From: Acidimicrobiales bacterium
GTDB taxonomy: Bacteria > Actinomycetota > Acidimicrobiia > Acidimicrobiales > SZUA-35
DNA length: 64,000 nt
Assembly: GCA_020629155.1 (NCBI GenBank)
Contig: JAHDDW010000004.1
Location: 68,018-132,017, forward strand
Reading direction: 5' to 3'
Part shown: positions 1-64,000 of the stretch, in pieces
How the letters are laid out: each line of letters begins with the position of its first letter
Position numbering within the stretch: the first letter of the stretch is position 1
Translations under genes and position numbers: made by a program
The notes under the pieces: model-generated
What the model was told of the DNA's origin: nothing
Databases searched by the model: none
Seen by the model: the letters and a program-made list of their open reading frames with translations, nothing else

Positions 1-59
1 GATACTGTAGCAGAAAGAGCGTAAGTCACCTGACAGCAAGGGTATGGCTACTCTTCTAA

Positions 60-1214
60 TTAACGAAATGTGCCACTCAAGATAGCTGGTAGATGCAGGA
101 GGGCTTCTTTGATTGGTAAGATTGTGATGCCGTCTTGACGTTGCCTTTGTTTGCCTCCATAGATCATATATCTTTCAGCCATTGAGTAGTCTTGGTGAAA
201 TGCTCGCAATCCTTTTGTGTGTGATTTTCTGATTGATGTCGTTCGTTTAACCTCGAAAGCAAGCAGACGATCTTTGCCGTAGAGAACAAAATCGACTTCT
301 AAACCGCCTTTGGTTCTCCAATAATTTATTTCGTAGCGCGTTTGTAGATAGTTGTTTGTCGCAACGAGTTCTTGAAGGAAAAGGCTTTCGTATAGGATAC
401 TTTCCTCGTTTTCTCGTTTATCCAAGAAACCTTTTGGTTTAATGATCGAATAAACGCCTATATCGAAAAAATAGAATTTGTTTTGCGAGACAAGAAGGCG
501 TTTCGCTTTTTTCTTAAAAACTGGGAGACGATAGGCTAGAAGTAAGTCATAAAGTATTGAGAAGTATGACTCAGCGGCTTTCCGGTGTATGCCGCATTCT
601 CGCGCGATTGATGAGACATTGATTTGTTCGCCTTGTGAGAAGCTGGCAACTTCAAGAAATCGAGAGAAATTGTCTAGATTGCGAGTCAGCCCTTCTTGAA
701 GAATTTCTTCCTCTAAATAAACCTGCACGTAGCTTTCTAGATATTCTTTGGGGTTTATGTCTTTAGAAGGATCATGAACTGAAGGAAGTAAACCCCATTG
801 CAGAATTTTTTCTAAAGAAACCGACGAGCCTAACTCGGCAATAGTAAGAGGATGTAAATTATATGTTAACGCTCGGCCAGCTAAAAGGTTCGCTTGAGAT
901 TTACGCAACTTGCGTGCGTTCGAGCCTGTAAGAATGAATTTTATACCTTTGTTTTCTATTAGCCGATGAACTTCATTAAGCAGCATAGGTGAACGTTGCA
1001 CTTCGTCGATTATGACGGTTCTAGAGTTGTCGAAAATAAGATCTTCTAGACGTTCTGGTTGGGCGAGGAGTGATCTAAATGTCTGAGATTCAAGTAAGTC
1101 GATATAGATAGCATCTGGGAAACGTTTTTTTATTAACGAGGATTTACCCGTTCCACGAGGCCCGAATAGGAAAAAACTAGATGCGGAGGAAGTAGACAGA
1201 AATCTCTCGTACAT
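60..1214 (-). CDS. AAA ATPase with C-terminal DUF4143 domain
   Basis: A 384-residue protein of the AAA_14/DUF4143 class. The Walker A loop GPRGTGKSS is near residue 18 and the Walker B strand VIIDEVQ near residue 67; a sensor-like stretch LTGSNARKL follows. The C-terminal half is DUF4143, with a PD-(D/E)XK-like strand pair (EVDFVL, then FEVKRT) near residues 305-325. The family is common in mobile and accessory DNA and has no agreed function; nucleic-acid binding or a role in addiction or defence is often suspected. The ATG at 1214 follows a 200-bp region with two matched inverted repeats (separate entry). A second, diverged member lies at 57691-59079. Identity is firm; the biological role is unknown. 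Confidence 0.9.
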   Translation of the reverse strand: MYERFLSTSSASSFFLFGPRGTGKSSLIKKRFPDAIYIDLLESQTFRSLLAQPERLEDLIFDNSRTVIIDEVQRSPMLLNEVHRLIENKGIKFILTGSNARKLRKSQANLLAGRALTYNLHPLTIAELGSSVSLEKILQWGLLPSVHDPSKDINPKEYLESYVQVYLEEEILQEGLTRNLDNFSRFLEVASFSQGEQINVSSIARECGIHRKAAESYFSILYDLLLAYRLPVFKKKAKRLLVSQNKFYFFDIGVYSIIKPKGFLDKRENEESILYESLFLQELVATNNYLQTRYEINYWRTKGGLEVDFVLYGKDRLLAFEVKRTTSIRKSHTKGLRAFHQDYSMAERYMIYGGKQRQRQDGITILPIKEALLHLPAILSGTFR

Positions 1215-1249
1215 GTTATTAAAGATACTTAACTGTCATTAAAATAGCA

Positions 1250-1304
1250 AATTTGGAGTCCAAAACTCCAAATTCCCATCGTTATTGGAGTTTGTTGCTC
1301 CAAT
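1250..1304. promoter_or_regulatory. Two matched inverted repeats upstream of DUF4143 ATPase
   Basis: Two inverted repeats share the same half-sites and spacer length: TTGGAG-N7-CTCCAA at 1253-1271 and again at 1285-1303. The first extends to 9 bp per arm (1250-1258 and 1266-1274). The two units are 32 bp apart, about three helical turns, so two dimers could bind one face of the DNA. They lie 36-90 bp upstream of the ATPase start on the minus strand. An autoregulatory operator is inferred. Confidence 0.6.
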
Positions 1305-1428
1305 TGTGATGGGGATTCTGCATGTGTGTAGAGTTGAATGTAGGAACCAAATGGGTATGTTCGCAAGTGAGCGTAGGCTAGTTGCTGAAGTTTTATGCGG
1401 TTGAACAGTTGAACAGGATTTTGGCTGA

Positions 1429-1914
1429 TCATTGCCAAGGTCGTTGTTGAACTAAGAAGCCTTCAGGAAAAGATGGAAGAGAAGCATCTCTGTCAACATA
1501 GTCGGCAACCGTGTCAAAACGGCAGCTGTGTTCTTGCTCACGCCCAAGGGTGATCAGCGAATATCTGCTGGCCACACCTGTAGCCTTACACACTGTTTTC
1601 TGCTTGAAAACGTGTGGCTCTATAGCATGGCCGCCAGCGTCGGTGTTTGAAAAAATCCTATGGTGAACAAATACGTCAGTCATCAAAACGGTTTCTATCC
1701 GCCAAAGAAAAACAATATGGTACTCACCAACACGCACAAAAGAGTGCTCTGTATAGAGTTCTTCTAGCCATTTCACAGCATCATCTTGTGAATGTAGAAG
1801 TTCTGTGGCGTCATTGCTTTGTCTTGTGCAAATAAGGTAGGCAATCGTGGGGATATCGCCGACTGTCACAGTAAATGGCATGTATTGCTTGTTGTGTATT
1901 GCTGGTTTTGTCAT
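1429..1914 (-). CDS. Hypothetical protein
   Basis: A 161-residue protein that I do not recognise. The ATG at 1914 is chosen because AAGAGAA lies just upstream on the minus strand and it begins 7 bp after the stop of the upstream Ldh_2-family gene; an in-frame start at 1956 would overlap that gene. There are no membrane segments or obvious motifs. It contains paired His (VHH) and several Cys, too few and too scattered to call a metal site. It probably forms a two-gene operon with the dehydrogenase-like gene. No function is assigned. Confidence 0.55.
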   Translation of the reverse strand: MTKPAIHNKQYMPFTVTVGDIPTIAYLICTRQSNDATELLHSQDDAVKWLEELYTEHSFVRVGEYHIVFLWRIETVLMTDVFVHHRIFSNTDAGGHAIEPHVFKQKTVCKATGVASRYSLITLGREQEHSCRFDTVADYVDRDASLPSFPEGFLVQQRPWQ

Positions 1915-1921
1915 AATTCTC

Positions 1922-2893
1922 TTACATAAACCCGACATGTTTGAGTAAACGTTCATCGATGTCTACCCGTTTGATTTCAAGGGCTTCTTTTCGTTTTCGC
2001 AGTGAATCTTCTCCAGGCAAGCGTACTTGTGTTCCATACGCCGCTTTCGACTCTTTGATTATTTTGACAGCATCAGACACCGATTGCTTAAAGACTTGTG
2101 TGCCGCAAAGAATATCAGGGTCTATTGTCATGATGAAAGTGCCCCAATCTTCCTCGATTTCGAGGCTCATAAAAGCGGCACCTACAAGAGGACCAGCAAG
2201 AAGTTCCACAGTCATAGCCATCATTGAATTTGTTTGACTTCGATCGCGTAGAAGGAGAGCACCTTCCATTGCTTTTTGAGGAATACATGTATAGTTGCCC
2301 AAATCATCGAGCGCAGTTAACTCAGGTAAGCGAACGCCTTGGATGTTTTTGACAATAAGGTCATACCAGGTCATTGAGCTTGTTGAAGGGTCAAACAAAA
2401 ATGGGTCCTCGTTTGAAGGGAAGCTAAACCCGAAAGGATTAGTACCAAACAATGGCTCTATCGAGTTGAAACCTGTTTGCACCGCTGGAGAACGACTGCA
2501 CATAAAACCTATAAGGTCAGCCGCAGCGATTTTTTCTAAATAATATGTTTGGCAAAGTGTTGAAGTTCTGATCCCAGTAACACCTGTGATGCCTACACCA
2601 TGATGTTTCGCAAGCTCTATCGCTTTGTTTACGCCCAAAAGAGTAGTGTAAGGTGCTGCATGACCGTGTCCATGGATCGATGCGGCGCATTTGTTGACAG
2701 TCGTGTTGATTTCACCAGAAGGAGCCACATCTTGTATTGGTTCGGTACCAGCAAGTTTGATGATCCCCATATCTGAGTTGCCTGTAGTCTCAGCCCAAAG
2801 CAACGCGTCAACAACAATATCAATTTCTTCGTCTGGTAAATGAGCGATCGTTTCTCTGGTTTTGCTTTCAAGCCAGTCTAATTTAACAAACAT
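1922..2893 (-). CDS. Ldh_2 (malate/ureidoglycolate dehydrogenase) family protein, catalytic motifs altered
   Basis: A 323-residue member of the Ldh_2 family of NAD(P)-dependent 2-hydroxyacid oxidoreductases, which includes malate, ureidoglycolate and sulfolactate dehydrogenases. The diagnostic block is FGTNPFGFSFPS near residue 150, preceded by ADLIGFMCSRSPAVQ. Two motifs that carry conserved histidines in the family look replaced: the N-terminal SHG region reads SDMG (about residues 40-43), and the SNHFG region reads STLCQ (about residues 110-114). The length is slightly below the usual 330-350. The fold assignment is good, but activity as a standard dehydrogenase is doubtful. It is transcribed ahead of the hypothetical gene at 1429-1914. 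Confidence 0.75.
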   Translation of the reverse strand: MFVKLDWLESKTRETIAHLPDEEIDIVVDALLWAETTGNSDMGIIKLAGTEPIQDVAPSGEINTTVNKCAASIHGHGHAAPYTTLLGVNKAIELAKHHGVGITGVTGIRTSTLCQTYYLEKIAAADLIGFMCSRSPAVQTGFNSIEPLFGTNPFGFSFPSNEDPFLFDPSTSSMTWYDLIVKNIQGVRLPELTALDDLGNYTCIPQKAMEGALLLRDRSQTNSMMAMTVELLAGPLVGAAFMSLEIEEDWGTFIMTIDPDILCGTQVFKQSVSDAVKIIKESKAAYGTQVRLPGEDSLRKRKEALEIKRVDIDERLLKHVGFM

Positions 2894-2952
2894 GTGTTTT
2901 TGGAGTACCAGAGGTGTTTGAGATTAGCTATAAGGCGATGACTGGATGCTAT

Positions 2953-4074
2953 CTAGAATTCGAGTTGATAGTTGGTTGCTGGGCCTCGTCCATAGCGTTG
3001 GATAAAATTCACTTTTGTAAGTGTGACGAGTGCATCGTTGACCGTTGTTCTCGGCATCTGTAAAATTTCAATAATATCTTTGGTCTGTAACCGTTTTTCT
3101 GGTCGTTCTTTGAAACAGGCTAGGATTTTTCTTTCGGCTTCGGTTAGGCGCTGAAGGTTATGATGTTTTTTGCGATAATAGTCAAAGTCGTCTATCGACT
3201 TTTTTATGACCTCGATAAAAAACTGTAGGAGATTTTCGTAACGGTAGCCGCTTGGGTCTGTCAGATAGTTGCCCTCTGAACAGTTGCGAAGCGAAAGATA
3301 GTATTTCGTTCTTTCTATCTCAATGTTTCTGTCAATTGCTAGGTAAGGAGTAGCCAAGGAAAGGTCTGTGTTGGAGCTGTGAAGTAAAGCTAAATGGAAA
3401 AGGCCTCTTCCTAGCCTGCCATTGCCATCTTCAAAAGGGTGAATAGCGAGGAACCTGAAAACAAACTCAGTCGCAAAAGCGACACTCCAGAACTCTTCTT
3501 TACTATTTGCGTTGTACCAAACTATTAGGTCGTGCATGGCTGTTTCGGCTTCTAAACCTGGTTGTGATGTCGTTAGAACTGGAATTGGCTTTTCGTCCTC
3601 AAATCGTACGACAGAGTTTGACTTCTCTTTGTATCTTCCACGGTATGGCTCTGCAGTAGGGTAATACTTTAAAAGTTCGCTGTGTAGACCTCGTAACGTT
3701 GTTTCGGTTAAAGGGAAGAGGTCGCTATATTGTTCGAGAATGAGAGTGAGCATTTCTCGACATCCCACAACTTCTTCGATGCTCCTTTCACGGTCTTGAC
3801 TTAGCTTGTTTTTGATGTTTTTCTTATTTTCGATGTATACATCTTCTTGCGAATCAGTTGTTAAAACGGTGTCTAGCCAGTCGATTTCTGCATTGGTTAA
3901 GACAGCGTTCTCGATTCTAGTCGAGGCACCAATATTGCTGATAGCAACATGTCTTTGTATGTAGTCACGTTCGCTTTTTTCTAGCATGGGAATTTTGCTA
4001 GCTAAAACAGCGATCGAAGCAGATAAATCGCTTAGCTTCTTAAGTGAGTCTTTTGATGGTTCAAACGATAGCAC
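2953..4074 (-). CDS. Fic family protein with N-terminal inhibitory motif and C-terminal winged helix
   Basis: A 373-residue Fic protein. Fic domains usually transfer AMP from ATP to hydroxyl side chains of target proteins. The catalytic motif HPFEDGNGRLGR is complete, near residue 215. An N-terminal inhibitory motif of the form (S/T)xxxE(G/N), here STRIEN, is near residue 53, which makes this a class II, self-inhibited Fic protein. The C-terminal 70 residues (LTEAERKILACFKERPEKR, then TKDIIEILQMPRTTVNDAL) form a winged helix-turn-helix that may bind DNA. The start is GTG at 4074. Two inverted repeats overlap or precede the start (separate entry), consistent with autoregulation, which is inferred. 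Confidence 0.92.
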   Translation of the reverse strand: MLSFEPSKDSLKKLSDLSASIAVLASKIPMLEKSERDYIQRHVAISNIGASTRIENAVLTNAEIDWLDTVLTTDSQEDVYIENKKNIKNKLSQDRERSIEEVVGCREMLTLILEQYSDLFPLTETTLRGLHSELLKYYPTAEPYRGRYKEKSNSVVRFEDEKPIPVLTTSQPGLEAETAMHDLIVWYNANSKEEFWSVAFATEFVFRFLAIHPFEDGNGRLGRGLFHLALLHSSNTDLSLATPYLAIDRNIEIERTKYYLSLRNCSEGNYLTDPSGYRYENLLQFFIEVIKKSIDDFDYYRKKHHNLQRLTEAERKILACFKERPEKRLQTKDIIEILQMPRTTVNDALVTLTKVNFIQRYGRGPATNYQLEF

Positions 4075-4133
4075 AGCGCTATCATACGCTACCCTCCGAA
4101 AAAAGCCAACTATTCTTCGGAGGGTAGCGTATG
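4067..4133. promoter_or_regulatory. Palindromes at the fic start
   Basis: A perfect 18-bp inverted repeat has arms at 4083-4100 and 4116-4133 with a 15-base centre. It is about 9 bp upstream of the fic GTG. A second inverted repeat, GATAGC-N5-GCTATC, covers 4067-4083 and overlaps the start codon itself. The arms are too long and exact for chance. It could be an operator for the winged-helix part of Fic, or an RNA hairpin in the fic leader. It also lies about 50 bp upstream of the divergent dehydrogenase gene. Confidence 0.65.
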
Positions 4134-4183
4134 GTTGTGTTTCTCACCCGACTTGAGCAGTAGGAGAGGGTAGACTCATTCGA

Positions 4184-4957
4184 GTGTCTGTGGAAGAGAA
4201 AAAGAATACCGAAATAGCAATTATTGATGATGTTCTATTGTCGAAAGAACAACAGGATATTCTTGCAAGTGTCGGAACTGTTCGATCGTACGCTGCTGTA
4301 GCTAACGTTCCCAGGTATGCAAGCATCGCCGTTGCAGAGCATGCATTTGGAATTTTGCTATCTTTGGTTCGTCATGTACCTGCGGGAGTGAATCGTGTGA
4401 AGGGTGGGAATTTCTCTTGGCATGGGCTTCAAGGAGTTGAGCTGTATGGAAAAACAATTGGAGTCATTGGAGTAGGGGCGATTGGGCAGAAAGTCACTGG
4501 TATTGCTCGTGGTTTCGGAATGCAGGTTGTCGGCACAGCTGCGAATATTTCACCACAGCGAGAGCAAAAATTAGGCATTCAACTAGTAGCTCTCGAAGAA
4601 CTTCTAGAGATAAGTGATGTAGTGCTGCTTGCGTGCCCATTAACGACATCTACCAGAGGGATGATAAACAGCGAGGTGTTCAAACGTATGAAATCTTCTG
4701 CATACATTGTCAATGTGGCGCGTCACGAGATTGTTGTTCAAGCCGATCTTTCAGATGCTCTAAAGAGTGGCCAAATAGCTGGAGCTGCACTTGATGAAAT
4801 AGAATTCCCAGATCAAAAGCTGCTTTCGCTAGAAAACGTTGTAGTGACACCTCACTTGGGTTTCTATACCTCCGAAGCCTTAATTCGTAAAGGCGATATT
4901 TGTGTCCAGAACGTTAAGAGTTTCTTGAATGGTCGACCTGAGAACCTTGTTAACTAA
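4184..4957 (+). CDS. D-2-hydroxyacid dehydrogenase with shortened N-terminal domain
   Basis: A 257-residue relative of NAD-dependent D-2-hydroxyacid dehydrogenases, which are normally about 310-330 residues. The Rossmann motif GVGAIGQKV is intact, as are the active-site Arg (NVARHEI, where the family usually has NTARG) and the C-terminal His (TPHLGF). The N-terminal part runs directly from a first strand (EIAIIDDVLLSKEQQ) and GTVRSY to AAVANVPRYASIAVAEHAFG, so roughly 60 residues of the substrate domain are missing. The start is GTG at 4184 with AGGAGAGGG about 13 bases upstream; an in-frame stop at 4154 rules out a longer form. It is either a decaying gene or a remodelled enzyme. Confidence 0.75.
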   Translation: MSVEEKKNTEIAIIDDVLLSKEQQDILASVGTVRSYAAVANVPRYASIAVAEHAFGILLSLVRHVPAGVNRVKGGNFSWHGLQGVELYGKTIGVIGVGAIGQKVTGIARGFGMQVVGTAANISPQREQKLGIQLVALEELLEISDVVLLACPLTTSTRGMINSEVFKRMKSSAYIVNVARHEIVVQADLSDALKSGQIAGAALDEIEFPDQKLLSLENVVVTPHLGFYTSEALIRKGDICVQNVKSFLNGRPENLVN

Positions 4958-4984
4958 GCGTTCCACATAGAAATAAAACTCTAG

Positions 4985-5013
4985 AGACCAGACAATTTCG
5001 CTTGGTCTTTTCT
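4985..5013. terminator. Intrinsic terminator between convergent genes
   Basis: The hairpin AGACCA (4985-4990) pairs with TGGTCT (5003-5008) and is followed by TTTCT. It lies between the stop of the hydroxyacid dehydrogenase gene and the convergent stop of hisB, so it may end the plus-strand transcript. Confidence 0.55.
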
Positions 5014-5608
5014 ACAAACTACCTTTAGAGCTAGGAATTTGACCTGCGATTGTTGGATCGAGCTCGACTGCTTCTTTTAGCGCTCGCGCGAATGATTTAA
5101 ACATTGTTTCGATGCGATGATGTTCGTTCCTACCTGGGTTTAATAATTGCAAGTGCAGGCTTATCATCGCATTTGAAGCAAGCGATTCGAAGAAATGTGG
5201 CACCATTTCTGTACTGAAATCGTTTACTTTTTCTCGCACAGGTGCATAATCAGTCTCAAAAGCGTAGCGCCCTGAAAGGTCAAGAGCGCAGAGGCATAAT
5301 GTTTCGTCTAGTGGTAGAATGCGCTGCCCGTAGCGTTTGATGCCAGCTTTGTCGCCTAACGCTTCTTTCAAAGCCAAGCCAAAGCTAATCGCCACATCTT
5401 CAATCAGATGGTGGTCATCATAATGCGTATCGCCTTTAGCCTCGATCGTGATATCAAAGTTGCCATGTTTTGCTAGAAGTTCCAACATGTGGGTAAGGAA
5501 TCCGTTTTGTACAGTGCCTTCAAAGCTGCCCGTACCGTCTAAGCAGAATGTAAGGTCTATCTGCGTTTCCTTGGTATGTCGACTGATTGAAGCGCTACGT
5601 TTTGTCAT
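5012..5608 (-). CDS. hisB: Imidazoleglycerol-phosphate dehydratase
   Basis: HisB catalyses the sixth step of histidine synthesis, dehydrating imidazole glycerol phosphate to imidazole acetol phosphate. At 198 residues it is the standard monofunctional form. Both His-rich manganese-binding motifs are present: HYDDHHLIEDV near residue 60 and EHHRIETMFK near residue 160; the early GTGSFEG and LTHMLELLAKHG blocks are also typical. The reading frame is open further upstream, but the ATG at 5608 is preferred: it has AAAGAACGG upstream and starts 10 bp after the hisN stop. hisN and hisB form a minus-strand pair divergent from hisC-hisD. Confidence 0.95.
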   Translation of the reverse strand: MTKRSASISRHTKETQIDLTFCLDGTGSFEGTVQNGFLTHMLELLAKHGNFDITIEAKGDTHYDDHHLIEDVAISFGLALKEALGDKAGIKRYGQRILPLDETLCLCALDLSGRYAFETDYAPVREKVNDFSTEMVPHFFESLASNAMISLHLQLLNPGRNEHHRIETMFKSFARALKEAVELDPTIAGQIPSSKGSL

Positions 5609-5618
5609 TGACCGTTCT

Positions 5619-6632
5619 TTAACTAGAGAATTTAGGGGCATAATCAATGCGACCCTCAGTGGTTTGAATACTAGCAGACAGAGGTTTATGTTCGTCTGAA
5701 TTCGCAGCAGCAATATAGTTGATAACTTCTTTATGTACTGTTGGCACAGCCGCAACGACACGGAATTCTTTCTCAGCGTTAGATACAGGAAAGTTAAGAG
5801 TCTGCCCATTTTCGTCTGATATGCGTATATCAGCGCCTTCTAGGATCGGAACTAATGCGGCTGCATCGTGAAACATTAAATCCCCTTCCCAAGTGATATC
5901 AACGCCGTCTTCTTCTAACAGATGCATAAACCCAATACAGTTTCGATTTGTTATAGTCGTTGGAGCAATTGTCCCGACTGCGATTGCTTCACCAGTAATA
6001 GCTGACTGTACTGCTGCGAATGCACGTTGTTGTGCCTGGGTTCTAAACATCACAGGGGTGCCAGCTTGATCAAAAGGTACCGTTGAGGCAAGACGTGCTC
6101 CTTCTAGAGTAGCCACTTCTTGCGGAGCAATAACTGTTTCCTCATTGCGGGTCGTTGGGTGTCCTTTAGCGCCTGCCCAGGTTATGTCGTTATCTAAATC
6201 GTGAACGATACCAACAACTGGGGTGTCGTTATGGACTAAAGCAATCGTTATTCCAAAGCATGGTTTTTGATTGTTTGTAGAAGCTATTTTTTGAGCGATG
6301 TTGTTTACTTTTTCCAGCATTGCGGAGGTTCCATCGATAGGGTCGAACACCCAGGCGAATTCGAGATCATCGCTGAGTGTAACGCCTGTTTCTTCGCCGA
6401 TAATGGTGTGAGTTGGAAATTGTTTTTCTACGAGCTCACGCATTGCTTGTTCAGCTTTTTTTTCGCCTTCAGTGACTACTTCTCGATCAGCCTTCCACAT
6501 CACAGCATCATCTAACTTCTGACTTCTGGCGGCTTCAGTTAAGTCTTCCAAGTTCTTTTCTAAAATTGGGAGTGAAACACCAAGTAGCTGATGTGCGAAG
6601 TTCAGGTACTTTGTGTAGATGATTTCTGCCAT
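5619..6632 (-). CDS. hisN: Inositol-monophosphatase family phosphatase, probable histidinol-phosphatase HisN
   Basis: A 337-residue Mg-dependent phosphatase of the inositol monophosphatase fold. Metal-binding motifs are GEETG near residue 78, DPIDGTSAM near residue 96, and WEGDLMFHDAAAL near residue 250. The family includes inositol monophosphatase, 3'-phosphoadenosine 5'-phosphate phosphatase and the actinobacterial histidinol-phosphatase HisN. It is directly upstream of hisB and divergent from hisC-hisD, so HisN is the best reading and would supply the dephosphorylation step between HisC and HisD. The specific substrate rests on context. Confidence 0.8.
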   Translation of the reverse strand: MAEIIYTKYLNFAHQLLGVSLPILEKNLEDLTEAARSQKLDDAVMWKADREVVTEGEKKAEQAMRELVEKQFPTHTIIGEETGVTLSDDLEFAWVFDPIDGTSAMLEKVNNIAQKIASTNNQKPCFGITIALVHNDTPVVGIVHDLDNDITWAGAKGHPTTRNEETVIAPQEVATLEGARLASTVPFDQAGTPVMFRTQAQQRAFAAVQSAITGEAIAVGTIAPTTITNRNCIGFMHLLEEDGVDITWEGDLMFHDAAALVPILEGADIRISDENGQTLNFPVSNAEKEFRVVAAVPTVHKEVINYIAAANSDEHKPLSASIQTTEGRIDYAPKFSS

Positions 6633-6685
6633 AGTAGTAACTTTAGTCTTCTAACAGCTAACATCACTACGCAGCTAAAATTCAC

Positions 6686-6807
6686 GCTATCTCTATTTTT
6701 GTTTCGTATCAAATCGTTTTACCAGAGAACCGCTAAAATCTGCGTGTAAACGCCCCGAGCAGAGCGGAAATACCGAGGGCATCTATACTAAATAGAGATG
6801 CCCTTTA
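6686..6807 (+). repeat. Family 1 dispersed palindromic repeat, copy A
   Basis: A reference copy of a repeat found at several places in the window. It has a T-rich left part (from GCTATCTCTATTTTT), a GC-rich core (ACGCCCCGAGCAGAGCGG) and a right-hand hairpin GGGCATCT (6777-6784) / AGATGCCC (6796-6803). It fills most of the hisN-hisC divergent region and ends about 10 bp before the hisC start, so the hairpin would lie in or beside the hisC leader. Confidence 0.8.
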
Positions 6808-6816
6808 TCGAGAAAA

Positions 6817-7863
6817 GTGAGTAAACAAATGAGCGGTTTTAGGCTTGAGGACGTAGTTAGAAACAACATAAAGGATTTGGCGCCGTATGTGTCCGCTCGC
6901 CATACTTTTATTGGCGAAGCCAAAGCGTTGCTTGATGCTAATGAAAGCCCATATGGCGATGGCATCGTTAATAGATATCCAGATCCTTTAGTAAGCAGTT
7001 TGCGTGAAGAGATTGCGAAGCGTGAAAATGTAAAGCCTGAACAAGTGGTTTGTGGTAACGGTTCAGACGAAATCCTCGATTTGATAGTCAGAATTTTCTG
7101 TGAACCTGGTAAGGACTCTATTCTGATCTGCCCTCCAACTTTTGGCATGTACAAAGTGAGCGCTGCGATTAATGATGTTGAGGTGAAAGCGGTTCCGCTT
7201 ATAAACAATTTCCAGCTAAACATCGAAGGTATTGTTGCTGAAAAAGCTAAGGTTCTTTTCCTTTGTAGCCCAAACAGTCCAACAGGGAACCTTATGGATG
7301 TATCTGACATCGAGCAGATACTGCAAGAATGGCCAGGGGTAGTTGTGATCGATGAAGCATACATAGAGTTCACAGAATCTGAAAGTTGGGTCTCTACGTT
7401 AGCTATGTTTCCGAATCTTATTGTAACCAGAACATTCTCGAAGTTCTGGGGTTTAGCTGGCTGTCGCATAGGATACGGCATCGCAAGTGCAGAGATAGTT
7501 TCCTTCCTTGCAGCAGTTAAACCACCATATAACGTAGACAACCTTGCGTATAATGCTGCATTGGAAGCTCTTTCTCAAGAAGATGAGAAAAAACGGCAAG
7601 CGGCCATTCAACTAGAACAGCGAGATATTCTAAAGAACGTCTTAGTTTCGCTTTCGTTCGTTGAAAAAGTTCATCCATCTGACAGTAACTTCTTGTTTAC
7701 TTCTTTGCGGGAAGATGCCACAACGTTATACGAGCATTGCAAAGCGAATGGCATCATTATCCGTCGGTATGGCAAAGATCCGATGTCGATACGCATTTCA
7801 GCAGGCACACCTGAAGAAACAGAGCATCTTATCGCAGTGCTGCGATCATATACCAGCAAGTAA
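6817..7863 (+). CDS. hisC: Histidinol-phosphate aminotransferase
   Basis: A PLP-dependent class I/II aminotransferase that converts imidazole acetol phosphate to L-histidinol phosphate with glutamate as donor. At 348 residues it has the HisC landmarks: LDANESPYGDG near residue 39, YPDP, GNGSDEILDL near residue 79, CSPNSPTGN near residue 152, and the PLP-lysine block TRTFSKFWGLAGCRIGYG near residue 208. The GTG at 6817 and an ATG four codons later (6829) are both possible. hisD follows after 63 bp. A family 1 repeat ends directly upstream. Confidence 0.95.
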   Translation: MSKQMSGFRLEDVVRNNIKDLAPYVSARHTFIGEAKALLDANESPYGDGIVNRYPDPLVSSLREEIAKRENVKPEQVVCGNGSDEILDLIVRIFCEPGKDSILICPPTFGMYKVSAAINDVEVKAVPLINNFQLNIEGIVAEKAKVLFLCSPNSPTGNLMDVSDIEQILQEWPGVVVIDEAYIEFTESESWVSTLAMFPNLIVTRTFSKFWGLAGCRIGYGIASAEIVSFLAAVKPPYNVDNLAYNAALEALSQEDEKKRQAAIQLEQRDILKNVLVSLSFVEKVHPSDSNFLFTSLREDATTLYEHCKANGIIIRRYGKDPMSIRISAGTPEETEHLIAVLRSYTSK

Positions 7864-7926
7864 CTTGTTGGAAAGCTCAATGACACGGCGTTGACTGTAT
7901 ACGTAACCAAAATAGAGAGAAGAGAA

Positions 7927-9246
7927 ATGGCCCTCACACAATATAGATATAGCGATTTAACCGCAGAGCAGCGAGCAGCGCTATGTTTGCGACCAGGTGT
8001 TGACATTGGTGATGCTATCAAGGTGGTTACTCCCATAGCTGAAGCTATTAAGAGTGAAGGCGATGCTGCGCTAACAAAATTTACGAAACAATTTGACGGG
8101 GCTGATCTGCAAGGCCCAGAGTTTCTTGTTTCTCCTGAAGAGATCGAAGCCAGCGCAACACACGTTAGCGAAGAGTTCAAATCGTCGCTTGCAATTGCGA
8201 TTACTAACGTCAGAAAATTTCATGAACTGCAAGGGGCGCAAGCATCGAAAGGTTATAGCGTCGAAACCTCGCCAGGTGTAAAATGCAGCCGCAAGTTCAC
8301 ACCGCTCGAAGCTATTGGCATCTATGTGCCTGCTGGTTCTGCTGCGTTATATAGCTCAATGTATATGGCTGCTATTCCAGCGCAAATCGCTGGCTGTGAA
8401 CGTCTTGTTGTTTGCATCCCACCGAACACACAGGGCGAAGTTATCCCTGAAATGCTCTACACCGCTAAAGTTCTCGGCATCACCGAGGTCTATAAAGCTG
8501 GGGGAGCGCAAGCCATTTTCGCTATGGCCTATGGCACAGAAACAATCAAGCCTGTCTACAAAATATTTGGCCCAGGCAACCAATATGTTGTGGCAGCGAA
8601 ATATATTGCGTCGCTCACCTGTGGTGACACCGATATGGTCGCTGGCCCAACCGAGGCGATGGTTATCGCAGATGCCTCTTCTAACCATGAGTTTATTGCC
8701 GCCGATTTGTTGGCACAAGCTGAGCATGGTGTTGATTCACAAGTTGTGCTTGTCACGGTTGACGAGACGGTTATAGCTGGTGTGCAAGAAGCAGTCAATC
8801 GTCAAACACAAGCGCTTGAACGCAAAGAAGAGATTCTAGGATGTCTAGAAAACAGTTTTGCTCTTGTCTGCGAGACTATAGAAGAAGTTATGGCGTTCGC
8901 TAATGCGTATGCCGCTGAACACTTACTTATCGGCGTTGATGACTACCAGCCATATGAAGAATTAGTGCGCAATGCCGGCTCGGTTTTTCTAGGACACCTT
9001 ACGCCAGAGTCGGCTGGCGATTATGCTAGTGGTACAAATCACGTGCTGCCGACCTCAGGTTCAGCTCGTTATGCGGGCGGCCTCAAGGTTGAAGATTGCG
9101 GTAAATATGTGACCTTCCAAACGATAACGCCTGAAGGTCTCAAAAACGTTGGCCCAGCCGTCGAAGTGCTAGCACGTGGAGAAGGACTAGACGCTCACGC
9201 GAATGCAGCCACCGTGCGTCTACAAAAGTTAGAAGATGCAAAATAG
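7927..9246 (+). CDS. hisD: Histidinol dehydrogenase
   Basis: HisD oxidises L-histidinol to L-histidine in two NAD-dependent steps, the last reactions of the pathway. The protein has 439 residues from the ATG at 7927, chosen because AGAGAGAAGAG lies directly upstream; an in-frame start 36 bp earlier lacks such a site. Landmarks are VPAGSAALYSSMYMAAIPA, KAGGAQAIFAMAYGTE, FGPGNQYVVAAK, DMVAGPTE, the zinc-site region LLAQAEHGVDSQ, and the C-terminal GTNHVLPT. It follows hisC on the same strand. Confidence 0.97.
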   Translation: MALTQYRYSDLTAEQRAALCLRPGVDIGDAIKVVTPIAEAIKSEGDAALTKFTKQFDGADLQGPEFLVSPEEIEASATHVSEEFKSSLAIAITNVRKFHELQGAQASKGYSVETSPGVKCSRKFTPLEAIGIYVPAGSAALYSSMYMAAIPAQIAGCERLVVCIPPNTQGEVIPEMLYTAKVLGITEVYKAGGAQAIFAMAYGTETIKPVYKIFGPGNQYVVAAKYIASLTCGDTDMVAGPTEAMVIADASSNHEFIAADLLAQAEHGVDSQVVLVTVDETVIAGVQEAVNRQTQALERKEEILGCLENSFALVCETIEEVMAFANAYAAEHLLIGVDDYQPYEELVRNAGSVFLGHLTPESAGDYASGTNHVLPTSGSARYAGGLKVEDCGKYVTFQTITPEGLKNVGPAVEVLARGEGLDAHANAATVRLQKLEDAK

Positions 9247-9265
9247 TGACTGGCATAGTTACATC

Positions 9266-9304
9266 TTGCCCCCCCATAAGTCTATTTTCGCCACTTATGG
9301 GCAA
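9266..9304 (+). terminator. Stem-loop after hisD
   Basis: CCCATAAGT (9273-9281) pairs with ACTTATGGG (9293-9301), and the flanking TTG/CAA can extend the stem around a run of C. There is no clear T-tract. It probably shapes the 3' end of the hisCD transcript. The rest of 9247-9407 shows no gene. Confidence 0.4.
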
Positions 9305-9407
9305 TAGGGTAAAACAAGGATAGATCCAGAGTCGTATCTTTTGGCCATTGCGTTCAATTGTCGTCAGCAGATCTAAGTTTCAAAGCCCGAGTGAATAGGA
9401 TCATTCC

Positions 9408-9938
9408 ATGAATATTGAGACGCCAGTTGTATTCTCTGACGGAACGACAGTTTTTAAAGAACTTGCATCGAAATACCTAACACACTCAGAAGGGCTGTTC
9501 ATTCTTGCACCTTCGGGAAGCGGTAAAAGCCACTATGTGAATGCACAGAAAGAGAAAAACTGGATAGATGGTGATTATCTCTGGCCGTTATGTGGGGCCG
9601 ATGTTACAGGTGATGAGTGGGGCTATGATTTTTCTGTCGTTATGGAAACAAACAATCGATGTGATGTTATAACTGAACAAGCTAAAAAGCTTGGGTTCTG
9701 GGTTATTGGGTCGTCAAATCATTGGCTTAGGCCTGACGCCATTGTGCTTCCTCACTGGTCGACACACAAAAAGTACATAAAAATGCGCGAACATACTGTC
9801 TATGATGGCGGCGCTAAAGAAGAAGACGTACAAGCAGTGCTGCAACATCGAAAGTGGATTCGTACATGGAAAAACAAAGGCGTCCCGAGCTTCGACTCTA
9901 TTGAAAAAGCTACGTCTTTTCTTGAACCAGCCGGCTAA
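9408..9938 (+). CDS. Orphan small P-loop protein
   Basis: A 176-residue protein with one clear motif, the Walker A loop APSGSGKSHY near residue 34, followed by WIDGDYLWPL near residue 52, which resembles the early part of small nucleotide or polynucleotide kinases. There is no obvious Walker B acidic strand; FWVIGSSNHWL near residue 98 is a possible core strand. ATG at 9408 has AGGATC upstream. It stands alone: hisD is behind it and a repeat cluster follows 20 bp after the stop. A kinase or NTPase of unknown substrate is the most that can be said. Confidence 0.65.
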   Translation: MNIETPVVFSDGTTVFKELASKYLTHSEGLFILAPSGSGKSHYVNAQKEKNWIDGDYLWPLCGADVTGDEWGYDFSVVMETNNRCDVITEQAKKLGFWVIGSSNHWLRPDAIVLPHWSTHKKYIKMREHTVYDGGAKEEDVQAVLQHRKWIRTWKNKGVPSFDSIEKATSFLEPAG

Positions 9939-9958
9939 AAAAAATGCTGAGAAGAGAC

Positions 9959-10107
9959 CCTAGATAGTTGATATCAAGCCTGTTCAGGTGGTCATTCCCA
10001 CGAAAGTGGGAATCTCTGCTGAACAAGATTCCCGATTTCTCGGGGGAGACCATCCCGGAATCAAGAGAGAGCAAAAACGATAGCGTTACTTGCGTGCAAA
10101 ATACTTT
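9959..10107 (+). repeat. Family 2 palindromic repeat, copy 1
   Basis: A 149-bp element present again in inverted orientation at 14584-14732, about nine in ten bases the same by eye. It carries two hairpins, ATTCCCACGAAAGTGGGAAT (9993-10012) and CCCGATTTCTCGGG (10031-10044), joined by a conserved linker, then a conserved tail (AATCAAGAGAGAGCAAAAAC). The first hairpin belongs to the widespread bacterial GTCATTCCC-type repeats. Its right end touches family 1 copy B. Confidence 0.8.
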
Positions 10108-10229
10108 AAGGCATCTCTAAAAGTGTAGATGCCCCTCTGTATTTCCGCTGCGCTCGGCGCGTTTCACGCAGTCTTTTGGCGGTTTTTGATTAAAGTGGTT
10201 CAGCAAAAAAAGAATAAATAGAGATAGTC
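10108..10229 (-). repeat. Family 1 dispersed palindromic repeat, copy B
   Basis: An inverted copy of the element at 6686-6807. Read on the minus strand it matches the T-rich left part (CTATCTCTATTT), the ACCGCCAAAA segment, the CTGCGTG-AAACGC core and the closing GGCATCT / AGATGCC hairpin. It directly follows family 2 copy 1, so 9959-10229 is a compound of both families. The remaining 10230-10330 shows no gene. Confidence 0.8.
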
Positions 10230-10330
10230 TTTAGAATTCCACATACCTTTGCAATCAACCATCTAGCATCGTAGCTGAAGCTGCTATGGTGTCGCGCCGA
10301 TCTTCTTGCTGACTGGAAAAAGAGGATTGT

Positions 10331-11314
10331 ATGAAACGCAGTAACTTTCTGAAAGCATTTGTTGTGGCGGCGCTAGTTTTTGTAGCCTCTGGCTGCTACA
10401 AAGTAGACTTCGACGCTTCGTTTGATAATGACGGCTCTGGTTCCTTGTCCTATATCATCGCTATCAACTATGAAGCATTCGCTGAACTTTCTGAACAGTC
10501 TGGTGAAGCAACGTCAAAAGAAGAAATCTGTAGTGAAAACGGAACCGAGCCAGACATTAGCGATTTGCCAGACAACGCAAAGGTTGCACCGTATGACCAA
10601 GATGGTTTTTGCGGCGTATCTGTAGAGCTAGAAATACCAGAAAATGATAACGTGATGGAAGAGCTTGCTGGAGTGGGCGGCCAAGATGAGCTAGACGGCC
10701 TAGTAATTGAAAAAGTTTCTGATGACACCTGGAAGTTCAGTCAGCCATCAGATGCTGCTGGTGTTGCTGGAGGCGAAACGGACCAGCTTGATGCAGCAAT
10801 TCTAGAGTCTCTAGAAATATCATATAAAGTGACGTTGCCTGGCGCCGCTGGTGAAAATAACGCAGAAGATGTGTCAACGAAAGATGGGAAAACAACTTTT
10901 TCGTGGGGTTCTGATTCGGTGCTTGGAACCTCAGGTTTAAAGGCAACAACAGTTCCAAAAGGATCTGCAGGGGAAGTAGCTGCCTCGAACGATTCAGGCT
11001 CGAACAGTTCTGACTCTGGCAGCAAGGATTCTAATGAAGCTTCAGACAAAGACGGTGGCGAAAGCAATGAAGAAGATGTAAAGAACAAAGACAGCGAGTT
11101 TGCTGTTGCATCTGAAAATGCTGAATCGAACAGCAGCGACTCTGATGAAGACTCGTCTGATGAGTCAGATGAAGAAGAGGCCTCTAGCGATAAAGATGGT
11201 GGCTTCCCAATAATGCTGGCTGTTGGCGCTCCAATCATAATGCTGGCAGTAGCAGGGGGAGCGTTCCTGCTGATTCGGAGCCGTAAGTCAAACAAAAGCA
11301 GTCCTATGGCATAG
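10331..11314 (+). CDS. LppM-like lipoprotein with acidic linker and C-terminal membrane anchor
   Basis: A 327-residue exported protein. The N-terminus has a Lys/Arg start, a hydrophobic core and a lipobox-like ASGC at about residues 19-22, so Cys22 is a likely lipidation site. Residues 23-200 resemble the LppM/DUF3153 domain (repeated YKVDFDASF-type strands). Residues about 210-285 are a low-complexity Ser/Asp/Glu/Lys linker. A membrane helix (GFPIMLAVGAPIIMLAVAGG) near residues 290-312 is followed by a basic tail. A lipid anchor at one end and a membrane helix at the other is seen in some actinobacterial envelope proteins. AGAGGA precedes the ATG. The exact role is unknown. Confidence 0.75.
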   Translation: MKRSNFLKAFVVAALVFVASGCYKVDFDASFDNDGSGSLSYIIAINYEAFAELSEQSGEATSKEEICSENGTEPDISDLPDNAKVAPYDQDGFCGVSVELEIPENDNVMEELAGVGGQDELDGLVIEKVSDDTWKFSQPSDAAGVAGGETDQLDAAILESLEISYKVTLPGAAGENNAEDVSTKDGKTTFSWGSDSVLGTSGLKATTVPKGSAGEVAASNDSGSNSSDSGSKDSNEASDKDGGESNEEDVKNKDSEFAVASENAESNSSDSDEDSSDESDEEEASSDKDGGFPIMLAVGAPIIMLAVAGGAFLLIRSRKSNKSSPMA

Positions 11315-11417
11315 TCGATTCACATTAGTGTGTGGGTGATTAGCCAGCCGAATCGTAGAGAACTATCGTCGCAAGGGTATAGGTAGTTGAGGGCAATTTG
11401 TGGCCCTGCTTGCAATC

Positions 11418-11468
11418 TTGACCTTTTTGCTCGGGATTGTGTTAGGCTTAGCTCTCAGAGTAAGGAGC
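11418..11468 (+). promoter_or_regulatory. Candidate promoter and ribosome-binding site of the sulfite reductase gene
   Basis: TTGACC (11418-11423) and TAGGCT (11443-11448) are 19 bp apart, and AAGGAG (11462-11467) lies 8 bp before the ATG at 11476. The 160-bp gap before this gene holds no ORF. Confidence 0.4.
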
Positions 11469-11475
11469 TGCCCAT

Positions 11476-13260
11476 ATGACTTTGGTTGAAAATGAAAAAC
11501 TTGAGATAGCGCCAGATATTGCCGCCGACATTGCGAAGTTTCGTGATGTGCTTGAAGGCTTTAAAAAAGGTGAGATCGAAGAAGATGTGTTTAGGGTATT
11601 TCGTTTAACAAACGGCATCTATGGGCAGCGTCAAGGTGAAGAGAACCAGATGGTTCGCGTTCGCGTTCCTTATGGGCAGTTGTCACCTGCTCAGTTGCGT
11701 ATGTTTGCTCGTGTCGTTGACGAATATTCTCGCGGCTGGGGTCATATTACAACACGGCAGAACTTACAGATGCATTTTGTGCAACTTCCTAAAATCCCCG
11801 AGGTGCTTGAATTGCTAGGGTCGGTCGGTTTAAGCAGTCGTGAAGCTTGTGGCGACACTGTCCGCAACGTGCAGGGCTGCCATCTTGCTGGCGCTTGCCC
11901 GTTTGAAGTGATCGACATCTCTGCATGGGCTAAAGCTACCGATGAACATTTGCTGCGCAACTCGATAGCACAGCGCCTTCCACGTAAATTTAAAATAAAC
12001 TTTTCTGGTTGTGACACTGATTGTGGACAGGCAATGTTTAACGACGCTGGTGTTATCGCAGTAAACCGCAAACTTGATGACGGCACCTATGAGCAAGGTT
12101 TCAGAGTCTATGTAGCAGGTGGCCTTGGTGCTAACCCACACCCAGCGTTAGCGTTCGAAGAGTTTACTTCGAAAGAAGAATTGCTTCCAACAATCGAAGC
12201 GATCGTGCGTGTATTTGAACAAACAGGCAACCGCGCAAATAAGCTGCGCGCTCGTATGAAATGGGTTGTTGACGAGCTTGGTTGGGAAGAAACGCAGCAG
12301 CGTATTTTGAAATCGCGCCATTTGTTGCTGGCGTCGTCTAGCTGGCCTGGAGGCATCCCTGAAGCTGTTAAGCAGCTGGGTGATGCTCCTGCTGGCACGA
12401 ACCCTCAGATTACACCGACGCCTGTTGGGCAAGGTGTTGCTGTCAAGCTAACTGGTTCTTCGCCTTATGATCGTTGGGAGCAAGCGAACGTTGTGCGTGG
12501 CGTAGCCAACGGCACGGTAAGTGCTTATGCTTGGTGCCGCCTTGGCGATGTAACCTCGCAGCAGATGCGCGGTCTGGCTGACATTATCGAAGAGTTTAGT
12601 CTTGACGCTCGTGTTTCTAATCGTCAGAACTTTATTCTGCGTGATTTGAAAGAAAGTGATTTACCTGCCCTGTTTGATCGTCTCGTGCAGCTAGATATGG
12701 CGCAACCTGGTGCTGAGCTTAGCCGTGACGTTGTGTCATGCCCAGGTGCTGACACTTGTGGCCTAGCGATCACTCAATCTCGTGGTTTGGCGAAAGCAAT
12801 TGGCGAACGGCTTGAAACCGAAGGCCTCGCTGATGTTGGCGGCGTGCGATTCAACATTTCGGGTTGCACGAATTCATGTGGTCAACACCATACAGCCGAT
12901 ATTGGTTTCTTTGGTATCGAAAGGCGCTCTAATAAGACGGCAGTGCCTGGTTATCAGATGATGATTGGCGGCTACGTTGGCGAAGAGAAAATTCATTTCG
13001 GCCAGAAAACGATTCGTGTCGCTGCCAAGTACGCTCCTGACGCTGCTGTGCACGTGCTGCGACGGTTTGTCGATGAAAAACAAGCAGGGGAGTCATTTCG
13101 TGGTTGGATGGATCGAAGCGGCGGCGCGAAGGAAATCGCTGTTGGGTTGAAAGAGTTCTCAACGATTCCAACAATTGAAGAGTCGCCTGAGTTCTATGTC
13201 GACTTTGACGAGACGACACCGTTTAAAGTTGAAGTTGGCGAATCTGAATGCGCAACGTAG
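11476..13260 (+). CDS. Ferredoxin-dependent sulfite/nitrite reductase (siroheme, 4Fe-4S)
   Basis: A 594-residue assimilatory siroheme reductase. Two ferredoxin-like halves are visible: TTRQNLQMHF near residue 93 in the first and SNRQNFILRD near residue 378 in the second. The 4Fe-4S/siroheme cysteines are in SCPGADTCGLA (CX5C, near residue 421) and SGCTNSCGQH (CX3C, near residue 463). Family members reduce sulfite to sulfide or nitrite to ammonia by six electrons and are hard to separate by sequence alone. The DUF4202 gene 16 bp downstream fits the arrangement often seen with sulfur or nitrogen assimilation. No adenylylsulfate or nitrate reductase genes are in the window to decide. Confidence 0.92.
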   Translation: MTLVENEKLEIAPDIAADIAKFRDVLEGFKKGEIEEDVFRVFRLTNGIYGQRQGEENQMVRVRVPYGQLSPAQLRMFARVVDEYSRGWGHITTRQNLQMHFVQLPKIPEVLELLGSVGLSSREACGDTVRNVQGCHLAGACPFEVIDISAWAKATDEHLLRNSIAQRLPRKFKINFSGCDTDCGQAMFNDAGVIAVNRKLDDGTYEQGFRVYVAGGLGANPHPALAFEEFTSKEELLPTIEAIVRVFEQTGNRANKLRARMKWVVDELGWEETQQRILKSRHLLLASSSWPGGIPEAVKQLGDAPAGTNPQITPTPVGQGVAVKLTGSSPYDRWEQANVVRGVANGTVSAYAWCRLGDVTSQQMRGLADIIEEFSLDARVSNRQNFILRDLKESDLPALFDRLVQLDMAQPGAELSRDVVSCPGADTCGLAITQSRGLAKAIGERLETEGLADVGGVRFNISGCTNSCGQHHTADIGFFGIERRSNKTAVPGYQMMIGGYVGEEKIHFGQKTIRVAAKYAPDAAVHVLRRFVDEKQAGESFRGWMDRSGGAKEIAVGLKEFSTIPTIEESPEFYVDFDETTPFKVEVGESECAT

Positions 13261-13276
13261 GCGATCAGCTATCCTC

Positions 13277-13837
13277 ATGATTGAAACCATTTTTGCAGAA
13301 ATAGACAAGTTAAATAGCAGTGATCCTACGTTGCATGAAGGTAAGCCTTTAGCTATGGTGCATGGCCAGCTCGGATCTAAATGGTTAGCAGCGTTACAAT
13401 CAGATCCATCTGATATTTTGCAGATCGCTGTACGTGGCCATCACCTTTGCCGCTGGGAGCTGAAACGTAGTGACTACGAAGAAGGTCGCGCTGGTTATTT
13501 GCGGTGGCGTCGCGATAATAAAAAGCATCAAGCAAAAACTATGGATGCGATTTTAGCCTCGCATGGTTTAGGCGATGACGATCGTCAGCGTGCGAACTAT
13601 TTGTTGTTGCGAAAAGGCTTGGGTAAAGATGAAGAAACACAAACGCTTGAAGATTGTGCTTGTCTAGCTTTTCTAGAAACACAAATGGACGATATGGTGA
13701 CTCGCCTAGGTCATGATCATATGGTCAACGTTGTCAAAAAAACCTTAAAAAAAATGAGCACCGAAGCAATCGAACTCGCCGGAAACATCACGGTATCTGC
13801 TGCTTCATCGAAAGTACTTCAAGAAGCTGCATCATGA
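13277..13837 (+). CDS. DUF4202 domain protein
   Basis: A 186-residue protein matching DUF4202: AVRGHHLCRWELKRSDY near residue 56, GYLRWRR, then a helical body with LEDCACLAFLETQMDD near residue 128. The several conserved His and Asp/Glu positions suggest a metal-dependent HD-like fold, which is inference. The ATG at 13277 is chosen because the frame upstream overlaps the reductase gene; it begins 16 bp after that gene's stop. The tight pairing points to a role in sulfite or nitrite assimilation. No enzyme activity is assigned. Confidence 0.85.
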   Translation: MIETIFAEIDKLNSSDPTLHEGKPLAMVHGQLGSKWLAALQSDPSDILQIAVRGHHLCRWELKRSDYEEGRAGYLRWRRDNKKHQAKTMDAILASHGLGDDDRQRANYLLLRKGLGKDEETQTLEDCACLAFLETQMDDMVTRLGHDHMVNVVKKTLKKMSTEAIELAGNITVSAASSKVLQEAAS

Positions 13838-13881
13838 GCTGCGAGAAATGATTTTAGTTGATCTTGCTATGGCTTAGCGGA

Positions 13882-13887
13882 TAACCT
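13882..13887 (+). promoter_or_regulatory. Leaderless-type -10 box of the HAD gene
   Basis: TAACCT is followed by exactly 7 nt and then the ATG at 13895. No ribosome-binding site fits between. The same TANNNT-N7-start layout precedes tig, ndk and the GH13 gene in this window. Confidence 0.5.
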
Positions 13888-13894
13888 TAGACCC

Positions 13895-14545
13895 ATGCGA
13901 GCTTTTCTTTTTGACATGGACGGCACCTTGGTAGATAGCATGATGGCGCATTATCACGCCTGGCATGGCTTTCTTGAGAACCATGGGTTTGATGTGACCA
14001 TCGAAGAGTTAAAACAATTTATAGGTAAAGCAAACGATGTTATTGTCCCTTATTTTTGGGATGGATTAGACGATGCTGAAATCCAAAAGATAGGTGACGC
14101 TAAAGAAATTTTTTATCGTGAAAACTATGCAGCACAAGGAGCGCTTGTCCCTGGAGTTGTTGAATTTTTAGAAGAGGTCAAAGCGGCAGGAATCGCAACA
14201 GCGGTGTGTACTTCTGCCAACAAAGCAAATATGGACTTTACACTTGGCTTGCACTCGCTTCAGCAATACTTTGATGTGATGCTTTGCGTTGAGGACGTAA
14301 CGCACCCTAAACCGAACGCTGAAATGTATGAAAAGGCTGCTTCTCTACTTGAGGTAGATGCTAGTGATTGCATTGTCTTTGAAGATTCTTCTTCAGGGAT
14401 AGAAGCAGCAGCTAATGCGAGAATGGACATGGTGCTGCTTACGACAAGTTTGCCAGCTGAAACAAAAACTTCCCACCCTCATATTATGCATGCTATCGAT
14501 AGCTACAAATCGGCTTCTGAACTTCTCACAGTTAGAAACAAATGA
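13895..14545 (+). CDS. HAD-superfamily phosphatase, beta-phosphoglucomutase-like
   Basis: A 216-residue HAD hydrolase with a helical cap. Motif I is DMDGTLVDS at residue 7, motif II is VCTSANKAN near residue 108, motif III is the Lys in THPKPNAEMYEKA near residue 134, and motif IV is FEDSSSGIEAAANA near residue 160. The FEDSxxGIxAA pattern is typical of the beta-phosphoglucomutase and phosphatase subfamily acting on sugar phosphates. The context does not identify a substrate. A leaderless-type -10 box precedes the ATG. Confidence 0.88.
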   Translation: MRAFLFDMDGTLVDSMMAHYHAWHGFLENHGFDVTIEELKQFIGKANDVIVPYFWDGLDDAEIQKIGDAKEIFYRENYAAQGALVPGVVEFLEEVKAAGIATAVCTSANKANMDFTLGLHSLQQYFDVMLCVEDVTHPKPNAEMYEKAASLLEVDASDCIVFEDSSSGIEAAANARMDMVLLTTSLPAETKTSHPHIMHAIDSYKSASELLTVRNK

Positions 14546-14583
14546 GAAAGCTGGTTCACACAGCTTCAGTACGTCGAATTTTA

Positions 14584-14732
14584 AAATATTTTGCACGCAA
14601 GTAGCGCTATTGTTTTTGCTCTCTCTTGATTCCAGGGTGGTCATCCCCGAGAAATCGGGGATCTTGTCCAGCAAAGATTCCCACTTTCGTGGGAATGACG
14701 ACCTGAATAGGCTTGGAAACAACCATCTAGGT
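14584..14732 (-). repeat. Family 2 palindromic repeat, copy 2
   Basis: An inverted, near-identical partner of the element at 9959-10107, carrying both hairpins (14643-14662 and 14676-14695) and the conserved GTTTTTGCTCTCTCTTGATT tail. Its end lies inside the 3' end of the convergent transporter ATPase gene: the TAG stop (14727-14729) is within the repeat. The hairpins are placed to act as a 3' barrier for both flanking genes. Confidence 0.8.
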
Positions 14733-15764
14733 GTGTGCCTGCTTTTTAATGAAGTCGACGACTGTTTCGCCGTCGAGCTTCGGGCCGCTTGTGTGGAGGT
14801 GGCATCGAGAGAAACCATTGGCTGTAACTGTTGGGTCAGGCATTTCTTTTTTGCAAATGTCCATAGCTACAGGACATCTGTTAGCAAACGGGCAGCCCAT
14901 TGGAAGATTTGATGGACTTGGCGGTTCGGCGTTGATAAATGATTGGCGCAACGCCTTACGTTTTTCTTGCTGTTTCGGGTTTGGGACAGGTATCGAAGCC
15001 AGAAGCATCTTGGTATAGGGGTGTGTTGGTTCACTATAGAGTGTTTCTGTTTTGCCGAGCTCGACGAGGTAGCCCAGATACATCACGCCAACATCGGTTG
15101 CTATATGCTTCACAACCTCTAAATCATGGGCGATAAATAACAAAGCAAGCTGTTTTTCTTGCTGTATTTTTTTGAGCAGATTGATAATTTGGCTTTGAAT
15201 CGAGACATCAAGTGCGCTCGTTGCCTCATCAGCAATAAGTAGCTTTGGCTCAACTGCTAATGCACGTGCGATCGAGACACGCTGGCGCTGGCCGCCAGAT
15301 AGCTGATGTGGTTTGCGTTCAAGGAAATCGGCGGAAAGGCCGACAAGCGTTAGCAGCTCTCTGACTCGCTGGTTGCGAGTGTCTCTTCTTTTGATGCCAA
15401 GATGGCGAGTGATTGGGTCACCAACAATAACACCGACATCATGAAGCGGGTTCAACGAAGAGTATGGATCTTGTAAAACACCTTGGACATTTTTGCGGAA
15501 AGATAGCGAATCTTTTCTGTTTAGCTGCGTAACGTCTTGGCCCTCAAAGTTGATTGCACCTGAGTGCACGTCAGTTAGTTTCAATATCGCTTTCGCAAGT
15601 GTTGATTTGCCTGATCCTGATTCGCCGACAAGTCCCATCGTCTGTCCTGGACCTAGAGAAAAACTGACGCCATTGAGAGCTTTGACAGGTTTGGCGGCAG
15701 GGGAGAGAAGCTTTTTCGTTGGAGTGTAGCGAACATGAAGATTATCTAGCTCTAACATTGTCAC
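14727..15764 (-). CDS. Oligopeptide ABC transporter ATP-binding protein (OppF/DppF type)
   Basis: A 345-residue ABC ATPase. Walker A is GLVGESGSGKST near residue 40, the Q-loop region is VQGVLQDPYSSLNP, the signature is HQLSGGQRQRVSIARAL, Walker B is PKLLIADEATSALD, and the H-loop is FIAHDLEVV. The C-terminal oligopeptide-transporter domain (GCPFANRCPVA, near residue 295) is the Cys-rich region typical of this subgroup. The start overlaps the fused permease-ATPase gene by 4 bp, so translation is coupled. The stop codon falls inside a family 2 repeat. It powers uptake together with the ATPase half of the neighbouring fusion. Confidence 0.93.
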   Translation of the reverse strand: MTMLELDNLHVRYTPTKKLLSPAAKPVKALNGVSFSLGPGQTMGLVGESGSGKSTLAKAILKLTDVHSGAINFEGQDVTQLNRKDSLSFRKNVQGVLQDPYSSLNPLHDVGVIVGDPITRHLGIKRRDTRNQRVRELLTLVGLSADFLERKPHQLSGGQRQRVSIARALAVEPKLLIADEATSALDVSIQSQIINLLKKIQQEKQLALLFIAHDLEVVKHIATDVGVMYLGYLVELGKTETLYSEPTHPYTKMLLASIPVPNPKQQEKRKALRQSFINAEPPSPSNLPMGCPFANRCPVAMDICKKEMPDPTVTANGFSRCHLHTSGPKLDGETVVDFIKKQAHT

Positions 15765-17671
15765 TGCGTAACCTTTTCAGTAGAAGAAACAGTAAGGTTT
15801 ACAACTTCAGACTGTAGCTCTTCGGCTCGTAAGCAAGCGACGGTGCTGCCTCCGACCAGTGTAAGCGTTGGTAAAGTAACCGTACATTGTTCTTGCACGT
15901 AGGTGCAACGCGGAGCGAACTGGCACCCAGCATCTATCGATGTTTGCGAAGGGACAGTACCTTCAATTACAGTTAAAGGCTTGTCTACGTCGCCGCTATG
16001 GTTTTGTGGCATCGTGGCCAATAGCGCTTGAGTGTAAGGGTGCGTAGGCGAAGAAAAAATATTTTCAGCGCTGGCTTGCTCAACAACTTGCCCAGCATAC
16101 ATAACTATTACCTGGTCAGCGATTTCTGCAATCACCCCTAAGTCGTGCGTGACAAAAATAATAGCCATGTCTCTGCGTGTCTGTATATCAGATAAAAGAT
16201 CGAGGATTTGGCCTTGAACAGTAACATCTAACGCTGTGGTCGGCTCGTCTGCAATCAACAGTTTAGGCTCACACGCTAACGCCATAGCAATGCCAACTCG
16301 TTGGGCCATACCGCCAGAGAACTCATGTGGGTATTGCTTCATCCTGCTGGCTGGGTCAGGAATGCGCACTTCGGCTAGCAGCTCTTCGGCTTTCGCCCGC
16401 GCTTCTTTTTTTGTAAGATCAGTATGGACTAATAACGGTTCGATAAGCTGGTTTCCGACAGTTAACGCAGGGTTTAACGAAGCGATCGGTTCCTGGAAAA
16501 TATAGCCAATGTCGTTGCCTCGTATTTTTTGCCACTGCTTTTCTGTCGCTGTTGTGAGGTCTCTGCCATCGAAATACGTTGACCCTTGTGTTATCTGCCC
16601 AGGAGCAGGGAGCAGGCCAGCAGAGGCAAGCATCGTTATGGATTTGCCCGATCCTGATTCGCCGACAACACCTAGCACTTCACCTTTTTTGACTGAGAAT
16701 GTGATGTCATGTAGCACCTTTTTGGGTGACTGCTTTTTTGCTGTCGGAAATTCTACGCTAAGTGAAGCAACCGAGAAAAGCGCTGCTCTATCTATAACGT
16801 CAAGATCGGCAGTGGTTGTCTTGGCAGTCCGTCGAGTTGAAGTAAGTGAAGTAACAGAACCACTTGGAACATAGCTATCTCGTAGCGCATCGCCAAGCAG
16901 ATTCAGCGAGACTATTGTCAACAACAGCGGCAGACATGCTGGGAAGAAAAGCCAGTACCCTTCCGAGAGAGAATTTTCAGACGCTCGCAAGATCATAGCG
17001 CCCCAGTCGGCATCGTCACGTTCTGCGCCAACACCGATAGCGCTTAAACCAGTGCCGATAAGAATAACAATGCTTGATAAAATCGCGACTTGGACAACAA
17101 GGGTTGGGATAAGGTTCGGAAATATATAACGACGCATTGTCGTAAACGACGACAGCCCCGTTATTTTTGCCGCATCAATGTAGAGTTCTTCTTTCTCGGC
17201 CAGCGCAGCTGCCCTGGTGATGCGAGCAAAACGGGTGATCATCGCAAAGCCGATACCTACCATAGCACTTGTAATGCCACTGCCTAGAATAGCGACAATC
17301 GCAATGGCGAGCATAATAACTGGAATAGAAAAGAGCAGATCGACTAGCCACATGGTTGCTCTGTCAATACGGCCGCCTGCCCAGGCAGAAATAAGGCCGA
17401 GCGGGACACCTACAAGCGCACCTATGCCGACTGCGATAAGAATTGATCGCACAGCATTTTGGCCGCCGTAGACAGCGAAACTATAAAGATCTTCGCCGAC
17501 CTGGCCACGACCAAAAAAATGTTGACTGCTAGGTTTGTCGAATGCAAAGGTGGTATCAGAAAATGTAGTAGCATGCGTCGCTAAAATCGAAGGGCGAACG
17601 AATGCAACAAGTAAGAGGAAAATCCAGATGCTGCTGGCAACCGCAAGTGGTTTACGAATAAAAGATTGCAT
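15761..17671 (-). CDS. Fused oligopeptide ABC transporter permease (OppC) and ATPase (OppD)
   Basis: A 636-residue fusion. Residues 1-270 are an OppC-type permease with several membrane helices and the EAA-like loop (AAKITGLSSFTTMRRYIFPN, near residue 165). After a linker comes a full ATPase: Walker A GVVGESGSGKS near residue 336, signature HEFSGGMAQRVGIAMAL, Walker B PKLLIADEPTTALD, H-loop FVTHDLGVI, and the oligopeptide C-terminal CQFAPRCTYVQEQC. Such permease-ATPase fusions are known in actinobacteria. It lies 4 bp after the OppB gene and overlaps the OppF gene by 4 bp. Confidence 0.93.
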   Translation of the reverse strand: MQSFIRKPLAVASSIWIFLLLVAFVRPSILATHATTFSDTTFAFDKPSSQHFFGRGQVGEDLYSFAVYGGQNAVRSILIAVGIGALVGVPLGLISAWAGGRIDRATMWLVDLLFSIPVIMLAIAIVAILGSGITSAMVGIGFAMITRFARITRAAALAEKEELYIDAAKITGLSSFTTMRRYIFPNLIPTLVVQVAILSSIVILIGTGLSAIGVGAERDDADWGAMILRASENSLSEGYWLFFPACLPLLLTIVSLNLLGDALRDSYVPSGSVTSLTSTRRTAKTTTADLDVIDRAALFSVASLSVEFPTAKKQSPKKVLHDITFSVKKGEVLGVVGESGSGKSITMLASAGLLPAPGQITQGSTYFDGRDLTTATEKQWQKIRGNDIGYIFQEPIASLNPALTVGNQLIEPLLVHTDLTKKEARAKAEELLAEVRIPDPASRMKQYPHEFSGGMAQRVGIAMALACEPKLLIADEPTTALDVTVQGQILDLLSDIQTRRDMAIIFVTHDLGVIAEIADQVIVMYAGQVVEQASAENIFSSPTHPYTQALLATMPQNHSGDVDKPLTVIEGTVPSQTSIDAGCQFAPRCTYVQEQCTVTLPTLTLVGGSTVACLRAEELQSEVVNLTVSSTEKVTQ

Positions 17672-17675
17672 AGCT

Positions 17676-18635
17676 TTATCCGTTCTCCAAACGTACTTTA
17701 GGGTTCAAAAACCCGTAGGCAATATCGATCAGCAAGTTAACAAGAAGAACAAGCGTCGCAACAAGTAGCATCGCGCCCTGTATCACAGGAATATCGTTAT
17801 TGGTAACTGCGTCAGAAAGAATAACCCCTAAACCGTTAAGACCAAAAACTCGCTCAACAACAAGAGTAATGCCAATTGAAGCAGCAACCCTAATGCCGAT
17901 AACTGTCAGCGTAGGGATCATAGCATTTGGCAATGCGTGTTTAGCAACTAGCGCGTTACGTGAAACTCCGCGTGCTCGTGCTGCTAGCACATAGCGAGAT
18001 TGTAATGCTGAAGCCATAGAGCTGCGGAGCTGTCGTTGAATTATCGCCATTGTTGGCAACGCAAGCGATGCAGCTGGCAAGATGATTGACTTAAACCATT
18101 CGAAATAGCCATCTTCGGTAGGTGTATATCTGGTTGGGTTAACCCAACCAAGTTTTGTCGCTATCAAAAAGCTTAGAAAGATTCCAATGACATAACTTGG
18201 AGTCGCCAGAAACGATGTGCTTAAAACTGAAGTAACGGTATCTCGCGCCCCACCAGGTTTTGTGCCTGAGAATATACCTACGGCAATGCCTAAAGAGACG
18301 CCAAGAACGAGGCTTAGCCCGACGATTGAGAACGTTGGCCAGAAACCCTCAAGTAATAATTCGCTCACTGGGCCATTTGTTTGGTTAGAGATACCTAAAT
18401 CGCCTTGCAGCGCATCTGAAAACCAACTAACAAAACGGTGTCGCAGTGGCTTGTCTATACCGAGATTTTTTTCGATAGTAGCAACACATGTTGGTGATGT
18501 GTCTTCTGCGCATTTTTGCACAGCGATAGAGCCGTTGACCTTTTCGCCGATAACTGCAAGCGAGAAAGAAACGACAGAAACTGCAAAGAGAAGCGGAAGC
18601 AGACTTAGAAAACGAAAGGTAATATATTTGGCCAT
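17676..18635 (-). CDS. Oligopeptide ABC transporter permease (OppB type)
   Basis: A 319-residue integral membrane permease with the usual OppB layout: an N-terminal helix (FLSLLPLLFAVSVVSFSLAV), an extracytoplasmic loop with two Cys, GDLGISNQTNGPV, and a core of five helices. The coupling loop is YVLAARARGVSRNALVAKHALPNAMIP near residues 215-241, and the end is TDIAYGFLNPKVR-like (here IDIAYGFLNPKVR). It pairs with the OppC half of the downstream fusion. A strong hairpin separates it from the upstream binding-protein gene. Confidence 0.93.
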   Translation of the reverse strand: MAKYITFRFLSLLPLLFAVSVVSFSLAVIGEKVNGSIAVQKCAEDTSPTCVATIEKNLGIDKPLRHRFVSWFSDALQGDLGISNQTNGPVSELLLEGFWPTFSIVGLSLVLGVSLGIAVGIFSGTKPGGARDTVTSVLSTSFLATPSYVIGIFLSFLIATKLGWVNPTRYTPTEDGYFEWFKSIILPAASLALPTMAIIQRQLRSSMASALQSRYVLAARARGVSRNALVAKHALPNAMIPTLTVIGIRVAASIGITLVVERVFGLNGLGVILSDAVTNNDIPVIQGAMLLVATLVLLVNLLIDIAYGFLNPKVRLENG

Positions 18636-18646
18636 AAGTAGAAGCT

Positions 18647-18683
18647 AAAACTGCCATCTCGATGAATACGAGATGGCAGTTTT
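18647..18683 (-). terminator. Hairpin between binding-protein and permease genes
   Basis: A perfect 15-bp stem (18647-18661 with 18669-18683) and 7-base loop, ending in TTTT when read on the minus strand. It sits 31 bp after the binding-protein stop and 12 bp before the permease start. It probably stops most transcripts, giving more binding protein than permease, or stabilises the 3' end of the binding-protein mRNA. Confidence 0.7.
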
Positions 18684-18713
18684 ATAGCAATATTTGTTCT
18701 ATCAATACTATCT

Positions 18714-20309
18714 CTAGCTAGCGACTCTTACGCCGTGTGGCCAGAAATGGTTAGGAATACCTTCTGTGTGTTCTAGCCCAGAAACACTATCGCTAACAGC
18801 CCAACGTTGGTTAGCAAATCCATAGAAGTTCCAGATGCATTCTTCAATCATAATTTGCATAGCATCTTCTATGTATTGTTCTGCTTCTTTTGTTGAAGCT
18901 GTTTGCGCTTGGATTACGAGCTCTTCGACACCTTCAGGGCTTTGTTTCGTAGCGTTGAGTGGCCCCTTTCCTGTGCGATTTATCAGGGTTGTTAAAGCGT
19001 TAGGCTCGTTGAGTGTAATTATCTGCACTGGATAGGTTCCTTCACGGAACGTTTCAAGCATCCTGCCTACATTCTTACCAAGGTCTTCGTTCTCTAACGT
19101 GATACCTACTTTAGAAAGTTCTGAAGCGTATCCTTGTGAAAGTCCAGGAAAGATGCTGATGCCGATATGGCCGTGAGGTAACGTCAAGTCAGTAACGCCT
19201 GCTTCTTCGAGAAGTTCTTTTGCTTTAGCTTCATCGTATTCAGGAGCGGCAAGGTCTTCGATATAGCCATAGTCGTCTTCGCTGAATGCAAACTGTGAAC
19301 GTGTCGAACCTGGTGCCTTATCATTAGCAGCTAGCTGTTCTTTGTTGATAGAGTGAGCAATCGCACATCGTACGTCTTTGTTGGCTAGTGCTGGTTCTTT
19401 TTCGCCGAGCCAATCATTGATAATGAAAGCTACTGGAACAGCAGGAGCATGTGAAATTGTTCCCTTTTCAGCTACTGCTTCTTCATTCTTGCTAGAAACT
19501 AGTGTTGCTTCATATTGGCCAGCGTTAAAAGCTTGAACACGTGTTGGTTCTGCTGGTGTTTGTGTTATAGCTACTTCTTCAAGCCCGACAAGTTCAGGTT
19601 TCCAATAGGTATCGTTTGCTTTGAATGTGAACTCTGTTTTCTGACTGTTTGCATTATCAAAAGTGTAAGGACCTGTTCCAGCTGGGTTAGCGTCTGCATC
19701 TCCGAGTGCTTTAGGGCTTACGATGAACCCACCTTGACGTAGCAACGCTGCAAAAAGTCGTTGCTCTCCAGGCGCTGTCATTGTGATCGCAACTGTGTTT
19801 TCATCAATAGCTTCAACAGAATCGATTATTTTGAATTGATTTTTAAACGAGTCGCTTACTTGTGGAGTTTCGCCAGCTGCTGGTGCAGGAGGGTTCTTGA
19901 CGAACTCTATATTTTTGACAACCGCTTCAGCGTTGAAAGGTTCGCCATCATGGAACGTAATGTTCTCATGTAGTGTAAAGGTTACAGTCTTTCCATCCTG
20001 TGAGGTTTCAAAATCTTCAGCTAACCAAGGCTCAACGGTGCCATCTGTGGCTGTACGGATAAGACCTTCATAGATGAAAGAATAGTAATGAAAGGTTCCC
20101 ACGCTTGGATCGTCAAATGGGTTCATCGTTGCTGGGGCAGCTACCTGGTTAATAGTAAGCGAACCACTTGGTTTGTATTCGCCTTCTTTAATCGTGGCTC
20201 CTGCTGGGTCCTGCCCGTCAGTAGCGTTGCTGTCGTCGCTGCCGCTGCATGCCGCAGCAATCAGACTAAATGCTAAAACTAAGGCGAGTAAATGCTTACT
20301 TTTTTTCAT
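18714..20309 (-). CDS. Extracellular peptide-binding lipoprotein (SBP_bac_5 family)
   Basis: A 531-residue family 5 solute-binding protein for the adjacent peptide transporter. The lipoprotein signal is MKKSKHLLALVLAFSLIAAAC, with Cys21 as the lipidation site. Then come a Ser/Asp linker and the SBP5 core (NPFDDPSVGTFHYYSFIYEGL; LHENITFHDGEPFNAEAVV). The ATG at 20309 follows AGGGGT; the frame stays open upstream, but that stretch covers a tRNA gene and is not coding. The upstream region has CTACTACAA-N2-TTGTTGTAG and TCTGCA-N4-TGCAGA as possible operators. Peptides are the likely ligand; nickel or other ligands occur in the family. Confidence 0.92.
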   Translation of the reverse strand: MKKSKHLLALVLAFSLIAAACSGSDDSNATDGQDPAGATIKEGEYKPSGSLTINQVAAPATMNPFDDPSVGTFHYYSFIYEGLIRTATDGTVEPWLAEDFETSQDGKTVTFTLHENITFHDGEPFNAEAVVKNIEFVKNPPAPAAGETPQVSDSFKNQFKIIDSVEAIDENTVAITMTAPGEQRLFAALLRQGGFIVSPKALGDADANPAGTGPYTFDNANSQKTEFTFKANDTYWKPELVGLEEVAITQTPAEPTRVQAFNAGQYEATLVSSKNEEAVAEKGTISHAPAVPVAFIINDWLGEKEPALANKDVRCAIAHSINKEQLAANDKAPGSTRSQFAFSEDDYGYIEDLAAPEYDEAKAKELLEEAGVTDLTLPHGHIGISIFPGLSQGYASELSKVGITLENEDLGKNVGRMLETFREGTYPVQIITLNEPNALTTLINRTGKGPLNATKQSPEGVEELVIQAQTASTKEAEQYIEDAMQIMIEECIWNFYGFANQRWAVSDSVSGLEHTEGIPNHFWPHGVRVAS

Positions 20310-20329
20310 TAATGACCCCTGAGTAGATG

Positions 20330-20386
20330 TGTCATCTGCAACCCTGCAGACGTTAGGTAAAACTACTACAAAGTTGTTGTAGCAGC
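20330..20386. promoter_or_regulatory. Possible operators upstream of the peptide-binding gene
   Basis: Two imperfect symmetric sites lie in the leader: TCTGCA-N4-TGCAGA near 20334-20349 and CTACTACAA-N2-TTGTTGTAG near 20363-20382 (one mismatch between arms). Their regulator is unknown. Confidence 0.3.
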
Positions 20387-20470
20387 GAGAATTTTCCCAA
20401 TTTTTGACGCAAAAGACATATTTCTTTTCCCTTGCGGCTGAAATGGTGAGTAACAATATGAGTGGTTGTA

Positions 20471-20516
20471 AAAAAAATAAAAGATCGAGGCTCAAACTAT
20501 TGAGGCTCGATCTTTT
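20471..20516 (-). terminator. Terminator after the tRNA pair
   Basis: Arms at 20479-20495 and 20500-20516 pair with a single mismatch around a 4-base loop and run into a T-rich tract on the minus strand (A-rich 20470-20482 as written). It lies 7 bp after tRNA-Gly. Confidence 0.65.
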
Positions 20517-20523
20517 GTCTTGA

Positions 20524-20594
20524 GCGGATAACGGGATTCGAACCCGTATCATCAGCTTGGAAGGCTGAGGTTCTAGCCATTGAACTATATCCGC
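20524..20594 (-). tRNA. tRNA-Gly (anticodon TCC)
   Basis: The 71-nt minus-strand sequence folds as a complete cloverleaf: acceptor GCGGATA / TATCCGC, anticodon stem CAGCC/GGCTG-type pairing around TTCCAA, and T-arm GGGTTCGAATCCC. The anticodon is TCC. CCA is not encoded. tRNA-Pro lies 30 bp upstream on the same strand. Confidence 0.96.
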
Positions 20595-20624
20595 AAAACT
20601 ATTTCTATTCTATTGTATTTATGT

Positions 20625-20698
20625 CGGGATGGTGAGATTCGAACTCACGACCCCCTGCTCCCAAAGCAGGTGCGCTAGCCAAGCTGCGCCACATCCCG
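20625..20698 (-). tRNA. tRNA-Pro (anticodon TGG)
   Basis: The 74-nt minus-strand sequence folds with acceptor CGGGATG / CATCCCG, anticodon arm CCTGC-TTTGGGA-GCAGG and T-arm GTGAGTTCGAATCTCAC. The anticodon is TGG. CCA is not encoded. It is probably co-transcribed with tRNA-Gly. Confidence 0.96.
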
Positions 20699-20711
20699 TT
20701 TCCGTTTCAAT

Positions 20712-20717
20712 ACTATA
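20712..20717 (-). promoter_or_regulatory. Candidate -10 box of the tRNA operon
   Basis: TATAGT on the minus strand lies 13 bp upstream of the tRNA-Pro 5' end. A -35 element is not clear. Confidence 0.4.
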
Positions 20718-20898
20718 GCGTAAGTTTGATCGTCTGCGTCGCAATTTATTTTGAAGCTGTAAGAAATGCTTCGGAGTGGTTCGTGATTTGCAGCATGTAG
20801 TACGTTGTTGTGTAGCTCATAGTCATGTGCTGTATGAATGGTTTAGTAGAAAAGCGATAAATAGACATGGCTTTTAGGGGTTCCTTTCGTAACGTTGC

Positions 20899-20904
20899 TA
20901 CACT
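20899..20904 (+). promoter_or_regulatory. Leaderless-type -10 box of tig
   Basis: TACACT, preceded by TGC (extended -10), is followed by 7 nt and then the GTG start at 20912. The expected transcription start would be at or next to the start codon. Confidence 0.5.
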
Positions 20905-20911
20905 CTGAAAA

Positions 20912-22258
20912 GTGAAATCGACAATAGAAACTCTAGAAGAGAACAAAGTTAAAGTTTCGGTCCAGCTCGAAGATGCTGAATTTGAAAAAGAATTAAACGT
21001 TGCCTTTAAAGCGTTGGCTAAAGAAGTTAATTTGCCAGGTTTTAGGCCAGGGAAAGCGCCACGTAAAGTGCTTGAAGCGCGCATTGGGCAGCAATATGCT
21101 CGTGATGAGGCTTTTAGGACTGCGTTACCTACTTATTATAGTCAAGCGGTGAAAGAGCATGAGGTTGACGTTATCGCGCCACCCGAGTTTGACATTACCG
21201 ACGGACAAACCGATGGTGCTGTTGCGTTTGATGCTGTTGTTGAGGTTCGTCCATCGGTTGAAGTTTCTGGTTATGACTCGTTTGATATCGAAATTCCGAG
21301 CCTTGAAGTAACAGAAAAAGAAATTGATGATGCTGTAGATAATCTGCGTAGCAACCAGAGCACACTAGAAACGGTTGATCGTGCAGCTGTCGCTGGAGAT
21401 CGTCTTTCTATTAATATAGAAACCAATCATGGTGATGAAGTTGTCGAAGGGCTCACTACCGACAGCTATGTCTATGAGCTTGGTTCTGGCCTTGTTGTGC
21501 CAGAAATCGATGAGAATCTAGCTGGTGTGAAAGCCGGCGATGAACTTTCTTTCGAGGCGAAACATCCTGATGAGGACGAAACAGAGCCACTTCAAATTAA
21601 AATCGAAGTAAACGAAGTGCAAGAGGCTGTTTTGCCTGAAGCCACACCAGAGTGGGTAAAAGAAAACAGCGAGTTTGAAACACTCGAAGAGCTGCGAGCT
21701 GATTATCAAGAAAAGATGCTTGTCTCTCGTACGTCTGCTGCTGCGTCAGCGAGACGCACGAAACTGGCTGATGCTGTCGCCGAGCTGGTTGAAGATGATG
21801 CCGTTCCAGCTGCGATGATTGAATCAGAAGCCGAAAACCGTTTGCAAGATATGGCTATGCGTTTGCAGGGGCAAGGTATGGACTTTCAACAGTTCTTGCA
21901 GGCAACTGGGCAAGACTATAACTCTATACTTGGCGAGCTTCGAGTGACGGCGGCATCTAGCTGCAAGGTCGATTTAGCATTACGTTCAATCGCGGCCTGC
22001 GAAAATATTGAAGTCACAGACGCAGAACTTGACGAAGAGTATGCTAAGGTCGCTACGCAAGTAGATAGCACGCCAGAGAAAGTGAAGCAGCAGTTTGTAG
22101 ATGCTGGACAGCTTATGGCGTTGCGGTCAGATGTGTTGAAAAGCAAAACGTTAGATTGGCTTATGGAAAAAGTTAATCTTGTTGATGAAGAAGGCAACAA
22201 AATTGATCCAGCTATGCTGGAAGAAGAATCAGAAGACAATTCTGGAGAGGACGAATAA
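20912..22258 (+). CDS. tig: Trigger factor
   Basis: A ribosome-bound chaperone for nascent chains, 448 residues. The N-terminal ribosome-binding domain has the signature [17 protein letters not shown] near residue 45. A degraded FKBP-like domain follows ([20 protein letters not shown], near residue 160), then a helical C-terminal domain and an acidic tail. The start is GTG at 20912, consistent with a leaderless transcript. The stop overlaps the clpP start by one base (TAATG). It is the first gene of a quality-control cluster. Confidence 0.96.
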
Positions 22259-22911
22259 TGGTAGCCACCGCCAATGGAACCTACGTAATTCCTAACCCAA
22301 CGGTTATTGAGCAAACAAGTAAAGGTGGCGAACGTGTCACCGATATTTATTCAAAGCTGTTGAGCGATAATATTATTTTCCTTGGAACACCAATCATGGA
22401 TGAGATCGCAAATATTGTTTGCGCGCAACTCCTGCACCTAGAGTCTGAAAACCCTGATCGCGATATCAGCTTATATATCAACTCGCCAGGCGGCGATATC
22501 AACGCAATGTTTGCGATTTACGACACAATGCAATACATTCGCCCTGACGTCACAACAATTTGTTTCGGCCAAGCAGCTTCTGCTGCGGCGATCTTGCTTG
22601 CTGCTGGCACACCTGGGAAACGTTTAGCACTACCAAGTTCGAGGGTGTTGCTGCATCAGCCATATACAGGAGCGCAAGGTCAGGTATCTGATTTGGAGCT
22701 TGCTGCTGGCGAGATCGAGCGTTTGAAGAGCTCACTAGAGTCTATTCTAGCTAGTCATACAGGTCAGCCTGTAGACAAAATTGCTGAAGATACTGATAGA
22801 GATTTCATCCTGACCGCCGCTGAGGCTAAAAAGTATGGAATAATAGATGAAGTGATAGCCGAACGAAATGCCGCTGATACTTCTGGTCCTATTAGGGCCG
22901 TAGGTTCATAG
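22258..22911 (+). CDS. clpP: ATP-dependent Clp protease proteolytic subunit
   Basis: A 217-residue serine peptidase of the Clp barrel. The catalytic triad is visible: Ser in [12 protein letters not shown] near residue 103, His in [11 protein letters not shown] near residue 128, and Asp in [13 protein letters not shown] near residue 178. It is translationally coupled to tig and followed 19 bp later by clpX. Only one clpP copy lies here, whereas many actinobacteria have two in tandem; another may exist elsewhere. Confidence 0.97.
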
Positions 22912-22930
22912 GCGATAGGAGACTATTGTT

Positions 22931-24196
22931 GTGGCTAAGTTTGGTGAGGGTGGCGAACTTCTGAAATGTTCGTTTTGCGGCAAATCTCAGAAGCAAGTCA
23001 AAAAACTTATTGCAGGGCCAGGTGTCTACATTTGTGATGAATGTATAGATCTCTGTAATGAAATTATTGAAGAAGAGCTTGCCGATGGTATGGAAGTCTC
23101 TTTTGAGGATCTTGCGAAACCCCGTGAAATTTGTGAATTTCTCGATGAATACATTGTCGGTCAAGCAGATGCCAAAAAAGTTCTTTCTGTTGCTGTCTAT
23201 AACCATTACAAACGAATTCAACATGGTTCGGTTTCTGCAGATGAAGTTGAGATAGCAAAGTCGAATATTTTGCTTGTTGGTCCTACTGGTTCTGGGAAAA
23301 CACTGCTTGCACAGACACTTGCTCGAATGCTTAACGTGCCGTTTGCTATCGCAGATGCTACTTCTCTCACAGAAGCTGGCTATGTTGGCGAAGATGTTGA
23401 AAACATCTTACTTAAGCTAATCCAGGCAGCCGATTTTGATATTAAACGCGCTGAGACAGGCATTATCTACCTCGACGAGATTGATAAAGTGGCCCGCAAA
23501 AGCGAGAACCCTTCTATTACTCGTGATGTTTCTGGCGAAGGTGTCCAGCAGGCCCTGCTTAAAATCCTTGAAGGAACGGTGGCTTCCGTTCCTCCACAGG
23601 GTGGTCGTAAGCATCCGCACCAAGAGTTTTTGCAGATCGATACCTCGAATATTTTGTTTATTTGTGGTGGTGCATTCGGTGGTATAGAAGAAATTATCAG
23701 TTCTCGGATTGGTAAGCGTAGCGTCGGTTTTCAAGTTGTTGATGACAATGTCACAAGTGTGGTAACCGATAACGATGATTTGTTTGCACAGATTAAGCCT
23801 GAAGATTTGCTTCGTTTCGGTCTGATTCCTGAGTTCGTTGGTCGTCTCCCAGTGATTGGTTCGGTTTCTAAACTGAGCGAAGAGGCCTTAATCAAGATTC
23901 TTTCTGAACCTAAAAATGCGTTGGTAAAGCAGTATCAAAAGTTCTTTGAAATGGAAGATGTTGAGCTTGAATTTACTGAAGAAGCGCTGATTGCTATTGC
24001 TGATCTTGCGATGCTTCGAGGTACAGGTGCGCGTGGCTTACGTGCCATCATGGAAGAAGTGTTGCTTGACGTGATGTATGACGTCCCTGGCCGCACCGAT
24101 GTGGGTCGTTGTGTTATCGATGCTGAAGTGGTGAAAGAAAAAGTTAATCCCACGTTAGTGCCGCGCAAAAAAATCCAACGCAAAAAAGCTTCCTAA
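22931..24196 (+). CDS. clpX: ATP-dependent Clp protease ATPase subunit
   Basis: A 421-residue AAA+ unfoldase that feeds ClpP. The N-terminal zinc-binding domain has [11 protein letters not shown] and CDECIDLC (residues 13-43). Walker A GPTGSGKT is near residue 117, Walker [10 protein letters not shown] near residue 178, and the ClpP-contact region IGF-like [16 protein letters not shown] follows. Sensor 2 is in [14 protein letters not shown] near residue 364. The GTG start is 9 bp after AGGAG. It is co-transcribed with tig and clpP. Confidence 0.97.
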
Positions 24197-24244
24197 TTAG
24201 TACGGCTGTAAAGTTTGTAGACTCTTGCCCTTTAAGCTGGGGGA

Positions 24245-25567
24245 GTGGATTATGTACAGTCGCTAGAATTTTTAGATCGCCATATCAATCTTGAGCGTTC
24301 AAAGAAGCGTCGTCTGCCTGTAGCTGGGCAGACTGAAGCGCTTTCGTTAGAACCAATGCGGAAACTTCTTGAAGTAGTAGGGAACCCGCATGAAACATTT
24401 CGTTCTATTCATGTAACAGGCACAAACGGCAAAGGGTCGGTTTCTGCTATTGCAGCAAGCTTAATTGAGGCGAGAGATCTTTCAGTTGGGCTTTATTCAA
24501 GTCCGCATTTTGTTTCTATCAACGAGCGTGTTGTCGCAAATGGCCAACCGATTAGCGATGAGTCGTTCGCCGCTATTGTCACATTGTTAGCATCAGTCGA
24601 AGAAATGATAGATGTACCGCTGAGCTGGTTTGAATTGATGACAGCGTTAGCGTTCATCTATTTTAGTGAACAAGCGGTCGATGTTGCTGTGGTAGAAGTT
24701 GGGATGTTGGGTCGTTATGATGCGACAAATGTTATCACTAGCGATGTTGCAGTGATCACAAATGTTGGGAAAGACCATACAGACGGAAGCCCAGGTTGGC
24801 GTCGAAAGGTTGCTGCTGAAAAGGCAGGAATTTGCAAACCAACCAGCCATATCATTTTGGGAAGCGACATGGGAGACTGTGCTGATGAATTCACAAAGGT
24901 AGCAGCTAGTGAGCTTTGGCAACAAGGCGACGATTTCATACTTGCATCAAACCAGCTAAGTGTCGGAGGGCGTGTGCTTGACATTACAACGCCTGGACAG
25001 AACTATGAAGAACTCTTCGTGCCTCTTCACGGCCACTATCAAGGTGTCAATGTTGCCACAGCAGTGGCCGCAGTAGAAGCGTTTTTCTCGGCGGCTGCAC
25101 CTCAAGAGCTTGTCGAACATGGTCTGTCAGAGGTTCATGTAACTGGCCGAATGCAAGCGCTGGAGAGTGAACCACTGCTTATCGTTGATTCAGCACATAA
25201 TAAGGACGCTTTAGAGGCGCTCACTGCTGCAATGGTTGAAACCTTTCCTCGTGTCGGTTCGTGGGTTTTGGTTATTGGTCTTCTGCAAGGTAGAGATGTG
25301 ATAGAGCAGTTACAGGCGTTAGATATCGGCTCATATGACGGCGTTATTTGTTGCGAACCTGATTCTCCTAGAGCATTGTCAGCTAATGAGCTTGCCGCAG
25401 CTGTGCAAACGTTTGGCATAGATGCCGAAGTGGTCCGCTCGCCAATAGAAGCTGTTGGTAGAGCCAAAGCAGTTGTTGGCGATAATGACCTTGTGCTTGT
25501 TACTGGCAGCGCCTATGTGGTTGGCGAGATATTGGATGTCGCAAAAAACCCTCCTAGGCTTGAATAG
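24245..25567 (+). CDS. folC: Folylpolyglutamate synthase / dihydrofolate synthase
   Basis: A 440-residue Mur-ligase-like enzyme that adds glutamate to dihydropteroate or folates with ATP. The P-loop is VTGTNGKGSVSAIAASL near residue 58. Further family blocks are GLYSSPHFVSINERV near residue 82, EVGMLGRYDATNV near residue 154, and ITNVGKDHTD near residue 174. The C-terminal domain begins with VTGRMQALESEPLLIVDSAHN. The start is GTG at 24245 after GGGGGAG. It sits between clpX and the PASTA kinase gene; valS, often found here in actinobacteria, is absent. Confidence 0.93.
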   Translation: MDYVQSLEFLDRHINLERSKKRRLPVAGQTEALSLEPMRKLLEVVGNPHETFRSIHVTGTNGKGSVSAIAASLIEARDLSVGLYSSPHFVSINERVVANGQPISDESFAAIVTLLASVEEMIDVPLSWFELMTALAFIYFSEQAVDVAVVEVGMLGRYDATNVITSDVAVITNVGKDHTDGSPGWRRKVAAEKAGICKPTSHIILGSDMGDCADEFTKVAASELWQQGDDFILASNQLSVGGRVLDITTPGQNYEELFVPLHGHYQGVNVATAVAAVEAFFSAAAPQELVEHGLSEVHVTGRMQALESEPLLIVDSAHNKDALEALTAAMVETFPRVGSWVLVIGLLQGRDVIEQLQALDIGSYDGVICCEPDSPRALSANELAAAVQTFGIDAEVVRSPIEAVGRAKAVVGDNDLVLVTGSAYVVGEILDVAKNPPRLE

Positions 25568-25591
25568 ATACGTTATTCGGGAGCTCATGTT

Positions 25592-27796
25592 ATGACAGAA
25601 GAATCTAGAACAAATGGAGACTCCCTTGAGCGTAGGCCTAGTAATCGTTTTGCTGCTGAACAGCTTGACCAGAAAACTGCTAAAGGCTCCGTGGAGCAGC
25701 CCGAGCGAAGCGGGAATGCTGAGGGGATGTACGATAGTGCACATCCCCTTGAGTTAGAAGGATTCACCAACATAAAAAAGATAGCCCGTGGTGGATCATC
25801 TGTTGTGTACTCGGCATTTCAGGAAGATTTCGGGCGAGAAGTCGCTATTAAAGTTCTTAGCAACCCTGAAGATGAAGCCGAATGCGTTCGTTTCGAGCGT
25901 GAATGTCTTCTCATGGGGAAGCTTTCGCCCGTGTCTGGTGTTGCGGCTATTTATACTTCTGGAAAAACGTTGGAAGGCGCACCGTATCTAGTGCTGCCGT
26001 TTTATGCTCGTGGAACTCTTCAAGACAAAATAAATGCTGAAGGTGCGATTGCGTGGCGTGAGGCTATTCGTCTAATGCGCAGTGTCGCTAAAACCTTGGT
26101 TGCTGCACATAAGTTAGAGATCAACCATCGAGATATCAAGCCAGCAAATATTTTGTTAACCGACGAAGGGTCGACTGATCTTGTTGATTTTGGTGTGGCG
26201 TCTTCTGGCTATAACGGTCCTGAAACAACGGTTGCTGGTTCACCAGCGTTTGCTGCGCCCGAAATTTTGGCAGGTAAAGCAAATCCGTCAGGTGTGATGG
26301 TTGATATCTATGGAGTCGGCGCAACACTATGGGCTTTACTAGCTGGCAAGCCTCCATTTGTGACCTTCGATGATACGGCACAAACTGCTGCGTTCGTAGC
26401 AAAAACGCCTGTTGGTAACCTTCGTGATACTGTCCCAGACGAGGTTTGTTTGACGGTCGAAAAAGCGATGTCTAAACAGCCGCAAGATAGGTTTAACTCG
26501 GTCGCTGAATTGGTCGAAGTGTTCGACCTTTTGCTAGAGACAGAAGGTTCTCACGTAGGTTTCTCTGAAGATCCGGCTGCTACAGCTGCATTGCCGATCG
26601 TTGAAATTGGAGACAGCGACATTGGCGAGCTCAGCGAGTTAGAAGACGACCAGATAGACGAAGTGGCTTCAGTGCCTACTCATGAACCGCCTGGTATGGC
26701 TACGGCTATCTTTCCTGTAGTCCCAGAACAACAAGAGCAATCTGGTTTGTCAGTTTCTTCAATGCCTGATGGGCTAGAGCCAGATGTTGTCTATAGCGAT
26801 GAGATCGAGGAAAAGAAAAAGTTTCCTGTCCTTTTGACGCTTGTTATAACAGCGTTGCTTGTTATTGTCGGAGCTGCACTATTTCTCTTTGTTAAGGATC
26901 GAATAGAATCTGGCACAACGACAGTGGCTGACTATTCTGAAAGTAGCGAAGCAGAGGTAAAGACAAAGGCAGATGCTGCGCAGTGGCTATTTGAGGTAGA
27001 ACGAGCTCGCGAAGACGGCTCGAAAGAAGGCGATATTATCTCGCAGGAACCTGAAGCAGGCGCCGAGCTGGCTAAAGGGGGACTCTTAAAAATTGTTGTT
27101 TCTGAAGGTCAAGAACTGCGTGAGTTGCCTGAGAAGATTGCTGACCAAGATCCTGCTACTCTTTTTGAGGTTCTAGAAAAAAATGGTTTTGAGCGGGGCG
27201 AAATCATCAAACAAAATAGTACTGAAACTATTAAAGACGCAGTCATAGAGGCACAGGTCGAAGGTAAGGAAGCTGATGGTTCATATGAGACAGGTACAGT
27301 CGTTGATCTTGTTGTAAGTTCTGGTCCTGAGATGAAGACGATTCCATTGCTTACTTCTCCTGAAGAAGTGCAAACAGTGCTAGAGCAAGAGCTTGGCTTT
27401 ACAATTCGTCAAATTGATGGGTTTTCTGAAGATATCCCGCAGGGGCAAATTATCCGCACGGAACCAGCTGCAGGAGTTAAAGCAGAGGTTGGAAGTGAAG
27501 TTACAGTGGTTATCTCTACTGGGTCTGCTGAGCGTGATGTGCCAAGTGTTGACGGCATGGCTGTTGAACAAGCAACGAAGCTTCTAACCGACCAAGGTTT
27601 CGAAGTCGAAATAAAAAATGAGGCACCTAATAATTGCAGAATTCGAGTTAGGAATAGAAATGAATGCAGTTTGTATCAGGCTAATCTAGTGTGGAAGCAT
27701 TCTCCGAGCGGGAAACGAAAAGCTGGCGATAAGATCACGCTGTATTATCAAAACCCTGCAGGAGGGTTTTTTGAAGAAGGCGATGATGACGACTAG
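25592..27796 (+). CDS. PASTA-domain Ser/Thr protein kinase (PknB-like) with in-frame repeat insertion
   Basis: A 734-residue membrane kinase. The catalytic domain spans about residues 50-320: glycine loop RGGSSVVYSAF, VAIKVL with the ATP lysine, catalytic HRDIKPANILL near residue 178, VDFGVAS near residue 199, and SPAFAAPEIL. An acidic juxtamembrane region follows, then one membrane helix near residues 410-433 (FPVLLTLVITALLVIVGAAL), then about four extracellular PASTA repeats to the C-terminus. PASTA kinases sense muropeptides and control growth and division. Residues about 25-53 are encoded by a family 1 repeat. GGGAG precedes the ATG by about 9 bp. Confidence 0.92.
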   Translation: MTEESRTNGDSLERRPSNRFAAEQLDQKTAKGSVEQPERSGNAEGMYDSAHPLELEGFTNIKKIARGGSSVVYSAFQEDFGREVAIKVLSNPEDEAECVRFERECLLMGKLSPVSGVAAIYTSGKTLEGAPYLVLPFYARGTLQDKINAEGAIAWREAIRLMRSVAKTLVAAHKLEINHRDIKPANILLTDEGSTDLVDFGVASSGYNGPETTVAGSPAFAAPEILAGKANPSGVMVDIYGVGATLWALLAGKPPFVTFDDTAQTAAFVAKTPVGNLRDTVPDEVCLTVEKAMSKQPQDRFNSVAELVEVFDLLLETEGSHVGFSEDPAATAALPIVEIGDSDIGELSELEDDQIDEVASVPTHEPPGMATAIFPVVPEQQEQSGLSVSSMPDGLEPDVVYSDEIEEKKKFPVLLTLVITALLVIVGAALFLFVKDRIESGTTTVADYSESSEAEVKTKADAAQWLFEVERAREDGSKEGDIISQEPEAGAELAKGGLLKIVVSEGQELRELPEKIADQDPATLFEVLEKNGFERGEIIKQNSTETIKDAVIEAQVEGKEADGSYETGTVVDLVVSSGPEMKTIPLLTSPEEVQTVLEQELGFTIRQIDGFSEDIPQGQIIRTEPAAGVKAEVGSEVTVVISTGSAERDVPSVDGMAVEQATKLLTDQGFEVEIKNEAPNNCRIRVRNRNECSLYQANLVWKHSPSGKRKAGDKITLYYQNPAGGFFEEGDDDD
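25665..25750 (+). repeat. Family 1 palindromic repeat, copy C, inside the kinase gene
   Basis: Matches copy D (53566-53650) and the core of copy A. The shared blocks are CTGCTAAAGGCT, CCCGAGCGAAGCGGGA and the hairpin AGGGGATGT (25722-25730) / ACATCCCCT (25741-25749). It is read in frame as kinase residues of the type AKGSVEQPERSGNAEGMYD. Copy D would encode the closely similar AKGCVQRPERSGTSEGMY in the matching frame. Confidence 0.85.
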
Positions 27797-27863
27797 TGGT
27801 GTTTGTATAGCCGTCGAACCAAAAAGTAATTAACAGAAGTAGCGACAAAGCCGATAGGTCAAC

Positions 27864-27869
27864 TATACT
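27864..27869 (+). promoter_or_regulatory. Leaderless-type -10 box of ndk
   Basis: TATACT is followed by 7 nt and the GTG at 27877. No ribosome-binding site is present between. Confidence 0.55.
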
Positions 27870-27876
27870 TACCGTT

Positions 27877-28287
27877 GTGACAAGAACTCTACTTATATGT
27901 AAGCCTGACGCTGTTGAGCGTGGCTATGTCGGTGAAATATTCGGTCGTCTAGAGCGTAAAGGCTTAAAATTAGCCGCTGTTGAAATGCGCACGCTGGATG
28001 ACGATACGTTAGCTGAACATTATCGTGAGCATCAAGAAAAGCCATTTTATGCTGATCTTGTGTCGTTCATGAAAAGAAGCCCCGTCGTAGTCGCTGTTGT
28101 TGAAGGTCCTGAAGATACATTCGCTATTGTAAGAACTCTTATGGGTTCGACAAATCCTGCAGAAGCATTGCCAGGAACAATCCGAGGCGATTTGGGAACT
28201 GAAATGACAGAGAACCTCGTTCATGGTTCTGATTCTGCCGAGTCGGCGGCAAGGGAAATAAAGATATTTTTCCCTGAGCTTCTGTAA
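27877..28287 (+). CDS. ndk: Nucleoside diphosphate kinase
   Basis: A 136-residue enzyme that balances NTP pools by moving phosphate through a His intermediate. It begins RTLLICKPDAVERGYVGEI. The active-site motif, usually NxxHGSD, is NLVHGSDSAESA near residue 113, with His116 the likely phosphorylated residue. Length and motifs are standard. The start is GTG at 27877 with a leaderless-type promoter. It lies between the kinase gene and RNase E/G, a common actinobacterial neighbourhood. Confidence 0.97.
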   Translation: MTRTLLICKPDAVERGYVGEIFGRLERKGLKLAAVEMRTLDDDTLAEHYREHQEKPFYADLVSFMKRSPVVVAVVEGPEDTFAIVRTLMGSTNPAEALPGTIRGDLGTEMTENLVHGSDSAESAAREIKIFFPELL

Positions 28288-28310
28288 GAGAATGTTTGTT
28301 ATTGTACATG

Positions 28311-28402
28311 CCCTCAGTAGTGCAGCTGCGCTCAGTACGTTAACACGCAGCTTGGTGTTTACGTTATGTGGGGTTAGTGCTAAAACTCTAAGAGATACTT
28401 AG
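28311..28402 (-). repeat. Degraded family 1 repeat, copy E
   Basis: Read on the minus strand it matches copy A in the core (CTGCGTGTTAACG-, -GAGCGCAG-, CTGAGGGCATGTAC) but the right hairpin arm is lost. It occupies most of the ndk-RNase E/G gap (28288-28485), which holds no ORF. An imperfect inverted repeat (CGAATCCGG / CCCGATTCG, 28431-28455) follows. Confidence 0.55.
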
Positions 28403-28485
28403 TGTTTGCAAAAAATAATTTTTAAGACGAATCCGGCGATTAGCCCGATTCGGTGTCAGCGTATCCGCTGGCCGAAGGGAATATC

Positions 28486-30144
28486 ATGTCTGAAACGTCC
28501 GCCACTAATAAGGCGGAAAATTCGGGAAAGAAAGAAAATCCAGGAAAGAAAGTAGTACGAAAAAAACCAAAAATTGGCGATAGTAGGCCTGCTCCTCAAC
28601 CTGAAAATGAATCTAAAAAGACAGGCGGCAAATCTGAAAATAGACGCCGTCGTTCTCGTAAAAATACTACAAAAGAGAATGTTGCTTCTGATTCGACGTC
28701 TGAGTCTGAATCGAAGCCTAAGTCTCGCCGCCGTTCGCAGTCAAAACGTCGACGCAAACCTCGTTCAAAACCGGTTGAACAAATTGTTGTTGACAGCGAA
28801 GTTGAACTTAACGAGAAGGACTTGAAAGCTCGCCGTGGTCGTTCACGTAAAGGGCGTCCAGTTGGTCGCTATCTTATGGTTGTTTCTCGACAAGAAGAGG
28901 CAACACACATTGCAATTTTAGAGGGGAGAACACTAGTTGAATACTATGTTTCTCGCCCGACAGATAATGTCTCGCAGATTCACGGAAACATTTATTTAGG
29001 AAAAGTACAAAATGTGCTTCCAGGTATGGAAGCGGCTTTTGTCGATATCGGCACGCCAAAAAATGCTGTTATTTATCGCGGTGATGTGCAATATGATAAA
29101 GATGATTTTGACGGCGCGTCGGCAGCTCCGAAGATTGAGCAGATCCTCAAAGCTCGTCAAGGGATTGTCTGCCAGGTAACAAAGAACCCTATCGCTCATA
29201 AAGGGGCGCGTTTAACTTCTGAAGTTTCGCTGCCTGGTAGGTTCGTTGTTTTCGTTCCTGAAAGCGACACGTTTGGTATTTCAAAACGTTTGCCTGATTC
29301 TGAGCGTAAACGTCTCCGTCAGATTCTTGACAAGGTTAAGCCGAAAGGTCACGGTCTTATTGTTCGCACTGCTGCTGAAAATATTACAAAGCAGGAGATA
29401 GAGCGAGATATTATTGGTTTGGTTGAACAGTGGGAACAGATCAAACAGCTTGCGTCAAAGTCGAAGGCGCCGTCGTTGTTGTATCACGAGCCCGATATGT
29501 CGGTGCGTGTGATTCGTGAAGAGTTCAATAAAGAATATCGTGGTGTCGTTATCGACGATAGTTCTCTTTATAAAGATGTCTCAGAATACGTTTCTATTAT
29601 TACCCCTGCGCTAGCTGATCGTGTGGAACATTATGATCCAGCAACTGAATCGCTGCCGCTGTTTGAGCGGTATCATGTCCAAGAACAACTAGCAAAAGCG
29701 TTAGATCGCATGGTATGGCTTCCTTCGGGTGGTTCACTTGTGATCGAGGCAACTGAGGCTTTAACAGTTATTGATATTAACACAGGCAAAAACGTTGGAA
29801 AATCAAACCTCGAAGACACAGTTTTCCGCAACAACCTTGAAGCAGCTGAAGAAATAGCGCACCAACTTCGCTTGCGAGATATCGGTGGCATCATCGTTAT
29901 CGACTTTGTCGATATGGAAAGTAAGCAGCATAGAGAAGAAGTTGTGAAGGTCTTTAAAAAGGCGCTGAGTCGAGACAAAACAAGAACACAAGTGTATGCA
30001 ATTTCCGAGTTGGGTCTTGTCGAAATGACTCGAAAACGCATTGGCGAAGGTTTAATTGAATCATTATCTGCTCCTTGCGAACATTGCAATGGTCGAGGTC
30101 TAGATTTTGATGCTGACCCAAGAACTAAAGTAGTGCTTTCGTAA
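28486..30144 (+). CDS. Ribonuclease E/G family protein
   Basis: A 552-residue endoribonuclease of the RNase E/G family. The first 110 residues are Lys/Arg/Ser-rich and disordered. The S1-containing catalytic core follows: YLGKVQNVLPGMEAAFVDIG near residue 165, and the metal-site Asp residues in VIDINTGKNVG near residue 416 and IVIDFVDM near residue 457. The zinc-link CEHCNGRG is near residue 531. The protein stops about 18 residues after the zinc link, so it has no long C-terminal scaffold. ATG at 28486 is chosen for GAAGGGAA upstream. It processes and decays mRNA and rRNA. Confidence 0.93.
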   Translation: MSETSATNKAENSGKKENPGKKVVRKKPKIGDSRPAPQPENESKKTGGKSENRRRRSRKNTTKENVASDSTSESESKPKSRRRSQSKRRRKPRSKPVEQIVVDSEVELNEKDLKARRGRSRKGRPVGRYLMVVSRQEEATHIAILEGRTLVEYYVSRPTDNVSQIHGNIYLGKVQNVLPGMEAAFVDIGTPKNAVIYRGDVQYDKDDFDGASAAPKIEQILKARQGIVCQVTKNPIAHKGARLTSEVSLPGRFVVFVPESDTFGISKRLPDSERKRLRQILDKVKPKGHGLIVRTAAENITKQEIERDIIGLVEQWEQIKQLASKSKAPSLLYHEPDMSVRVIREEFNKEYRGVVIDDSSLYKDVSEYVSIITPALADRVEHYDPATESLPLFERYHVQEQLAKALDRMVWLPSGGSLVIEATEALTVIDINTGKNVGKSNLEDTVFRNNLEAAEEIAHQLRLRDIGGIIVIDFVDMESKQHREEVVKVFKKALSRDKTRTQVYAISELGLVEMTRKRIGEGLIESLSAPCEHCNGRGLDFDADPRTKVVLS

Positions 30145-30215
30145 ATTATTGAGAACTTCGACGCTCGCTTGCCGTGTGTATTCTATAGTAACTCACTTGA
30201 GAAGTAGCTTTGGTG

Positions 30216-31340
30216 CTACATTCCATTGGTCTGCGCGACGCCGGCGCTTCCGTCAACTCGCCAAGTAGCAGAAAGCCGATTGCGTGTATCTAGCGTTTCT
30301 GGATCAACGCCGACTAAGACATCAGATTTGAGGAGACGAAGCGCGGCTAGTGGTGTTGTAATGAATGAAGTGACATCTTGGAAAGGTGTTGTTGGATCCC
30401 AATGTCGGTCACCAACAAGTTTACGATAGTTTAGATCGCCTTTAAATAACACTAGATCTTTCTCGTTCCACTCATCAACCAATGTTGGAACGTCTCGAAA
30501 TTCAAGCGGTTGAACGTGTAGCTGCGATGCTTCAGTTATGATCTTCTCAGCGTTTATATAGCTCTGAATAGATTTTTGTAGCCATTGAGGCGCACCGCCA
30601 ACCAGCTGATTAAAGTCTCCTTGCGTCGCATCAGAAACAAAGTAAGGCCAAGGTTTTAGTTGGTACGTTATTTTGTCAGCCCAAGCGTTGTCTAGAATCA
30701 CTAGTCCTAAAAGAAGGTCTGCTAGTAGCTCTTCGCCAGTGTTGTCACAAACGATAGTAATCTCATTCGTATCACCATCGGCGATAAAAGTGGCAAGTTC
30801 ATCAACGTCGTTGATGACGAGATTCGAGAAAGTATTTCTATCGTGGACACCTTCGTTAGCTCCTGCTTGAAAGCCAAGATCAGCGCCGTTGCCCACAATT
30901 GTTGTAAAGATAGCGTTGCGTAGTTTTTCCGAAGGCTCGCTAATGGTTTTGAACGTAGCAGCCATCTTGCGCATTGGACTGTTCCATGTTGGTTGCTTCA
31001 GGGCCGTAAAAGGGTCGACGAGAAACGACTCGCCTTCATACAGGTAGCCAACGGCTTCTATAAGCATGCGATAGAAATAGTTTTCAGCCCAGATAAATGG
31101 TGTTTCAAGCAGTTTCTGGCCCTTGTATATTTGAACCTGGTCAGCCCAGAACTCACAATCGAGGCCTCGCAGCGGCACAGCTTCAACAATAGCCTCAGTA
31201 GGGTTGGTAAGAATCTGGGTGGCAGCGTTAGGAATGAAGCTAGATCCTTTTAAAACATCTTCAATAATAAGAGGGTTGCGCTTGGTCATGACGTTCCACC
31301 CAAATGACCCTGGCGTTAGCATGATCGGATCTGTAGGCAT
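30216..31340 (-). CDS. DUF89/ARMT1-family damage-control phosphatase
   Basis: A 374-residue DUF89 protein close to the eukaryotic ARMT1 subgroup. Family motifs are GNGADLGFQAG near residue 150, CDNTGEELLADLLLG near residue 197, FKGDLNYRKLVGDRHWD near residue 297 and LRLLKSDVLVGV near residue 334. DUF89 proteins are metal-dependent phosphatases thought to clear damaged or over-abundant phosphometabolites; a carboxyl methyltransferase activity has also been proposed for ARMT1. The start codon shares a base with the msrB stop, so the two are co-translated. Substrate is unknown. Confidence 0.88.
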   Translation of the reverse strand: MPTDPIMLTPGSFGWNVMTKRNPLIIEDVLKGSSFIPNAATQILTNPTEAIVEAVPLRGLDCEFWADQVQIYKGQKLLETPFIWAENYFYRMLIEAVGYLYEGESFLVDPFTALKQPTWNSPMRKMAATFKTISEPSEKLRNAIFTTIVGNGADLGFQAGANEGVHDRNTFSNLVINDVDELATFIADGDTNEITIVCDNTGEELLADLLLGLVILDNAWADKITYQLKPWPYFVSDATQGDFNQLVGGAPQWLQKSIQSYINAEKIITEASQLHVQPLEFRDVPTLVDEWNEKDLVLFKGDLNYRKLVGDRHWDPTTPFQDVTSFITTPLAALRLLKSDVLVGVDPETLDTRNRLSATWRVDGSAGVAQTNGM

Positions 31341-31735
31341 TATTCAGTTGGTTCGAATGTGAGCGACGCCGAGTTGATGCAGTAGCGTTGCCCCGTTGGT
31401 TTCGGGCCGTCATCGAATACATGGCCAAGATGAGCGCCACATTGTTCACAAAGCACTTCTGTACGTGTCACAAAAAGCTTTTTGTCAACTTCTGTTGCGA
31501 TAGCAGCGCCATCGGCGGGTTGGTAGAAACTAGGCCAGCCACTGCCAGAGTCATATTTTGTTTCGCTGGAAAAAAGCACAGTGTCACAGACTACACAGTT
31601 GTAGACACCTTCTTCTTTCGTGTCGTGGTAGTCACCTGTGAATGCCCGTTCGGTGCTGCCTTTTTGTGTCACCTCATATTGTTGCGGTGAAAGCTTTGCA
31701 CGAAGTTCTTCGTCGGTAAATGTTTTCTTATCCAT
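31340..31735 (-). CDS. msrB: Peptide methionine-(R)-S-oxide reductase
   Basis: A 131-residue MsrB that repairs oxidised methionine R-sulfoxide in proteins. Zinc-binding CVVC (near residue 49) and CEQC (near residue 98) pairs, the SGWPSFYQP block, and the catalytic Cys in RYCINSASLTF near residue 120 are all present. It overlaps the DUF89 gene by one base, pairing a protein-repair enzyme with a metabolite-repair enzyme. Confidence 0.96.
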   Translation of the reverse strand: MDKKTFTDEELRAKLSPQQYEVTQKGSTERAFTGDYHDTKEEGVYNCVVCDTVLFSSETKYDSGSGWPSFYQPADGAAIATEVDKKLFVTRTEVLCEQCGAHLGHVFDDGPKPTGQRYCINSASLTFEPTE

Positions 31736-31752
31736 AAGCTAGAGCGTAGCAG

Positions 31753-31914
31753 CTAAGCAATATGACACCAGTTGCCTTCGCTAATGATTTCTAGTTCACT
31801 ATCTGTCACCCACATAGCGGTTTGATCATCAATCGCATAGATCGGGAAATCTGCTTGAGCAGCTTTAGCCACTATCCACTCATCTGTGCGTTCTGGAAAC
31901 TCTTCAGAATACAT
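31753..31914 (-). CDS. Small ORF or gene remnant upstream of msrB
   Basis: A 53-residue ORF, beginning MYSEEFPERTDEWIVAKA and ending with EGNWCHIA, that ends 17 bp before msrB. The amino-acid composition looks coding, with an acidic, Trp-containing profile. An in-frame stop lies six codons upstream of the ATG, and no ribosome-binding site is clear, so it may be the tail of a lost gene. The rest of 31736-32069 has no other gene. Confidence 0.35.
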   Translation of the reverse strand: MYSEEFPERTDEWIVAKAAQADFPIYAIDDQTAMWVTDSELEIISEGNWCHIA

Positions 31915-32055
31915 ATGTGGTGCATAGAATCATTAGTAATCCCATTTGAGGTAAGAAGCATTTTCATAGCTGCAGCGTATCGGTTGAAGGTGTCGTTAAT
32001 CCTAGCCGTTGTGCTACAATTCGCCTTATTGAAAAACTCGGTGGTCGCTTCACGC

Positions 32056-32061
32056 TAGACT
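32056..32061 (+). promoter_or_regulatory. Leaderless-type -10 box of the HSP90-like gene
   Basis: TAGACT is followed by 8 nt and the ATG at 32070. Confidence 0.45.
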
Positions 32062-32069
32062 TGTTCTCT

Positions 32070-33887
32070 ATGAGTGACAATAATTTTTCAGTGGATCTTC
32101 ATGGCGTTGTAGAGCTTCTTTCTAGCCACCTGTATAGTGGTCCGCAGGTATTTATTCGTGAGCTTCTACAAAATGGTGTTGATGCAGTAACCGCTAGAGT
32201 TGAAAGTGATCAAGCCTCTTCTGAAGAAGGTTCGGTTACTTTCACGATAGGTGCTGATGGTAAGCGTCCCACTCTGGCGGTAACCGATGAAGGTCTTGGT
32301 TTAACAGCAGACGAAGCGCAGCAGTTTATGAGTGTGATTGGGCGGTCATCGAAGCGAGACGAAATAGGGCTAGCTCGTGAAAGCCTTATCGGCCAATTCG
32401 GTGTCGGCATTTTGAGCTGCTTTACCGTTAGCGACGATATCATAGTCACGAGTCAGTCATCAAAAGGTGGCCCAGCAGTACGTTGGGTAGGCAGCAGCGA
32501 CGGCACCTGGTCGTTGAGCGAGAAAGACCCAGAAACAGAAAAACCTTATAGCCATCCGATAGGCAGCACTGTTGTGTTGAAAGCTCGACCTGGCGAAGAG
32601 AAATATTTTCAACGAGAATTTGTGGCCCAATATTTAGCATTCTATGGCGAACTGCTTGACCATAAAATTTGGTTACGTGAAGAAGGACAAACGCCGATAC
32701 TACTATCGAAAGACAGCGAACCGCTGCACCACCCTGACGTCGATACAGAAGCAACTCTAACGTTAGGGCAAGAGCTGCTCGGGTTCAGAGCACTTGATGC
32801 GTTTCCGATCAAATCTATAGCAGGGCAAACGCAAGGTGTGGCTTTTGTTGTGCCTTATGAGCCTGCTCCAAACGCGGTGCAAAAACATCGTGTCTATGTA
32901 AAAGGCATGTTAGTCAGCGAAGGCACCGACCGAGTATTGCCTGATTGGACCTTCTTCATACGGTCGGTGCTGCTTTCAGACGGGTTGAAACCGACAGCTT
33001 CACGCGAAGAACTGCATCAAGATGAAACGCTGAGCCTTACTCGGGCTGAACTTGGCGAATCTGTTCGCGAATACCTTCTTTCACTAGCAGCGAATGACCC
33101 ACAGCGTTTACGTTCTATCGTGGAGGTTCACCATGGAGCGATGAAAGCGCTTGCTATCCACGACCCTGAATTTCTTACGCTCGTTATTGACTGGCTGCCT
33201 ATCGAAAGCTCGCAAGGTCGCACAACATTTGGCGAGTTCCGTCGCAGTAACCCCGTGGCAGCCTACACCTCGACCGTTGATGAATTCCGTCAGCTTGCGC
33301 CTATCGCAACAGCGCAGGGGATAGGTCTTCTCTGCGGAGGCTACACCCATGATGAAGCATTAATCGCTGCTGCTGCGCAACATCTTGACGATTTTAGCGC
33401 TGATGCAGTGCAAATCGACGATCTTTTTAGTGGCTTTGGTGCGTTAACACCTGAAGAAGAAGCGCAAGCGAAACCATTGGTGGATATAATCTCGCCACGA
33501 ATCGAAGCGCTAGGGGTTGAACTAGCGGTGCGACGATTTGAGCCGCATGAAACGCCTAGCTTGCTAGCTATGGACGAAACGGCAACTCGTTTGCGATCGC
33601 TGCGTCGCAGTCAAGAGCAAAGCAATGATCTGTTCGCTGCTATTGTGGGGGCAGCAGCGCAGGCGCAAGAAGCGAACAGCCGCCCGATGTTTTGCCTCAA
33701 TATCGCAAACCCTATTGTGCAGCGTTTAACAGATAACGTTGAAGCTGAAATAGCATGTCATAGCGTTGAGGTGCTTTATTTGCAAGCGTTGCTTATGGGC
33801 CATCACCCGCTTGGCCTGGCTGAAACAGCGCTTTTAAACACGTCACTTTCAGCAATTATTGATACAGCAACGAAAAATATTAGCTAA
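32070..33887 (+). CDS. HSP90-family ATPase (HtpG-like)
   Basis: A 605-residue GHKL-type chaperone. The ATP site has FIRELLQNGVDAV (Glu and Asn, near residue 31), VTDEGLGLTADEAQQF (near residue 72), SLIGQFGVGILSCF (near residue 108) and GSTVVLKARPG. It is shorter and more diverged than classic HtpG and matches the actinobacterial HSP90-family protein that sits next to a helical-repeat gene. The ATG at 32070 is preferred to a TTG three codons earlier because of a leaderless-type -10 box. The partner gene starts 14 bp after the stop. Confidence 0.88.
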   Translation: MSDNNFSVDLHGVVELLSSHLYSGPQVFIRELLQNGVDAVTARVESDQASSEEGSVTFTIGADGKRPTLAVTDEGLGLTADEAQQFMSVIGRSSKRDEIGLARESLIGQFGVGILSCFTVSDDIIVTSQSSKGGPAVRWVGSSDGTWSLSEKDPETEKPYSHPIGSTVVLKARPGEEKYFQREFVAQYLAFYGELLDHKIWLREEGQTPILLSKDSEPLHHPDVDTEATLTLGQELLGFRALDAFPIKSIAGQTQGVAFVVPYEPAPNAVQKHRVYVKGMLVSEGTDRVLPDWTFFIRSVLLSDGLKPTASREELHQDETLSLTRAELGESVREYLLSLAANDPQRLRSIVEVHHGAMKALAIHDPEFLTLVIDWLPIESSQGRTTFGEFRRSNPVAAYTSTVDEFRQLAPIATAQGIGLLCGGYTHDEALIAAAAQHLDDFSADAVQIDDLFSGFGALTPEEEAQAKPLVDIISPRIEALGVELAVRRFEPHETPSLLAMDETATRLRSLRRSQEQSNDLFAAIVGAAAQAQEANSRPMFCLNIANPIVQRLTDNVEAEIACHSVEVLYLQALLMGHHPLGLAETALLNTSLSAIIDTATKNIS

Positions 33888-33901
33888 ACGAGGTTACAAC
33901 T

Positions 33902-34897
33902 ATGTCTACTGCACAGGAAATTTTAGATACTCAATATGACTTGTCTGTTGTCGAACGCCGAGTTGCGCTTGCACATGCGATAGATTTAGCCGATGCCGAA
34001 CAAGACATAGATCTTGCTTTCCGTGCTCGAAAAAACCTTATCTCTGCGTTGTATGGTTCTTCTAGAGGTGTTGAAATGATGGCAGCGTTTGGCTGGTGTC
34101 TCACGAAACATGACGAAGACCCAAAACGGTTCCCTCTAGATTTGTGGTATTACAAATGGGTAGCTTCAGATATAACTAGTGAGTCTGCGATTAGTCGTGA
34201 ACAAGCTATGGCATTGCTAGACGATGTTGAGACTCGTTTTGAGAAGGAAGGAGCTGCGGCAGGGCCAGCGTTGAAGCTGCGATTAACAGCAGCGAGAGAA
34301 TTTGGAGACACAGCAGAAGTTGAAAGGCTTTTTGCTCTCTGGCAGCCGTTACAAGCTAACCGCTCGGGTATTCTTAACGATTGTAAAACATGTGACATTG
34401 CTAAAGAAGTGTCAACACTTTCTTATCTTGAACGTTATGAAGAAGCAGTGGAGGCCGGCTCGGGGTTTATTGAAGAGAAACTTTGGTGTGGCAGTCAACC
34501 ACAAGCTGCGCTTGCGGGACTGCTGAAACCTTTGAGAGAGGTGGGCCGCGATGAAGATGCAGACCGTTGTTGCGAACGGAGTTTAGAGCGCATCGGCGAT
34601 GATTATGACTATGTGCGTAGCTTCGGTTTACATGTAAAACACTATGTTGCGCGAGATGAAGTTAAGAAAGCGCTTGCTTTAGTAGCTCGCACAATGCCAC
34701 ACATTGACCCTTGCGAGAACGATCGTTTCTGGTATTTCTCTGCTGTCGAGAAAGCTATAGCAGCCGCTGAAAAAGCCGAAATCGCCGAGAAAGACTATGG
34801 ATTTAATCCGAAAGAAATAGCTGGACAGGTGCAAAAATTGGCGCAAGCTTTTGACCTACGTAACGGAAATTCTTACTACAGCGATCAACTGGCATAA
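33902..34897 (+). CDS. Helical-repeat partner of the HSP90-like protein
   Basis: A 331-residue, almost wholly alpha-helical protein with TPR-like periodicity (paired helices such as LERYEEAVEAGSGFIEEKL and EDADRCCERSLERIGDDYD). It has no catalytic motif; a CKTC pair is near residue 160. In actinobacteria a similar gene often follows the HSP90-family gene. A co-chaperone or client-adaptor role is inferred from the TPR-like fold and the 14-bp spacing. Beyond that the function is unknown. Confidence 0.7.
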   Translation: MSTAQEILDTQYDLSVVERRVALAHAIDLADAEQDIDLAFRARKNLISALYGSSRGVEMMAAFGWCLTKHDEDPKRFPLDLWYYKWVASDITSESAISREQAMALLDDVETRFEKEGAAAGPALKLRLTAAREFGDTAEVERLFALWQPLQANRSGILNDCKTCDIAKEVSTLSYLERYEEAVEAGSGFIEEKLWCGSQPQAALAGLLKPLREVGRDEDADRCCERSLERIGDDYDYVRSFGLHVKHYVARDEVKKALALVARTMPHIDPCENDRFWYFSAVEKAIAAAEKAEIAEKDYGFNPKEIAGQVQKLAQAFDLRNGNSYYSDQLA

Positions 34898-35078
34898 CTT
34901 TTATAACCTTAAAAATAGCAGTTCCACAGCCCTAAAGTTGAAACAAGCAGCATTCTTGTTGGTAGGTAAAGTTATTTTACTGTTGCGCGCTTGTCTTAGT
35001 AAGATATTTCAAGATACTAAGGGCGGTATCTTTTTCGTCCGAGACTAAGAGCAGGACCACAAGATCAAAGGTGAGGTT

Positions 35079-36464
35079 ATGAGTGAATTTGAAGATATCG
35101 AGATTTGGGGGGAGAAAGATAAAACATCTAGTTCTTCCGTCAAAAAAGAGAAAAAAGAGAAAGCAGTAGCCGCTGAAGCTAGTAGTTCTAGTTCTAGTTC
35201 TAGCAAATCATTACTATATGGTCTTCTTGGCTTTCTGTTTCTAGGAGCGCTTGCTGTTGGTGCCTTCCTTCTGTTGTCAGGTGGTGATTCAACTGATTCT
35301 GCTGATGGAGGTAACTCAGTTGGAGAAAAGAATGGTTCGGAAACAAGCGGTGGCGAAGGTGGCACGAACGAATCTTCATTAGAAGCGGCGAAAAATGGAG
35401 GTAAAACCGAAGACGGTACTCCTTTGTTGATTGTTGCAGATAGTTTGCCTTTCCCTGACTCAACTGAGCTGCAAGATAAAGTGAAGGGCGACGGTTCTGC
35501 TTGGATCGTTGCTGATCAGAAAAACCTCCGATTCAAGGTGAGCGGTGAAGTTCCTGACGCGGCTTCTAAAGAGGCGATCGAAAAATCTATGAAACAAACG
35601 TGGGGTGATCTTGCTAAAAGCGAGATAACAGTAAACGATTCGCTTGCAGGCGGTCCATGGCTTCAAGACATGCCTGGGGTGATGAGAAACCTAGCAACTA
35701 TGGGCATCGATACGTCAATTTCGGCGAATAACTCAAAAATGTACTTCGACGGAAACGTGCCAAGCGATATTTATATGAAAAGCTTCACTGGGTCACTGAA
35801 AAAATACGAGAATCTTCCGGAGATTGAGAACAATCTCGCTCCAGCAGGTTTAGTCGATCAAGAAATTGATATCCAAGTTGAAGATGGCAAAGCGACACTT
35901 GCTGGTTTTGTGCCTTCACAAGGCATGATCGACACGCTTGAATATTATCTTCAGCAACAATATGGTCCAGCTAACGTTGTGAACACGATGACAGTTCGCG
36001 AAGATTCGGTTCCTAGTTTCCTTATTCTTGGGTTCGATAACAACATTAAAACCTTTAGCGCCTTCAGCTCTCATAGGTTGAAAGTGGCATTTAATGAAAA
36101 AGCGCAGCAGCGCCAGTTCTCTGGTGCGATCACTTCTGGTATTGCGTTTGAACAAGGATCAACGAATCTTTCGCCAACACTTGTTGCTTCTCTAGAAGGC
36201 TTCATTAATCTTTCTAACCGTACAGGACGCCCAATTCAAATTATTGGTCATACAGATACAGACGGTGATGCAGCCTTTAACTTAGAGCTAAGCAAGCAGA
36301 GAGCTGAGGAAGCTAAGAAAGCCTTTATCGAGCGCGGTTTCCCTGCTGAGCGTATAAATACATTTGGGAAAGGGGAAGAGCAGCCTTTGGTTGAAGAGAA
36401 CACTCCAGCGGACAAAGAGCTGAACCGTCGAGTTGAAATTATTATGGGTGAACTCGAAGAGTAA
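35079..36464 (+). CDS. BON and OmpA-domain membrane protein (ArfA-like)
   Basis: A 461-residue protein. Residues 1-44 are cytoplasmic, with acidic and Lys-rich parts and a run of eight Ser. One membrane helix covers residues about 45-67. A low-complexity Gly/Ser/Glu linker follows, then BON-type domains (about 120-310) and a C-terminal OmpA-like peptidoglycan-binding domain (IIGHTDTDGDAAFNLELSKQ RAEE region, about 385-460). This is the layout of Mycobacterium ArfA/OmpATb, an envelope protein. GGTGAGG lies 2 bp before the ATG. A strong terminator follows. The upstream gap 34898-35078 holds CTTAGTA-N13-TACTAAG and no gene. Confidence 0.88.
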   Translation: MSEFEDIEIWGEKDKTSSSSVKKEKKEKAVAAEASSSSSSSSKSLLYGLLGFLFLGALAVGAFLLLSGGDSTDSADGGNSVGEKNGSETSGGEGGTNESSLEAAKNGGKTEDGTPLLIVADSLPFPDSTELQDKVKGDGSAWIVADQKNLRFKVSGEVPDAASKEAIEKSMKQTWGDLAKSEITVNDSLAGGPWLQDMPGVMRNLATMGIDTSISANNSKMYFDGNVPSDIYMKSFTGSLKKYENLPEIENNLAPAGLVDQEIDIQVEDGKATLAGFVPSQGMIDTLEYYLQQQYGPANVVNTMTVREDSVPSFLILGFDNNIKTFSAFSSHRLKVAFNEKAQQRQFSGAITSGIAFEQGSTNLSPTLVASLEGFINLSNRTGRPIQIIGHTDTDGDAAFNLELSKQRAEEAKKAFIERGFPAERINTFGKGEEQPLVEENTPADKELNRRVEIIMGELEE

Positions 36465-36490
36465 ATACACGCACAACGTTTCATAGAGTG

Positions 36491-36533
36491 CAAAGGTCTC
36501 AGCTGTAACAGTTGAGACCTTTGTTTTTGTTTT
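36491..36533 (+). terminator. Intrinsic terminator of the BON-OmpA gene
   Basis: CAAAGGTCTCA (36491-36501) pairs perfectly with TGAGACCTTTG (36513-36523), followed by TTTTTGTTTT. Confidence 0.88.
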
Positions 36534-36534
36534 G

Positions 36535-36666
36535 GCTTGGTGAAGCTTCGGTTGCATAGATAAAGCGGATGCGTCGTAGCTGGTGTCCGTCATCTTCGTC
36601 ATAGCGTCTACCAAGGTCTTCAATAAAAGCATCTCTGATGGCTTCAAGGATCCCGTCATCCCCAAC
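36535..36666 (-). pseudogene. Coding remnant of an unidentified gene
   Basis: The minus strand reads open from a stop at 36667-36669 as GILEAIRDAFIEDLGRRYD, then EDDGHQLRRIRFIYATEAS, with coding-like codon and residue use but no start codon. The upstream side is interrupted by 20-bp tandem repeats, and the downstream side runs into the ompA terminator. It looks like a fragment cut by the repeat. I do not recognise the family. Confidence 0.35.
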
Positions 36667-36757
36667 TTAATCCCGTCATCCTCGGCTTAATCCCGTCATC
36701 CCCAACTTGATTGGGGATCTCTCCTTGGTTAGATTCCCAGTCGTGGCTGGGAATGAC
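36651..36757 (+). repeat. 20-bp tandem repeats joined to a family 2-like hairpin pair
   Basis: Three consecutive 20-bp units start with TCCCGTCATC at 36651, 36671 and 36691. The third runs into two hairpins, ATCCCCAACTTGATTGGGGAT and ATTCCCAGTCGTGGCTGGGAAT, separated by a short linker and closed by GACG. This is the same skeleton as family 2 (GTCAT-hairpin-ATCTCT-linker-AGATT-hairpin-GAC). Confidence 0.7.
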
Positions 36758-37004
36758 GTGGTTGTGGCTGTTTGTTATCCAAAGGCAAGCGGTGATCATC
36801 TTTTTGTTGCTCCTTTGGCATTGCTTGCAGATGGAATTGGCGCTGCGATGGAAATCTATATGTCATCTCGCTGGGGAACGTTTGGTTTTGCTATGGAGTT
36901 TGCTTCGGCCCCCTTGAATGACTGCTGCGGTCGTTCACCTATAAGAAATGGCAACGCTTGTGCTAAGACAAACGCCGCTCGTGGTCAAATCGTCGTCAAG
37001 TTGC
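36758..37004. other. Gene-free stretch upstream of ilvD
   Basis: About 250 bp without a convincing gene. The plus strand stays open across it (reading ALLADGIGAAMEIYMSSRWG in one frame), but there is no start signal, no family match that I recognise, and the minus strand is also partly open. It may be another decayed coding fragment. Confidence 0.3.
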
Positions 37005-37010
37005 TAGCGT
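37005..37010 (+). promoter_or_regulatory. Leaderless-type -10 box of ilvD
   Basis: TAGCGT is followed by 6 nt and the ATG at 37017, with no ribosome-binding site. Confidence 0.4.
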
Positions 37011-37016
37011 TGTAGC

Positions 37017-38711
37017 ATGACTGAACCATCTGAGCTTAACCGTTTTTCTTCTCGCATCACCCAACCTGCAAGTCAGGGTGCGTCACAAGCGATGTTGCAT
37101 GCGACAGGTCTAACGAAAGACGATTTTTCAAAAGCGCAAGTTGGTGTTGCGTCTTGTTGGTATGAAGGTAACCCGTGCAATATGCATCTGAACGATTTGT
37201 CGGGTCGTGTGAAAAAAGGTGTTGTTGAGGCAGATCTTGTTGGTATGCAATTCAACACGATTGGTGTGTCTGATGGTATTTCTATGGGAACTGATGGTAT
37301 GTCGTATAGCTTGCAATCGCGTGACCTCATTGCTGACTCTATAGAAACCGTGATGGCTGCGCAATGGTATGACGCGCTCGTTGCGCTGCCAGGGTGTGAC
37401 AAAAATATGCCTGGTGTTGTGATTGCGATGGGGCGGCTGAACCGTCCATCAATTATGGTCTACGGCGGCACAATCAAACCTGGTTGCGCAACGATCGGCG
37501 GCGAAGAAGTCAAACTTGATGTAGTTTCAGCGTTCCAAAGCTATGGCCAGTCACTCGCAGGGCAAATCACCGAAGAAGAACGTCAAGAAATAGTCGCCAA
37601 ATCTTGCCCAGGCGCTGGTGCATGTGGCGGTATGTATACCGCAAACACCATGGCAACCGCTATCGAAGTGATGGGTTTATCGTTGCCATATTCATCGTGC
37701 ACCCCTGCGTTAGATCAGGCAAAATATGACGAATGTGCTGCTGCTGGGCCTGCGATGCGTAACTTGTTAGAACAGAACTTGCGTCCAAGACAGATCGTGA
37801 CGCGACAGTCACTCGAAAACGCCATGGTTGTAACGATGGCGTTGGGTGGGTCAACAAATGCTGTGTTGCATATGATTGCTATGGCACACGCATTTGGTAT
37901 CGAACTCACGCTTGACGATTGGCTTGCCACAAGTAATCGTGTGCCCCTATTGGCAGACTTGAAGCCTTCAGGCAAGTATGTGATGGAAGAGCTCCATGCT
38001 GTTGGTGGGGTGCCTGGTTTTGTGAACTATTTGTTAGAGAAAGAGTATCTCGACGGTAGCCAGCTGACGGTGACAGGCAAAACGTTAGCCGAAAACGTTG
38101 CTAATGCTAACCTGGAAGCGAGTCAAGAAGTGGTAGCGAAAATAGAAAACTCGCTGAAACCACGGGGCCATATCAGCATTTTGCGAGGCAACCTTGCGCC
38201 TGGGGGAGCGGTAGGAAAAATCACTGGCAAACAAGGGTTGCGATTTAGCGGTCCAGCGAAAGTATTTGATTCAGAAGAAGCAATGCTTGAAGGCTTAGAG
38301 AAAGGAAAAATTGTTTCTGGCGACGTTATTGTGATTCGCTATGAGGGGCCAAAAGGTGGCCCTGGCATGCCAGAAATGTTGACACCGACAAGCGCGCTGG
38401 CTGGCACGGGTTTTCTTGACGATGTTGCCTTGATTACTGATGGTCGTTTTTCTGGCGGGTCGCACGGGTTTATTATCGGCCACGTTGTGCCAGAGGCCCA
38501 AGAAGGCGGCCCGATAGCGCTAATCGAAGAGGGCGATATCGTGACCATCGATGATGATGCACATACGATTGAAATGGCTGTGTCGGAAGAAGAGCTTGCA
38601 ACACGTAAGGCAAACTGGAAACAGCCAGCATTCAAAGCGTCATCAGGCACACTCTGGAAATATATTAAAAGCGTCGCTGACGCTAGCGCAGGGTGTATAA
38701 CAGACGCGTAA
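37017..38711 (+). CDS. ilvD: Dihydroxy-acid dehydratase
   Basis: A 564-residue iron-sulfur dehydratase that makes the 2-oxoacid precursors of valine, isoleucine and leucine. Cluster and active-site blocks are [19 protein letters not shown] near residue 122, [20 protein letters not shown] near residue 196, and near the C-terminus [21 protein letters not shown]. Length is normal. It stands alone, without ilvB, ilvC or leu genes nearby. The promoter region suggests a leaderless mRNA and a strong terminator follows. Confidence 0.97.
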
Positions 38712-38747
38712 ACCCTTACGAGCCAGGTAATAGAAGCAGAAAAAGTA

Positions 38748-38778
38748 AAAAAGCACGAAACTATTTTCGTGCTTTTTT
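38748..38778 (+). terminator. Intrinsic terminator of ilvD
   Basis: AAAAAGCACGAAA (38748-38760) pairs with TTTCGTGCTTTTT (38765-38777) around a 4-base loop, with a T-run inside the right arm and A-run in the left arm, so it can work on both strands. Confidence 0.9.
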
Positions 38779-38841
38779 ACTTTTTGCTTTGTTTTCTCTA
38801 GCTGAAGCCGATGTGTGTTGTGTGCTCGGTGAGGGTTGGGT

Positions 38842-41800
38842 ATGTCAGTTTTCTATTTCAAGGTGTTTTGTATGTTTAGGTTGCGTGTTGGGTTAATGCC
38901 TGTCATAACAGTGTTTGTTTTGTTGGTGTCGGTGTTTTTGCCTGTTTCTTTGGCTGGTGCGGTGTCTCAGAATGAGATTTTGGTGAATGTGTTGTATGAT
39001 GGCACACCCGATTTTGATGCTGATTCCGGTGGTTCTGTCACTGCTACTGGCGCTGTTCCTGAGCCGCATACTCCTGGTTTGGATGCTGGGGCGAATAATA
39101 ATGTTGTGCGTACGCATGACCAGTATGCGTTGCGTGTTGATTGGAATATCAACGAGGATGAAGCGACTGGTGTTGCGGTAACTGTTGTGCTGCCTGATCA
39201 TAGTGTTTGGTTGCCTGATGACACGGGCATGTTCTCAGGGTGCGATCCGACGTTGTCAACGATTTCAGCTGACGGTCGTACACTCGTGTGCGAGTTAGGT
39301 GATCAACTTGAAGGCTCCAACGGTGTGTTCCGCCCGATAGCTTTGTTGCAAGAAAGCACCGATGACACAACATTCACCGTCGATGCTGTTCTAACAACTG
39401 ATGATGACACGACTGGTGTTACCGACACCACCGACCAGGAATTGACTGTTTCTGAAGCGCCGTCTGGCAACTGGATTAAACAAGCACCAGAAATATCTGA
39501 TCCGGTCACGGTTGATGGTGTTGAAGGCTATGTTGTGTTGTTCCCTCTTTCACTCATCGACTATAGCCAAGGTACTGAACCTGTTCGTGGTGCTGGCCCG
39601 ATAGCGACAACAGGGCTTGATTTGAATGACCATTTCTGGGGAGCTCCTGCTGGGACAACGGTAGCTACTGCGGCGCAAATGACAGCAGCAGGGGCAGGAT
39701 TCACTGGCCGCACACCGTGTGGTGCCTATGACGGTACAGGAACATACCCAGTGACTGGCGGCACATGGACATGCGGAACCGCCACAACACCGAACAGCTA
39801 CCCTGTTGTACCAATTTCAGTGGCGGGTTACACAATCGCGCCAGCGCCAGCATTGAACGCTGACGGAACACCAAACCAGGTCGGCAACGCAACAATCGCT
39901 GCGCAAGGACAAATCGGATTCTGGCTACCCAAAACAGCCGTCGACGATGAAATCGCAAACGGAGATAACGACTCACCAACCTCAGCAATATTCGAAAACA
40001 CAATCGGTTCAGACCCAGACACCACCGCAATCGCATCACAAAACGACGTAACAGGCGACGCCATCCCAGGCACATCAGGACCAGCCCCTGAAACCTCGAC
40101 CGTCGGCGACCCACAAACCCCAGACAACAACACACGCCACGCACAATTCGGAATAGGAGCGAGCACAGCAACAGGTCCAGGCGCTACTGTGTCACATAAT
40201 ATAAGATTTCGTCCAGGCCCGTTACAACTGATAGAGAGTAGCTTATATGGAACCCCTCGCTTAGGCCCTTACGTAGCTGAAACAGGCATGGGATGGTTCC
40301 CAGGCAACTATTTTGCGTCACTTATCGCGTTCTCTGGAGGTGACCGTATCGGTGAAACTCCTCGCGGTGCCACGATCACAATAGATACACAAGTATTAAC
40401 TTCCGATAATACAATTGGCAGTGGCACGCTGTTTGATGCTCCTATTTCAGGTTGTGTAGCATTTGACACGGCGCATTACACAATCAAAGAATATGGACCT
40501 ATCGATGTTGCTATCACACCTGGAGTTGACACCAATAATCCTCCTATCACTGGCGGTTACACCTTGCCTGGTTCCAACACTGGCATACTCGCTCATGTTG
40601 AAACAGGTGCTGCTGGAAGTTACTCTGGGTGGCGTGCAGGCCAGCGTCTTGGTTTAGGTGATTTGGATTATCCGTATACGGTTGAGTTTACTGACGCGCC
40701 TGTGCAGTATCATAGCGGTGCTTCTTTTGGTGCTGATGAAGATCAGATCACGTGTGATAATGGTGATGCTGGTGACGCTGGTTGGGTTGATGCTACTGAC
40801 ACCGCTGGCCTTGCGGTGTTCGACACCGTAGATCCAGGTGATGGGTTGTATGAGGGTATCACAAAAGCGCGTATTCGTATCACTGAACCATTCAGCTGGG
40901 AAAGAACAGCAAACGGCGATAAATACCATGGCATCCGCGCATTATTCCAAGCTGAGGTGAAAGCTGATTTGTCGGTTAATACGGTGAATCAAGAGTTGCA
41001 TGCAATGATGAGTCACACCTTCGGCGAGGTTGATCCAGCAACGGGTGTGTCGAATATGTTGCCCTATGACGGGTTCACATCAACAAATCCACTTTCATTT
41101 GATAACTGCCGCCCATATAGCACTGGACGTTGGGAGGCGAATGGTAATCAGGTGCAAACATCGACGGGTTGGTGCAACAACTTGTATCAGGATGACGGCA
41201 CAAGTTCGTTTGACACAACAGATCTTGTTGATTGGGACAACAACTCATGGCACTTCGGGTTTGACCCTCCAAACGGTGGCTCTGCATACGAGCTAGCTTC
41301 TGGCGACATGATTAAGATTGTTGAGGCTAATTTGGGGCTATCAAAAACGAATGTTGATGGTGTGAGTGACGTTACTGATAACGGCGATCTCGCCCAGTTC
41401 ACGATCCGTCCATCTGTGGTTGGTTCGACGCAGGAAGCGTTAACGAATGTTCGTTTGTCTGACAATTTGCCTTCGTACTATCATTTCGTCAGGTTTGTGT
41501 CTGGTCCGAGTAGCCCTGGTGCTACGTGTAACCCTCCTGCGACACCTGACGGAACTATCACATGCCAGTTCTCTGAGCCGAACCCAGCGACAGATACCGG
41601 CTTGTTGCCTGCAGGACTTCCTGGCGGCTGGTCAGACGAGTTCACTATTGAGGTTGAAGTAGTAGGCGCGACCGCTGACGCGAACAGTCCTGTTGCGTTG
41701 ACAAACAGTGCGAATGTTCTATCTTCTGGTCTCGGCCCGTGGGATCCAGACAACGACGAATTCATAGGTGAGGTGCAAGCAGCGTCGAAATCTAAATGGT

Positions 41801-44634
41801 CTTCAGCACGTTCGTTTATGCCGCTTGCTTCTGAGGAGGGTGCTGTTATCAAAGCGGTTGACACGTTGGAAGGGCCTTGCACGACACATCCTACAATGTC
41901 GCCTGTTCCTGCTGATTGGGCTGATAACTGTTCACTCATTGCGTTGAATGACAACATGTCGTTCACGCTTTCGTTCACGAACGAAGGTAACACTGATTTA
42001 ACTGATCTAGAAATCGTTGATGTGTTCCCACACAACGCAGACGAAACAGAACCAGCATCAAACACTGTTATCGACGGTGTCACCATCCCAACGATCGGCG
42101 ATGGACGCACCCCGCAATCAGTTATTTCCGGGACACTTGGATACGTGTCACTCACACCGATCACAACGCCGTCTGGTTCGACAGTGACCACATGGGTAAC
42201 CAGCGATGACCCATCCACTATTTCTCGTGATGCGGACGTGACTGTCGGTAACACAATCAACACGTGGTGCGACACTATCGGCGGCACAGTGCAATCAGCT
42301 CCGACTGTTCCCAGCGCTTGCCCAATGACCCCAGAAGAAGTCACCGCAACCTATACCTTGATTGACGGCCCGATCGCTCCGAACGAGACTGTTGAACTAC
42401 AGTTAACACTCGATAGCGAAGATGATCGTTGTAACGATGTGTGGACCAACACGTTCGGCGCGCGCACCAACGAAATCGGTTTACCAATCCGTAGTAATGA
42501 TGTGACGGTTATGACAAGCTGCGAACACGACCTCAACCTCAAAAAAACGGTTGACCCCACGTGGGCACCAGGTGCTGATTGGATCACCCCGGGTGTGACC
42601 ACTGTTCCGTTCCTTATCGAGGTGACAAACGAAGCCGACATTATCGAAGATTTCGATGTGACTGACTACATCGACACCGCTACCTGGACATTTGATGTAG
42701 CAAATAACCCTGACGCTTCGACAACAGGTGATACGACACTCCCATATACATGGGACGCTAGCGACCCTACAGCTGTTGTCGCAGCTATAGATGGGCCACT
42801 GCAAACAGACGAAACCGTTACCATCCCAGTTGTTCTCACGATCGAAAACCCAGCAGGTGGGTTGGATAACGTCGCGGAGATCTCCAGGTTTGATACAGAC
42901 GGTGACTCTTCTAATGGAGATAGTGACCCTGATAACCCGAATAACCCAGCATCAGGACCGATCATCGATACCGACTCAACACCAGACGCTACTAACGACG
43001 ACCCACTTGTTGATGATGTGACCGATAATAGCGATGGCGATGAGGACGACCATGACATCGCGTCGATACCGTTCTATGATCTAGAGCTCATCAAAACACT
43101 CGGCGATCCAGCAGTTGACTTTACTGCGATGACCGCAACGTTTGATATCACGGTGAATAACCAATCCAGCGCTGATGTGTATGGTGTTACTGTGGCTGAG
43201 TACGCGCCTGTTGGCCTAGCATATAACCCGACAGCAACACAAGCGCTGTGGACAACAAACGGTTTAACATCAGTTGCTGACGGTTCACCAGTGTTCACAA
43301 TCGACACCATACCAGTCAACGGTAGTGTCACGTTCCCGCTTGTGTTTGACATTACTGACTTGTCGGCGTCGCCGTTTGTGAACGCTGCTGAAATCAGCGG
43401 GTTCGATACAGACGACGACCCAACAAACGAGCCATCTATATTTGCTGTCGATGTGGACTCAACACCAGACGACATCAACGACGATGACGCTATCAACCAC
43501 AACGAAAACAACTACGACGCTGATGGTGATGGCAACGTTAACGAACCAACCGATGGTGATGAAGACGACCACGACTACGAAACACTCGACCTCACCTACA
43601 GCGTCGGCAACCAAGTCTGGTACGACACAAACAACAACGGTCAGTTTGACGCTGGTGAAATATCTATCGAAGGTGTAACAGTTGAACTATTCACTGATGC
43701 TGATGGTGACGGGCTGCCTGATGACACAAACGGCGATGGTGTCATCGACTCTGCCGACGCGGTAGCGACAACGACAACTGATGCTGACGGCGCGTATCTA
43801 TTCGACGGTCTCGCTGCTGGCGACTATATCATTGGCATAGCGCCAAGCAATTGGAATGCAGGTGGACCACTCGAAGGGTTCTTGCCTTCGACACCAGTAT
43901 CAAGCGATGCTAACGATGATGTTGACGATGATAATAACGGTGCTGCTGGCGCTCATGGGTATGTCTGGGCGACGCCGATTACCCTCGGCGACGCAGCCGA
44001 ACCAGCAGGAGAACCAGGCCACATCAACGACACTCATGTAGACGTGCTATCTAACTTGACGGTTGATTTCGGTTTCTGGGAACCAGCACTCGACCTAACA
44101 ATAGAGAAAACGCTTGTAAGCGAAGGGCCGTTTAACATCGGCGATAACGCAACATTCGCATTGGAAGTCACCAACACCGGAAACGTGACAGCAGCCAATA
44201 TCGAAGTAATCGATCAGCTGCCAGCGTCCATGAAACTCAACGACGCTAACTGGACAGAAAACAGTGACAACTCAGCAACAACTGTGATCGCTGGGCCGCT
44301 CGCGCCAGAAGAAACAACAACCGTTGAAATCACTGTTGAAATCCTCGACGCAGGCGGGCTGGAAAACACTGTCGGGTTCGGCGAAATAACCGCTGTCGAT
44401 GCAAACGGTAACACGTTAACGTACCCTGACGGGAACGCGATAGCCGAAGTGGACACCATCGACGGAGGAGAACCAGCCGACAACGCAAGCGTCGCAGGCC
44501 TCCAAGTAGACCCACCAGAACCTGAACCTTCTATAGCGTTCACAGGAACAAACGCATCGCTGCTACTCGCAGCGCTAGCAACCCTACTCACAGCAGCAGG
44601 AATCTTCCTACAACGCAAAACAAGAACAAACTAA
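38842..44634 (+). CDS. Giant secreted surface protein with DUF11 and SdrD B-like domains and sorting signal
   Basis: A protein of about 1,930 residues. A signal peptide (FRLRVGLMPVITVFVLLVSV, cleavage near AGA-VS) opens it. A long region without clear family follows to about residue 820. Then come about five DUF11-type beta-sandwich domains, for example DLNLKKTVDPTW, DLELIKTLGDPAV and LDLTIEKTLVSEG, interleaved with Asp/Asn-rich, probably calcium-binding linkers (STPDATNDD, DGDEDDHD). An SdrD B-like domain (VGNQVWYDTNNNGQFDAGE) is near residue 1588. The end is IAFTG, a hydrophobic helix and a basic tail, as in class E-type sortase substrates. ATG at 38842 follows GAGGG; an ATG at 38872 with AAGGTG is an equally good start. 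Base usage changes sharply inside the gene. Confidence 0.88.
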   Translation: MSVFYFKVFCMFRLRVGLMPVITVFVLLVSVFLPVSLAGAVSQNEILVNVLYDGTPDFDADSGGSVTATGAVPEPHTPGLDAGANNNVVRTHDQYALRVDWNINEDEATGVAVTVVLPDHSVWLPDDTGMFSGCDPTLSTISADGRTLVCELGDQLEGSNGVFRPIALLQESTDDTTFTVDAVLTTDDDTTGVTDTTDQELTVSEAPSGNWIKQAPEISDPVTVDGVEGYVVLFPLSLIDYSQGTEPVRGAGPIATTGLDLNDHFWGAPAGTTVATAAQMTAAGAGFTGRTPCGAYDGTGTYPVTGGTWTCGTATTPNSYPVVPISVAGYTIAPAPALNADGTPNQVGNATIAAQGQIGFWLPKTAVDDEIANGDNDSPTSAIFENTIGSDPDTTAIASQNDVTGDAIPGTSGPAPETSTVGDPQTPDNNTRHAQFGIGASTATGPGATVSHNIRFRPGPLQLIESSLYGTPRLGPYVAETGMGWFPGNYFASLIAFSGGDRIGETPRGATITIDTQVLTSDNTIGSGTLFDAPISGCVAFDTAHYTIKEYGPIDVAITPGVDTNNPPITGGYTLPGSNTGILAHVETGAAGSYSGWRAGQRLGLGDLDYPYTVEFTDAPVQYHSGASFGADEDQITCDNGDAGDAGWVDATDTAGLAVFDTVDPGDGLYEGITKARIRITEPFSWERTANGDKYHGIRALFQAEVKADLSVNTVNQELHAMMSHTFGEVDPATGVSNMLPYDGFTSTNPLSFDNCRPYSTGRWEANGNQVQTSTGWCNNLYQDDGTSSFDTTDLVDWDNNSWHFGFDPPNGGSAYELASGDMIKIVEANLGLSKTNVDGVSDVTDNGDLAQFTIRPSVVGSTQEALTNVRLSDNLPSYYHFVRFVSGPSSPGATCNPPATPDGTITCQFSEPNPATDTGLLPAGLPGGWSDEFTIEVEVVGATADANSPVALTNSANVLSSGLGPWDPDNDEFIGEVQAASKSKWSSARSFMPLASEEGAVIKAVDTLEGPCTTHPTMSPVPADWADNCSLIALNDNMSFTLSFTNEGNTDLTDLEIVDVFPHNADETEPASNTVIDGVTIPTIGDGRTPQSVISGTLGYVSLTPITTPSGSTVTTWVTSDDPSTISRDADVTVGNTINTWCDTIGGTVQSAPTVPSACPMTPEEVTATYTLIDGPIAPNETVELQLTLDSEDDRCNDVWTNTFGARTNEIGLPIRSNDVTVMTSCEHDLNLKKTVDPTWAPGADWITPGVTTVPFLIEVTNEADIIEDFDVTDYIDTATWTFDVANNPDASTTGDTTLPYTWDASDPTAVVAAIDGPLQTDETVTIPVVLTIENPAGGLDNVAEISRFDTDGDSSNGDSDPDNPNNPASGPIIDTDSTPDATNDDPLVDDVTDNSDGDEDDHDIASIPFYDLELIKTLGDPAVDFTAMTATFDITVNNQSSADVYGVTVAEYAPVGLAYNPTATQALWTTNGLTSVADGSPVFTIDTIPVNGSVTFPLVFDITDLSASPFVNAAEISGFDTDDDPTNEPSIFAVDVDSTPDDINDDDAINHNENNYDADGDGNVNEPTDGDEDDHDYETLDLTYSVGNQVWYDTNNNGQFDAGEISIEGVTVELFTDADGDGLPDDTNGDGVIDSADAVATTTTDADGAYLFDGLAAGDYIIGIAPSNWNAGGPLEGFLPSTPVSSDANDDVDDDNNGAAGAHGYVWATPITLGDAAEPAGEPGHINDTHVDVLSNLTVDFGFWEPALDLTIEKTLVSEGPFNIGDNATFALEVTNTGNVTAANIEVIDQLPASMKLNDANWTENSDNSATTVIAGPLAPEETTTVEITVEILDAGGLENTVGFGEITAVDANGNTLTYPDGNAIAEVDTIDGGEPADNASVAGLQVDPPEPEPSIAFTGTNASLLLAALATLLTAAGIFLQRKTRTN

Positions 44635-44660
44635 CCCACTAACACAAAAATTATGAAGTT

Positions 44661-44694
44661 CGGGATCTTTCAGAATAATTACTGAAAGATCCCG
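44661..44694 (+). terminator. Stem-loop after the surface protein gene
   Basis: A perfect 13-bp stem (44661-44673 with 44682-44694) and 8-base loop, 26 bp after the stop. There is no T-run, so it may act as a 3' stabiliser rather than a classic terminator. Confidence 0.55.
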
Positions 44695-44749
44695 TTCCTA
44701 TGTTTGAAGTATTTGACTAGGATGCATATCGGCTACGGCGTGTTTGTGT

Positions 44750-44755
44750 TAGCGT
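44750..44755 (+). promoter_or_regulatory. Leaderless-type -10 box of the GH13 gene
   Basis: TAGCGT is followed by 7 nt and the ATG at 44763. Confidence 0.45.
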
Positions 44756-44762
44756 AGCGGTC

Positions 44763-46394
44763 ATGGAAAATACACGCGAGAAAGCTCAATCTTGGTGGAG
44801 TCACGCCACTGTTTACCAAGTCTATATTCGTTCCTTCGCAGACGGAAACGGCGATGGTATCGGCGACATAGAAGGTCTGCTTTCACGCATGGACTATCTA
44901 GTTGATCTTGGTGTCGACGCTATTTGGATTAACCCATGGTATGAATCTCCTTTAGCCGATGGTGGCTATGATGTCTCTGACTATCGTGCGATAGAGTCAC
45001 GTTATGGGACGCTCGCACATGCAGAAGAGCTGATTGGTCAAGCTCATGACCGTGGCATCAAAGTTATCGCCGACCTTGTCCCTAATCACACTTCAGAAAA
45101 ACATGCGTGGTTCCGTGAAGCGACATCTTCGAATGTGGGCCACCAAAGCAGAGATCGTTACCACATCAGAGATGGGAAAGGTTTAGACGGGGAGCTGCCT
45201 CCAACAAATTGGGAAAGCGTTTTTGGTGGGCCAGCTTGGACAAGGCTAGATGACGGGCAGTGGTATCTACATCTGTTTGCTCCTGAACAACCAGACCTAA
45301 ACTGGAACAATGCTGAAGTGAAAGAAGAGTTTGCCTCGATACTACGCTTTTGGCTTGACCGTGGCATAGACGGTTTCAGAATAGACGTTGCGCATGGTCT
45401 TATAAAAGACGAGACGTTTCCAGATATCGACCTTGCTTCTGCTAAATTGCTTGAGTCTTCACAAATGGAGAACCACCCGCATTGGGATAGGGACGAGATT
45501 TTGCCGATTGTTGCGTCGTGGCGAAAAATCCTTGACGACTATGACGGTGAAAGAATGCTAGTAGCCGAAGCGTGGGTGCATCCCACGAGGGTGGGCCGTT
45601 ACCTCCAACCAGGTTTGTATCAACAATCGTTTAATTTCGATTTCTTAGAAGCATCGTGGGATAGAGAAGTATTTCACACATCTATACAGAAATCTATAGA
45701 AGCTATGGCGCCGCTCGAAGCGGACTCAACATGGGTTCTTTCTAACCATGATGTGATGCGCGAATCGACTCGTTATGGCCTGCCGCCAGAAACAGATTGG
45801 CGTGCGTGGCCTATGGAAGGTCCCTCGTCGCTGCTAGATGCCGAGTTGGGTTCGCAGCGAGCAAGAGCGGCGGCTTTGTGCATGCTTGGTCTTCCTGGGT
45901 CTTGTTATATTTATCAAGGGCAAGAGCTTGGCCTTCCCGAAGTTTGGGACTTGCCTGAAGATGTTCTCGATGACCCTGTTTGGGAGCGTTCTGGAGGCAA
46001 GCTCAAAGGTCGCGACGGGTGCAGAGTGCCGTTGCCTTGGAAACAAGATGGTGCTTCTGCTGGTTTCAGCGAATCAGGCGAACGCTGGCTGCCACAACCC
46101 GAACATTGGGGAGTGTTGTCTGTCGAAGCGCAACAAAAAGACGCTGCAAGCACGTTAAACCTGTATAAGCAGGCTGTCGCATTGCGGAAAAAGTTTTGCG
46201 GAGCAGACAAAGCGTTCACCTGGTTGGAAGGGTTTCCTGACGAGGTGCTTGCCTATAAACATGGCGATTTGAGCTGTCTTGTCAACTTTGGTTCGTCGCC
46301 TTTGCCTCTCGATGCTATAGACAATGTGCTGTTAAAAAGCGATAGAACACACACGGCAGAGCTAGCCCCAGATACTGCTGTATGGTTTCTATAG
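44763..46394 (+). CDS. Alpha-glucosidase, glycoside hydrolase family 13
   Basis: A 543-residue cytoplasmic GH13 enzyme. Conserved regions are ATVYQVYIRSFADGNGDGIGD at the start, DLVPNHTSEKHAWF (region I, near residue 105), GFRIDVAHGL with the nucleophile Asp (region II, near residue 206), LVAEAWV with the acid/base Glu (region III, near residue 267), and WVLSNHDVMR with the third Asp (region IV, near residue 331). The QVYIRSF and GDIEGL pattern fits alpha-glucosidases and oligo-1,6-glucosidases acting on maltose, sucrose or isomaltose. No sugar transporter is adjacent, so the substrate is open. Confidence 0.93.
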   Translation: MENTREKAQSWWSHATVYQVYIRSFADGNGDGIGDIEGLLSRMDYLVDLGVDAIWINPWYESPLADGGYDVSDYRAIESRYGTLAHAEELIGQAHDRGIKVIADLVPNHTSEKHAWFREATSSNVGHQSRDRYHIRDGKGLDGELPPTNWESVFGGPAWTRLDDGQWYLHLFAPEQPDLNWNNAEVKEEFASILRFWLDRGIDGFRIDVAHGLIKDETFPDIDLASAKLLESSQMENHPHWDRDEILPIVASWRKILDDYDGERMLVAEAWVHPTRVGRYLQPGLYQQSFNFDFLEASWDREVFHTSIQKSIEAMAPLEADSTWVLSNHDVMRESTRYGLPPETDWRAWPMEGPSSLLDAELGSQRARAAALCMLGLPGSCYIYQGQELGLPEVWDLPEDVLDDPVWERSGGKLKGRDGCRVPLPWKQDGASAGFSESGERWLPQPEHWGVLSVEAQQKDAASTLNLYKQAVALRKKFCGADKAFTWLEGFPDEVLAYKHGDLSCLVNFGSSPLPLDAIDNVLLKSDRTHTAELAPDTAVWFL

Positions 46395-46425
46395 CACTAT
46401 TGTTTTGTCTCACAAGCTAGAACCT

Positions 46426-46662
46426 ATGCCATCGCAGCCAATAAAGTCTTCTGTCTCTCCGATTGCTTTGGCAGAACCTCCGCAGGTGCCAGCAGAGAAG
46501 CAAACCGTAGAATCTAGACCTCAACTCGGCACAGTACTAGCGCAGCGAGTAGCTCAAACGTTCTCTAACGAAAATAAGCCGATAAATCGAAACAGCGTAC
46601 CCTATAGAATTGGGCGCAGCATTAGCCAGCCTAGAAAAACAAAAACTGGTCCTACGTTGTGA
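46426..46662 (+). CDS. Small hypothetical protein
   Basis: A 78-residue, Pro/Ser/Arg-rich, probably disordered protein beginning MPSQPIKSSVSPIALAEPPQ. I do not recognise it. The ATG at 46426 is one choice; an in-frame TTG lies at 46405. There is no clear ribosome-binding site. Composition and isolation make it only a possible gene. The remaining gap up to 46717 holds nothing else. Confidence 0.35.
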   Translation: MPSQPIKSSVSPIALAEPPQVPAEKQTVESRPQLGTVLAQRVAQTFSNENKPINRNSVPYRIGRSISQPRKTKTGPTL

Positions 46663-46717
46663 ATATAACCTATTAATTGGCGGCTAAAGTTTTACAAGTG
46701 GTTAGATCAATACTTCT

Positions 46718-47698
46718 CTATGGCAGCCGTTGAAACCAGAAAAGGCTCATTGTGGCCACAGCAACTAACAGCACAAGAGCGATTGCGTTAAACCAGTGAG
46801 CGATCTGTTGTGTCTTCGTTTCATACGCAAGCGTGGAGCTGATGTTGTCATACACATTGTCGAGTTCTTCCAGCGACGAAGCCTGAAAAGAAATGCCGTT
46901 TGTTGCTGTAGCAATTTCTTGTAAATTCTGCTCGGCGACAGGCACGTTATAGCGGAGGCGCTCAATGCTTGCTGTTGCTGGGTCGTCATACAATATATAG
47001 CCACTAGGTGTGCCGAAAGATATGGTCGATATTTCAATGCCTGCTTGTTTCGCGTCAGCTATGGCGTCTTGTTCAGAACGGCCAGCGGTGGTTTCTCCGT
47101 CTGAAAGTAAAACAATCTTGGCGCTTTGTGGGTCGAATGGTTCGGCTGCATTTAAACTATGAAACCCTTCGATAGAACGCAGTGAAATGCCAATAGCATC
47201 ACCAATCGCTGTGGCTTGATCAAGCTGGACATGAGTAAGCGCAGCAGCAAGAGTCGCCCGATCTTTTGTCGGCGAGACTACCACGCTGGCTTGCCCAGAA
47301 AAAGTGACAAGGCCCACATCTATCGTGTCGGGCATGTCATCAATGAAGCGTTGCGCCGCTTGTTGCGCTGCTTCAATCCTGGTGGGTTCTACATCTTGTG
47401 CTTCCATCGAGAGCGAAACGTCGAGCGCTAAAATAATGGTTGTCTGCTCTTTCGGCGCTTCAAAGCTGCGTAGCGGTTGCGCGAATGAGATACTTGTTGC
47501 TGCGAGTGCGCAGAGGAAGAGCCCAGCGGGGATATGTTTTCGCCACATGGGGGAGCGAGTAACTGCTGAATCAAAAAGCTCGACCGAGCTGAAACGCAGC
47601 GCATACACACGCTTTCTGCGCTGCAAAATAACGTACGCAACAAAAAGGGCGAAGACAAACACAAGGAAAAAAAGACGATATGGCGCGGCAAAGGTCAT
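46718..47698 (-). CDS. VWA-domain membrane protein (BatA-like)
   Basis: A 326-residue protein with two N-terminal membrane helices (LFFLVFVFALFVAYVIL and AGLFLCALAATSISFA), a von Willebrand factor A domain from about residue 85 with MIDAS motif DVSLSM, and a C-terminal helix (IALVLLVAVATMSLFWF). It is the last gene of a MoxR-DUF58-VWA operon and overlaps DUF58 by 4 bp. Such sets are linked to metal loading, chaperoning or stress responses, but the client here is unknown. Confidence 0.9.
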   Translation of the reverse strand: MTFAAPYRLFFLVFVFALFVAYVILQRRKRVYALRFSSVELFDSAVTRSPMWRKHIPAGLFLCALAATSISFAQPLRSFEAPKEQTTIILALDVSLSMEAQDVEPTRIEAAQQAAQRFIDDMPDTIDVGLVTFSGQASVVVSPTKDRATLAAALTHVQLDQATAIGDAIGISLRSIEGFHSLNAAEPFDPQSAKIVLLSDGETTAGRSEQDAIADAKQAGIEISTISFGTPSGYILYDDPATASIERLRYNVPVAEQNLQEIATATNGISFQASSLEELDNVYDNISSTLAYETKTQQIAHWFNAIALVLLVAVATMSLFWFQRLP

Positions 47699-48588
47699 CG
47701 ACGTGCCTGCTTGCGTACGGTCCTGCGCTTCAGAAAGGCAAGAAGGTCGCTGAACCAGTCTTGGGTAGTGGAAAGCTGCAAATGATCTAGTCTGTTTTTT
47801 GTGAAAAAGCGTTCCAATTCGGCCTGCCGTTGTAAAGCAGCCTGCGCAAAGCTCTCTCGAACCGAGGCTTGTTGCGTTGCGATTTCAACTTGGTTGCCTG
47901 TCGCTGGATCTTGAAAAACAGCAGTCCCGACGTTTGGCAAAACGAAATCTCTTTCATCACATATTTGGACTGCGATAATCTCATGTTGTTTGCGTAAAGC
48001 GCTGAGTTGTTTCTGCCACCCAGAGGAAACCAGAAAGTCTGAGATCAAGATAACTAGACTTTTTTGTCGACAAACTGATTGTAAAACAGTAAGCTGCGCC
48101 GCTAAATCTGTTATGCCGATGCCATCTGTAGCTTGAAAGTCGTGCAGCTGGCGCACAACTTCAGCAGCATGTTTCGTAGAGTTTTTGGGTGGTAAAATTT
48201 TTGTGTTTTCGCCACGTGCGAAAAGAACACCAAGATTGTTTCCGCTGTTGCTGATAAGCAAGCTAAACGCTGCGCAGGCTGCCAGTACAATATCAGATTT
48301 AAGATAATCAGCAGTGCCGAAACGAAGACGAGGCGATTGATCGACAACAAGCCACGCCGTCATAGTTGTATCGGCGATTGTTTGGCGAATATGGGGTTTT
48401 TGCAGGCGGGCGGTCACGTTCCAGTCAATGCGGCGGACGTCGTCGCCTGTCTCATACGCGCGTGTTTCTCCTAACTCGCTGCCGAAACCATGGAAAAGGT
48501 TTTGAAAGTCGCCAGTAAAAAACCCATCGAGACGTTCATGAACTGGCAGATCGAGCTTGGCTACAACTTGTTGGATAGGGGTAGACAT
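47695..48588 (-). CDS. DUF58 domain protein
   Basis: A 297-residue DUF58 protein. The signature block is GETRAYETGDDVRRIDWNVTAR near residues 38-60, followed by a VWA-like fold (VVDQSPRLRFGT). It sits 3 bp after the MoxR gene and overlaps the VWA gene by 4 bp, forming a standard MoxR-DUF58-VWA set. It probably bridges MoxR and the VWA protein; the mechanism is unknown. Confidence 0.92.
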   Translation of the reverse strand: MSTPIQQVVAKLDLPVHERLDGFFTGDFQNLFHGFGSELGETRAYETGDDVRRIDWNVTARLQKPHIRQTIADTTMTAWLVVDQSPRLRFGTADYLKSDIVLAACAAFSLLISNSGNNLGVLFARGENTKILPPKNSTKHAAEVVRQLHDFQATDGIGITDLAAQLTVLQSVCRQKSLVILISDFLVSSGWQKQLSALRKQHEIIAVQICDERDFVLPNVGTAVFQDPATGNQVEIATQQASVRESFAQAALQRQAELERFFTKNRLDHLQLSTTQDWFSDLLAFLKRRTVRKQARR

Positions 48589-48591
48589 CGC

Positions 48592-49593
48592 CTACCTCTT
48601 ATGTTGGCGAGGGGTCACTTGCGTCGAAGGGACGATAGATAAAATTCGGGAGACAACATCGTCGGCAGAAATATTTTCGGCTAGAGCTTCATAACTTACA
48701 ACAAGACGGTGCCGCAACACGTCAGCGGCAAGGTCAAAAACATCTTGTGTGATAACGTGGCTGCGTCCCCGAAGCAGCGCTAGTGCTTTGGAGCCTGCTA
48801 CTAAACTAAGCGTAGCCCTTGGGCTTGCGCCAAACTCAATATAGGGCGCAAGTTCTGGCAGATAATAGTCTTCAGGTGAACGTGTTGCCATAACAATATC
48901 AACGCAGTATTGCACCACATCAGCGTCGATATAGATCGCTTCGGCTTCTTGCTGAATGCGCTCTAACTCTTGCAACGAAAGAAGCTGTTTCGGTTTTGGC
49001 GTCGGGCCGCTCATGCGTCGCACAATTTCTACTTCTTGTTGGCTCGTTGGATGGCCAACTGTTATTTTCATCATAAAGCGGTCTCGCTGCGCCTCTGGAA
49101 GAGCATAGACACCTTCTGATTCGACAGGGTTCTGTGTTGCTAACACCAGAAAAGGCGACGGAAGCGGTTTTGTTGAACCACCGAGTGAAACTTGACGTTC
49201 TGCCATCACTTCAAGCAGCGCCGATTGCACTTTCGCAGGCGCGCGGTTGATTTCGTCTGTTAGAACAAAGTTCGCGAAAATAGGGCCCCACTCGATGTCG
49301 AATTTTTCTTGCGACGCACGCCAGATACGGGTGCCTGTAATGTCTGACGGCAACAAATCAGGCGTGAATTGCAGCCTGGTGAAAGAACCGCCAACGACAT
49401 GAGAAAGCGTTGAAATAGCGAGAGATTTCGCAAGCCCAGGTAAGCCTTCAAGCAATAAGTGACCTTTGCTTAGCAACCCGACGAGGAGCCGCTCGACCAT
49501 ATGATCTTGGCCAACGATCACTTTTTTGATCTCGAAGAAAACATCTTCCATATGATGCGCCGAGCTGCGACTCGGCTTTGTAGCAATGGCCAT
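48592..49593 (-). CDS. MoxR-family AAA+ ATPase
   Basis: A 333-residue AAA+ ATPase. Walker A is LEGLPGLAKSLAI near residue 53 (GLPGLAKS, the MoxR form), then FTRLQFTPDLLPSDITG near residue 75, Walker B FVLTDEINRAPAK near residue 108, and sensor 1 LATQNPVESEGVY near residue 150. MoxR proteins act as chaperone-like motors with VWA partners. It is the first gene of the operon. The ATG is at 49593. Confidence 0.95.
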   Translation of the reverse strand: MAIATKPSRSSAHHMEDVFFEIKKVIVGQDHMVERLLVGLLSKGHLLLEGLPGLAKSLAISTLSHVVGGSFTRLQFTPDLLPSDITGTRIWRASQEKFDIEWGPIFANFVLTDEINRAPAKVQSALLEVMAERQVSLGGSTKPLPSPFLVLATQNPVESEGVYALPEAQRDRFMMKITVGHPTSQQEVEIVRRMSGPTPKPKQLLSLQELERIQQEAEAIYIDADVVQYCVDIVMATRSPEDYYLPELAPYIEFGASPRATLSLVAGSKALALLRGRSHVITQDVFDLAADVLRHRLVVSYEALAENISADDVVSRILSIVPSTQVTPRQHKR

Positions 49594-49919
49594 AAGACGT
49601 GTATTCCCAAAAATATCTAGAATTTATAGTCGGCTTGCTTTGTTAGAAACTAAGAAGTCCGATGAGAATGTAAGAGGATGTCTTTTAATGCCCATCCCTT
49701 GCCGATTGAGTAGGAAGCGACACAACGACATGGTTAGAAGGTGGGTGGCAATTCATGCCGCAATGAAGGTAGTCTTGATGGAGGATGTTTTTTTATCTTA
49801 CATCTACTCGTTATTGCCGATGCGTTTGGTCAACTTTACGCAGGTCATAGCGTGTGTTTGTCCAAGCGATCAGTCTAGAAAAGCAATACAAAGGCGTGGC
49901 GTATATGAATGGAGCTGAA
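49594..49919. other. Divergent intergenic region between MoxR and HtrA genes
   Basis: A 326-bp gap. A plus-strand frame is open across it but begins inside the MoxR gene and has no start signal. GAGGATGTC and CATCCCTT near 49678-49704 recall the family 1 hairpin weakly. It must hold promoters for both directions; none is clear. Confidence 0.4.
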
Positions 49920-51404
49920 ATGAACGAAACGTTTGATGGGCAAGGCCAAAATTTTCAGGTGCCAGGGTCTAAAAGCGTTCCTTCAGAATCTTCTGTGCCT
50001 GAAATACCTGTGCCAGGTCCGCGTTTTCTTCATGGCATAGAACATTCTGCGAGTGAAGGCTCTGCGGTCGATAGCGCAGAGACAGTATTTGCTCGTTCTG
50101 CTGCGGCAAATCCTCCCCAGTCGCCACCGATTAGCATCGGTAGCCCCAGCGACCTTTCTCCAACGGTTGAAAGCCCAGCAGTTGTAGCCAACGGCCATTT
50201 GCAGCCACCACAAGCTCGCCAATCAACTCCTTTGGCTACGTCATCGCTGCTTGCACCTTCAGATGAGGCAACACCTCGTGTTATCCAGAAACAGTCGTTC
50301 TGGGGTTGGCGCACACTCGTCGCATTCGTTGCAGGTGGCCTTTTAGCTGGCGGAGGGTTCTTAGCTGCTCGATATCCGTTTGATGAAGAAACGAAGGAAG
50401 CTATAACAGCACAGCCTGCGCAAGAGCCTGTTTCAGTCGATAACCAAGAAGGTGAAACCCCTATTCTTGAAGGAAATACTGCTGAACCTGCTGTTGCTGT
50501 TGCTGAAGCACTTGCACCTGCTGTTGTACAGATCTTGACAAACGAAGGGTCTGGTTCGGGTGTTGTGTATCGAGATAATTTGATTATCACAAACCATCAT
50601 GTCATTGATGGCGTCGATGATGAGCCTTCCGATAATGATCCGCGTCTCGAATCTCAAGCGCTTGGCGAAGGTAAGGTTCGAGTTGTGCAAGCTGATGGTC
50701 GTGTGCTTGAAGGCGAAGTATTAGGCTCAAGTGAACGGATAGACATCGCTGTCGTCCAGGTTGAAGGCGGTGACCTCAAAGTGGCGCAGCTTGCAACTGA
50801 AGATGCAAAGGTTGGGCAAACAGCTATAGCGATAGGCGCGCCATTTCAGCTTCAGCAGTCAGTTACTGAGGGTATTATTTCGGCGTTGAATCGGCCGATT
50901 CCTAATCGGACACTTGATAGTTTCCGTCCGATGATTCAAACCGATGCCCCAATTAATCCTGGTAATTCTGGCGGCGCGCTGGCTGATAGTCAGGGCCGTG
51001 TGATCGGGATTAACACTTCTATCCAAACAGATGGGTTAAGTATTACTAACGCAGGTGTTGGGTTTGCGATCCCTACCGAAATTGCCGTTGCGACAGCAGA
51101 CAAAATTGTTGCGGGCGAACCCATCGAGGCTGGCTTTCTAGGGATCATCCCGACGAATCCAACGTTAGGTGAGGTCGGGGTTGGTATTGATCGTGTCACC
51201 GAAGGGACAGCTGCTGAAAAAGCTGGTCTTGAAGTTGGCGATCGTATTCTTAGCGTCGACGGTGCTCCTGTCACCTTACGAGAAGAACTTATTGGTCTTG
51301 TCGCTGTGCATGCTCCTGGCGACATTATCGAATTAGAAATATTGCGAGGCGAAGAGCGCTTAAAAATTAAAGCAACACTTGATACAAGACCAACAGGTGA
51401 ATAA
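49920..51404 (+). CDS. HtrA/DegP-like membrane serine protease with PDZ domain
   Basis: A 494-residue protease. A long Pro/Ser-rich cytoplasmic N-terminus (1-123) precedes one membrane helix near residues 128-147 (LVAFVAGGLLAGGGFLAA). The trypsin-like domain has His in ITNHHVIDG near residue 225, Asp in RIDIAVVQVEG near residue 276 and Ser in NPGNSGGAL near residue 347. A PDZ domain (TAAEKAGLEVGDRILSVDG) ends the protein. The ATG at 49920 is preferred for GGAG 6 bp upstream; starts at 49905 and earlier lack one. It handles misfolded or regulated envelope proteins. Confidence 0.93.
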   Translation: MNETFDGQGQNFQVPGSKSVPSESSVPEIPVPGPRFLHGIEHSASEGSAVDSAETVFARSAAANPPQSPPISIGSPSDLSPTVESPAVVANGHLQPPQARQSTPLATSSLLAPSDEATPRVIQKQSFWGWRTLVAFVAGGLLAGGGFLAARYPFDEETKEAITAQPAQEPVSVDNQEGETPILEGNTAEPAVAVAEALAPAVVQILTNEGSGSGVVYRDNLIITNHHVIDGVDDEPSDNDPRLESQALGEGKVRVVQADGRVLEGEVLGSSERIDIAVVQVEGGDLKVAQLATEDAKVGQTAIAIGAPFQLQQSVTEGIISALNRPIPNRTLDSFRPMIQTDAPINPGNSGGALADSQGRVIGINTSIQTDGLSITNAGVGFAIPTEIAVATADKIVAGEPIEAGFLGIIPTNPTLGEVGVGIDRVTEGTAAEKAGLEVGDRILSVDGAPVTLREELIGLVAVHAPGDIIELEILRGEERLKIKATLDTRPTGE

Positions 51405-51408
51405 CACG

Positions 51409-51480
51409 AGTGCATTTCTAAAAATTGTAGATCTCTGGTAAAGCGGTTCGATACAGAACTACTAAATAGAGCTAGCCTAG
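51409..51480 (-). repeat. Degraded family 1 repeat, copy F
   Basis: On the minus strand the left part (GCTAGCTCTATTTAG, TATCGAACCGCTTTACCAGAG) matches copy A, and it ends in ATCTACAATTTTTAGAAATGC, like the closing hairpin of copy B. The GC-rich core is deleted. It lies 5 bp after the HtrA gene stop. The rest of 51405-51570 holds no gene. Confidence 0.55.
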
Positions 51481-51570
51481 AGTAATAGTGGTCTTTGTTG
51501 GTGCAACTAGTGGGTAACGAAGATTTGCGCTATAGAGTTTAGCTTCGGAGGGGTTTGACGATAGGTAGGT

Positions 51571-52503
51571 ATGAGTAATTCGTTGACATCTATAGCGGTC
51601 TATGTTTGCACACACCGTCGCAACGGGCCTTTGCAAGTTATGCTTGATTCCCTCGCTGTCGCAGCGAAAAAAGTCCAGCCTTCGCTTCCTATTGGAGTTG
51701 TTGTCGTCGACGATAATCCTGATGGTAGAGCGAAAGAGGTTTGTGACAGTTTTGCAGAAGAAGCGTTTGATCTTGGTCTAACCTATACTTTTTCTGGTGC
51801 GCAAAACATTTCAAAAGCTCGCAACTTAGGTATAGAAACAGCGTTAGAAATTGCTGATTGGGTTGCGATGGTTGATGATGATCAAGTCGTTGTCGATGAA
51901 TGGTTTGAAGCGTTAGTGCAAACACAGAAAGCCACAGGCGGCGATGCCGTGACTGGCCCTGTCTTCCTGCGTTATCCTCATGCTGGTTCGTGGGTTTCCG
52001 ACCAGCCATTTGAAACTATCTTAGAAGCAGAACCACAGCCTGATCAAACGAAGGTCGATGTATGCTCCACTGGCAATTCAATGCTGCGAGGTTCTTTTCT
52101 GCAAGAAAACGCTGCTATCCGATTCCGTGACGACCTCGGCGAATTAGGCGGCGAAGATATGGTTTTCTATCGTGAAGCTGTGGCCGCTGGATTGCAAGCG
52201 TACTTCAGCGAAAAGGCGGTGTGCTATGGCATACAACCTCCAGAGCGGTCAACGTTGCGAGCTGTTTTGAGAGCATCATATTGGATGGGTAACACAGAAT
52301 ATCTCACCAATATCGAAAGCGGCATGGCATCTCGCAAGCGTTTGTTTTTGCGTGCAGGTCGTCGTTTCGTAGCGGCAGTTATACGTCCTGGACAACAAGT
52401 GGCTAAGAAAAAGCCTGCTGAAATCCGTTTTGCTTTAGCAAAAATAGCTCAAGCACTCGGGATTTTTGTTGGCATCGTTGGTGTTAGAGTCAAACACCAA
52501 TAG
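51571..52503 (+). CDS. Glycosyltransferase family 2
   Basis: A 310-residue GT-A fold transferase. It opens IAVYVCTHRRNGPLQVML, with VVVVDDNPDG near residue 49, NISKARNLGIE near residue 85 and the metal-binding AMVDDDQVV near residue 101. GGEDMVFYREAVAAG near residue 192 matches the acceptor-side ED motif. There is no signal or membrane helix. It may act in cell-surface polysaccharide synthesis together with the GT4 and flippase genes 3-5 kb away, which is inference. Confidence 0.9.
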   Translation: MSNSLTSIAVYVCTHRRNGPLQVMLDSLAVAAKKVQPSLPIGVVVVDDNPDGRAKEVCDSFAEEAFDLGLTYTFSGAQNISKARNLGIETALEIADWVAMVDDDQVVVDEWFEALVQTQKATGGDAVTGPVFLRYPHAGSWVSDQPFETILEAEPQPDQTKVDVCSTGNSMLRGSFLQENAAIRFRDDLGELGGEDMVFYREAVAAGLQAYFSEKAVCYGIQPPERSTLRAVLRASYWMGNTEYLTNIESGMASRKRLFLRAGRRFVAAVIRPGQQVAKKKPAEIRFALAKIAQALGIFVGIVGVRVKHQ

Positions 52504-52569
52504 GCAAGCCTGGCAGACCGCATAAAATTTCTCGGGTTGTCGAGATGCCTTAATGGGTAATGCGAGCGC

Positions 52570-52575
52570 TAAAGT
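52570..52575 (+). promoter_or_regulatory. Possible leaderless-type -10 box
   Basis: TAAAGT is followed by 6 nt and the GTG at 52582. Confidence 0.3.
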
Positions 52576-52581
52576 TAGAGA

Positions 52582-53562
52582 GTGACCAAAAAAGGCGCTA
52601 AAAAAAAGGCTGCATCTACGCCTGAACCGACAACTAGACCGTCAACAATGCGTGAGGTTTTACGAGTAGTCAAATCACAGCTCAGCTATATAGCTCCAGT
52701 TATTGTTCTTATAGGTTGGCCTATCAGTTTTCTGCTTACGGGTTTCATCTGGTCAATTTTTAGAGATCTTGAGGTGCAGCTCACTGGCTTCGAAATTTCT
52801 ATCGTAGGGTTTGAGAGATCCCCAAGGTTCTATGCCATCTTTGTTATTTTGCTAGTCAGCTTTCTTTCTATGCTGTTAATTAGTGCAGTGTCAGTGCGGC
52901 GCACAAAACTGTATCTAGATGCGTTAGATGATGCGCCAGGTGATGAATTCTATGACAAATCATGGCAGGTAACAGTTAAAGAATCTGCGAAGTTATTTCC
53001 GGTGTATCTGCTGATCACAATAACATTGCTTGTTAGCTATGCTGGGCTTTTATCGCTGTCAGTCATTCGTCCTTGGATTTTTCTTGTCGCAACGTACCTT
53101 ATCGCTGCGATAAATACAAAAACGTTTCTTTGGCCTGCACTTGTTGAAACGTCTAAAATTCGTTTAGTTTCACTAAAAACCAGCTTCACGTTGACAACAG
53201 GGGCAACAGTAAAGATGGTGTACAAACTTTTTAACCTGATGATGTTAAGCATGGGTGCGTATCTGTTTATTTACTTTATTTTTATCTTCCCTGTTTCAGG
53301 TTTACAGAACAATGAATCACCGACTCTGGTAGGCGATATGGCTATCGCTAACTTTTCGAGTATTTTTCCTCTTCCTGTTCTTGTAGCTATAGTCTTAGCG
53401 ACAGTCACAACACTTTCTATGATGGTTGTTTTTGCTTCAATACTTTCGGTGCTGCTAGCAGAAGAACTCCAAAACAAAAAACAGACAGCTCCTGTTTCCA
53501 TATTCGGAAACAATAAGCTGTCTGCTTGGTTAGAAAGTCGCCTTCCAGAAACAGAGAGCTGA
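52582..53562 (+). CDS. Polytopic membrane protein of unknown function
   Basis: A 326-residue protein with a Lys-rich start and about six membrane helices: IAPVIVLIGWPISFLLTGFI, FYAIFVILLVSFLSMLLISA, LFPVYLLITITLLVSYAGLL, then IFLVATYLIAAINTKTFLWP, MMLSMGAYLFIYFIFIFPVS and LPVLVAIVLATVTTLSMMVV. There is a conserved-looking cytoplasmic part between helices 2 and 3. No family is recognised. GTG at 52582 is the start. A family 1 repeat forms its likely terminator. Confidence 0.75.
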   Translation: MTKKGAKKKAASTPEPTTRPSTMREVLRVVKSQLSYIAPVIVLIGWPISFLLTGFIWSIFRDLEVQLTGFEISIVGFERSPRFYAIFVILLVSFLSMLLISAVSVRRTKLYLDALDDAPGDEFYDKSWQVTVKESAKLFPVYLLITITLLVSYAGLLSLSVIRPWIFLVATYLIAAINTKTFLWPALVETSKIRLVSLKTSFTLTTGATVKMVYKLFNLMMLSMGAYLFIYFIFIFPVSGLQNNESPTLVGDMAIANFSSIFPLPVLVAIVLATVTTLSMMVVFASILSVLLAEELQNKKQTAPVSIFGNNKLSAWLESRLPETES

Positions 53563-53565
53563 GTT

Positions 53566-53650
53566 CCGCTGCTAAAGGCTGCGTACAACGCCCCGAGCGG
53601 AGCGGAACTAGTGAGGGGATGTATAGTGAAAAGACATCCCCTTTTTTAAG
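53566..53650 (+). repeat. Family 1 palindromic repeat, copy D, terminator-like
   Basis: Closely matches copy C across CTGCTAAAGGCT, CCCCGAGCGGAGCGGAA and the hairpin AGGGGATGT (53614-53622) / ACATCCCCT (53634-53642). The hairpin is followed by TTTTTT, so this copy has the form of an intrinsic terminator for the membrane protein gene ending at 53562. It also overlaps the stop of the convergent DUF2510 gene. Confidence 0.82.
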
Positions 53651-54905
53651 GAATTGGGTTCGAATCAACCGATGTGTTGCCATTGGTCGAAACATGTTCT
53701 GTCCACTGCACGCCGTCATGCCATCTATATTCGTACCGTTGTGCAGGGTCTGGGTACCAGTTAGGTTCTTTCGTTGCTGCGGCTTGTGGAGCGCTATAGT
53801 CAACAGGAGTTTCTCCCCAACCGCTAGCGCTTTGATCACTCATTTGTGTAGCCCCAGCATCGAATCCACTGCTACTAGGAGCTTGTGCACTGCTAGTTTG
53901 TTGCTGCGGTTGCGCAAACTGTTGAGCTTGTTGCTGTGGCGCAGAAAAGTTTTGTTGTTGCGGCGGAGCATACGACTGGCCACCTTGCTGCGGAGCATAT
54001 GTTTGTCCCTGCGGAGCTTTCTGACCATTTACAAGACCCATGATTGTCTGATAGTTAGCGCCTGCGATAAAGGCGACAGCGAAGAGAACAAGAACAAGGC
54101 CTTTCCAACGTTCTCCACTTTGCAGCGCATCGAAGAGATCGAGAAGAGCCAAACTTAATGCGATAGCTGCGACGATACTGATAAACCAGTTTTTCATTTG
54201 TGAGCCAAGCCAAAGCACAGCGCCGCTAACAACAGCAGCTAGAACAGCGATACCGATTTTATCTGGTAAGTCACTATTTGCTGAAAAGAGTGCGAAAAGG
54301 CCAACAACAATGAAGGGCGTTGCAAGACGTTTCTGATCTATCTGAGAGAGATACCATGCAGCACCTATGTATGCTCCTGCCAAGACAAGAAGAACGATTG
54401 GGAAAACAAGATCTTCATTAAGCCCAATTGCTAACTGCGTTGAACCGTTAAAAGCATTACCAGAGAACAGAAACAACAATGTGTACAGTGCAGCACCCAA
54501 AATAAATAGGTGCCCTTTCGTGTGTGGAGCAACAAAAAGACCCCCAACAACGACAAGTGCAAATAAGCTAGTAAGCCAAAGGTTATCGCCTTCCAAGGCG
54601 CTGACAAAATGTCCGATTGTCACAAAAAGCGCTCCAAAGACTACACCGAGGAGTGCGCTATGAAATTCACGTTTTGCAGGGATAAGAAAATGCGCACCGT
54701 AACCGAGGCCCATAACAACAAGCCCAATCAAAACACTAAGCCAAGGTTTGTCATCTACCTGAGCCAGTTGCAGGAACCCTATAGAGAAAAGAACGCCACC
54801 GACAGCTGATAGAATCGTCTGCCAAGTAGGTGCTGGGCGCTGTTTCTTAAGCCCCAACCAGTTGAATATACCCTGTAACTGTTCGGGCGTTTTAAGTGCT
54901 TCCAT
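53646..54905 (-). CDS. DUF2510 membrane protein
   Basis: A 419-residue protein. About ten membrane helices fill residues 30-265. A Gln/Pro-rich linker (PQQQNFSAPQQQAQQFAQPQ and similar) spans about 285-360. The C-terminus is a DUF2510 domain, NWYPDPAQRYEYRWHDGVQW near residues 387-406. DUF2510 is typical of actinobacteria. The function is unknown. Its start faces the GT4 gene across a 114-bp divergent promoter region with TTAACG-N9-CGTTAA and ATAGGTT-N4-AACCTAT inverted repeats. Confidence 0.88.
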   Translation of the reverse strand: MEALKTPEQLQGIFNWLGLKKQRPAPTWQTILSAVGGVLFSIGFLQLAQVDDKPWLSVLIGLVVMGLGYGAHFLIPAKREFHSALLGVVFGALFVTIGHFVSALEGDNLWLTSLFALVVVGGLFVAPHTKGHLFILGAALYTLLFLFSGNAFNGSTQLAIGLNEDLVFPIVLLVLAGAYIGAAWYLSQIDQKRLATPFIVVGLFALFSANSDLPDKIGIAVLAAVVSGAVLWLGSQMKNWFISIVAAIALSLALLDLFDALQSGERWKGLVLVLFAVAFIAGANYQTIMGLVNGQKAPQGQTYAPQQGGQSYAPPQQQNFSAPQQQAQQFAQPQQQTSSAQAPSSSGFDAGATQMSDQSASGWGETPVDYSAPQAAATKEPNWYPDPAQRYEYRWHDGVQWTEHVSTNGNTSVDSNPIP

Positions 54906-54940
54906 TGTGTTGTTATACCTCCGCTAACATTTTTTCCCAT

Positions 54941-55001
54941 TTTAACGGATAATTTACGTTAAATACCGCCAGCGGTTGATCCGATAGGTTCTGTAACCTA
55001 T
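54941..55001. promoter_or_regulatory. Symmetric sites between DUF2510 and GT4 genes
   Basis: TTAACG-N9-CGTTAA (about 54942-54962) and ATAGGTT-N4-AACCTAT (54984-55001) lie between divergent genes. The second is 18 bp before the GT4 start and contains the ATATATTA stretch that may serve as a -10 region. Operators are possible. Confidence 0.35.
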
Positions 55002-55019
55002 ATATTACGGAGCGATCCG

Positions 55020-56231
55020 ATGGAAAAACCATTAAAAATTGGTGTTATAACAGCCTTTCCTCCAGGAAAAAATAGTTTGAACGAGTTTGGCTGGCATATG
55101 GTGCAAAGCTTTGCAACGAAAGAAGAAGTCGAAAAGCTTGTTGTCTTCGCTGATATTACTGGTGCTGGAGCCCCAGTCGAAGTAGAAAACGCCACAATGG
55201 AACCATGTTGGCGATTTAATAGCAAAAGCACTATCTACCAGATCGCTCGCCGTGTTCGTAAAGCCAAGCTTGATGCGGTGATATTTAACCTGCAGTTTGC
55301 GAGCTTTGGCGACACTCGTCTTGCTGGTGGTCTTGGTTTGTTAACCCCAGCGGTAACAAAATATATGGGCACGCCAACAGCAGTTATTCTGCATAATTTG
55401 GTTGAAAATGTCGATATGGAAGATGCAGGGTTTGCCGAAAACAAGTTGATAGCAAAAGCAATGTCATTTGCTGGTCGGTTGCTCACAAAAGCGCTGCTTA
55501 AAGCAGATTATGTTGCTTTAACTATTCCAAAATATGTAGAGCTGTTAGAGCAGAGCTATGGTGCGAAAAACGTTTTGCTGGCACCACATGGGTCGTTTGA
55601 GCAGCTCGCAGAGCCGTCATTCGAGGTGCCAGAAGGCCCACGTAAGCTGCTCGCTTTCGGCAAATGGGGCACGTATAAAACAGTAGATATTTTGATCGAA
55701 GCCTATCGCGATCTACTCGCGAGAGGTTACGACAATGTCGAAGTCGTCGTCGCAGGCACTGACAGCCCAAATTCGCCAGGCTATTTGGCAGGCATTGCCG
55801 ACTCTTGTCAAGACCTGCCAGGAGTCAGTTTCCCAGGCTATGTCGAAGAACAAGACGTTGAACCACTATTTTCGTCTGCAGCCATAACCGTGTTCCCGTA
55901 CTCATCAACAACAGGTAGCTCAGGTGTGTTGCATCAAGCCGGGTCATACGGTCGTTGCGCTGTATTGCCTGCTATTGGAGACTTTGTTGAAGTTATTGAA
56001 GAAGAGGGTTTTGTCGGTGAATACTTCACGCCAAACGATGCCAGCTCTCTAGCTGATGCGTTAGCAAAAATGTTAGACGACACTGCCAGATGTGAAGAAA
56101 TGGGTCGCCAAAATTATGCCGCTGCACAAGGTGTGCCGTTTACCGAAGTGATGGATTGGCATTTGATTCACATGCAAGAGCTGACAAAACGGAAACAGTC
56201 GAAAGCAGCACTCGAACGAAGCGTGCTCTAG
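55020..56231 (+). CDS. Glycosyltransferase family 4
   Basis: A 403-residue GT-B fold transferase. The N-terminal domain starts IGVITAFPPGKNSLNEFGWH. The donor-binding domain has LLAFGKWGTYKTVDILIEAY near residue 212, VVVAGTDSPNSPG near residue 243, and the EX7E-like region VFPYSSTTGSSGVLHQAGSYG near residue 295. GGAG lies 7 bp upstream of the ATG. Three bases separate its stop from the flippase start, so the two are co-translated, pointing to synthesis and export of one glycan. Confidence 0.92.
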   Translation: MEKPLKIGVITAFPPGKNSLNEFGWHMVQSFATKEEVEKLVVFADITGAGAPVEVENATMEPCWRFNSKSTIYQIARRVRKAKLDAVIFNLQFASFGDTRLAGGLGLLTPAVTKYMGTPTAVILHNLVENVDMEDAGFAENKLIAKAMSFAGRLLTKALLKADYVALTIPKYVELLEQSYGAKNVLLAPHGSFEQLAEPSFEVPEGPRKLLAFGKWGTYKTVDILIEAYRDLLARGYDNVEVVVAGTDSPNSPGYLAGIADSCQDLPGVSFPGYVEEQDVEPLFSSAAITVFPYSSTTGSSGVLHQAGSYGRCAVLPAIGDFVEVIEEEGFVGEYFTPNDASSLADALAKMLDDTARCEEMGRQNYAAAQGVPFTEVMDWHLIHMQELTKRKQSKAALERSVL

Positions 56232-56234
56232 ACG

Positions 56235-57542
56235 ATGCCCACGAAAACTGATGTTGCGCAAGAAAATAAAGTAGAGCAGCAAACATCATTGCGTTCGGTT
56301 TTAGGTGGCGGTTCAGCGTTGACGCTAGCGACGCTGCTTGCCAATGCAGGCAACTATGTGCTCAACTTGCTGCTGGGGCGGTGGTTGACACCAGCAGAGT
56401 TTGCTGATGCCAACTTGATGGTGACGCTGATGCTGCTTGTTACCGCCATCGCTGTCAGCCTACAGCTGCTAGGGGCACACTATGTTGGCGCTGCGGTGGC
56501 GAAAGATTCGTTTGAAGACAGCGATGCGATTATGTCCACCTTGGCTAGGTTCTCTTTATGGGCGGGTGTAGCTCTGGGTGCGTTGATTGCGCTGCCAGCT
56601 GTTGTCTGGAGCGATATTTTTAAGACAGAATCAGCGTGGCCTTTCGTGGTTCTTGGCGTCGGCATGCCGTTTTATTTAGTGCAATCTGTCGGCAGGGGAG
56701 TGTTGCTTGGTCACCTTATCTATAGGCCGCTAGCGTTAACGTTCATCGTCGAAATGGTTGCGCGTGTCGCCGCTGGTTTGCTGCTTGTGGCGTTAGGGTT
56801 TGGTGTCACAGGCGCAACCGTTGGTTTAACGCTTTCGTTTATTGCCACATGGGGTTCAACGCAAATTATTTTGAAGCGAGCAGGTCATCTTGTGAAGCGT
56901 AGGCTGTCGATGACCAAAGCGCAGCGCCAAGCGCTTTATAGCTATATCGGGCCGTTAGCGTTGCTACTTATCGGTCAGATCATTATTAACAATGGCGATG
57001 TTCTAATCGTTAAAGGTTCATTTGATGCAACTGACGCTGGCATTTACGCTGCGGTTGCGTTGATCGGCAGAGCAGTCTTTTTCTTATCTTGGTCGGTGGT
57101 TAACGCACTGTTTCCTGCGGTGACGCAACGTGAAGAAGGCGGTCACTCGTCGAAGCAATTGTTGCTTGGCGGCACTGGTGTTGTAGCGGTGATGTGTCTA
57201 GCAATGACAGCTGGAGCGTGGCTTCTTGGCGACTGGTTCTTCACTGGGTTTTTTGGTCCAGAGTTCGAAGGAACCTCATCGCTGCTTACCAAATATGCTT
57301 TGGCTACGTCGTTGTTTGCTGTAGCAAACGTGATCGTGACGTTGCAGCTTTCTTCAGGGCGGATCAAAGAAGTGGCCGTGCTTGTTGCTGGTGGCGTAGT
57401 GCAAACGCTGCTGCTTTTCATTATGAAAGACTCAGCCAACTCGGTTATCAACGCTCAGCTGATCGCTATGTTCTTGCTGCTGCTCGCAGTTGTCTACACG
57501 AGCCGGTCAACAATTGTCGGTTCTACGTCGCCTCAGCGGTAG
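56235..57542 (+). CDS. Oligosaccharide flippase (Wzx/MATE-like)
   Basis: A 435-residue protein with about 12-14 membrane helices, starting with GGGSALTLATLLANAGNYVLN near residue 24 and LGRWLTPAEFADANLMVTL, the usual opening of the polysaccharide-transporter family. It probably flips lipid-linked sugar units across the membrane. It lies 3 bp after the GT4 gene. Confidence 0.9.
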   Translation: MPTKTDVAQENKVEQQTSLRSVLGGGSALTLATLLANAGNYVLNLLLGRWLTPAEFADANLMVTLMLLVTAIAVSLQLLGAHYVGAAVAKDSFEDSDAIMSTLARFSLWAGVALGALIALPAVVWSDIFKTESAWPFVVLGVGMPFYLVQSVGRGVLLGHLIYRPLALTFIVEMVARVAAGLLLVALGFGVTGATVGLTLSFIATWGSTQIILKRAGHLVKRRLSMTKAQRQALYSYIGPLALLLIGQIIINNGDVLIVKGSFDATDAGIYAAVALIGRAVFFLSWSVVNALFPAVTQREEGGHSSKQLLLGGTGVVAVMCLAMTAGAWLLGDWFFTGFFGPEFEGTSSLLTKYALATSLFAVANVIVTLQLSSGRIKEVAVLVAGGVVQTLLLFIMKDSANSVINAQLIAMFLLLLAVVYTSRSTIVGSTSPQR

Positions 57543-57603
57543 AAATAACCATTAGCTTGCCAATCGCCATGTTTCTGCCGTTGGCTATAGCTGCATACAA
57601 CAG

Positions 57604-57676
57604 GAAATTATTTCTAAATTTGCCCCCATTTTCAGAAATTATTTCTAAATTTGCCCCCATTTTCAGAAATTATACT
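57604..57676 (+). repeat. 31-bp tandem iterons upstream of the second DUF4143 ATPase
   Basis: Two complete and one partial copy of a 31-bp unit start at 57604, 57635 and 57666. Each full unit carries the palindrome GAAAT-T-ATTTC. The third unit changes to GAAATTATACTC and so creates a TATACT -10 box at 57671-57676. The array ends 15 bp before the ATPase start. Confidence 0.8.
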
Positions 57677-57683
57677 CTAGTGT
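57671..57683 (+). promoter_or_regulatory. Candidate -10 boxes of the second DUF4143 ATPase
   Basis: TATACT (57671-57676) would give a leader of about 7 nt; TAGTGT (57678-57683) lies exactly 7 nt before the ATG at 57691, the leaderless spacing. Either may be used. Confidence 0.4.
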
Positions 57684-57690
57684 GTGACAT

Positions 57691-59079
57691 ATGTTTCGAA
57701 ATGCCTTAGTAGATTTAGACTCTTGGATAGCTAAAGACAAATCAAAACCTCTGCTTATACGCGGTGCGCGGCAAGTTGGTAAAAGTTACTTGGTGCGAGA
57801 GTTAGCGCAACGTGCTGGTCGAGATCTTATTGAAGTAAATTTAGAGATCACAAAAATTTTTGAACTAGACAATAGGGAAACGTTTTCGATTGAAAAAGTT
57901 TTAGAAGAACTAGCATTAGTTGCAAACAAAAAAATAACGCAAAATTCGCTAGTTTTCATTGACGAGATTCAAGCACAACCTCAAGCCGTTCAAAGTTTGC
58001 GATATTTCTTTGAGCAACGGCCAGATATCAAAGTGGTAGCTGCTGGCTCACTTTTTGAGGTCGTTTCCCACCAGCATAACTTTTCTATGCCTGTCGGCCG
58101 CATTGAATATTATCATCTTGGCCCTTTAACTTTTTTTGAATTTCTACAGGCTCTTGGTCAAAATGAACTGCTTAGGCAAATAAAAAATATACACGCTACT
58201 AACTATCCAGGGCCGCTCCTAAACCGTAAAGCTATCGAGTTCCTTAAGAAATACTACTTCCTTGGCGGTATGCCAGAAGTTGTACAAACATTTTTAGATT
58301 CCGAGAGTTTCGACGCTGCTAGGCATGTGCAAAGGTCGTTGCTGCAAACATATCAAGACGACATTCCTAAATACGCTGCGAAACAGGGTAGTAATATACT
58401 AGATGTATTTAACTACGCTGTTCATAATCTTGGAAACAGGGTTGTTTATTCAAAAATAAACAACAAAAATACTGAATATCTTAAGCATGCTATCAAGCTG
58501 TTATCGCTTGCCAGGGTGCTGCATGTATGTGCTCACAATAGTTGCAACGGTATGCCTTTAGAAGCCGGGGTTGACCGCAGTATCCAGAAACTTTATTTTC
58601 TTGATGTTGGGTTGTATAACTGCCTTTTGGGAACAACCTGGCAAGATTTATTCACTCTTACTTCAGACAAACTGCTTACGAAGGGTAATATCGCTGAACA
58701 ATTTATAGCTCAACACCTTGTGTCGCTTACGCCTAAACAAGGTTTTGCCAACCTTTATTATTGGCTTCGCAATAAACAGCAAGGAAAAGCTGAAGTAGAT
58801 TTTATCCTTTCTCATAACTCCGAAATTTTTCCAGTTGAAGTCAAAGCTGGTGCAAGTGGCGCAATGCGATCGCTCTGGCGGCTTCTGTTTGAAAAGAATC
58901 TTTTGACAGCAATTCGATTTGACTTATCAGAAAGAAAACAAGCTTCGATACAAGCGAACCATACGATAGTGACAGGTGATGGTACACAAACTGTTGAGGC
59001 AACGCTACTTTTTCTTCCTGTGTATGCAGTCGAGAACTTGCCGAGCATAATGCAAACGCTATCCTCGCATCAAGGCTGA
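57691..59079 (+). CDS. AAA ATPase with C-terminal DUF4143 domain, second copy
   Basis: A 462-residue AAA_14/DUF4143 protein. Walker A GARQVGKSY is near residue 25, Walker B SLVFIDEIQAQPQA near residue 88, and the sensor AAGSLFEV near residue 115. DUF4143 begins near residue 210 (YQDDIPKYAAKQ), with the nuclease-like VDFIL and FPVEVKAGA strands near residues 370-386. It is longer than and diverged from the copy at 60-1214. Both have operator-like arrays upstream. Role unknown. Confidence 0.92.
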   Translation: MFRNALVDLDSWIAKDKSKPLLIRGARQVGKSYLVRELAQRAGRDLIEVNLEITKIFELDNRETFSIEKVLEELALVANKKITQNSLVFIDEIQAQPQAVQSLRYFFEQRPDIKVVAAGSLFEVVSHQHNFSMPVGRIEYYHLGPLTFFEFLQALGQNELLRQIKNIHATNYPGPLLNRKAIEFLKKYYFLGGMPEVVQTFLDSESFDAARHVQRSLLQTYQDDIPKYAAKQGSNILDVFNYAVHNLGNRVVYSKINNKNTEYLKHAIKLLSLARVLHVCAHNSCNGMPLEAGVDRSIQKLYFLDVGLYNCLLGTTWQDLFTLTSDKLLTKGNIAEQFIAQHLVSLTPKQGFANLYYWLRNKQQGKAEVDFILSHNSEIFPVEVKAGASGAMRSLWRLLFEKNLLTAIRFDLSERKQASIQANHTIVTGDGTQTVEATLLFLPVYAVENLPSIMQTLSSHQG

Positions 59080-59094
59080 GCGGCGATAGGTGTC

Positions 59095-60849
59095 TTAGCT
59101 TTGACGGTTCCACAAGTCGGCGTACAAGTTATTTTGTGCAAGTAAATCATCGTGCGAACCGTCTTCAACAATATGGCCATCTTCTAGAACAAGGATACGG
59201 TCCATGCTGGCAATCGTCGAGGCGGTGCGCTATAACAATAGTTGTGCGATCTTTCATTAACTCGTATAAACCTTGCTGAATCAGATGTTCAGACTCAGAG
59301 TCCAATGCACTGGTGGCTTCATCTAGCACCAAAATTGGCGCGTCTTTCAAGATGGCTCGTGCGATAGCGACTCGTTGTTTCTCGCCGCCGCTTAGCTTTG
59401 TGCCTCGCTCTCCAACAAGGGTGTCATAGCCATTTGGAAGTTGTTGTATAAAGCGATGAGCGCATGCCCGTTTTGCTGCATCTTCAATTTGTGTACACGT
59501 TGCATCTGGGTTGCCATAGGCAATATTTTCACGCAGTGTACGATGGAAAAGCAACGGTTCTTGCGCAACATAGGCAATTTGGTGGCGCAAACTTTGTTGC
59601 GTCACAGCATGTATCGGTTGGTTATCTATCAAAATTGTGCCTTGATCGACATCACTGAAGCGTAGTAATAATTTGGTGAGAGTTGTTTTGCCGCCACCAG
59701 AAGGTCCAACAAGCCCAACTTTTTGTTTCGCATCTATCGTTAACGAAAAGTCATCTAGAACAGTCGGTAAGGTAGCTTCGTTTTGATCTGAATAGCTAAA
59801 TGACACGTTCTCAAAGGTGATAGTTCCATCACTGACTGCAAGTAAAGCATCGCTTGTGTCTTGTATCTCTGGTTCTAGAAGAAAAAGCTCGGTCATCTCA
59901 GCAGCTTGTGAAACAGAACGTTCAAAAGCATTCATCCGCCTGCTCAGGTCCCAAAGCAGCGATAATAATGGTTTCACATAGAGCTGCAGAAGCACCAGCT
60001 CACCAACTGAGATGCGGTCTCTAAACACAAGGAATACACTTGCACCAAGAAGAGAAACTTCAATGAACATTTGGATAGCTTGTTGAGCGCTTCTTGTATG
60101 CGAATCCATAAACCAGCTTTTGCGCAGCGCTTTATGGCGTGCGCTGAGTGTCTCTTCAAAGTTTTGCTGCTCGTAGTCTTCTCTGCCGAAGCCTTTGACT
60201 GTTAGCACGTTAGTTATCGAGTCGGCAAAATGAGCAGTTGCGTTCGAATCGGTCTTTGCAGCAGCAAGGCTGTACTGCGATTTGAATCTGATAAGAAAAA
60301 CATAAACGCCACATAGGAAATCATCCACACCGCAAAAAGAGCAGTCAGCGTCAACGACTGAAATGACAGGACGACGCTGATGGCAGCGAGCTTGATGCCT
60401 ATAGGTATAAAATCGTAATAGACCGTTTCGGAAATACGTTCGTATTCGTTGACGAAACGCTTTCCTTTGGCAATAAGCGAGCCGCTAAACGATTGTATAT
60501 GGAAGCTATAGGAGAGCTGCAAAAGCCAACGGTGGACCTTTGCTTCTAAATCACGCAGTACGTTTACTTGAAGCGCTGACATGACATAGGCGATAGTTCG
60601 CCAAGCTACAAGGTCGACAAAAAGCAAAAAGCCAACAATGAAAACATGTCGAACAATTTGATTTCGTGTGGCTTCATCTCCGTTAGAAAAATTTATAAGC
60701 TCAGTAATGATTTGTGAAACGAAATATGGGATTGCTACAGGACTCGCAAGTGCTGCGATAGGCAAAAGAGTAAGTAAAACTGTTACCTGCCAGCGATAGT
60801 GTTTCGCCGCACGCCAATACATTGCAAAAGTAGTTTTTGTTGTGCCCAT
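59095..60849 (-). pseudogene. ABC exporter (permease-ATPase) with two frameshifts
   Basis: A type of about 585 residues: six-helix membrane domain, then ATPase (Walker A GLVGPSGGGKTT, signature TKLSGGEKQRVAIARAIL, Walker B PILVLDEATSALD). Frameshift 1 is near 60293-60301, in an A-rich run: the upstream frame reads YVAFMFFLSDSN while the downstream frame resumes with FLIRFKSQYSLAAA. Frameshift 2 is near 59218-59224: the frame used reads IAHRLDDCQ, while the other frame gives the expected [20 protein letters not shown] and a normal end at 59095. The start is ATG at 60849. It is either a real double lesion or a sequencing error in short runs. Confidence 0.85.
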
Positions 60850-61007
60850 AGGTGCATAAAGGTACCAAAAAATTAAGAAATCACTACAAACTGTCAAGCG
60901 ACCAGATAACAATCAAATATCTAATAAAACAAGTACTGCAAAACATTAAATAGGGATTTTAGTAAATTTTATTTTACTGCAATAGTGTGGTATGGTGTAC
61001 TTAGTTT

Positions 61008-61202
61008 GTGAAGAAGCAGAAACTTATCAAGGAGATTCGCAAGATAGGGAAGCGTAAAGGGGTGCAGGTGTTTCTGGTTCGTGAAGGTGGTAATCATGAA
61101 ATATGGCAATGCGGCGAGTATCGTTTCCCTGTGCCTCGTCATGGTGAAGTGAAAGAGCCTTTGGCTAAAGGAATTCTGCGTAACGTTGAAGAGGAAGGGT
61201 AA
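61008..61202 (+). CDS. HicA-family toxin
   Basis: A 64-residue protein matching the HicA mRNA interferase fold: Lys-rich start, VFLVREGGNHEIWQ with the likely catalytic His (NHEIW), RFPVPRHGEVKEPLAKGIL and an ending like IL-(R/K)-x-(V/A)-E. HicA cleaves mRNA when free of its antitoxin. GTG at 61008 is preceded by TGGTATGGT (extended -10) 11 nt upstream. The antitoxin-like gene starts 5 bp after its stop. Confidence 0.82.
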   Translation: MKKQKLIKEIRKIGKRKGVQVFLVREGGNHEIWQCGEYRFPVPRHGEVKEPLAKGILRNVEEEG

Positions 61203-61207
61203 AGAGT

Positions 61208-61600
61208 GTGAATCGATTTAAAGTAAAAGCTAGCAGGCTTCAGAAGTGGTGGATTGTGTATCTGGAAAGACCAGGTAAATCTGATATGGCGTTAACGCAA
61301 GCGAAACGTCTTGATCAAGTAGATTTTATGGCAAGAGATGCCCTTGCTCTTCTTGAAAATGTTGAAGCAGAAGAGATTGATCTTGTCGTGGCAATAGAAA
61401 CTCCTGACGATATTCAAGAAGGTATATCTGATCTTGAAGAACTTGACGGGCAGATACAAAAATACTTGCAAGACCGACAGGCAAGGCAAATCGCTATAGC
61501 GAAAGAGCTGAAAGGGCAAGGCTACCCATTACGAGACATCGGGCAACTTCTAGGAATGTCCGCAACAAAAGCCAACCAACTAACAAAACACACTGAGTAA
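61208..61600 (+). CDS. HicB-like antitoxin
   Basis: A 130-residue partner. The N-terminal half (QKWWIVYLERPG, then ARDALALLENVEAEEIDL) fits the degenerate RNase H-like HicB fold. The C-terminus carries a helix-turn-helix (YPLRDIGQLLGMSATKANQL) that would bind the operon promoter. It starts with GTG at 61208, 5 bp after hicA, behind AAAGAG. Gene order toxin then antitoxin is normal for HicAB. Confidence 0.8.
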   Translation: MNRFKVKASRLQKWWIVYLERPGKSDMALTQAKRLDQVDFMARDALALLENVEAEEIDLVVAIETPDDIQEGISDLEELDGQIQKYLQDRQARQIAIAKELKGQGYPLRDIGQLLGMSATKANQLTKHTE

Positions 61601-61686
61601 GTTCTTTTCCCGAATCTTCACAGGCTCAATACCGTTGTTCTTGCAATAGGAGAGATATCTGGTATCAAATGATTTAATGCATGTGG

Positions 61687-62688
61687 CTATATCGAACCGT
61701 TGTATGTCCCCTCAACGGTTTTATCTATCCAGAGTTGCGATAGTTGCATGTGTAGCCTCTTTGACAGCGGATCAACCGAGGTCGCAGACATATTTGATGT
61801 GACATGCTGCGGGTTCGCTGACCCTGGAATAACAGAGGTAATCGCAAAGTCCAATACGTAGCGTAGCGCCGCTATGTTATGGGTAAGGGTTGATGAATCT
61901 AACAATGGTTTAACGGCTTCTGCCATAGCGCATTGCTGCTCAAGCCATCCTGGTTTAACGCTTAGCGGCCACGAAGCTCGCCAGTCACCATCTGCGAATG
62001 TCATGGTTGGGTTCCAATCTTGGACGATAGCTCCAGAACTGAAAGGAGATCGAGCTATAACCCCAACACCGTTTGCCTTAGCGAGTGGCAGTACTGTCCA
62101 TTGTGGTTCTTGCTGGAAAACATTAAACACGAGTTGGACAACATCAATTTGTCCTGTGCCTATGAAATAGTTTGCGTCATCGGGTCGTTCATCAGGAACA
62201 GAAATGCCAATTGCTTTGACAACACCACTTTCTTTGAGCTCGTTTGCTGCTTCAAGCCAAGCTAGTTCGCCATCCCAAGCACGACTCCACGTATGGATAA
62301 AGAGCATGTCGATATAGTCACAGTTCATTCGGGAAATGCTTTCGTGACATTGTGTTAGTATCCAGTCGGCTGGGTAAGCATCTTCTATTGGGATATGTGG
62401 GCTTGGAGCAAAAACGCCGTTTTTAGGAAGAATCTTAGTGGATAGCTGCAAATGTGTTCTATCAAGTTCTCCAGAATTGAGAAGCTCGCCGATCAGTTTT
62501 TCGACATGGCCAGAACCATAACCTGCAGCACAGTCGATAAATGTAGCGCCAGCGTTTACTCCAGCTAGTATGGCAGCTTTTGACTGGGTGTCGTCTTTAG
62601 GTCCCCAGACGTCGCCAGCTAACTCCCAAGTCCCAATCCCAACCTCAGAAATTTGCTGACCAGTACGGCTAATAGTTCGTGTCTTCAT
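61687..62688 (-). CDS. Aldo/keto reductase
   Basis: A 333-residue TIM-barrel NADPH oxidoreductase. The catalytic tetrad is visible: Asp in FIDCAAGYG near residue 51, Tyr in the same block, Lys in LSTKILPK near residue 85, and His in DMLFIHTWS near residue 133. The C-terminal cofactor block is SVIPGSANPQHV near residue 290. It resembles the YghZ/PdxI-like group, but the substrate cannot be set. The gap to hicB holds no gene. Confidence 0.92.
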   Translation of the reverse strand: MKTRTISRTGQQISEVGIGTWELAGDVWGPKDDTQSKAAILAGVNAGATFIDCAAGYGSGHVEKLIGELLNSGELDRTHLQLSTKILPKNGVFAPSPHIPIEDAYPADWILTQCHESISRMNCDYIDMLFIHTWSRAWDGELAWLEAANELKESGVVKAIGISVPDERPDDANYFIGTGQIDVVQLVFNVFQQEPQWTVLPLAKANGVGVIARSPFSSGAIVQDWNPTMTFADGDWRASWPLSVKPGWLEQQCAMAEAVKPLLDSSTLTHNIAALRYVLDFAITSVIPGSANPQHVTSNMSATSVDPLSKRLHMQLSQLWIDKTVEGTYNGSI

Positions 62689-62749
62689 CTCGGCAAGTGT
62701 AGCAAACCACGATGAACTTTAAATAAATTCGCGAGTTGCTACGGTGCGT

Positions 62750-62755
62750 TAGTAT
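62750..62755 (+). promoter_or_regulatory. Leaderless-type -10 box of the acetyltransferase gene
   Basis: TAGTAT is followed by 8 nt and the ATG at 62764. Confidence 0.4.
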
Positions 62756-62763
62756 TGCAGATT

Positions 62764-63288
62764 ATGGCTATAACAGTACGTACTTTAGAGGACGAAGATC
62801 AAAACGAAGCAGTAGCTGCTCATCGAGTGCTCCAAAATGAAGGGTTTGACTTTCTTCATGGCTATGGCAGAGCTGACTCTTGGTCTGGTTTTGTTGCGAT
62901 GATGCGTGACCATAGCGAGGGTCGAAATTTGCCAAAAGGCTGGGTTCCTTGTTCTTTTTTGCTCGCGTACAACGAAGCCAACGAACTAGTTGGGCGTATC
63001 TCAATCCGTCATAAACTGAATGATTTCTTGCTTAAAAAAGGTGGTCACATTGGCTTTGGCGTGTTGCCCAAACATCGGCGGAAAGGCTATGCAACTGCTA
63101 TGTTGCGTCAAGGGCTGGTAGTAGCAAAATCATACGGCATCGAAAAAGCCCTGGTTACCTGCGACGAGTCGAATATCGGATCTAGGTCGGTTATTGTCAA
63201 ATGCGGCGGTGTTCAAGATGATTCATTCAACGACCAAAAGACACGAGAAGTAACGTTGCGGTTCCAGATAGATACCACTAACGAGTAG
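62764..63288 (+). CDS. GNAT-family N-acetyltransferase
   Basis: A 174-residue acetyltransferase. Acetyl-CoA motif A is GHIGFGVLPKHRRKGYATAML (Q/RxxGxG/A form RRKGYA) near residues 96-116. ALVTCDESNIGSRSVIVKCGG near residue 138 is motif B with the usual NxxS feature. The ATG at 62764 is preferred to an in-frame TTG at 62755. The substrate is unknown. Confidence 0.9.
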   Translation: MAITVRTLEDEDQNEAVAAHRVLQNEGFDFLHGYGRADSWSGFVAMMRDHSEGRNLPKGWVPCSFLLAYNEANELVGRISIRHKLNDFLLKKGGHIGFGVLPKHRRKGYATAMLRQGLVVAKSYGIEKALVTCDESNIGSRSVIVKCGGVQDDSFNDQKTREVTLRFQIDTTNE

Positions 63289-63311
63289 AGTAGTCTTGAA
63301 AGGATGATTTT

Positions 63312-64000
63312 TTGCAAATACAACAAGCAGGATATGACGTAATTGGAGATATCCACGGCGAAGCTGATCTTCTCGAAGGCTTGCTGAACAAAATGGGCTA
63401 TGCCAACAACGGGAAGTGTTGGCGGCACCGAAATAGGCAAGCGCTTTTTGTCGGCGATCTTATAGATAGAGGCCCACAACAGTTGCGGACAGTGCAGATT
63501 GTGCAAGCTATGGTTGTCAACGGTGCCGCAAAAATAGTAATGGGTAACCACGAATTGAACGCCCTAGCCTATGTCACAAAAGACCCAGCTACCCCTGACA
63601 AATTCCTACGCCCACATACTGAACATAGCCGTAGACAGCATGAAGTTTTTTTGAACGCAGTTAGCTATGGATCGCAACTTCACCAAGATGTTATGGCCTG
63701 GTTTCGAACAATCCCGTTATGGTTTGATGCTGATGGTTTACGTGTCGTTCATGCCTGTTGGGATAGCCCATCGATAGAGCTTCTCAAGAAATCGATTGGC
63801 GATTCAGCCATGTTAACGCCCGACTTAGTAGCGGCCAAAGCAGGTTCTGACGAACATGGTGCGCTAGCTACTGTTCTGAAAGGTCCTGAAATAGAGATTT
63901 CTCCGCCGTTTCTTTATCCAGAAGGAAGGCGGAGCATAACATCGCGGTTTGCGTGGTGGTCTGCTACACCGACGCAGCTTTCTTCGGCGGCGCTTCTTCC
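63312..64000 (+). CDS. Metallophosphoesterase (PrpE/ApaH-like), cut by window end
   Basis: At least 229 residues, open at the right edge. The phosphoesterase motifs are GDIHGEADLL near residue 13, VGDLIDRGPQQ near residue 45 and VMGNHELNAL near residue 76; VVHACWDSP near residue 151 follows. This is the calcineurin-like set found in protein phosphatases and diadenosine tetraphosphatases. The start is TTG at 63312, supported by AAAGGA 7 bp upstream; the frame is closed by a stop at 63297. Confidence 0.88.
   Translation, partial: MQIQQAGYDVIGDIHGEADLLEGLLNKMGYANNGKCWRHRNRQALFVGDLIDRGPQQLRTVQIVQAMVVNGAAKIVMGNHELNALAYVTKDPATPDKFLRPHTEHSRRQHEVFLNAVSYGSQLHQDVMAWFRTIPLWFDADGLRVVHACWDSPSIELLKKSIGDSAMLTPDLVAAKAGSDEHGALATVLKGPEIEISPPFLYPEGRRSITSRFAWWSATPTQLSSAALL

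What the first reader, a model, noticed from the sequence alone, without database searches (positions are those of the whole stretch)
6686..6807. Family 1: a palindromic repeat family scattered over the window
The same architecture (T-rich left part, CCCCGAGCGGAGCGG-type core, right hairpin with arms GGGCATCT or AGGGGATGT) occurs at 6686-6807, 10108-10229 (inverted), 25665-25750 and 53566-53650, with degraded copies at 28311-28402 and 51409-51480. Two subtypes are visible: A/B (GGGCATCT arm, longer left part) and C/D (AGGGGATGT arm). There is no ORF, so movement would depend on an enzyme elsewhere.
Basis: seen in the sequence. Interest (0 to 1): 0.65.

Follow-up and report, generated by a model that had tools for sequence, protein, structure and literature searches.

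The report
Structured mobile palindromic repeat family
This bacterium carries about a hundred scattered copies of a 121-letter DNA element that looks like a small parasite moved by a borrowed enzyme, one of which has added 41 amino acids to an intact-looking kinase gene; no relative of the element was found in the other genomes searched.

Summary
All six places are copies of one family; a covariance model finds a seventh in the window (49781-49901) and 145 matches at E<=1 in the 3.17-Mb genome. The unit is about 121 bp with inverted-repeat ends (left GGCTATCTCTATTTATT, right GGGCATCTCTANTTATT read inward); its right end is itself a hairpin. Complete copies are flanked by a 4-bp direct repeat, consensus TTWA (22 of 47 match at 3 or more of 4 bases, 13.4 expected, 0 of 2000 permutations). 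Inside lies a branched fold kept through compensating changes (118 copies, 86% of pairs formed against 36-49% in slid controls). Copies are mostly intergenic; one sits in frame, with a perfect TTGA duplication (123 nt, 41 codons), in a PASTA kinase whose syntenic relative lacks it. No match in 60 relatives. It behaves like a MITE (non-autonomous transposable element). It is not a REP: no GTAG/CGTC tag, wrong size, no Y1 transposase. The enzyme that moved it was not found. New are the family itself and its covarying internal fold.

The parts
6685..6803 (+). Copy A, full length (119 nt)
   Evidence: R1 136 bits, E 7.2e-30; flanks TTCA / TTTA
6730..6767 (+). Core of copy A: closing stem P1 (model 48-52/81-85), hairpin P2 (60-63/68-71), short pair P3 (72-73/79-80)
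   Evidence: pair counts on 118 genome copies
6777..6803 (+). Right-end hairpin P4 of copy A; its 3' arm is the right terminal inverted repeat
   Evidence: 8 of 8 pairs of helix 5 show changes on both sides, 92.2% of cells paired
10109..10229 (-). Copy B, full length (121 nt)
   Evidence: R1 105.6 bits, E 9.6e-23
10105..10108 (.). Target-site duplication TTTA of copy B, low side
   Evidence: sequence; identical 4-mer at 10230-10233
10230..10233 (.). Target-site duplication TTTA of copy B, high side
   Evidence: sequence
25630..25748 (+). Copy C (119 nt), in frame inside the PASTA kinase gene
   Evidence: R1 88.5 bits, E 9.4e-19; ORF 25592-27796 open through it
25626..25629 (.). Target-site duplication TTGA of copy C, left
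   Evidence: sequence; 123 nt between the two TTGA copies
25749..25752 (.). Target-site duplication TTGA of copy C, right
   Evidence: sequence
25592..27796 (+). PASTA-domain Ser/Thr kinase gene that carries copy C (about 41 extra residues before the kinase domain)
   Evidence: Pfam Pkinase and PASTA; relatives lack the stretch
53569..53641 (+). Copy D, right part only (model 48-121)
   Evidence: R1 61.9 bits, E 1.7e-12
28288..28400 (-). Degraded copy
   Evidence: R1 44.9 bits, E 1.5e-8; R2 54 bits
49781..49901 (-).
   Evidence: R1 44.3 bits, E 2.1e-8; R2 55.3 bits
51421..51477 (-). Internally deleted copy (left half and remains of the right end)
   Evidence: R1 35.5 bits, E 2.5e-6

Best explanation
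A MITE-like, non-autonomous transposable element of about 121 bp, seen only in this genome among those searched. Shown: many copies, inverted-repeat ends, a 4-bp TTWA target duplication, and a conserved branched fold in one fixed orientation. Inferred: a DDE-type transposase encoded elsewhere, now lost, missing from the assembly or simply not recognised, bound the ends and inserted the element at AT-rich 4-bp sites with staggered cuts; the folded core plus right-end hairpin helped the element (as single-stranded DNA during transposition or replication, or as RNA) to be used or tolerated. Most copies survive between genes. Because element plus duplication of copy C is 123 nt with an open frame, it could also be tolerated in a coding sequence.
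For: 145 matches in the own genome; 69 core sites against 3 in the reversed control. Ends: left and right inverted repeats in the consensus; 75.7% of cells pair end to end in the 30-copy set. Target duplication: of 47 complete copies 22 match at 3 or more of 4 flanking bases (13.4 expected, 0 of 2000 permutations) and 8 are identical (3.0 expected, 14 of 2000); same signal in 27 of the first 28 copies aligned (67 of 108 positions, 52.6 expected, 1 of 2000). Empty-site comparison at protein level: the kinase in G001 (same genus, also next to folC, folC 50% identical) and in G007 lacks the stretch. Fold: 86.2% of cells paired, covariation 0.245 against 0.133 shuffled (0 of 500) and 0.040-0.057 slid. 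Position: 116 of 145 intergenic and 18 at gene edges by a codon-usage heuristic. No orientation bias (35 sense, 45 antisense, p 0.31), as for a random inserter.
Against: No transposase partner found: PF01797 0, PF13546 0, PF01609 one IS1182-type gene whose inverted repeats differ from the element's ends; only three transposase families were searched. End-to-end pairing in 118 copies is hardly above shuffles (66.0 against 64.4%, 7 of 500), so the ends do not visibly co-evolve as a pair. No two of the 47 complete copies exceed 92.6% identity, so no recent jump is seen, and no strain pair was available to show movement. Most flanks no longer match exactly. A transposase that reads only ends would not explain covariation in the core.
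Confidence: 0.72

Rival explanations
1. A family of structured RNA or mRNA-control elements kept by selection at each place (3'-end stabilisers, attenuators, processing sites); dispersal is ancient and the fold is what is selected.
For: Compensating changes in P2, P3 and P4; on a tree of 90 of 145 copies at least 23 changes of pair type at 72-80 and 19 at 98-118 (tree poorly supported).
Against: No orientation preference to flanking genes (35 sense against 45 antisense; 27 divergent, 19 convergent). No Rfam family reaches its cut-off in the window apart from two tRNAs, and none near it in 7 loci. Folding energy only moderately below shuffles (median z -1.53, 17 of 47 below -2) and no better than the opposite strand (-1.8, 19 of 47). 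Not found in relatives.
Confidence: 0.12
2. A single-strand (HUH/Y1, REP- or IS200/IS605-like) passenger: hairpins are recognised by a Y1 transposase.
For: Subterminal right-end hairpin with alternative complementary arms, as in REP subfamilies (PMC3733652 passages); fixed orientation; covarying hairpins.
Against: No PF01797 match in the own genome; target-site duplications; terminal inverted repeats; no GTAG/CGTC tag.
Confidence: 0.1
3. RNA-mediated (retroposon-like) spread of a folded transcript, with 5'-truncated copies.
For: Right end kept more often than left: the best alignment reaches model 115 or beyond in 107 of 145 and starts at 0-9 in 78 of 145; a second group of starts at 50-59 (20 of 145).
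Against: The better-informed right hairpin biases local alignments, and the fuller model extends several 'short' copies leftwards. Complete copies have terminal inverted repeats and a 4-bp duplication. No reverse transcriptase was looked for.
Confidence: 0.04

Closest known systems
Bacterial MITEs in general (review PMC10969869: passages and section 2.1 read)
   Same: Under 500 bp, inverted-repeat ends, short target duplication, AT-rich intergenic sites, stem-loops, no transposase gene
   Different: No parent IS identified; the core has a covarying branched fold; the right inverted repeat is also one arm of a terminal hairpin
ERIC (127 bp), Correia/NEMIS (about 107/155 bp), RUP (107 bp) (PMC2229807, section 5 part 1 read)
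   Same: Size, copy number, scattered mainly between genes, imperfect palindromes; ERIC and Correia also fuse in frame with genes
   Different: Different sequence and target: RUP is reported at TA sites (ERIC at TA is recalled); here TTWA, 4 bp. Those fold mainly end to end; here hairpins are internal and at one end
Rickettsia palindromic elements (PMC2229807 section 5 part 1; PMC10969869 passages)
   Same: In-frame insertion into a conserved protein gene with an open frame
   Different: Here 1 clear case among 145, not a general habit; other sequence and host
Caulobacter CIR elements (PMC2229807 section 5 part 1)
   Same: Hairpin arms joined by a linker, conserved fold
   Different: The GANTC motif was not tested here; CIR has not been found inside genes and its mobility is unclear
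REP / GTAG- and CGTC-tagged repeats (PMC3733652 abstract and passages)
   Same: Hairpin arms vary by complementary changes; many copies; some tandem units
   Different: 121 bp, inverted-repeat ends, target duplication, no tag, no Y1 transposase found

Membership tests
MITE | Short (<500 bp), no transposase gene | tested here: met
   Model of 121 positions; 109-135 nt in 47 complete copies
MITE | Terminal inverted repeats | tested here: met
   Consensus ends; end-to-end pairing 75.7% of cells in 30 copies, 66.0% in 118
MITE | Target-site duplication of fixed length | tested here: met
   4 bp TTWA, 22 of 47 match at 3 or more of 4, 0 of 2000 permutations
MITE | Intergenic, AT-rich insertion sites, many copies | tested here: met
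   116 intergenic and 18 edge of 145; TTAA/TTTA flanks commonest
MITE | Autonomous IS with the same ends (usual, not required) | tested here: inconclusive
   3 transposase families in a 59-contig draft and 23 stretches around end-like sites, no IS seen
REP (GTAG/CGTC) with RAYT | 20-40 bp stem-loop with terminal GTAG or CGTC | tested here: not met
   121-bp unit; the consensus bears no such tag beside the hairpin
REP (GTAG/CGTC) with RAYT | REP-associated Y1 transposase | tested here: not met
   PF01797 0 of 1 own genome, rings in 5 of 14 controls
Rickettsia palindromic elements | Frequent in-frame insertion into protein genes | tested here: not met
   One clear case; 11 of 145 overlap an ORF by more than half, several at ORF starts or uncertain
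Known RNA family (Rfam 15) | Match above gathering score | tested here: not met
   Only two tRNAs in the window; no match near its cut-off in 7 loci

The most novel reading that the evidence does not exclude
The element is a transposon passenger whose folded form, not only its ends, is required for mobility: a branched single-stranded core (P1-P3) plus a right-end hairpin built from the terminal repeat itself, read by an enzyme that nevertheless duplicates a 4-bp TTWA target. That would join the hairpin recognition of HUH elements to the target duplication of DDE elements.
Probability: 0.15. Interest if true: 0.7.

Novelty: new member of a known kind. Interest (0 to 1): 0.42.

Why it matters
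It is a large repeat family in an apparently actinobacterial lineage, absent from every other genome searched, with a target duplication, an in-frame gene insertion and a covarying fold that are all testable. About a hundred diverged copies give a natural mutational scan of what the element had to keep while it spread, which can tell end recognition from fold recognition. It also warns annotators that residues of about 13 to 53 of this kinase are transposon-derived.

Tried and rejected
REP with Y1 transposase: rejected (size, no tag, target duplication). Partner IS: PF01609 gave one gene, an IS1182-family transposase whose flanking inverted repeats do not resemble the element's ends; PF13546 gave none. 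A pattern scan for ends GGNNATCTCTANTTATT (up to 3 mismatches) gave 425 sites against 227 in the reversed control, list truncated; 23 stretches around unattached end-like sites were read for a second end and 10 ORFs (from four of those stretches and from L177) scanned with Pfam: ABC transporter, RNA ligase, amidase, isochorismatase and so on, no transposase. These stretches showed a few more degraded copies and no IS. A stem CTGCG/CGNAG in the core was tested, is no better than shuffled and was dropped. A pseudoknot-like pair 57-65 was seen and not pursued: it may only mark subfamilies. Viral contigs: 0 exact core matches; plasmids: none for copy A; phage records were not searched. Papers: seven searches listed no paper that describes this element; only listings were seen for most, passages or sections of PMC2229807, PMC10969869 and PMC3733652 were read. 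Most subscription papers are not in the library.

Caution on the fold: P1 and P4 came from RNAalifold on 30 copies, P2 and P3 from a mutual-information scan over all 145 copies; the counting uses largely the same copies (118 matches, 117 distinct, from 100 of the sources held), so it is description with controls, not independent confirmation. P1 has only one compensating cell and P3 has two pairs. The single pair of helix 6 is only 34% formed. The tree for counting events is almost unsupported.

Full report
WHAT WAS CHECKED. The core pattern CCCGAGCGNAGCGG with up to one mismatch has 69 sites, 3 in the reversed control. BLAST with a consensus of the repeat gives 40 matches, most of them nearly full length. 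A covariance model R1 from 30 copies gives 145 matches at E<=1; 150 of 1040 first-look candidates were scored; 114 of the 145 have at least 40 bits and 34 at least 100.

ANATOMY. In the orientation of the core the unit reads: left end GGCTATCTCTATTTATT, T-rich left part, AACCGCTAAAA, core CTGCGTGnnAACGCcCCGAGCGgAGCGG, AAATACCGA, right hairpin GGGCATCTAYAATNANTAGAGATGCCC. The left end and the right arm are inverted repeats, so the right arm can pair either with the left end of the element or with the inner arm of its own hairpin. Flanks of 47 complete copies agree over 4 bases more often than permuted flanks: 109 of 188 positions against 89 expected (z about 3.7); 22 of 47 match at 3 or 4 bases against 13.4 (0 of 2000 permutations); 8 of 47 are identical against 3.0 (14 of 2000). 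TTAA and TTTA are the commonest. Three bases with an offset of one score a little higher (z 4.2) because they overlap the same signal. Window copies B (TTTA/TTTA) and C (TTGA/TTGA) have perfect duplications; copy A has TTCA/TTTA.

THE FOLD. RNAalifold on 30 copies proposes the stem CCGCT/AGCGG and the right hairpin. A mutual-information scan over 145 copies puts pairs 72-80 (C-G 67, G-C 34, U-A 12 of 131), 98-118, 101-115 and 60-71 near the top, together with links that do not pair and mark subfamilies. Counted on 118 model-aligned copies, the structure P0 to P4 forms 86.2% of cells (shuffled 77.4, slid 35.6-48.9), has 172 cells changed on both sides (shuffled 62.7, slid 27-38) and covariation 0.245 (shuffled 0.133, slid 0.040-0.057), 0 of 500 shuffles as high. 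The number of pairs with a change on both sides (15) is not above shuffles (14.0, 208 of 500). P4 carries most of it (8 of 8 pairs), then P2 (3 of 4) and P3 (1 of 2, 37 cells); P1 varies mostly on one side or not at all. End-to-end pairing in the same set is 66.0% (shuffled 64.4, 7 of 500), so the ends are inverted repeats but show little co-variation beyond the subtype with GGGTATGTCT...AGACATTCCC. Folding energies are only moderately low on either strand. On a tree of 90 of 145 copies, built without the tested columns, pair type changes at least 23 times at 72-80, 19 at 98-118, 12 at 60-71 and 8 at 101-115, but the tree has almost no supported branches. That the fold was kept while the family diversified is inferred; why is open.

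WHERE COPIES LIE. With genes called by a simple codon-usage rule, 116 of 145 matches are intergenic, 18 overlap a gene edge and 11 overlap an ORF by more than half. Several of the 11 are at doubtful ORF starts. The clear case is window copy C: the kinase ORF 25592-27796 (Pkinase, PASTA) is open through it, element plus duplication is 123 nt, and it adds about 41 residues ahead of the kinase domain. G001, same genus, has a PASTA-type kinase next to a folC that is 50% identical to the window's folC, and G007 has the best homologue; both begin directly at the domain. A second copy, of the right part, reads through a long ORF at C58:53937-54001, but there the ORF may join two genes, so it is uncertain. 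Orientation to neighbours is unbiased (35 sense, 45 antisense, p 0.31). Some right halves stand in tandem (C28:44833-45028, C5:350900-351136, C37:79777-79884).

AGE AND SPREAD. The 47 complete copies have a nearest-neighbour identity of 0.85 at the median and 0.926 at most, so no fresh burst is visible, although identical new copies can be lost in draft assemblies (general knowledge). R1 finds nothing in 60 relatives (2 of the same genus, 34 more of the family, 24 of the order). R2 finds nothing in 36 family members at E<=0.1. The core pattern with up to 3 mismatches is in G000 only: 1 of 397 genomes drawn from the order and 1 of 396 from the phylum (overlapping sets); 0 exact matches in viral contigs, none for copy A in plasmids.

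MECHANISM. The anatomy is that of a MITE: inverted ends, 4-bp duplication, no gene, AT-rich intergenic sites. A DDE transposase acting in trans is the simplest agent (inferred). IS families with 4-bp targets such as IS5 and IS701 come to mind from recall, but PF01609 finds only an IS1182-type gene with other ends and PF13546 finds nothing. PF01797 (Y1) finds nothing. The search for a parent IS through its ends found none. This is not proof of absence: three families, a draft genome, and a family that may have outlived its enzyme.

COMPARISON. PMC10969869 (section 2.1 read) describes MITEs as typically under 500 bp with 4-30 bp inverted repeats and direct repeats that fade with age, which fits. 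ERIC, Correia, RUP, RPE and CIR are described in PMC2229807 (section 5, part 1 read). RPE and the ERIC/Correia fusions are the precedent for copy C; CIR, with two arms and a linker, is the nearest precedent for internal hairpins. GTAG/CGTC REPs (PMC3733652, abstract and passages) show that alternative complementary stems within a mobile repeat family are known, so compensating change alone is not new. New here are the family, its target, its restriction to one genome among those searched, and a fold more elaborate than end-to-end pairing.

VERDICT. A real, large, lineage-restricted mobile repeat family of MITE type; REP membership fails. Ordinary in kind, unusual in the strength of its internal fold.

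Noticed in passing
window 9995-10014 (+) and 14676-14695 (-): A second palindromic repeat, TTCCCACGAAAGTGGGAATC, twice and identical (0 expected by shuffles); the first lies in a longer GTCATTCCC...GGGGGAGACCATCCCGG hairpin region.
   Followed up: no
window 57604-57665: Perfect tandem duplication of a 31-nt unit GAAATTATTTCTAAATTTGCCCCCATTTTCA just after ORF 56235-57542.
   Followed up: no
G000:C28:44833-45028 (L161), C5:350900-351136 (L010), C37:79777-79884 (L177): Tandem arrays of the right part of the element with a unit of about 65-70 bp, as if the core plus hairpin could multiply on its own.
   Followed up: partly
L022 around 1501 (G000:C56:43702-43763): A copy with a perfect core whose right hairpin is a quite different long palindrome (AAGATGTAAAGAAGATCTCTAGAGATCCTCTTTACATCTT).
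   Followed up: no
L121 (G000:C55), 748-2202: IS1182-family transposase gene with inverted repeats 697-727 / 2350-2380, the only PF01609 match in the genome.
   Followed up: yes
G000:C5:159308-159406 (+) and 159380-159501 (-), and C58:80421-80540 / 80531-80647: Overlapping copies, one inverted over another and one in tandem, which suggest nested insertions or template switching.
   Followed up: no

Follow-up and report, generated by a model that had tools for sequence, protein, structure and literature searches.

The window, i.e. the whole stretch of 64,000 nucleotides that was analysed, belongs to a genome of 3.17 Mb with ~46% G+C and the gene order clpX, folC, ndk, rne, an order that would point to Actinomycetota. 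Between the folC-like gene and ndk lies a gene whose product is predicted to be a PknB-like PASTA Ser/Thr kinase: domain matches identify Pkinase (E 2.9e-38) and PASTA (1.7e-22), the catalytic K87, D181 and D199 are kept, the kinase motifs are invariant, and a hydrophobic stretch visible in the translation is read as a transmembrane stretch. Near its start the gene carries a copy of a dispersed element, further copies of which are scattered over the window (Table 1).

Table 1. Genes, insertion features and element copies in the window
Feature	Position	Strand	Remarks
Element copy A, full-length, intergenic	6679..6809	+	130.2 bits; not coding
Element copy B, full-length, intergenic	10103..10235	-	122.6 bits
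Weak element copy	20728..20878	-	25.6 bits, E 1.4e-3
folC-like gene	24245..25567	+	5' of kinase; TAG stop in kinase frame
PASTA-domain Ser/Thr kinase ORF (predicted)	25592..27796	+	734 aa; kinase domain residues 59-302; K87, D181, D199 present
Left flanking direct repeat CCCTTGAG	25623..25630	+	target duplication plus conserved target letters
Full-length MITE-like element copy in kinase	25624..25754	+	model positions 1-133; 119.2 bits; E 9.5e-22 genome-wide, 1.9e-23 window
Inserted DNA, element plus one repeat copy	25631..25753	+	123 bp, codons 14-54, RRPSNRFAAEQLDQKTAKGSVEQPERSGNAEGMYDSAHPLE
Intact terminal hairpin AGGGGATGT/ACATCCCCT	25722..25749	+	fold prediction; stem covaries in family
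In-frame ATG (M47) within element	25727..25729	+	possible alternative start
Right flanking direct repeat CCCTTGAG	25746..25753	+	8/8 match to left copy
Diverged element copy, ndk-rne interval	28282..28406	-	50.8 bits, E 6.4e-9
Weak element copy	49775..49907	-	27.7 bits, E 5e-4
Weak element copy with internal deletion	51400..51483	-	31.1 bits, E 9.5e-5
Copy D, right-half element, intergenic	53569..53644	+	65.8 bits, model 54-130

The inserted segment of the kinase gene

The two copies of CCCTTGAG are spaced by 123 bp, which is exactly 41 codons and contains no stop. When the flanks are joined without these 123 bp (MTEESRTNGDSLELEGFTNIKK), the frame is kept, the join reads MTEESRTNGDSLELEGFTNIKKIARGG, and an N-terminus MTEESRTNGDS-LELEGFTNIKK is restored. 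The codon score of the insert is non-coding-like (-0.23), compared with gene-like scores for the 10 codons before (+0.33) and the 100 codons after it (+0.22). The 8-bp match of the direct repeats has to be read with some care, as it consists partly of conserved end letters and target preference, and a match of 8/8 turns up in some copy in 4.5% of flank-swapped sets.

Homologues of the kinase lack the segment. In 29 other homologues an L-x-I-x-G type motif stands directly before the Gly loop, like L53 here, and in 22 of them an in-frame stop is found less than 52 codons upstream of the L53 equivalent, so that a tail of this length is impossible in these 22. Of the folC loci inspected in relatives, only that of one congener (G001) still has a kinase beside it, the other kinase matches being mostly non-syntenic. 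The syntenic homologue of this congener starts with MAKVAPVIDAYEIEGEAW and has a tail as long as that of the kinase after excision: EIEG is located 11 residues from its start, and LELEG 11 residues from the start of the joined kinase. At 28% identity and with its kinase motifs apparently lost, this homologue provides support rather than proof. It is a strongly diverged, kinase-like PASTA protein (L060 from about 2880) that seems to be without the Gly loop and the HRD/DFG motifs and is possibly a pseudokinase. None of the genomes examined comes from a close relative whose site is empty.

The strong divergence of the syntenic homologue and the apparent loss of its kinase motifs would also suit a decaying kinase gene, i.e. 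a pseudogene in which the insertion is one lesion. However, the ORF is free of stops over all 734 aa, its catalytic residues and PASTA domains are intact, and the codon score downstream of the insert is positive, which makes decay highly improbable.

Because the TAG stop of folC sits in the kinase frame, ATG 25592 is the only usable start 5' of the insertion; it is the sole in-frame ATG, GTG or TTG between that stop and the insertion, and GGGAG precedes it at 8 nt. From the insertion point to the Gly loop the ancestral reading holds none of these three codons. The ancestral start was therefore upstream of the insertion, and the element consequently landed within coding sequence, whichever start is used now.

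The first-pass annotation had proposed a protein segment of repeat origin, confined to 86 bp and to residues 25-53. The origin is borne out by the clean 41-codon insert between direct repeats, by its codon use, by the necessarily upstream ancestral start and by the homologues without the segment, which speak against a segment common to all orthologues. The extent needs correction: the stretch is repeat DNA, but the element spans ~133 bp and the insert covers residues 14-54. A start of translation after the repeat, which the same annotation had considered, does not apply to the ancestral gene, whereas the present gene does possess an ATG inside the element.

With 72% identity to the consensus and a decayed left terminal repeat, the kinase copy is no recent arrival and is probably immobile. 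Its substitutions by codon position (first 16/44, second 8/43, third 13/44) are too few to show selection. The G+C content of this copy is high (0.54 vs 0.44 in the family, sd 0.03). Coding drift was considered as the cause, but the best-matching copy (82% identity) is likewise richer in G+C than the average (0.50), so that a subfamily effect is possible.

The dispersed element family

The 86-bp stretch makes up the right-hand two thirds of a complete element copy, which begins 41 bp 5' of the start given earlier. With the stretch as query, BLAST recovered about 20 copies in the genome that contains it, and a covariance model built from 12 near-complete copies, aligned over ~133 bp, yielded 148 matches at E<=10 in the 3.17-Mb genome, about 120 of them at E<1e-3. 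The 38 other genomes of the family, two congeners included, form a natural negative control and gave no match to the model at E<=1e-3. BLAST found no related element sequence in 297 genomes of the order and no convincing match in 395 genomes of the phylum, where a single 32-bp match in a distant genome was taken as chance (E 1e-3, about 400 genomes). The element core has no exact counterpart in the viral contigs, and the 64-kb window has no Rfam match except two tRNAs. The element family appears to be new and species-restricted, and the claim of a dispersed repeat lying in frame in a PASTA kinase stands.

The left end of the element (CTTNAAGGSTATSTCTATTTATT) and the reverse-complemented right end have ~11 bp in common and constitute terminal inverted repeats: the left terminal pattern GGSTATSTCTA.. 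returns as its reverse complement at the right end, and a single pattern matches both. As a degenerate pattern it matches 43 times in the genome, against once in a reversed control. In a direct-repeat test whose register was set by the kinase copy, itself left out, the flanks of 75 full copies agree at 3.31 of 8 positions vs 2.96 after flank swapping (z 3.1, p=0.002), and the excess is concentrated at the middle two bases of a TNNA core. An inverted comparison of the flanks gave no such signal, and an unregistered longest-common-substring test gave no clear excess of target duplication (mean 4.16 vs 4.00 swapped). From the flanking letters, insertion duplicates a short target, probably of 2-4 bp, within a CTTNAAG-like sequence that the element prefers. 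Its stems show covariation, with 92% of the cells paired and 55 cells changed on both sides vs 18 in shuffles, although the test was favoured by an alignment that had been fitted to the structure.

Given the ~11-bp terminal inverted repeats, the covarying hairpins and the short target duplication, the element qualifies in its sequence features as a new family of MITEs, the partner excepted. Only 27 of 76 full-length copies are open in any of the six frames, and no transposase is encoded. Neither an autonomous partner nor a fitting transposase came to light in a search that covered one transposase family (DDE_Tnp_1) and the end pattern. The sole DDE_Tnp_1 gene (L213) has ends unrelated to those of the element (TNAAGGSTATSTCTA); the end pattern has seven extra matches, which are explained by decay or deletion of copies or by chance; and no transposase-sized element is bracketed by the pattern. 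We infer an origin by transposase.

The existence of such a family bears on the direction of the event. If the kinase segment were ancestral coding sequence that seeded the repeats, or matched them by chance, neither the homologues without the segment nor the family termini and target duplication nor an E value of 9.5e-22 would be expected; all of these refute the idea, to which we give practically no credence.

Several copies elsewhere form compound structures. A tandem array of three 65-bp units corresponds to the right half of the element (L015 1484-1676, G000:C28:44827-45079), and a second array repeats a 69-bp unit from its middle 3.5 times (L153 1326-1567, G000:C5:350864-351105), where the opposite strand is open into a nuoK-like ORF. 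Two copies lie back to back at G000:C58:80417-80653 (L143).

Copies inside genes and the present start of translation

When genes were called simply from codon usage, 98 of 124 copies fell between genes, another 23 ran over the end of a gene and 3 were contained in ORFs, so that the earlier description of the repeat as otherwise intergenic is nearly right. The DNA flanking the copies is 88% coding; set against this figure, the three genic copies are a measure of how seldom in-frame insertion succeeds. Of the full-length copies, that in the kinase alone lies within a gene. A second genic copy is a right half (50.7 bits; G000:C58:53931-54065, L189 and L214), which contributes EYLLRANAPSAAEIPKGCTIKNHPSA to the central part of a conserved membrane-protein ORF of ~1000 aa. 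Orthologues of this protein (47-62% identity over the whole stretch) are without the EYLLRANAPSAAEIPKGCTIKNHPSA segment, the site is a variable linker, and the half copy represents a second, independent in-frame case. The third is doubtful: a candidate fragment (G000:C5:115083-115103, L019; E 0.0076 in 10 kb) encoding GGGNAEGMGNQKPSQ as N-terminal sequence of a different membrane protein, in the reading frame used in the kinase. Copy D had been credited with nearly the same peptide (AKGCVQRPERSG) as the kinase copy (copy C); both readings are correct, and their common reading frame follows from the ungapped similarity, but D is a right-half fragment that belongs to no gene. Only 5 of 76 full copies would provide a stop-free frame in the right phase if placed at the kinase site; in-frame events therefore need luck.

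The event that we consider likely is the in-frame insertion of a non-autonomous MITE into the kinase gene, where it is read through as a tolerated tail. The ~133-bp element would have entered a CTTNAAG-like target after codon 13, just before the kinase domain, and by duplicating the target would have added exactly 41 stop-free codons. The ribosome would start at the ancestral ATG 25592 and read through the element, whose hairpins would persist in the kinase mRNA, and a probably disordered tail of 41 residues would be attached outside the catalytic fold. The insertion would have persisted because the site tolerates extra residues and because, by chance, the frame of this copy was open and matched that of the gene; the left terminal repeat has since decayed, and the copy is probably immobile.

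That the 41 residues are translated is probable, although the present kinase might start instead at M47, in which case most of the element would be 5' untranslated RNA and ~8 element residues (MYDSAHPL) would remain in the protein. This in-frame ATG has GAGGGG before it, and a start here would fit the homologues, which mostly begin 3-17 residues before the L53 equivalent. But GAGGGG abuts this codon without the spacing of a normal Shine-Dalgarno sequence, and is part of a strong hairpin, whereas ATG 25592 has its GGGAG at 8 nt. The frame is moreover open from ATG 25592 across the element, as it would be in few of the full copies, an argument that is weakened by the selection of the case. Taken together, a start at M47 seems unlikely.

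For the reading from ATG 25592, the predicted structure has pLDDT<50 at residues 13-48, which is partly due to the absence of aligned relatives, and the kinase fold sets in from about residue 56 at >90. The model suggests that the 41-residue tail is probably disordered and outside the catalytic fold; most likely it is tolerated, and presumably it is near-neutral.

At the RNA level, the hairpins of the element are contained in the first 165 nt of the kinase coding region, and the first 189 nt have a predicted fold of -53.5 kcal/mol. The hairpin that the first-pass annotation had described as intact in the kinase copy is so, and is now coding sequence. By analogy with NEMIS/ERIC RNA and RNase III, the element might be retained because a hairpin near the 5' end of the coding sequence influences how the kinase mRNA is translated or degraded. 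The stability of the fold, the covariation of the stems and their intact state in the kinase copy are consistent with such a role, but covariation characterises the family as a whole, most of whose copies are intergenic, and is silent on selection in the kinase; we regard this explanation as very unlikely. It is also rather improbable that the element was recruited in the wider sense, with the translated tail or the mRNA hairpin tuning how active or how abundant a growth-control kinase is. If recruitment were true, a MITE would have become a segment with a regulatory role in a signalling protein.

Comparison with known systems

In-frame fusions of MITEs with genes are known from the Rickettsia RPEs, from enterobacterial RU-1/ERIC and RU-2 and from Coxiella QMITE2 (PMC10969869, PMC2229807, PMC2759123, PMC5896051). 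The likeness to the Rickettsia palindromic elements (RPEs) that had been suggested for the kinase copy holds for the event and not for the habit. RPEs (Ogata et al. 2000, reviewed in PMC10969869, PMC2229807) are likewise 105-150 bp long, form hairpins, have terminal inverted repeats and lie in frame in a conserved enzyme gene, just as the ~130-bp hairpin element does here. However, as compared by description, they possess a conserved peptide reading frame, whereas most full copies of the present family have stops in every frame, and they are reported to lie in genes in about half of the cases (PMC10969869), in contrast to the 3 of 124 copies, one of them doubtful, found here. The recurrent in-frame genic presence of RPEs is not seen in this family.

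ERIC/RU-1 (127 bp) and RU-2 of enterobacteria (PMC2759123) are MITE-like, mostly intergenic and have few in-frame fusions to conserved genes, as observed here; compared by description, they are closest to the kinase element in size, habit and frequency, although ERIC ends in TA (PMC2229807) and the kinase element has a CTTNAAG-like target. In habit, mostly intergenic with few fusions, the kinase element resembles ERIC more closely than it does RPEs. Correia/NEMIS (107/155 bp) and RUP (107 bp) share the length of ~100-150 bp, terminal inverted repeats, target duplication and highly paired transcripts, and RUP with about 100 copies is similar in number too, but both have TA at their termini and RUP is tied to an IS630 transposase, whereas the kinase element has no partner found (PMC2229807). 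The Coxiella elements QMITE1/QMITE2 are MITEs with short direct repeats and some in-frame protein extensions, as here; QMITE1 is longer (300-400 bp), and each family has about 50 copies (PMC5896051), compared with about 120 in the present one. REP/BIME units are also dispersed intergenic palindromes, but REPs measure 20-40 bp and many bear a GTAG/CGTC tag at one end (PMC3733652); with ~133 bp and distinct ends the kinase element is not a REP/BIME unit.

What appears to be new in our data is accordingly a MITE family of about 120 copies, the in-frame fusion itself being already known from a few other bacteria. The kinase offers a well-delimited case in which a MITE became part of a conserved signalling protein, and the combination of direct repeats, exact 41-codon length and tail-less homologues makes it a clean test case for mobile DNA supplying protein segments beyond Rickettsia and enterobacteria.

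The window contains two further kinds of repeat. A second dispersed palindromic family, unrelated to the first, is found at 9959-10109, 14581-14731 and 36650-36760 (151 nt, 89% inverted match), with the hairpins GATTCCCA..TGGGAATGAC and CCCCGAGAAATCGGGG, and a perfect tandem duplication of 31 bp occupies 57604-57665.
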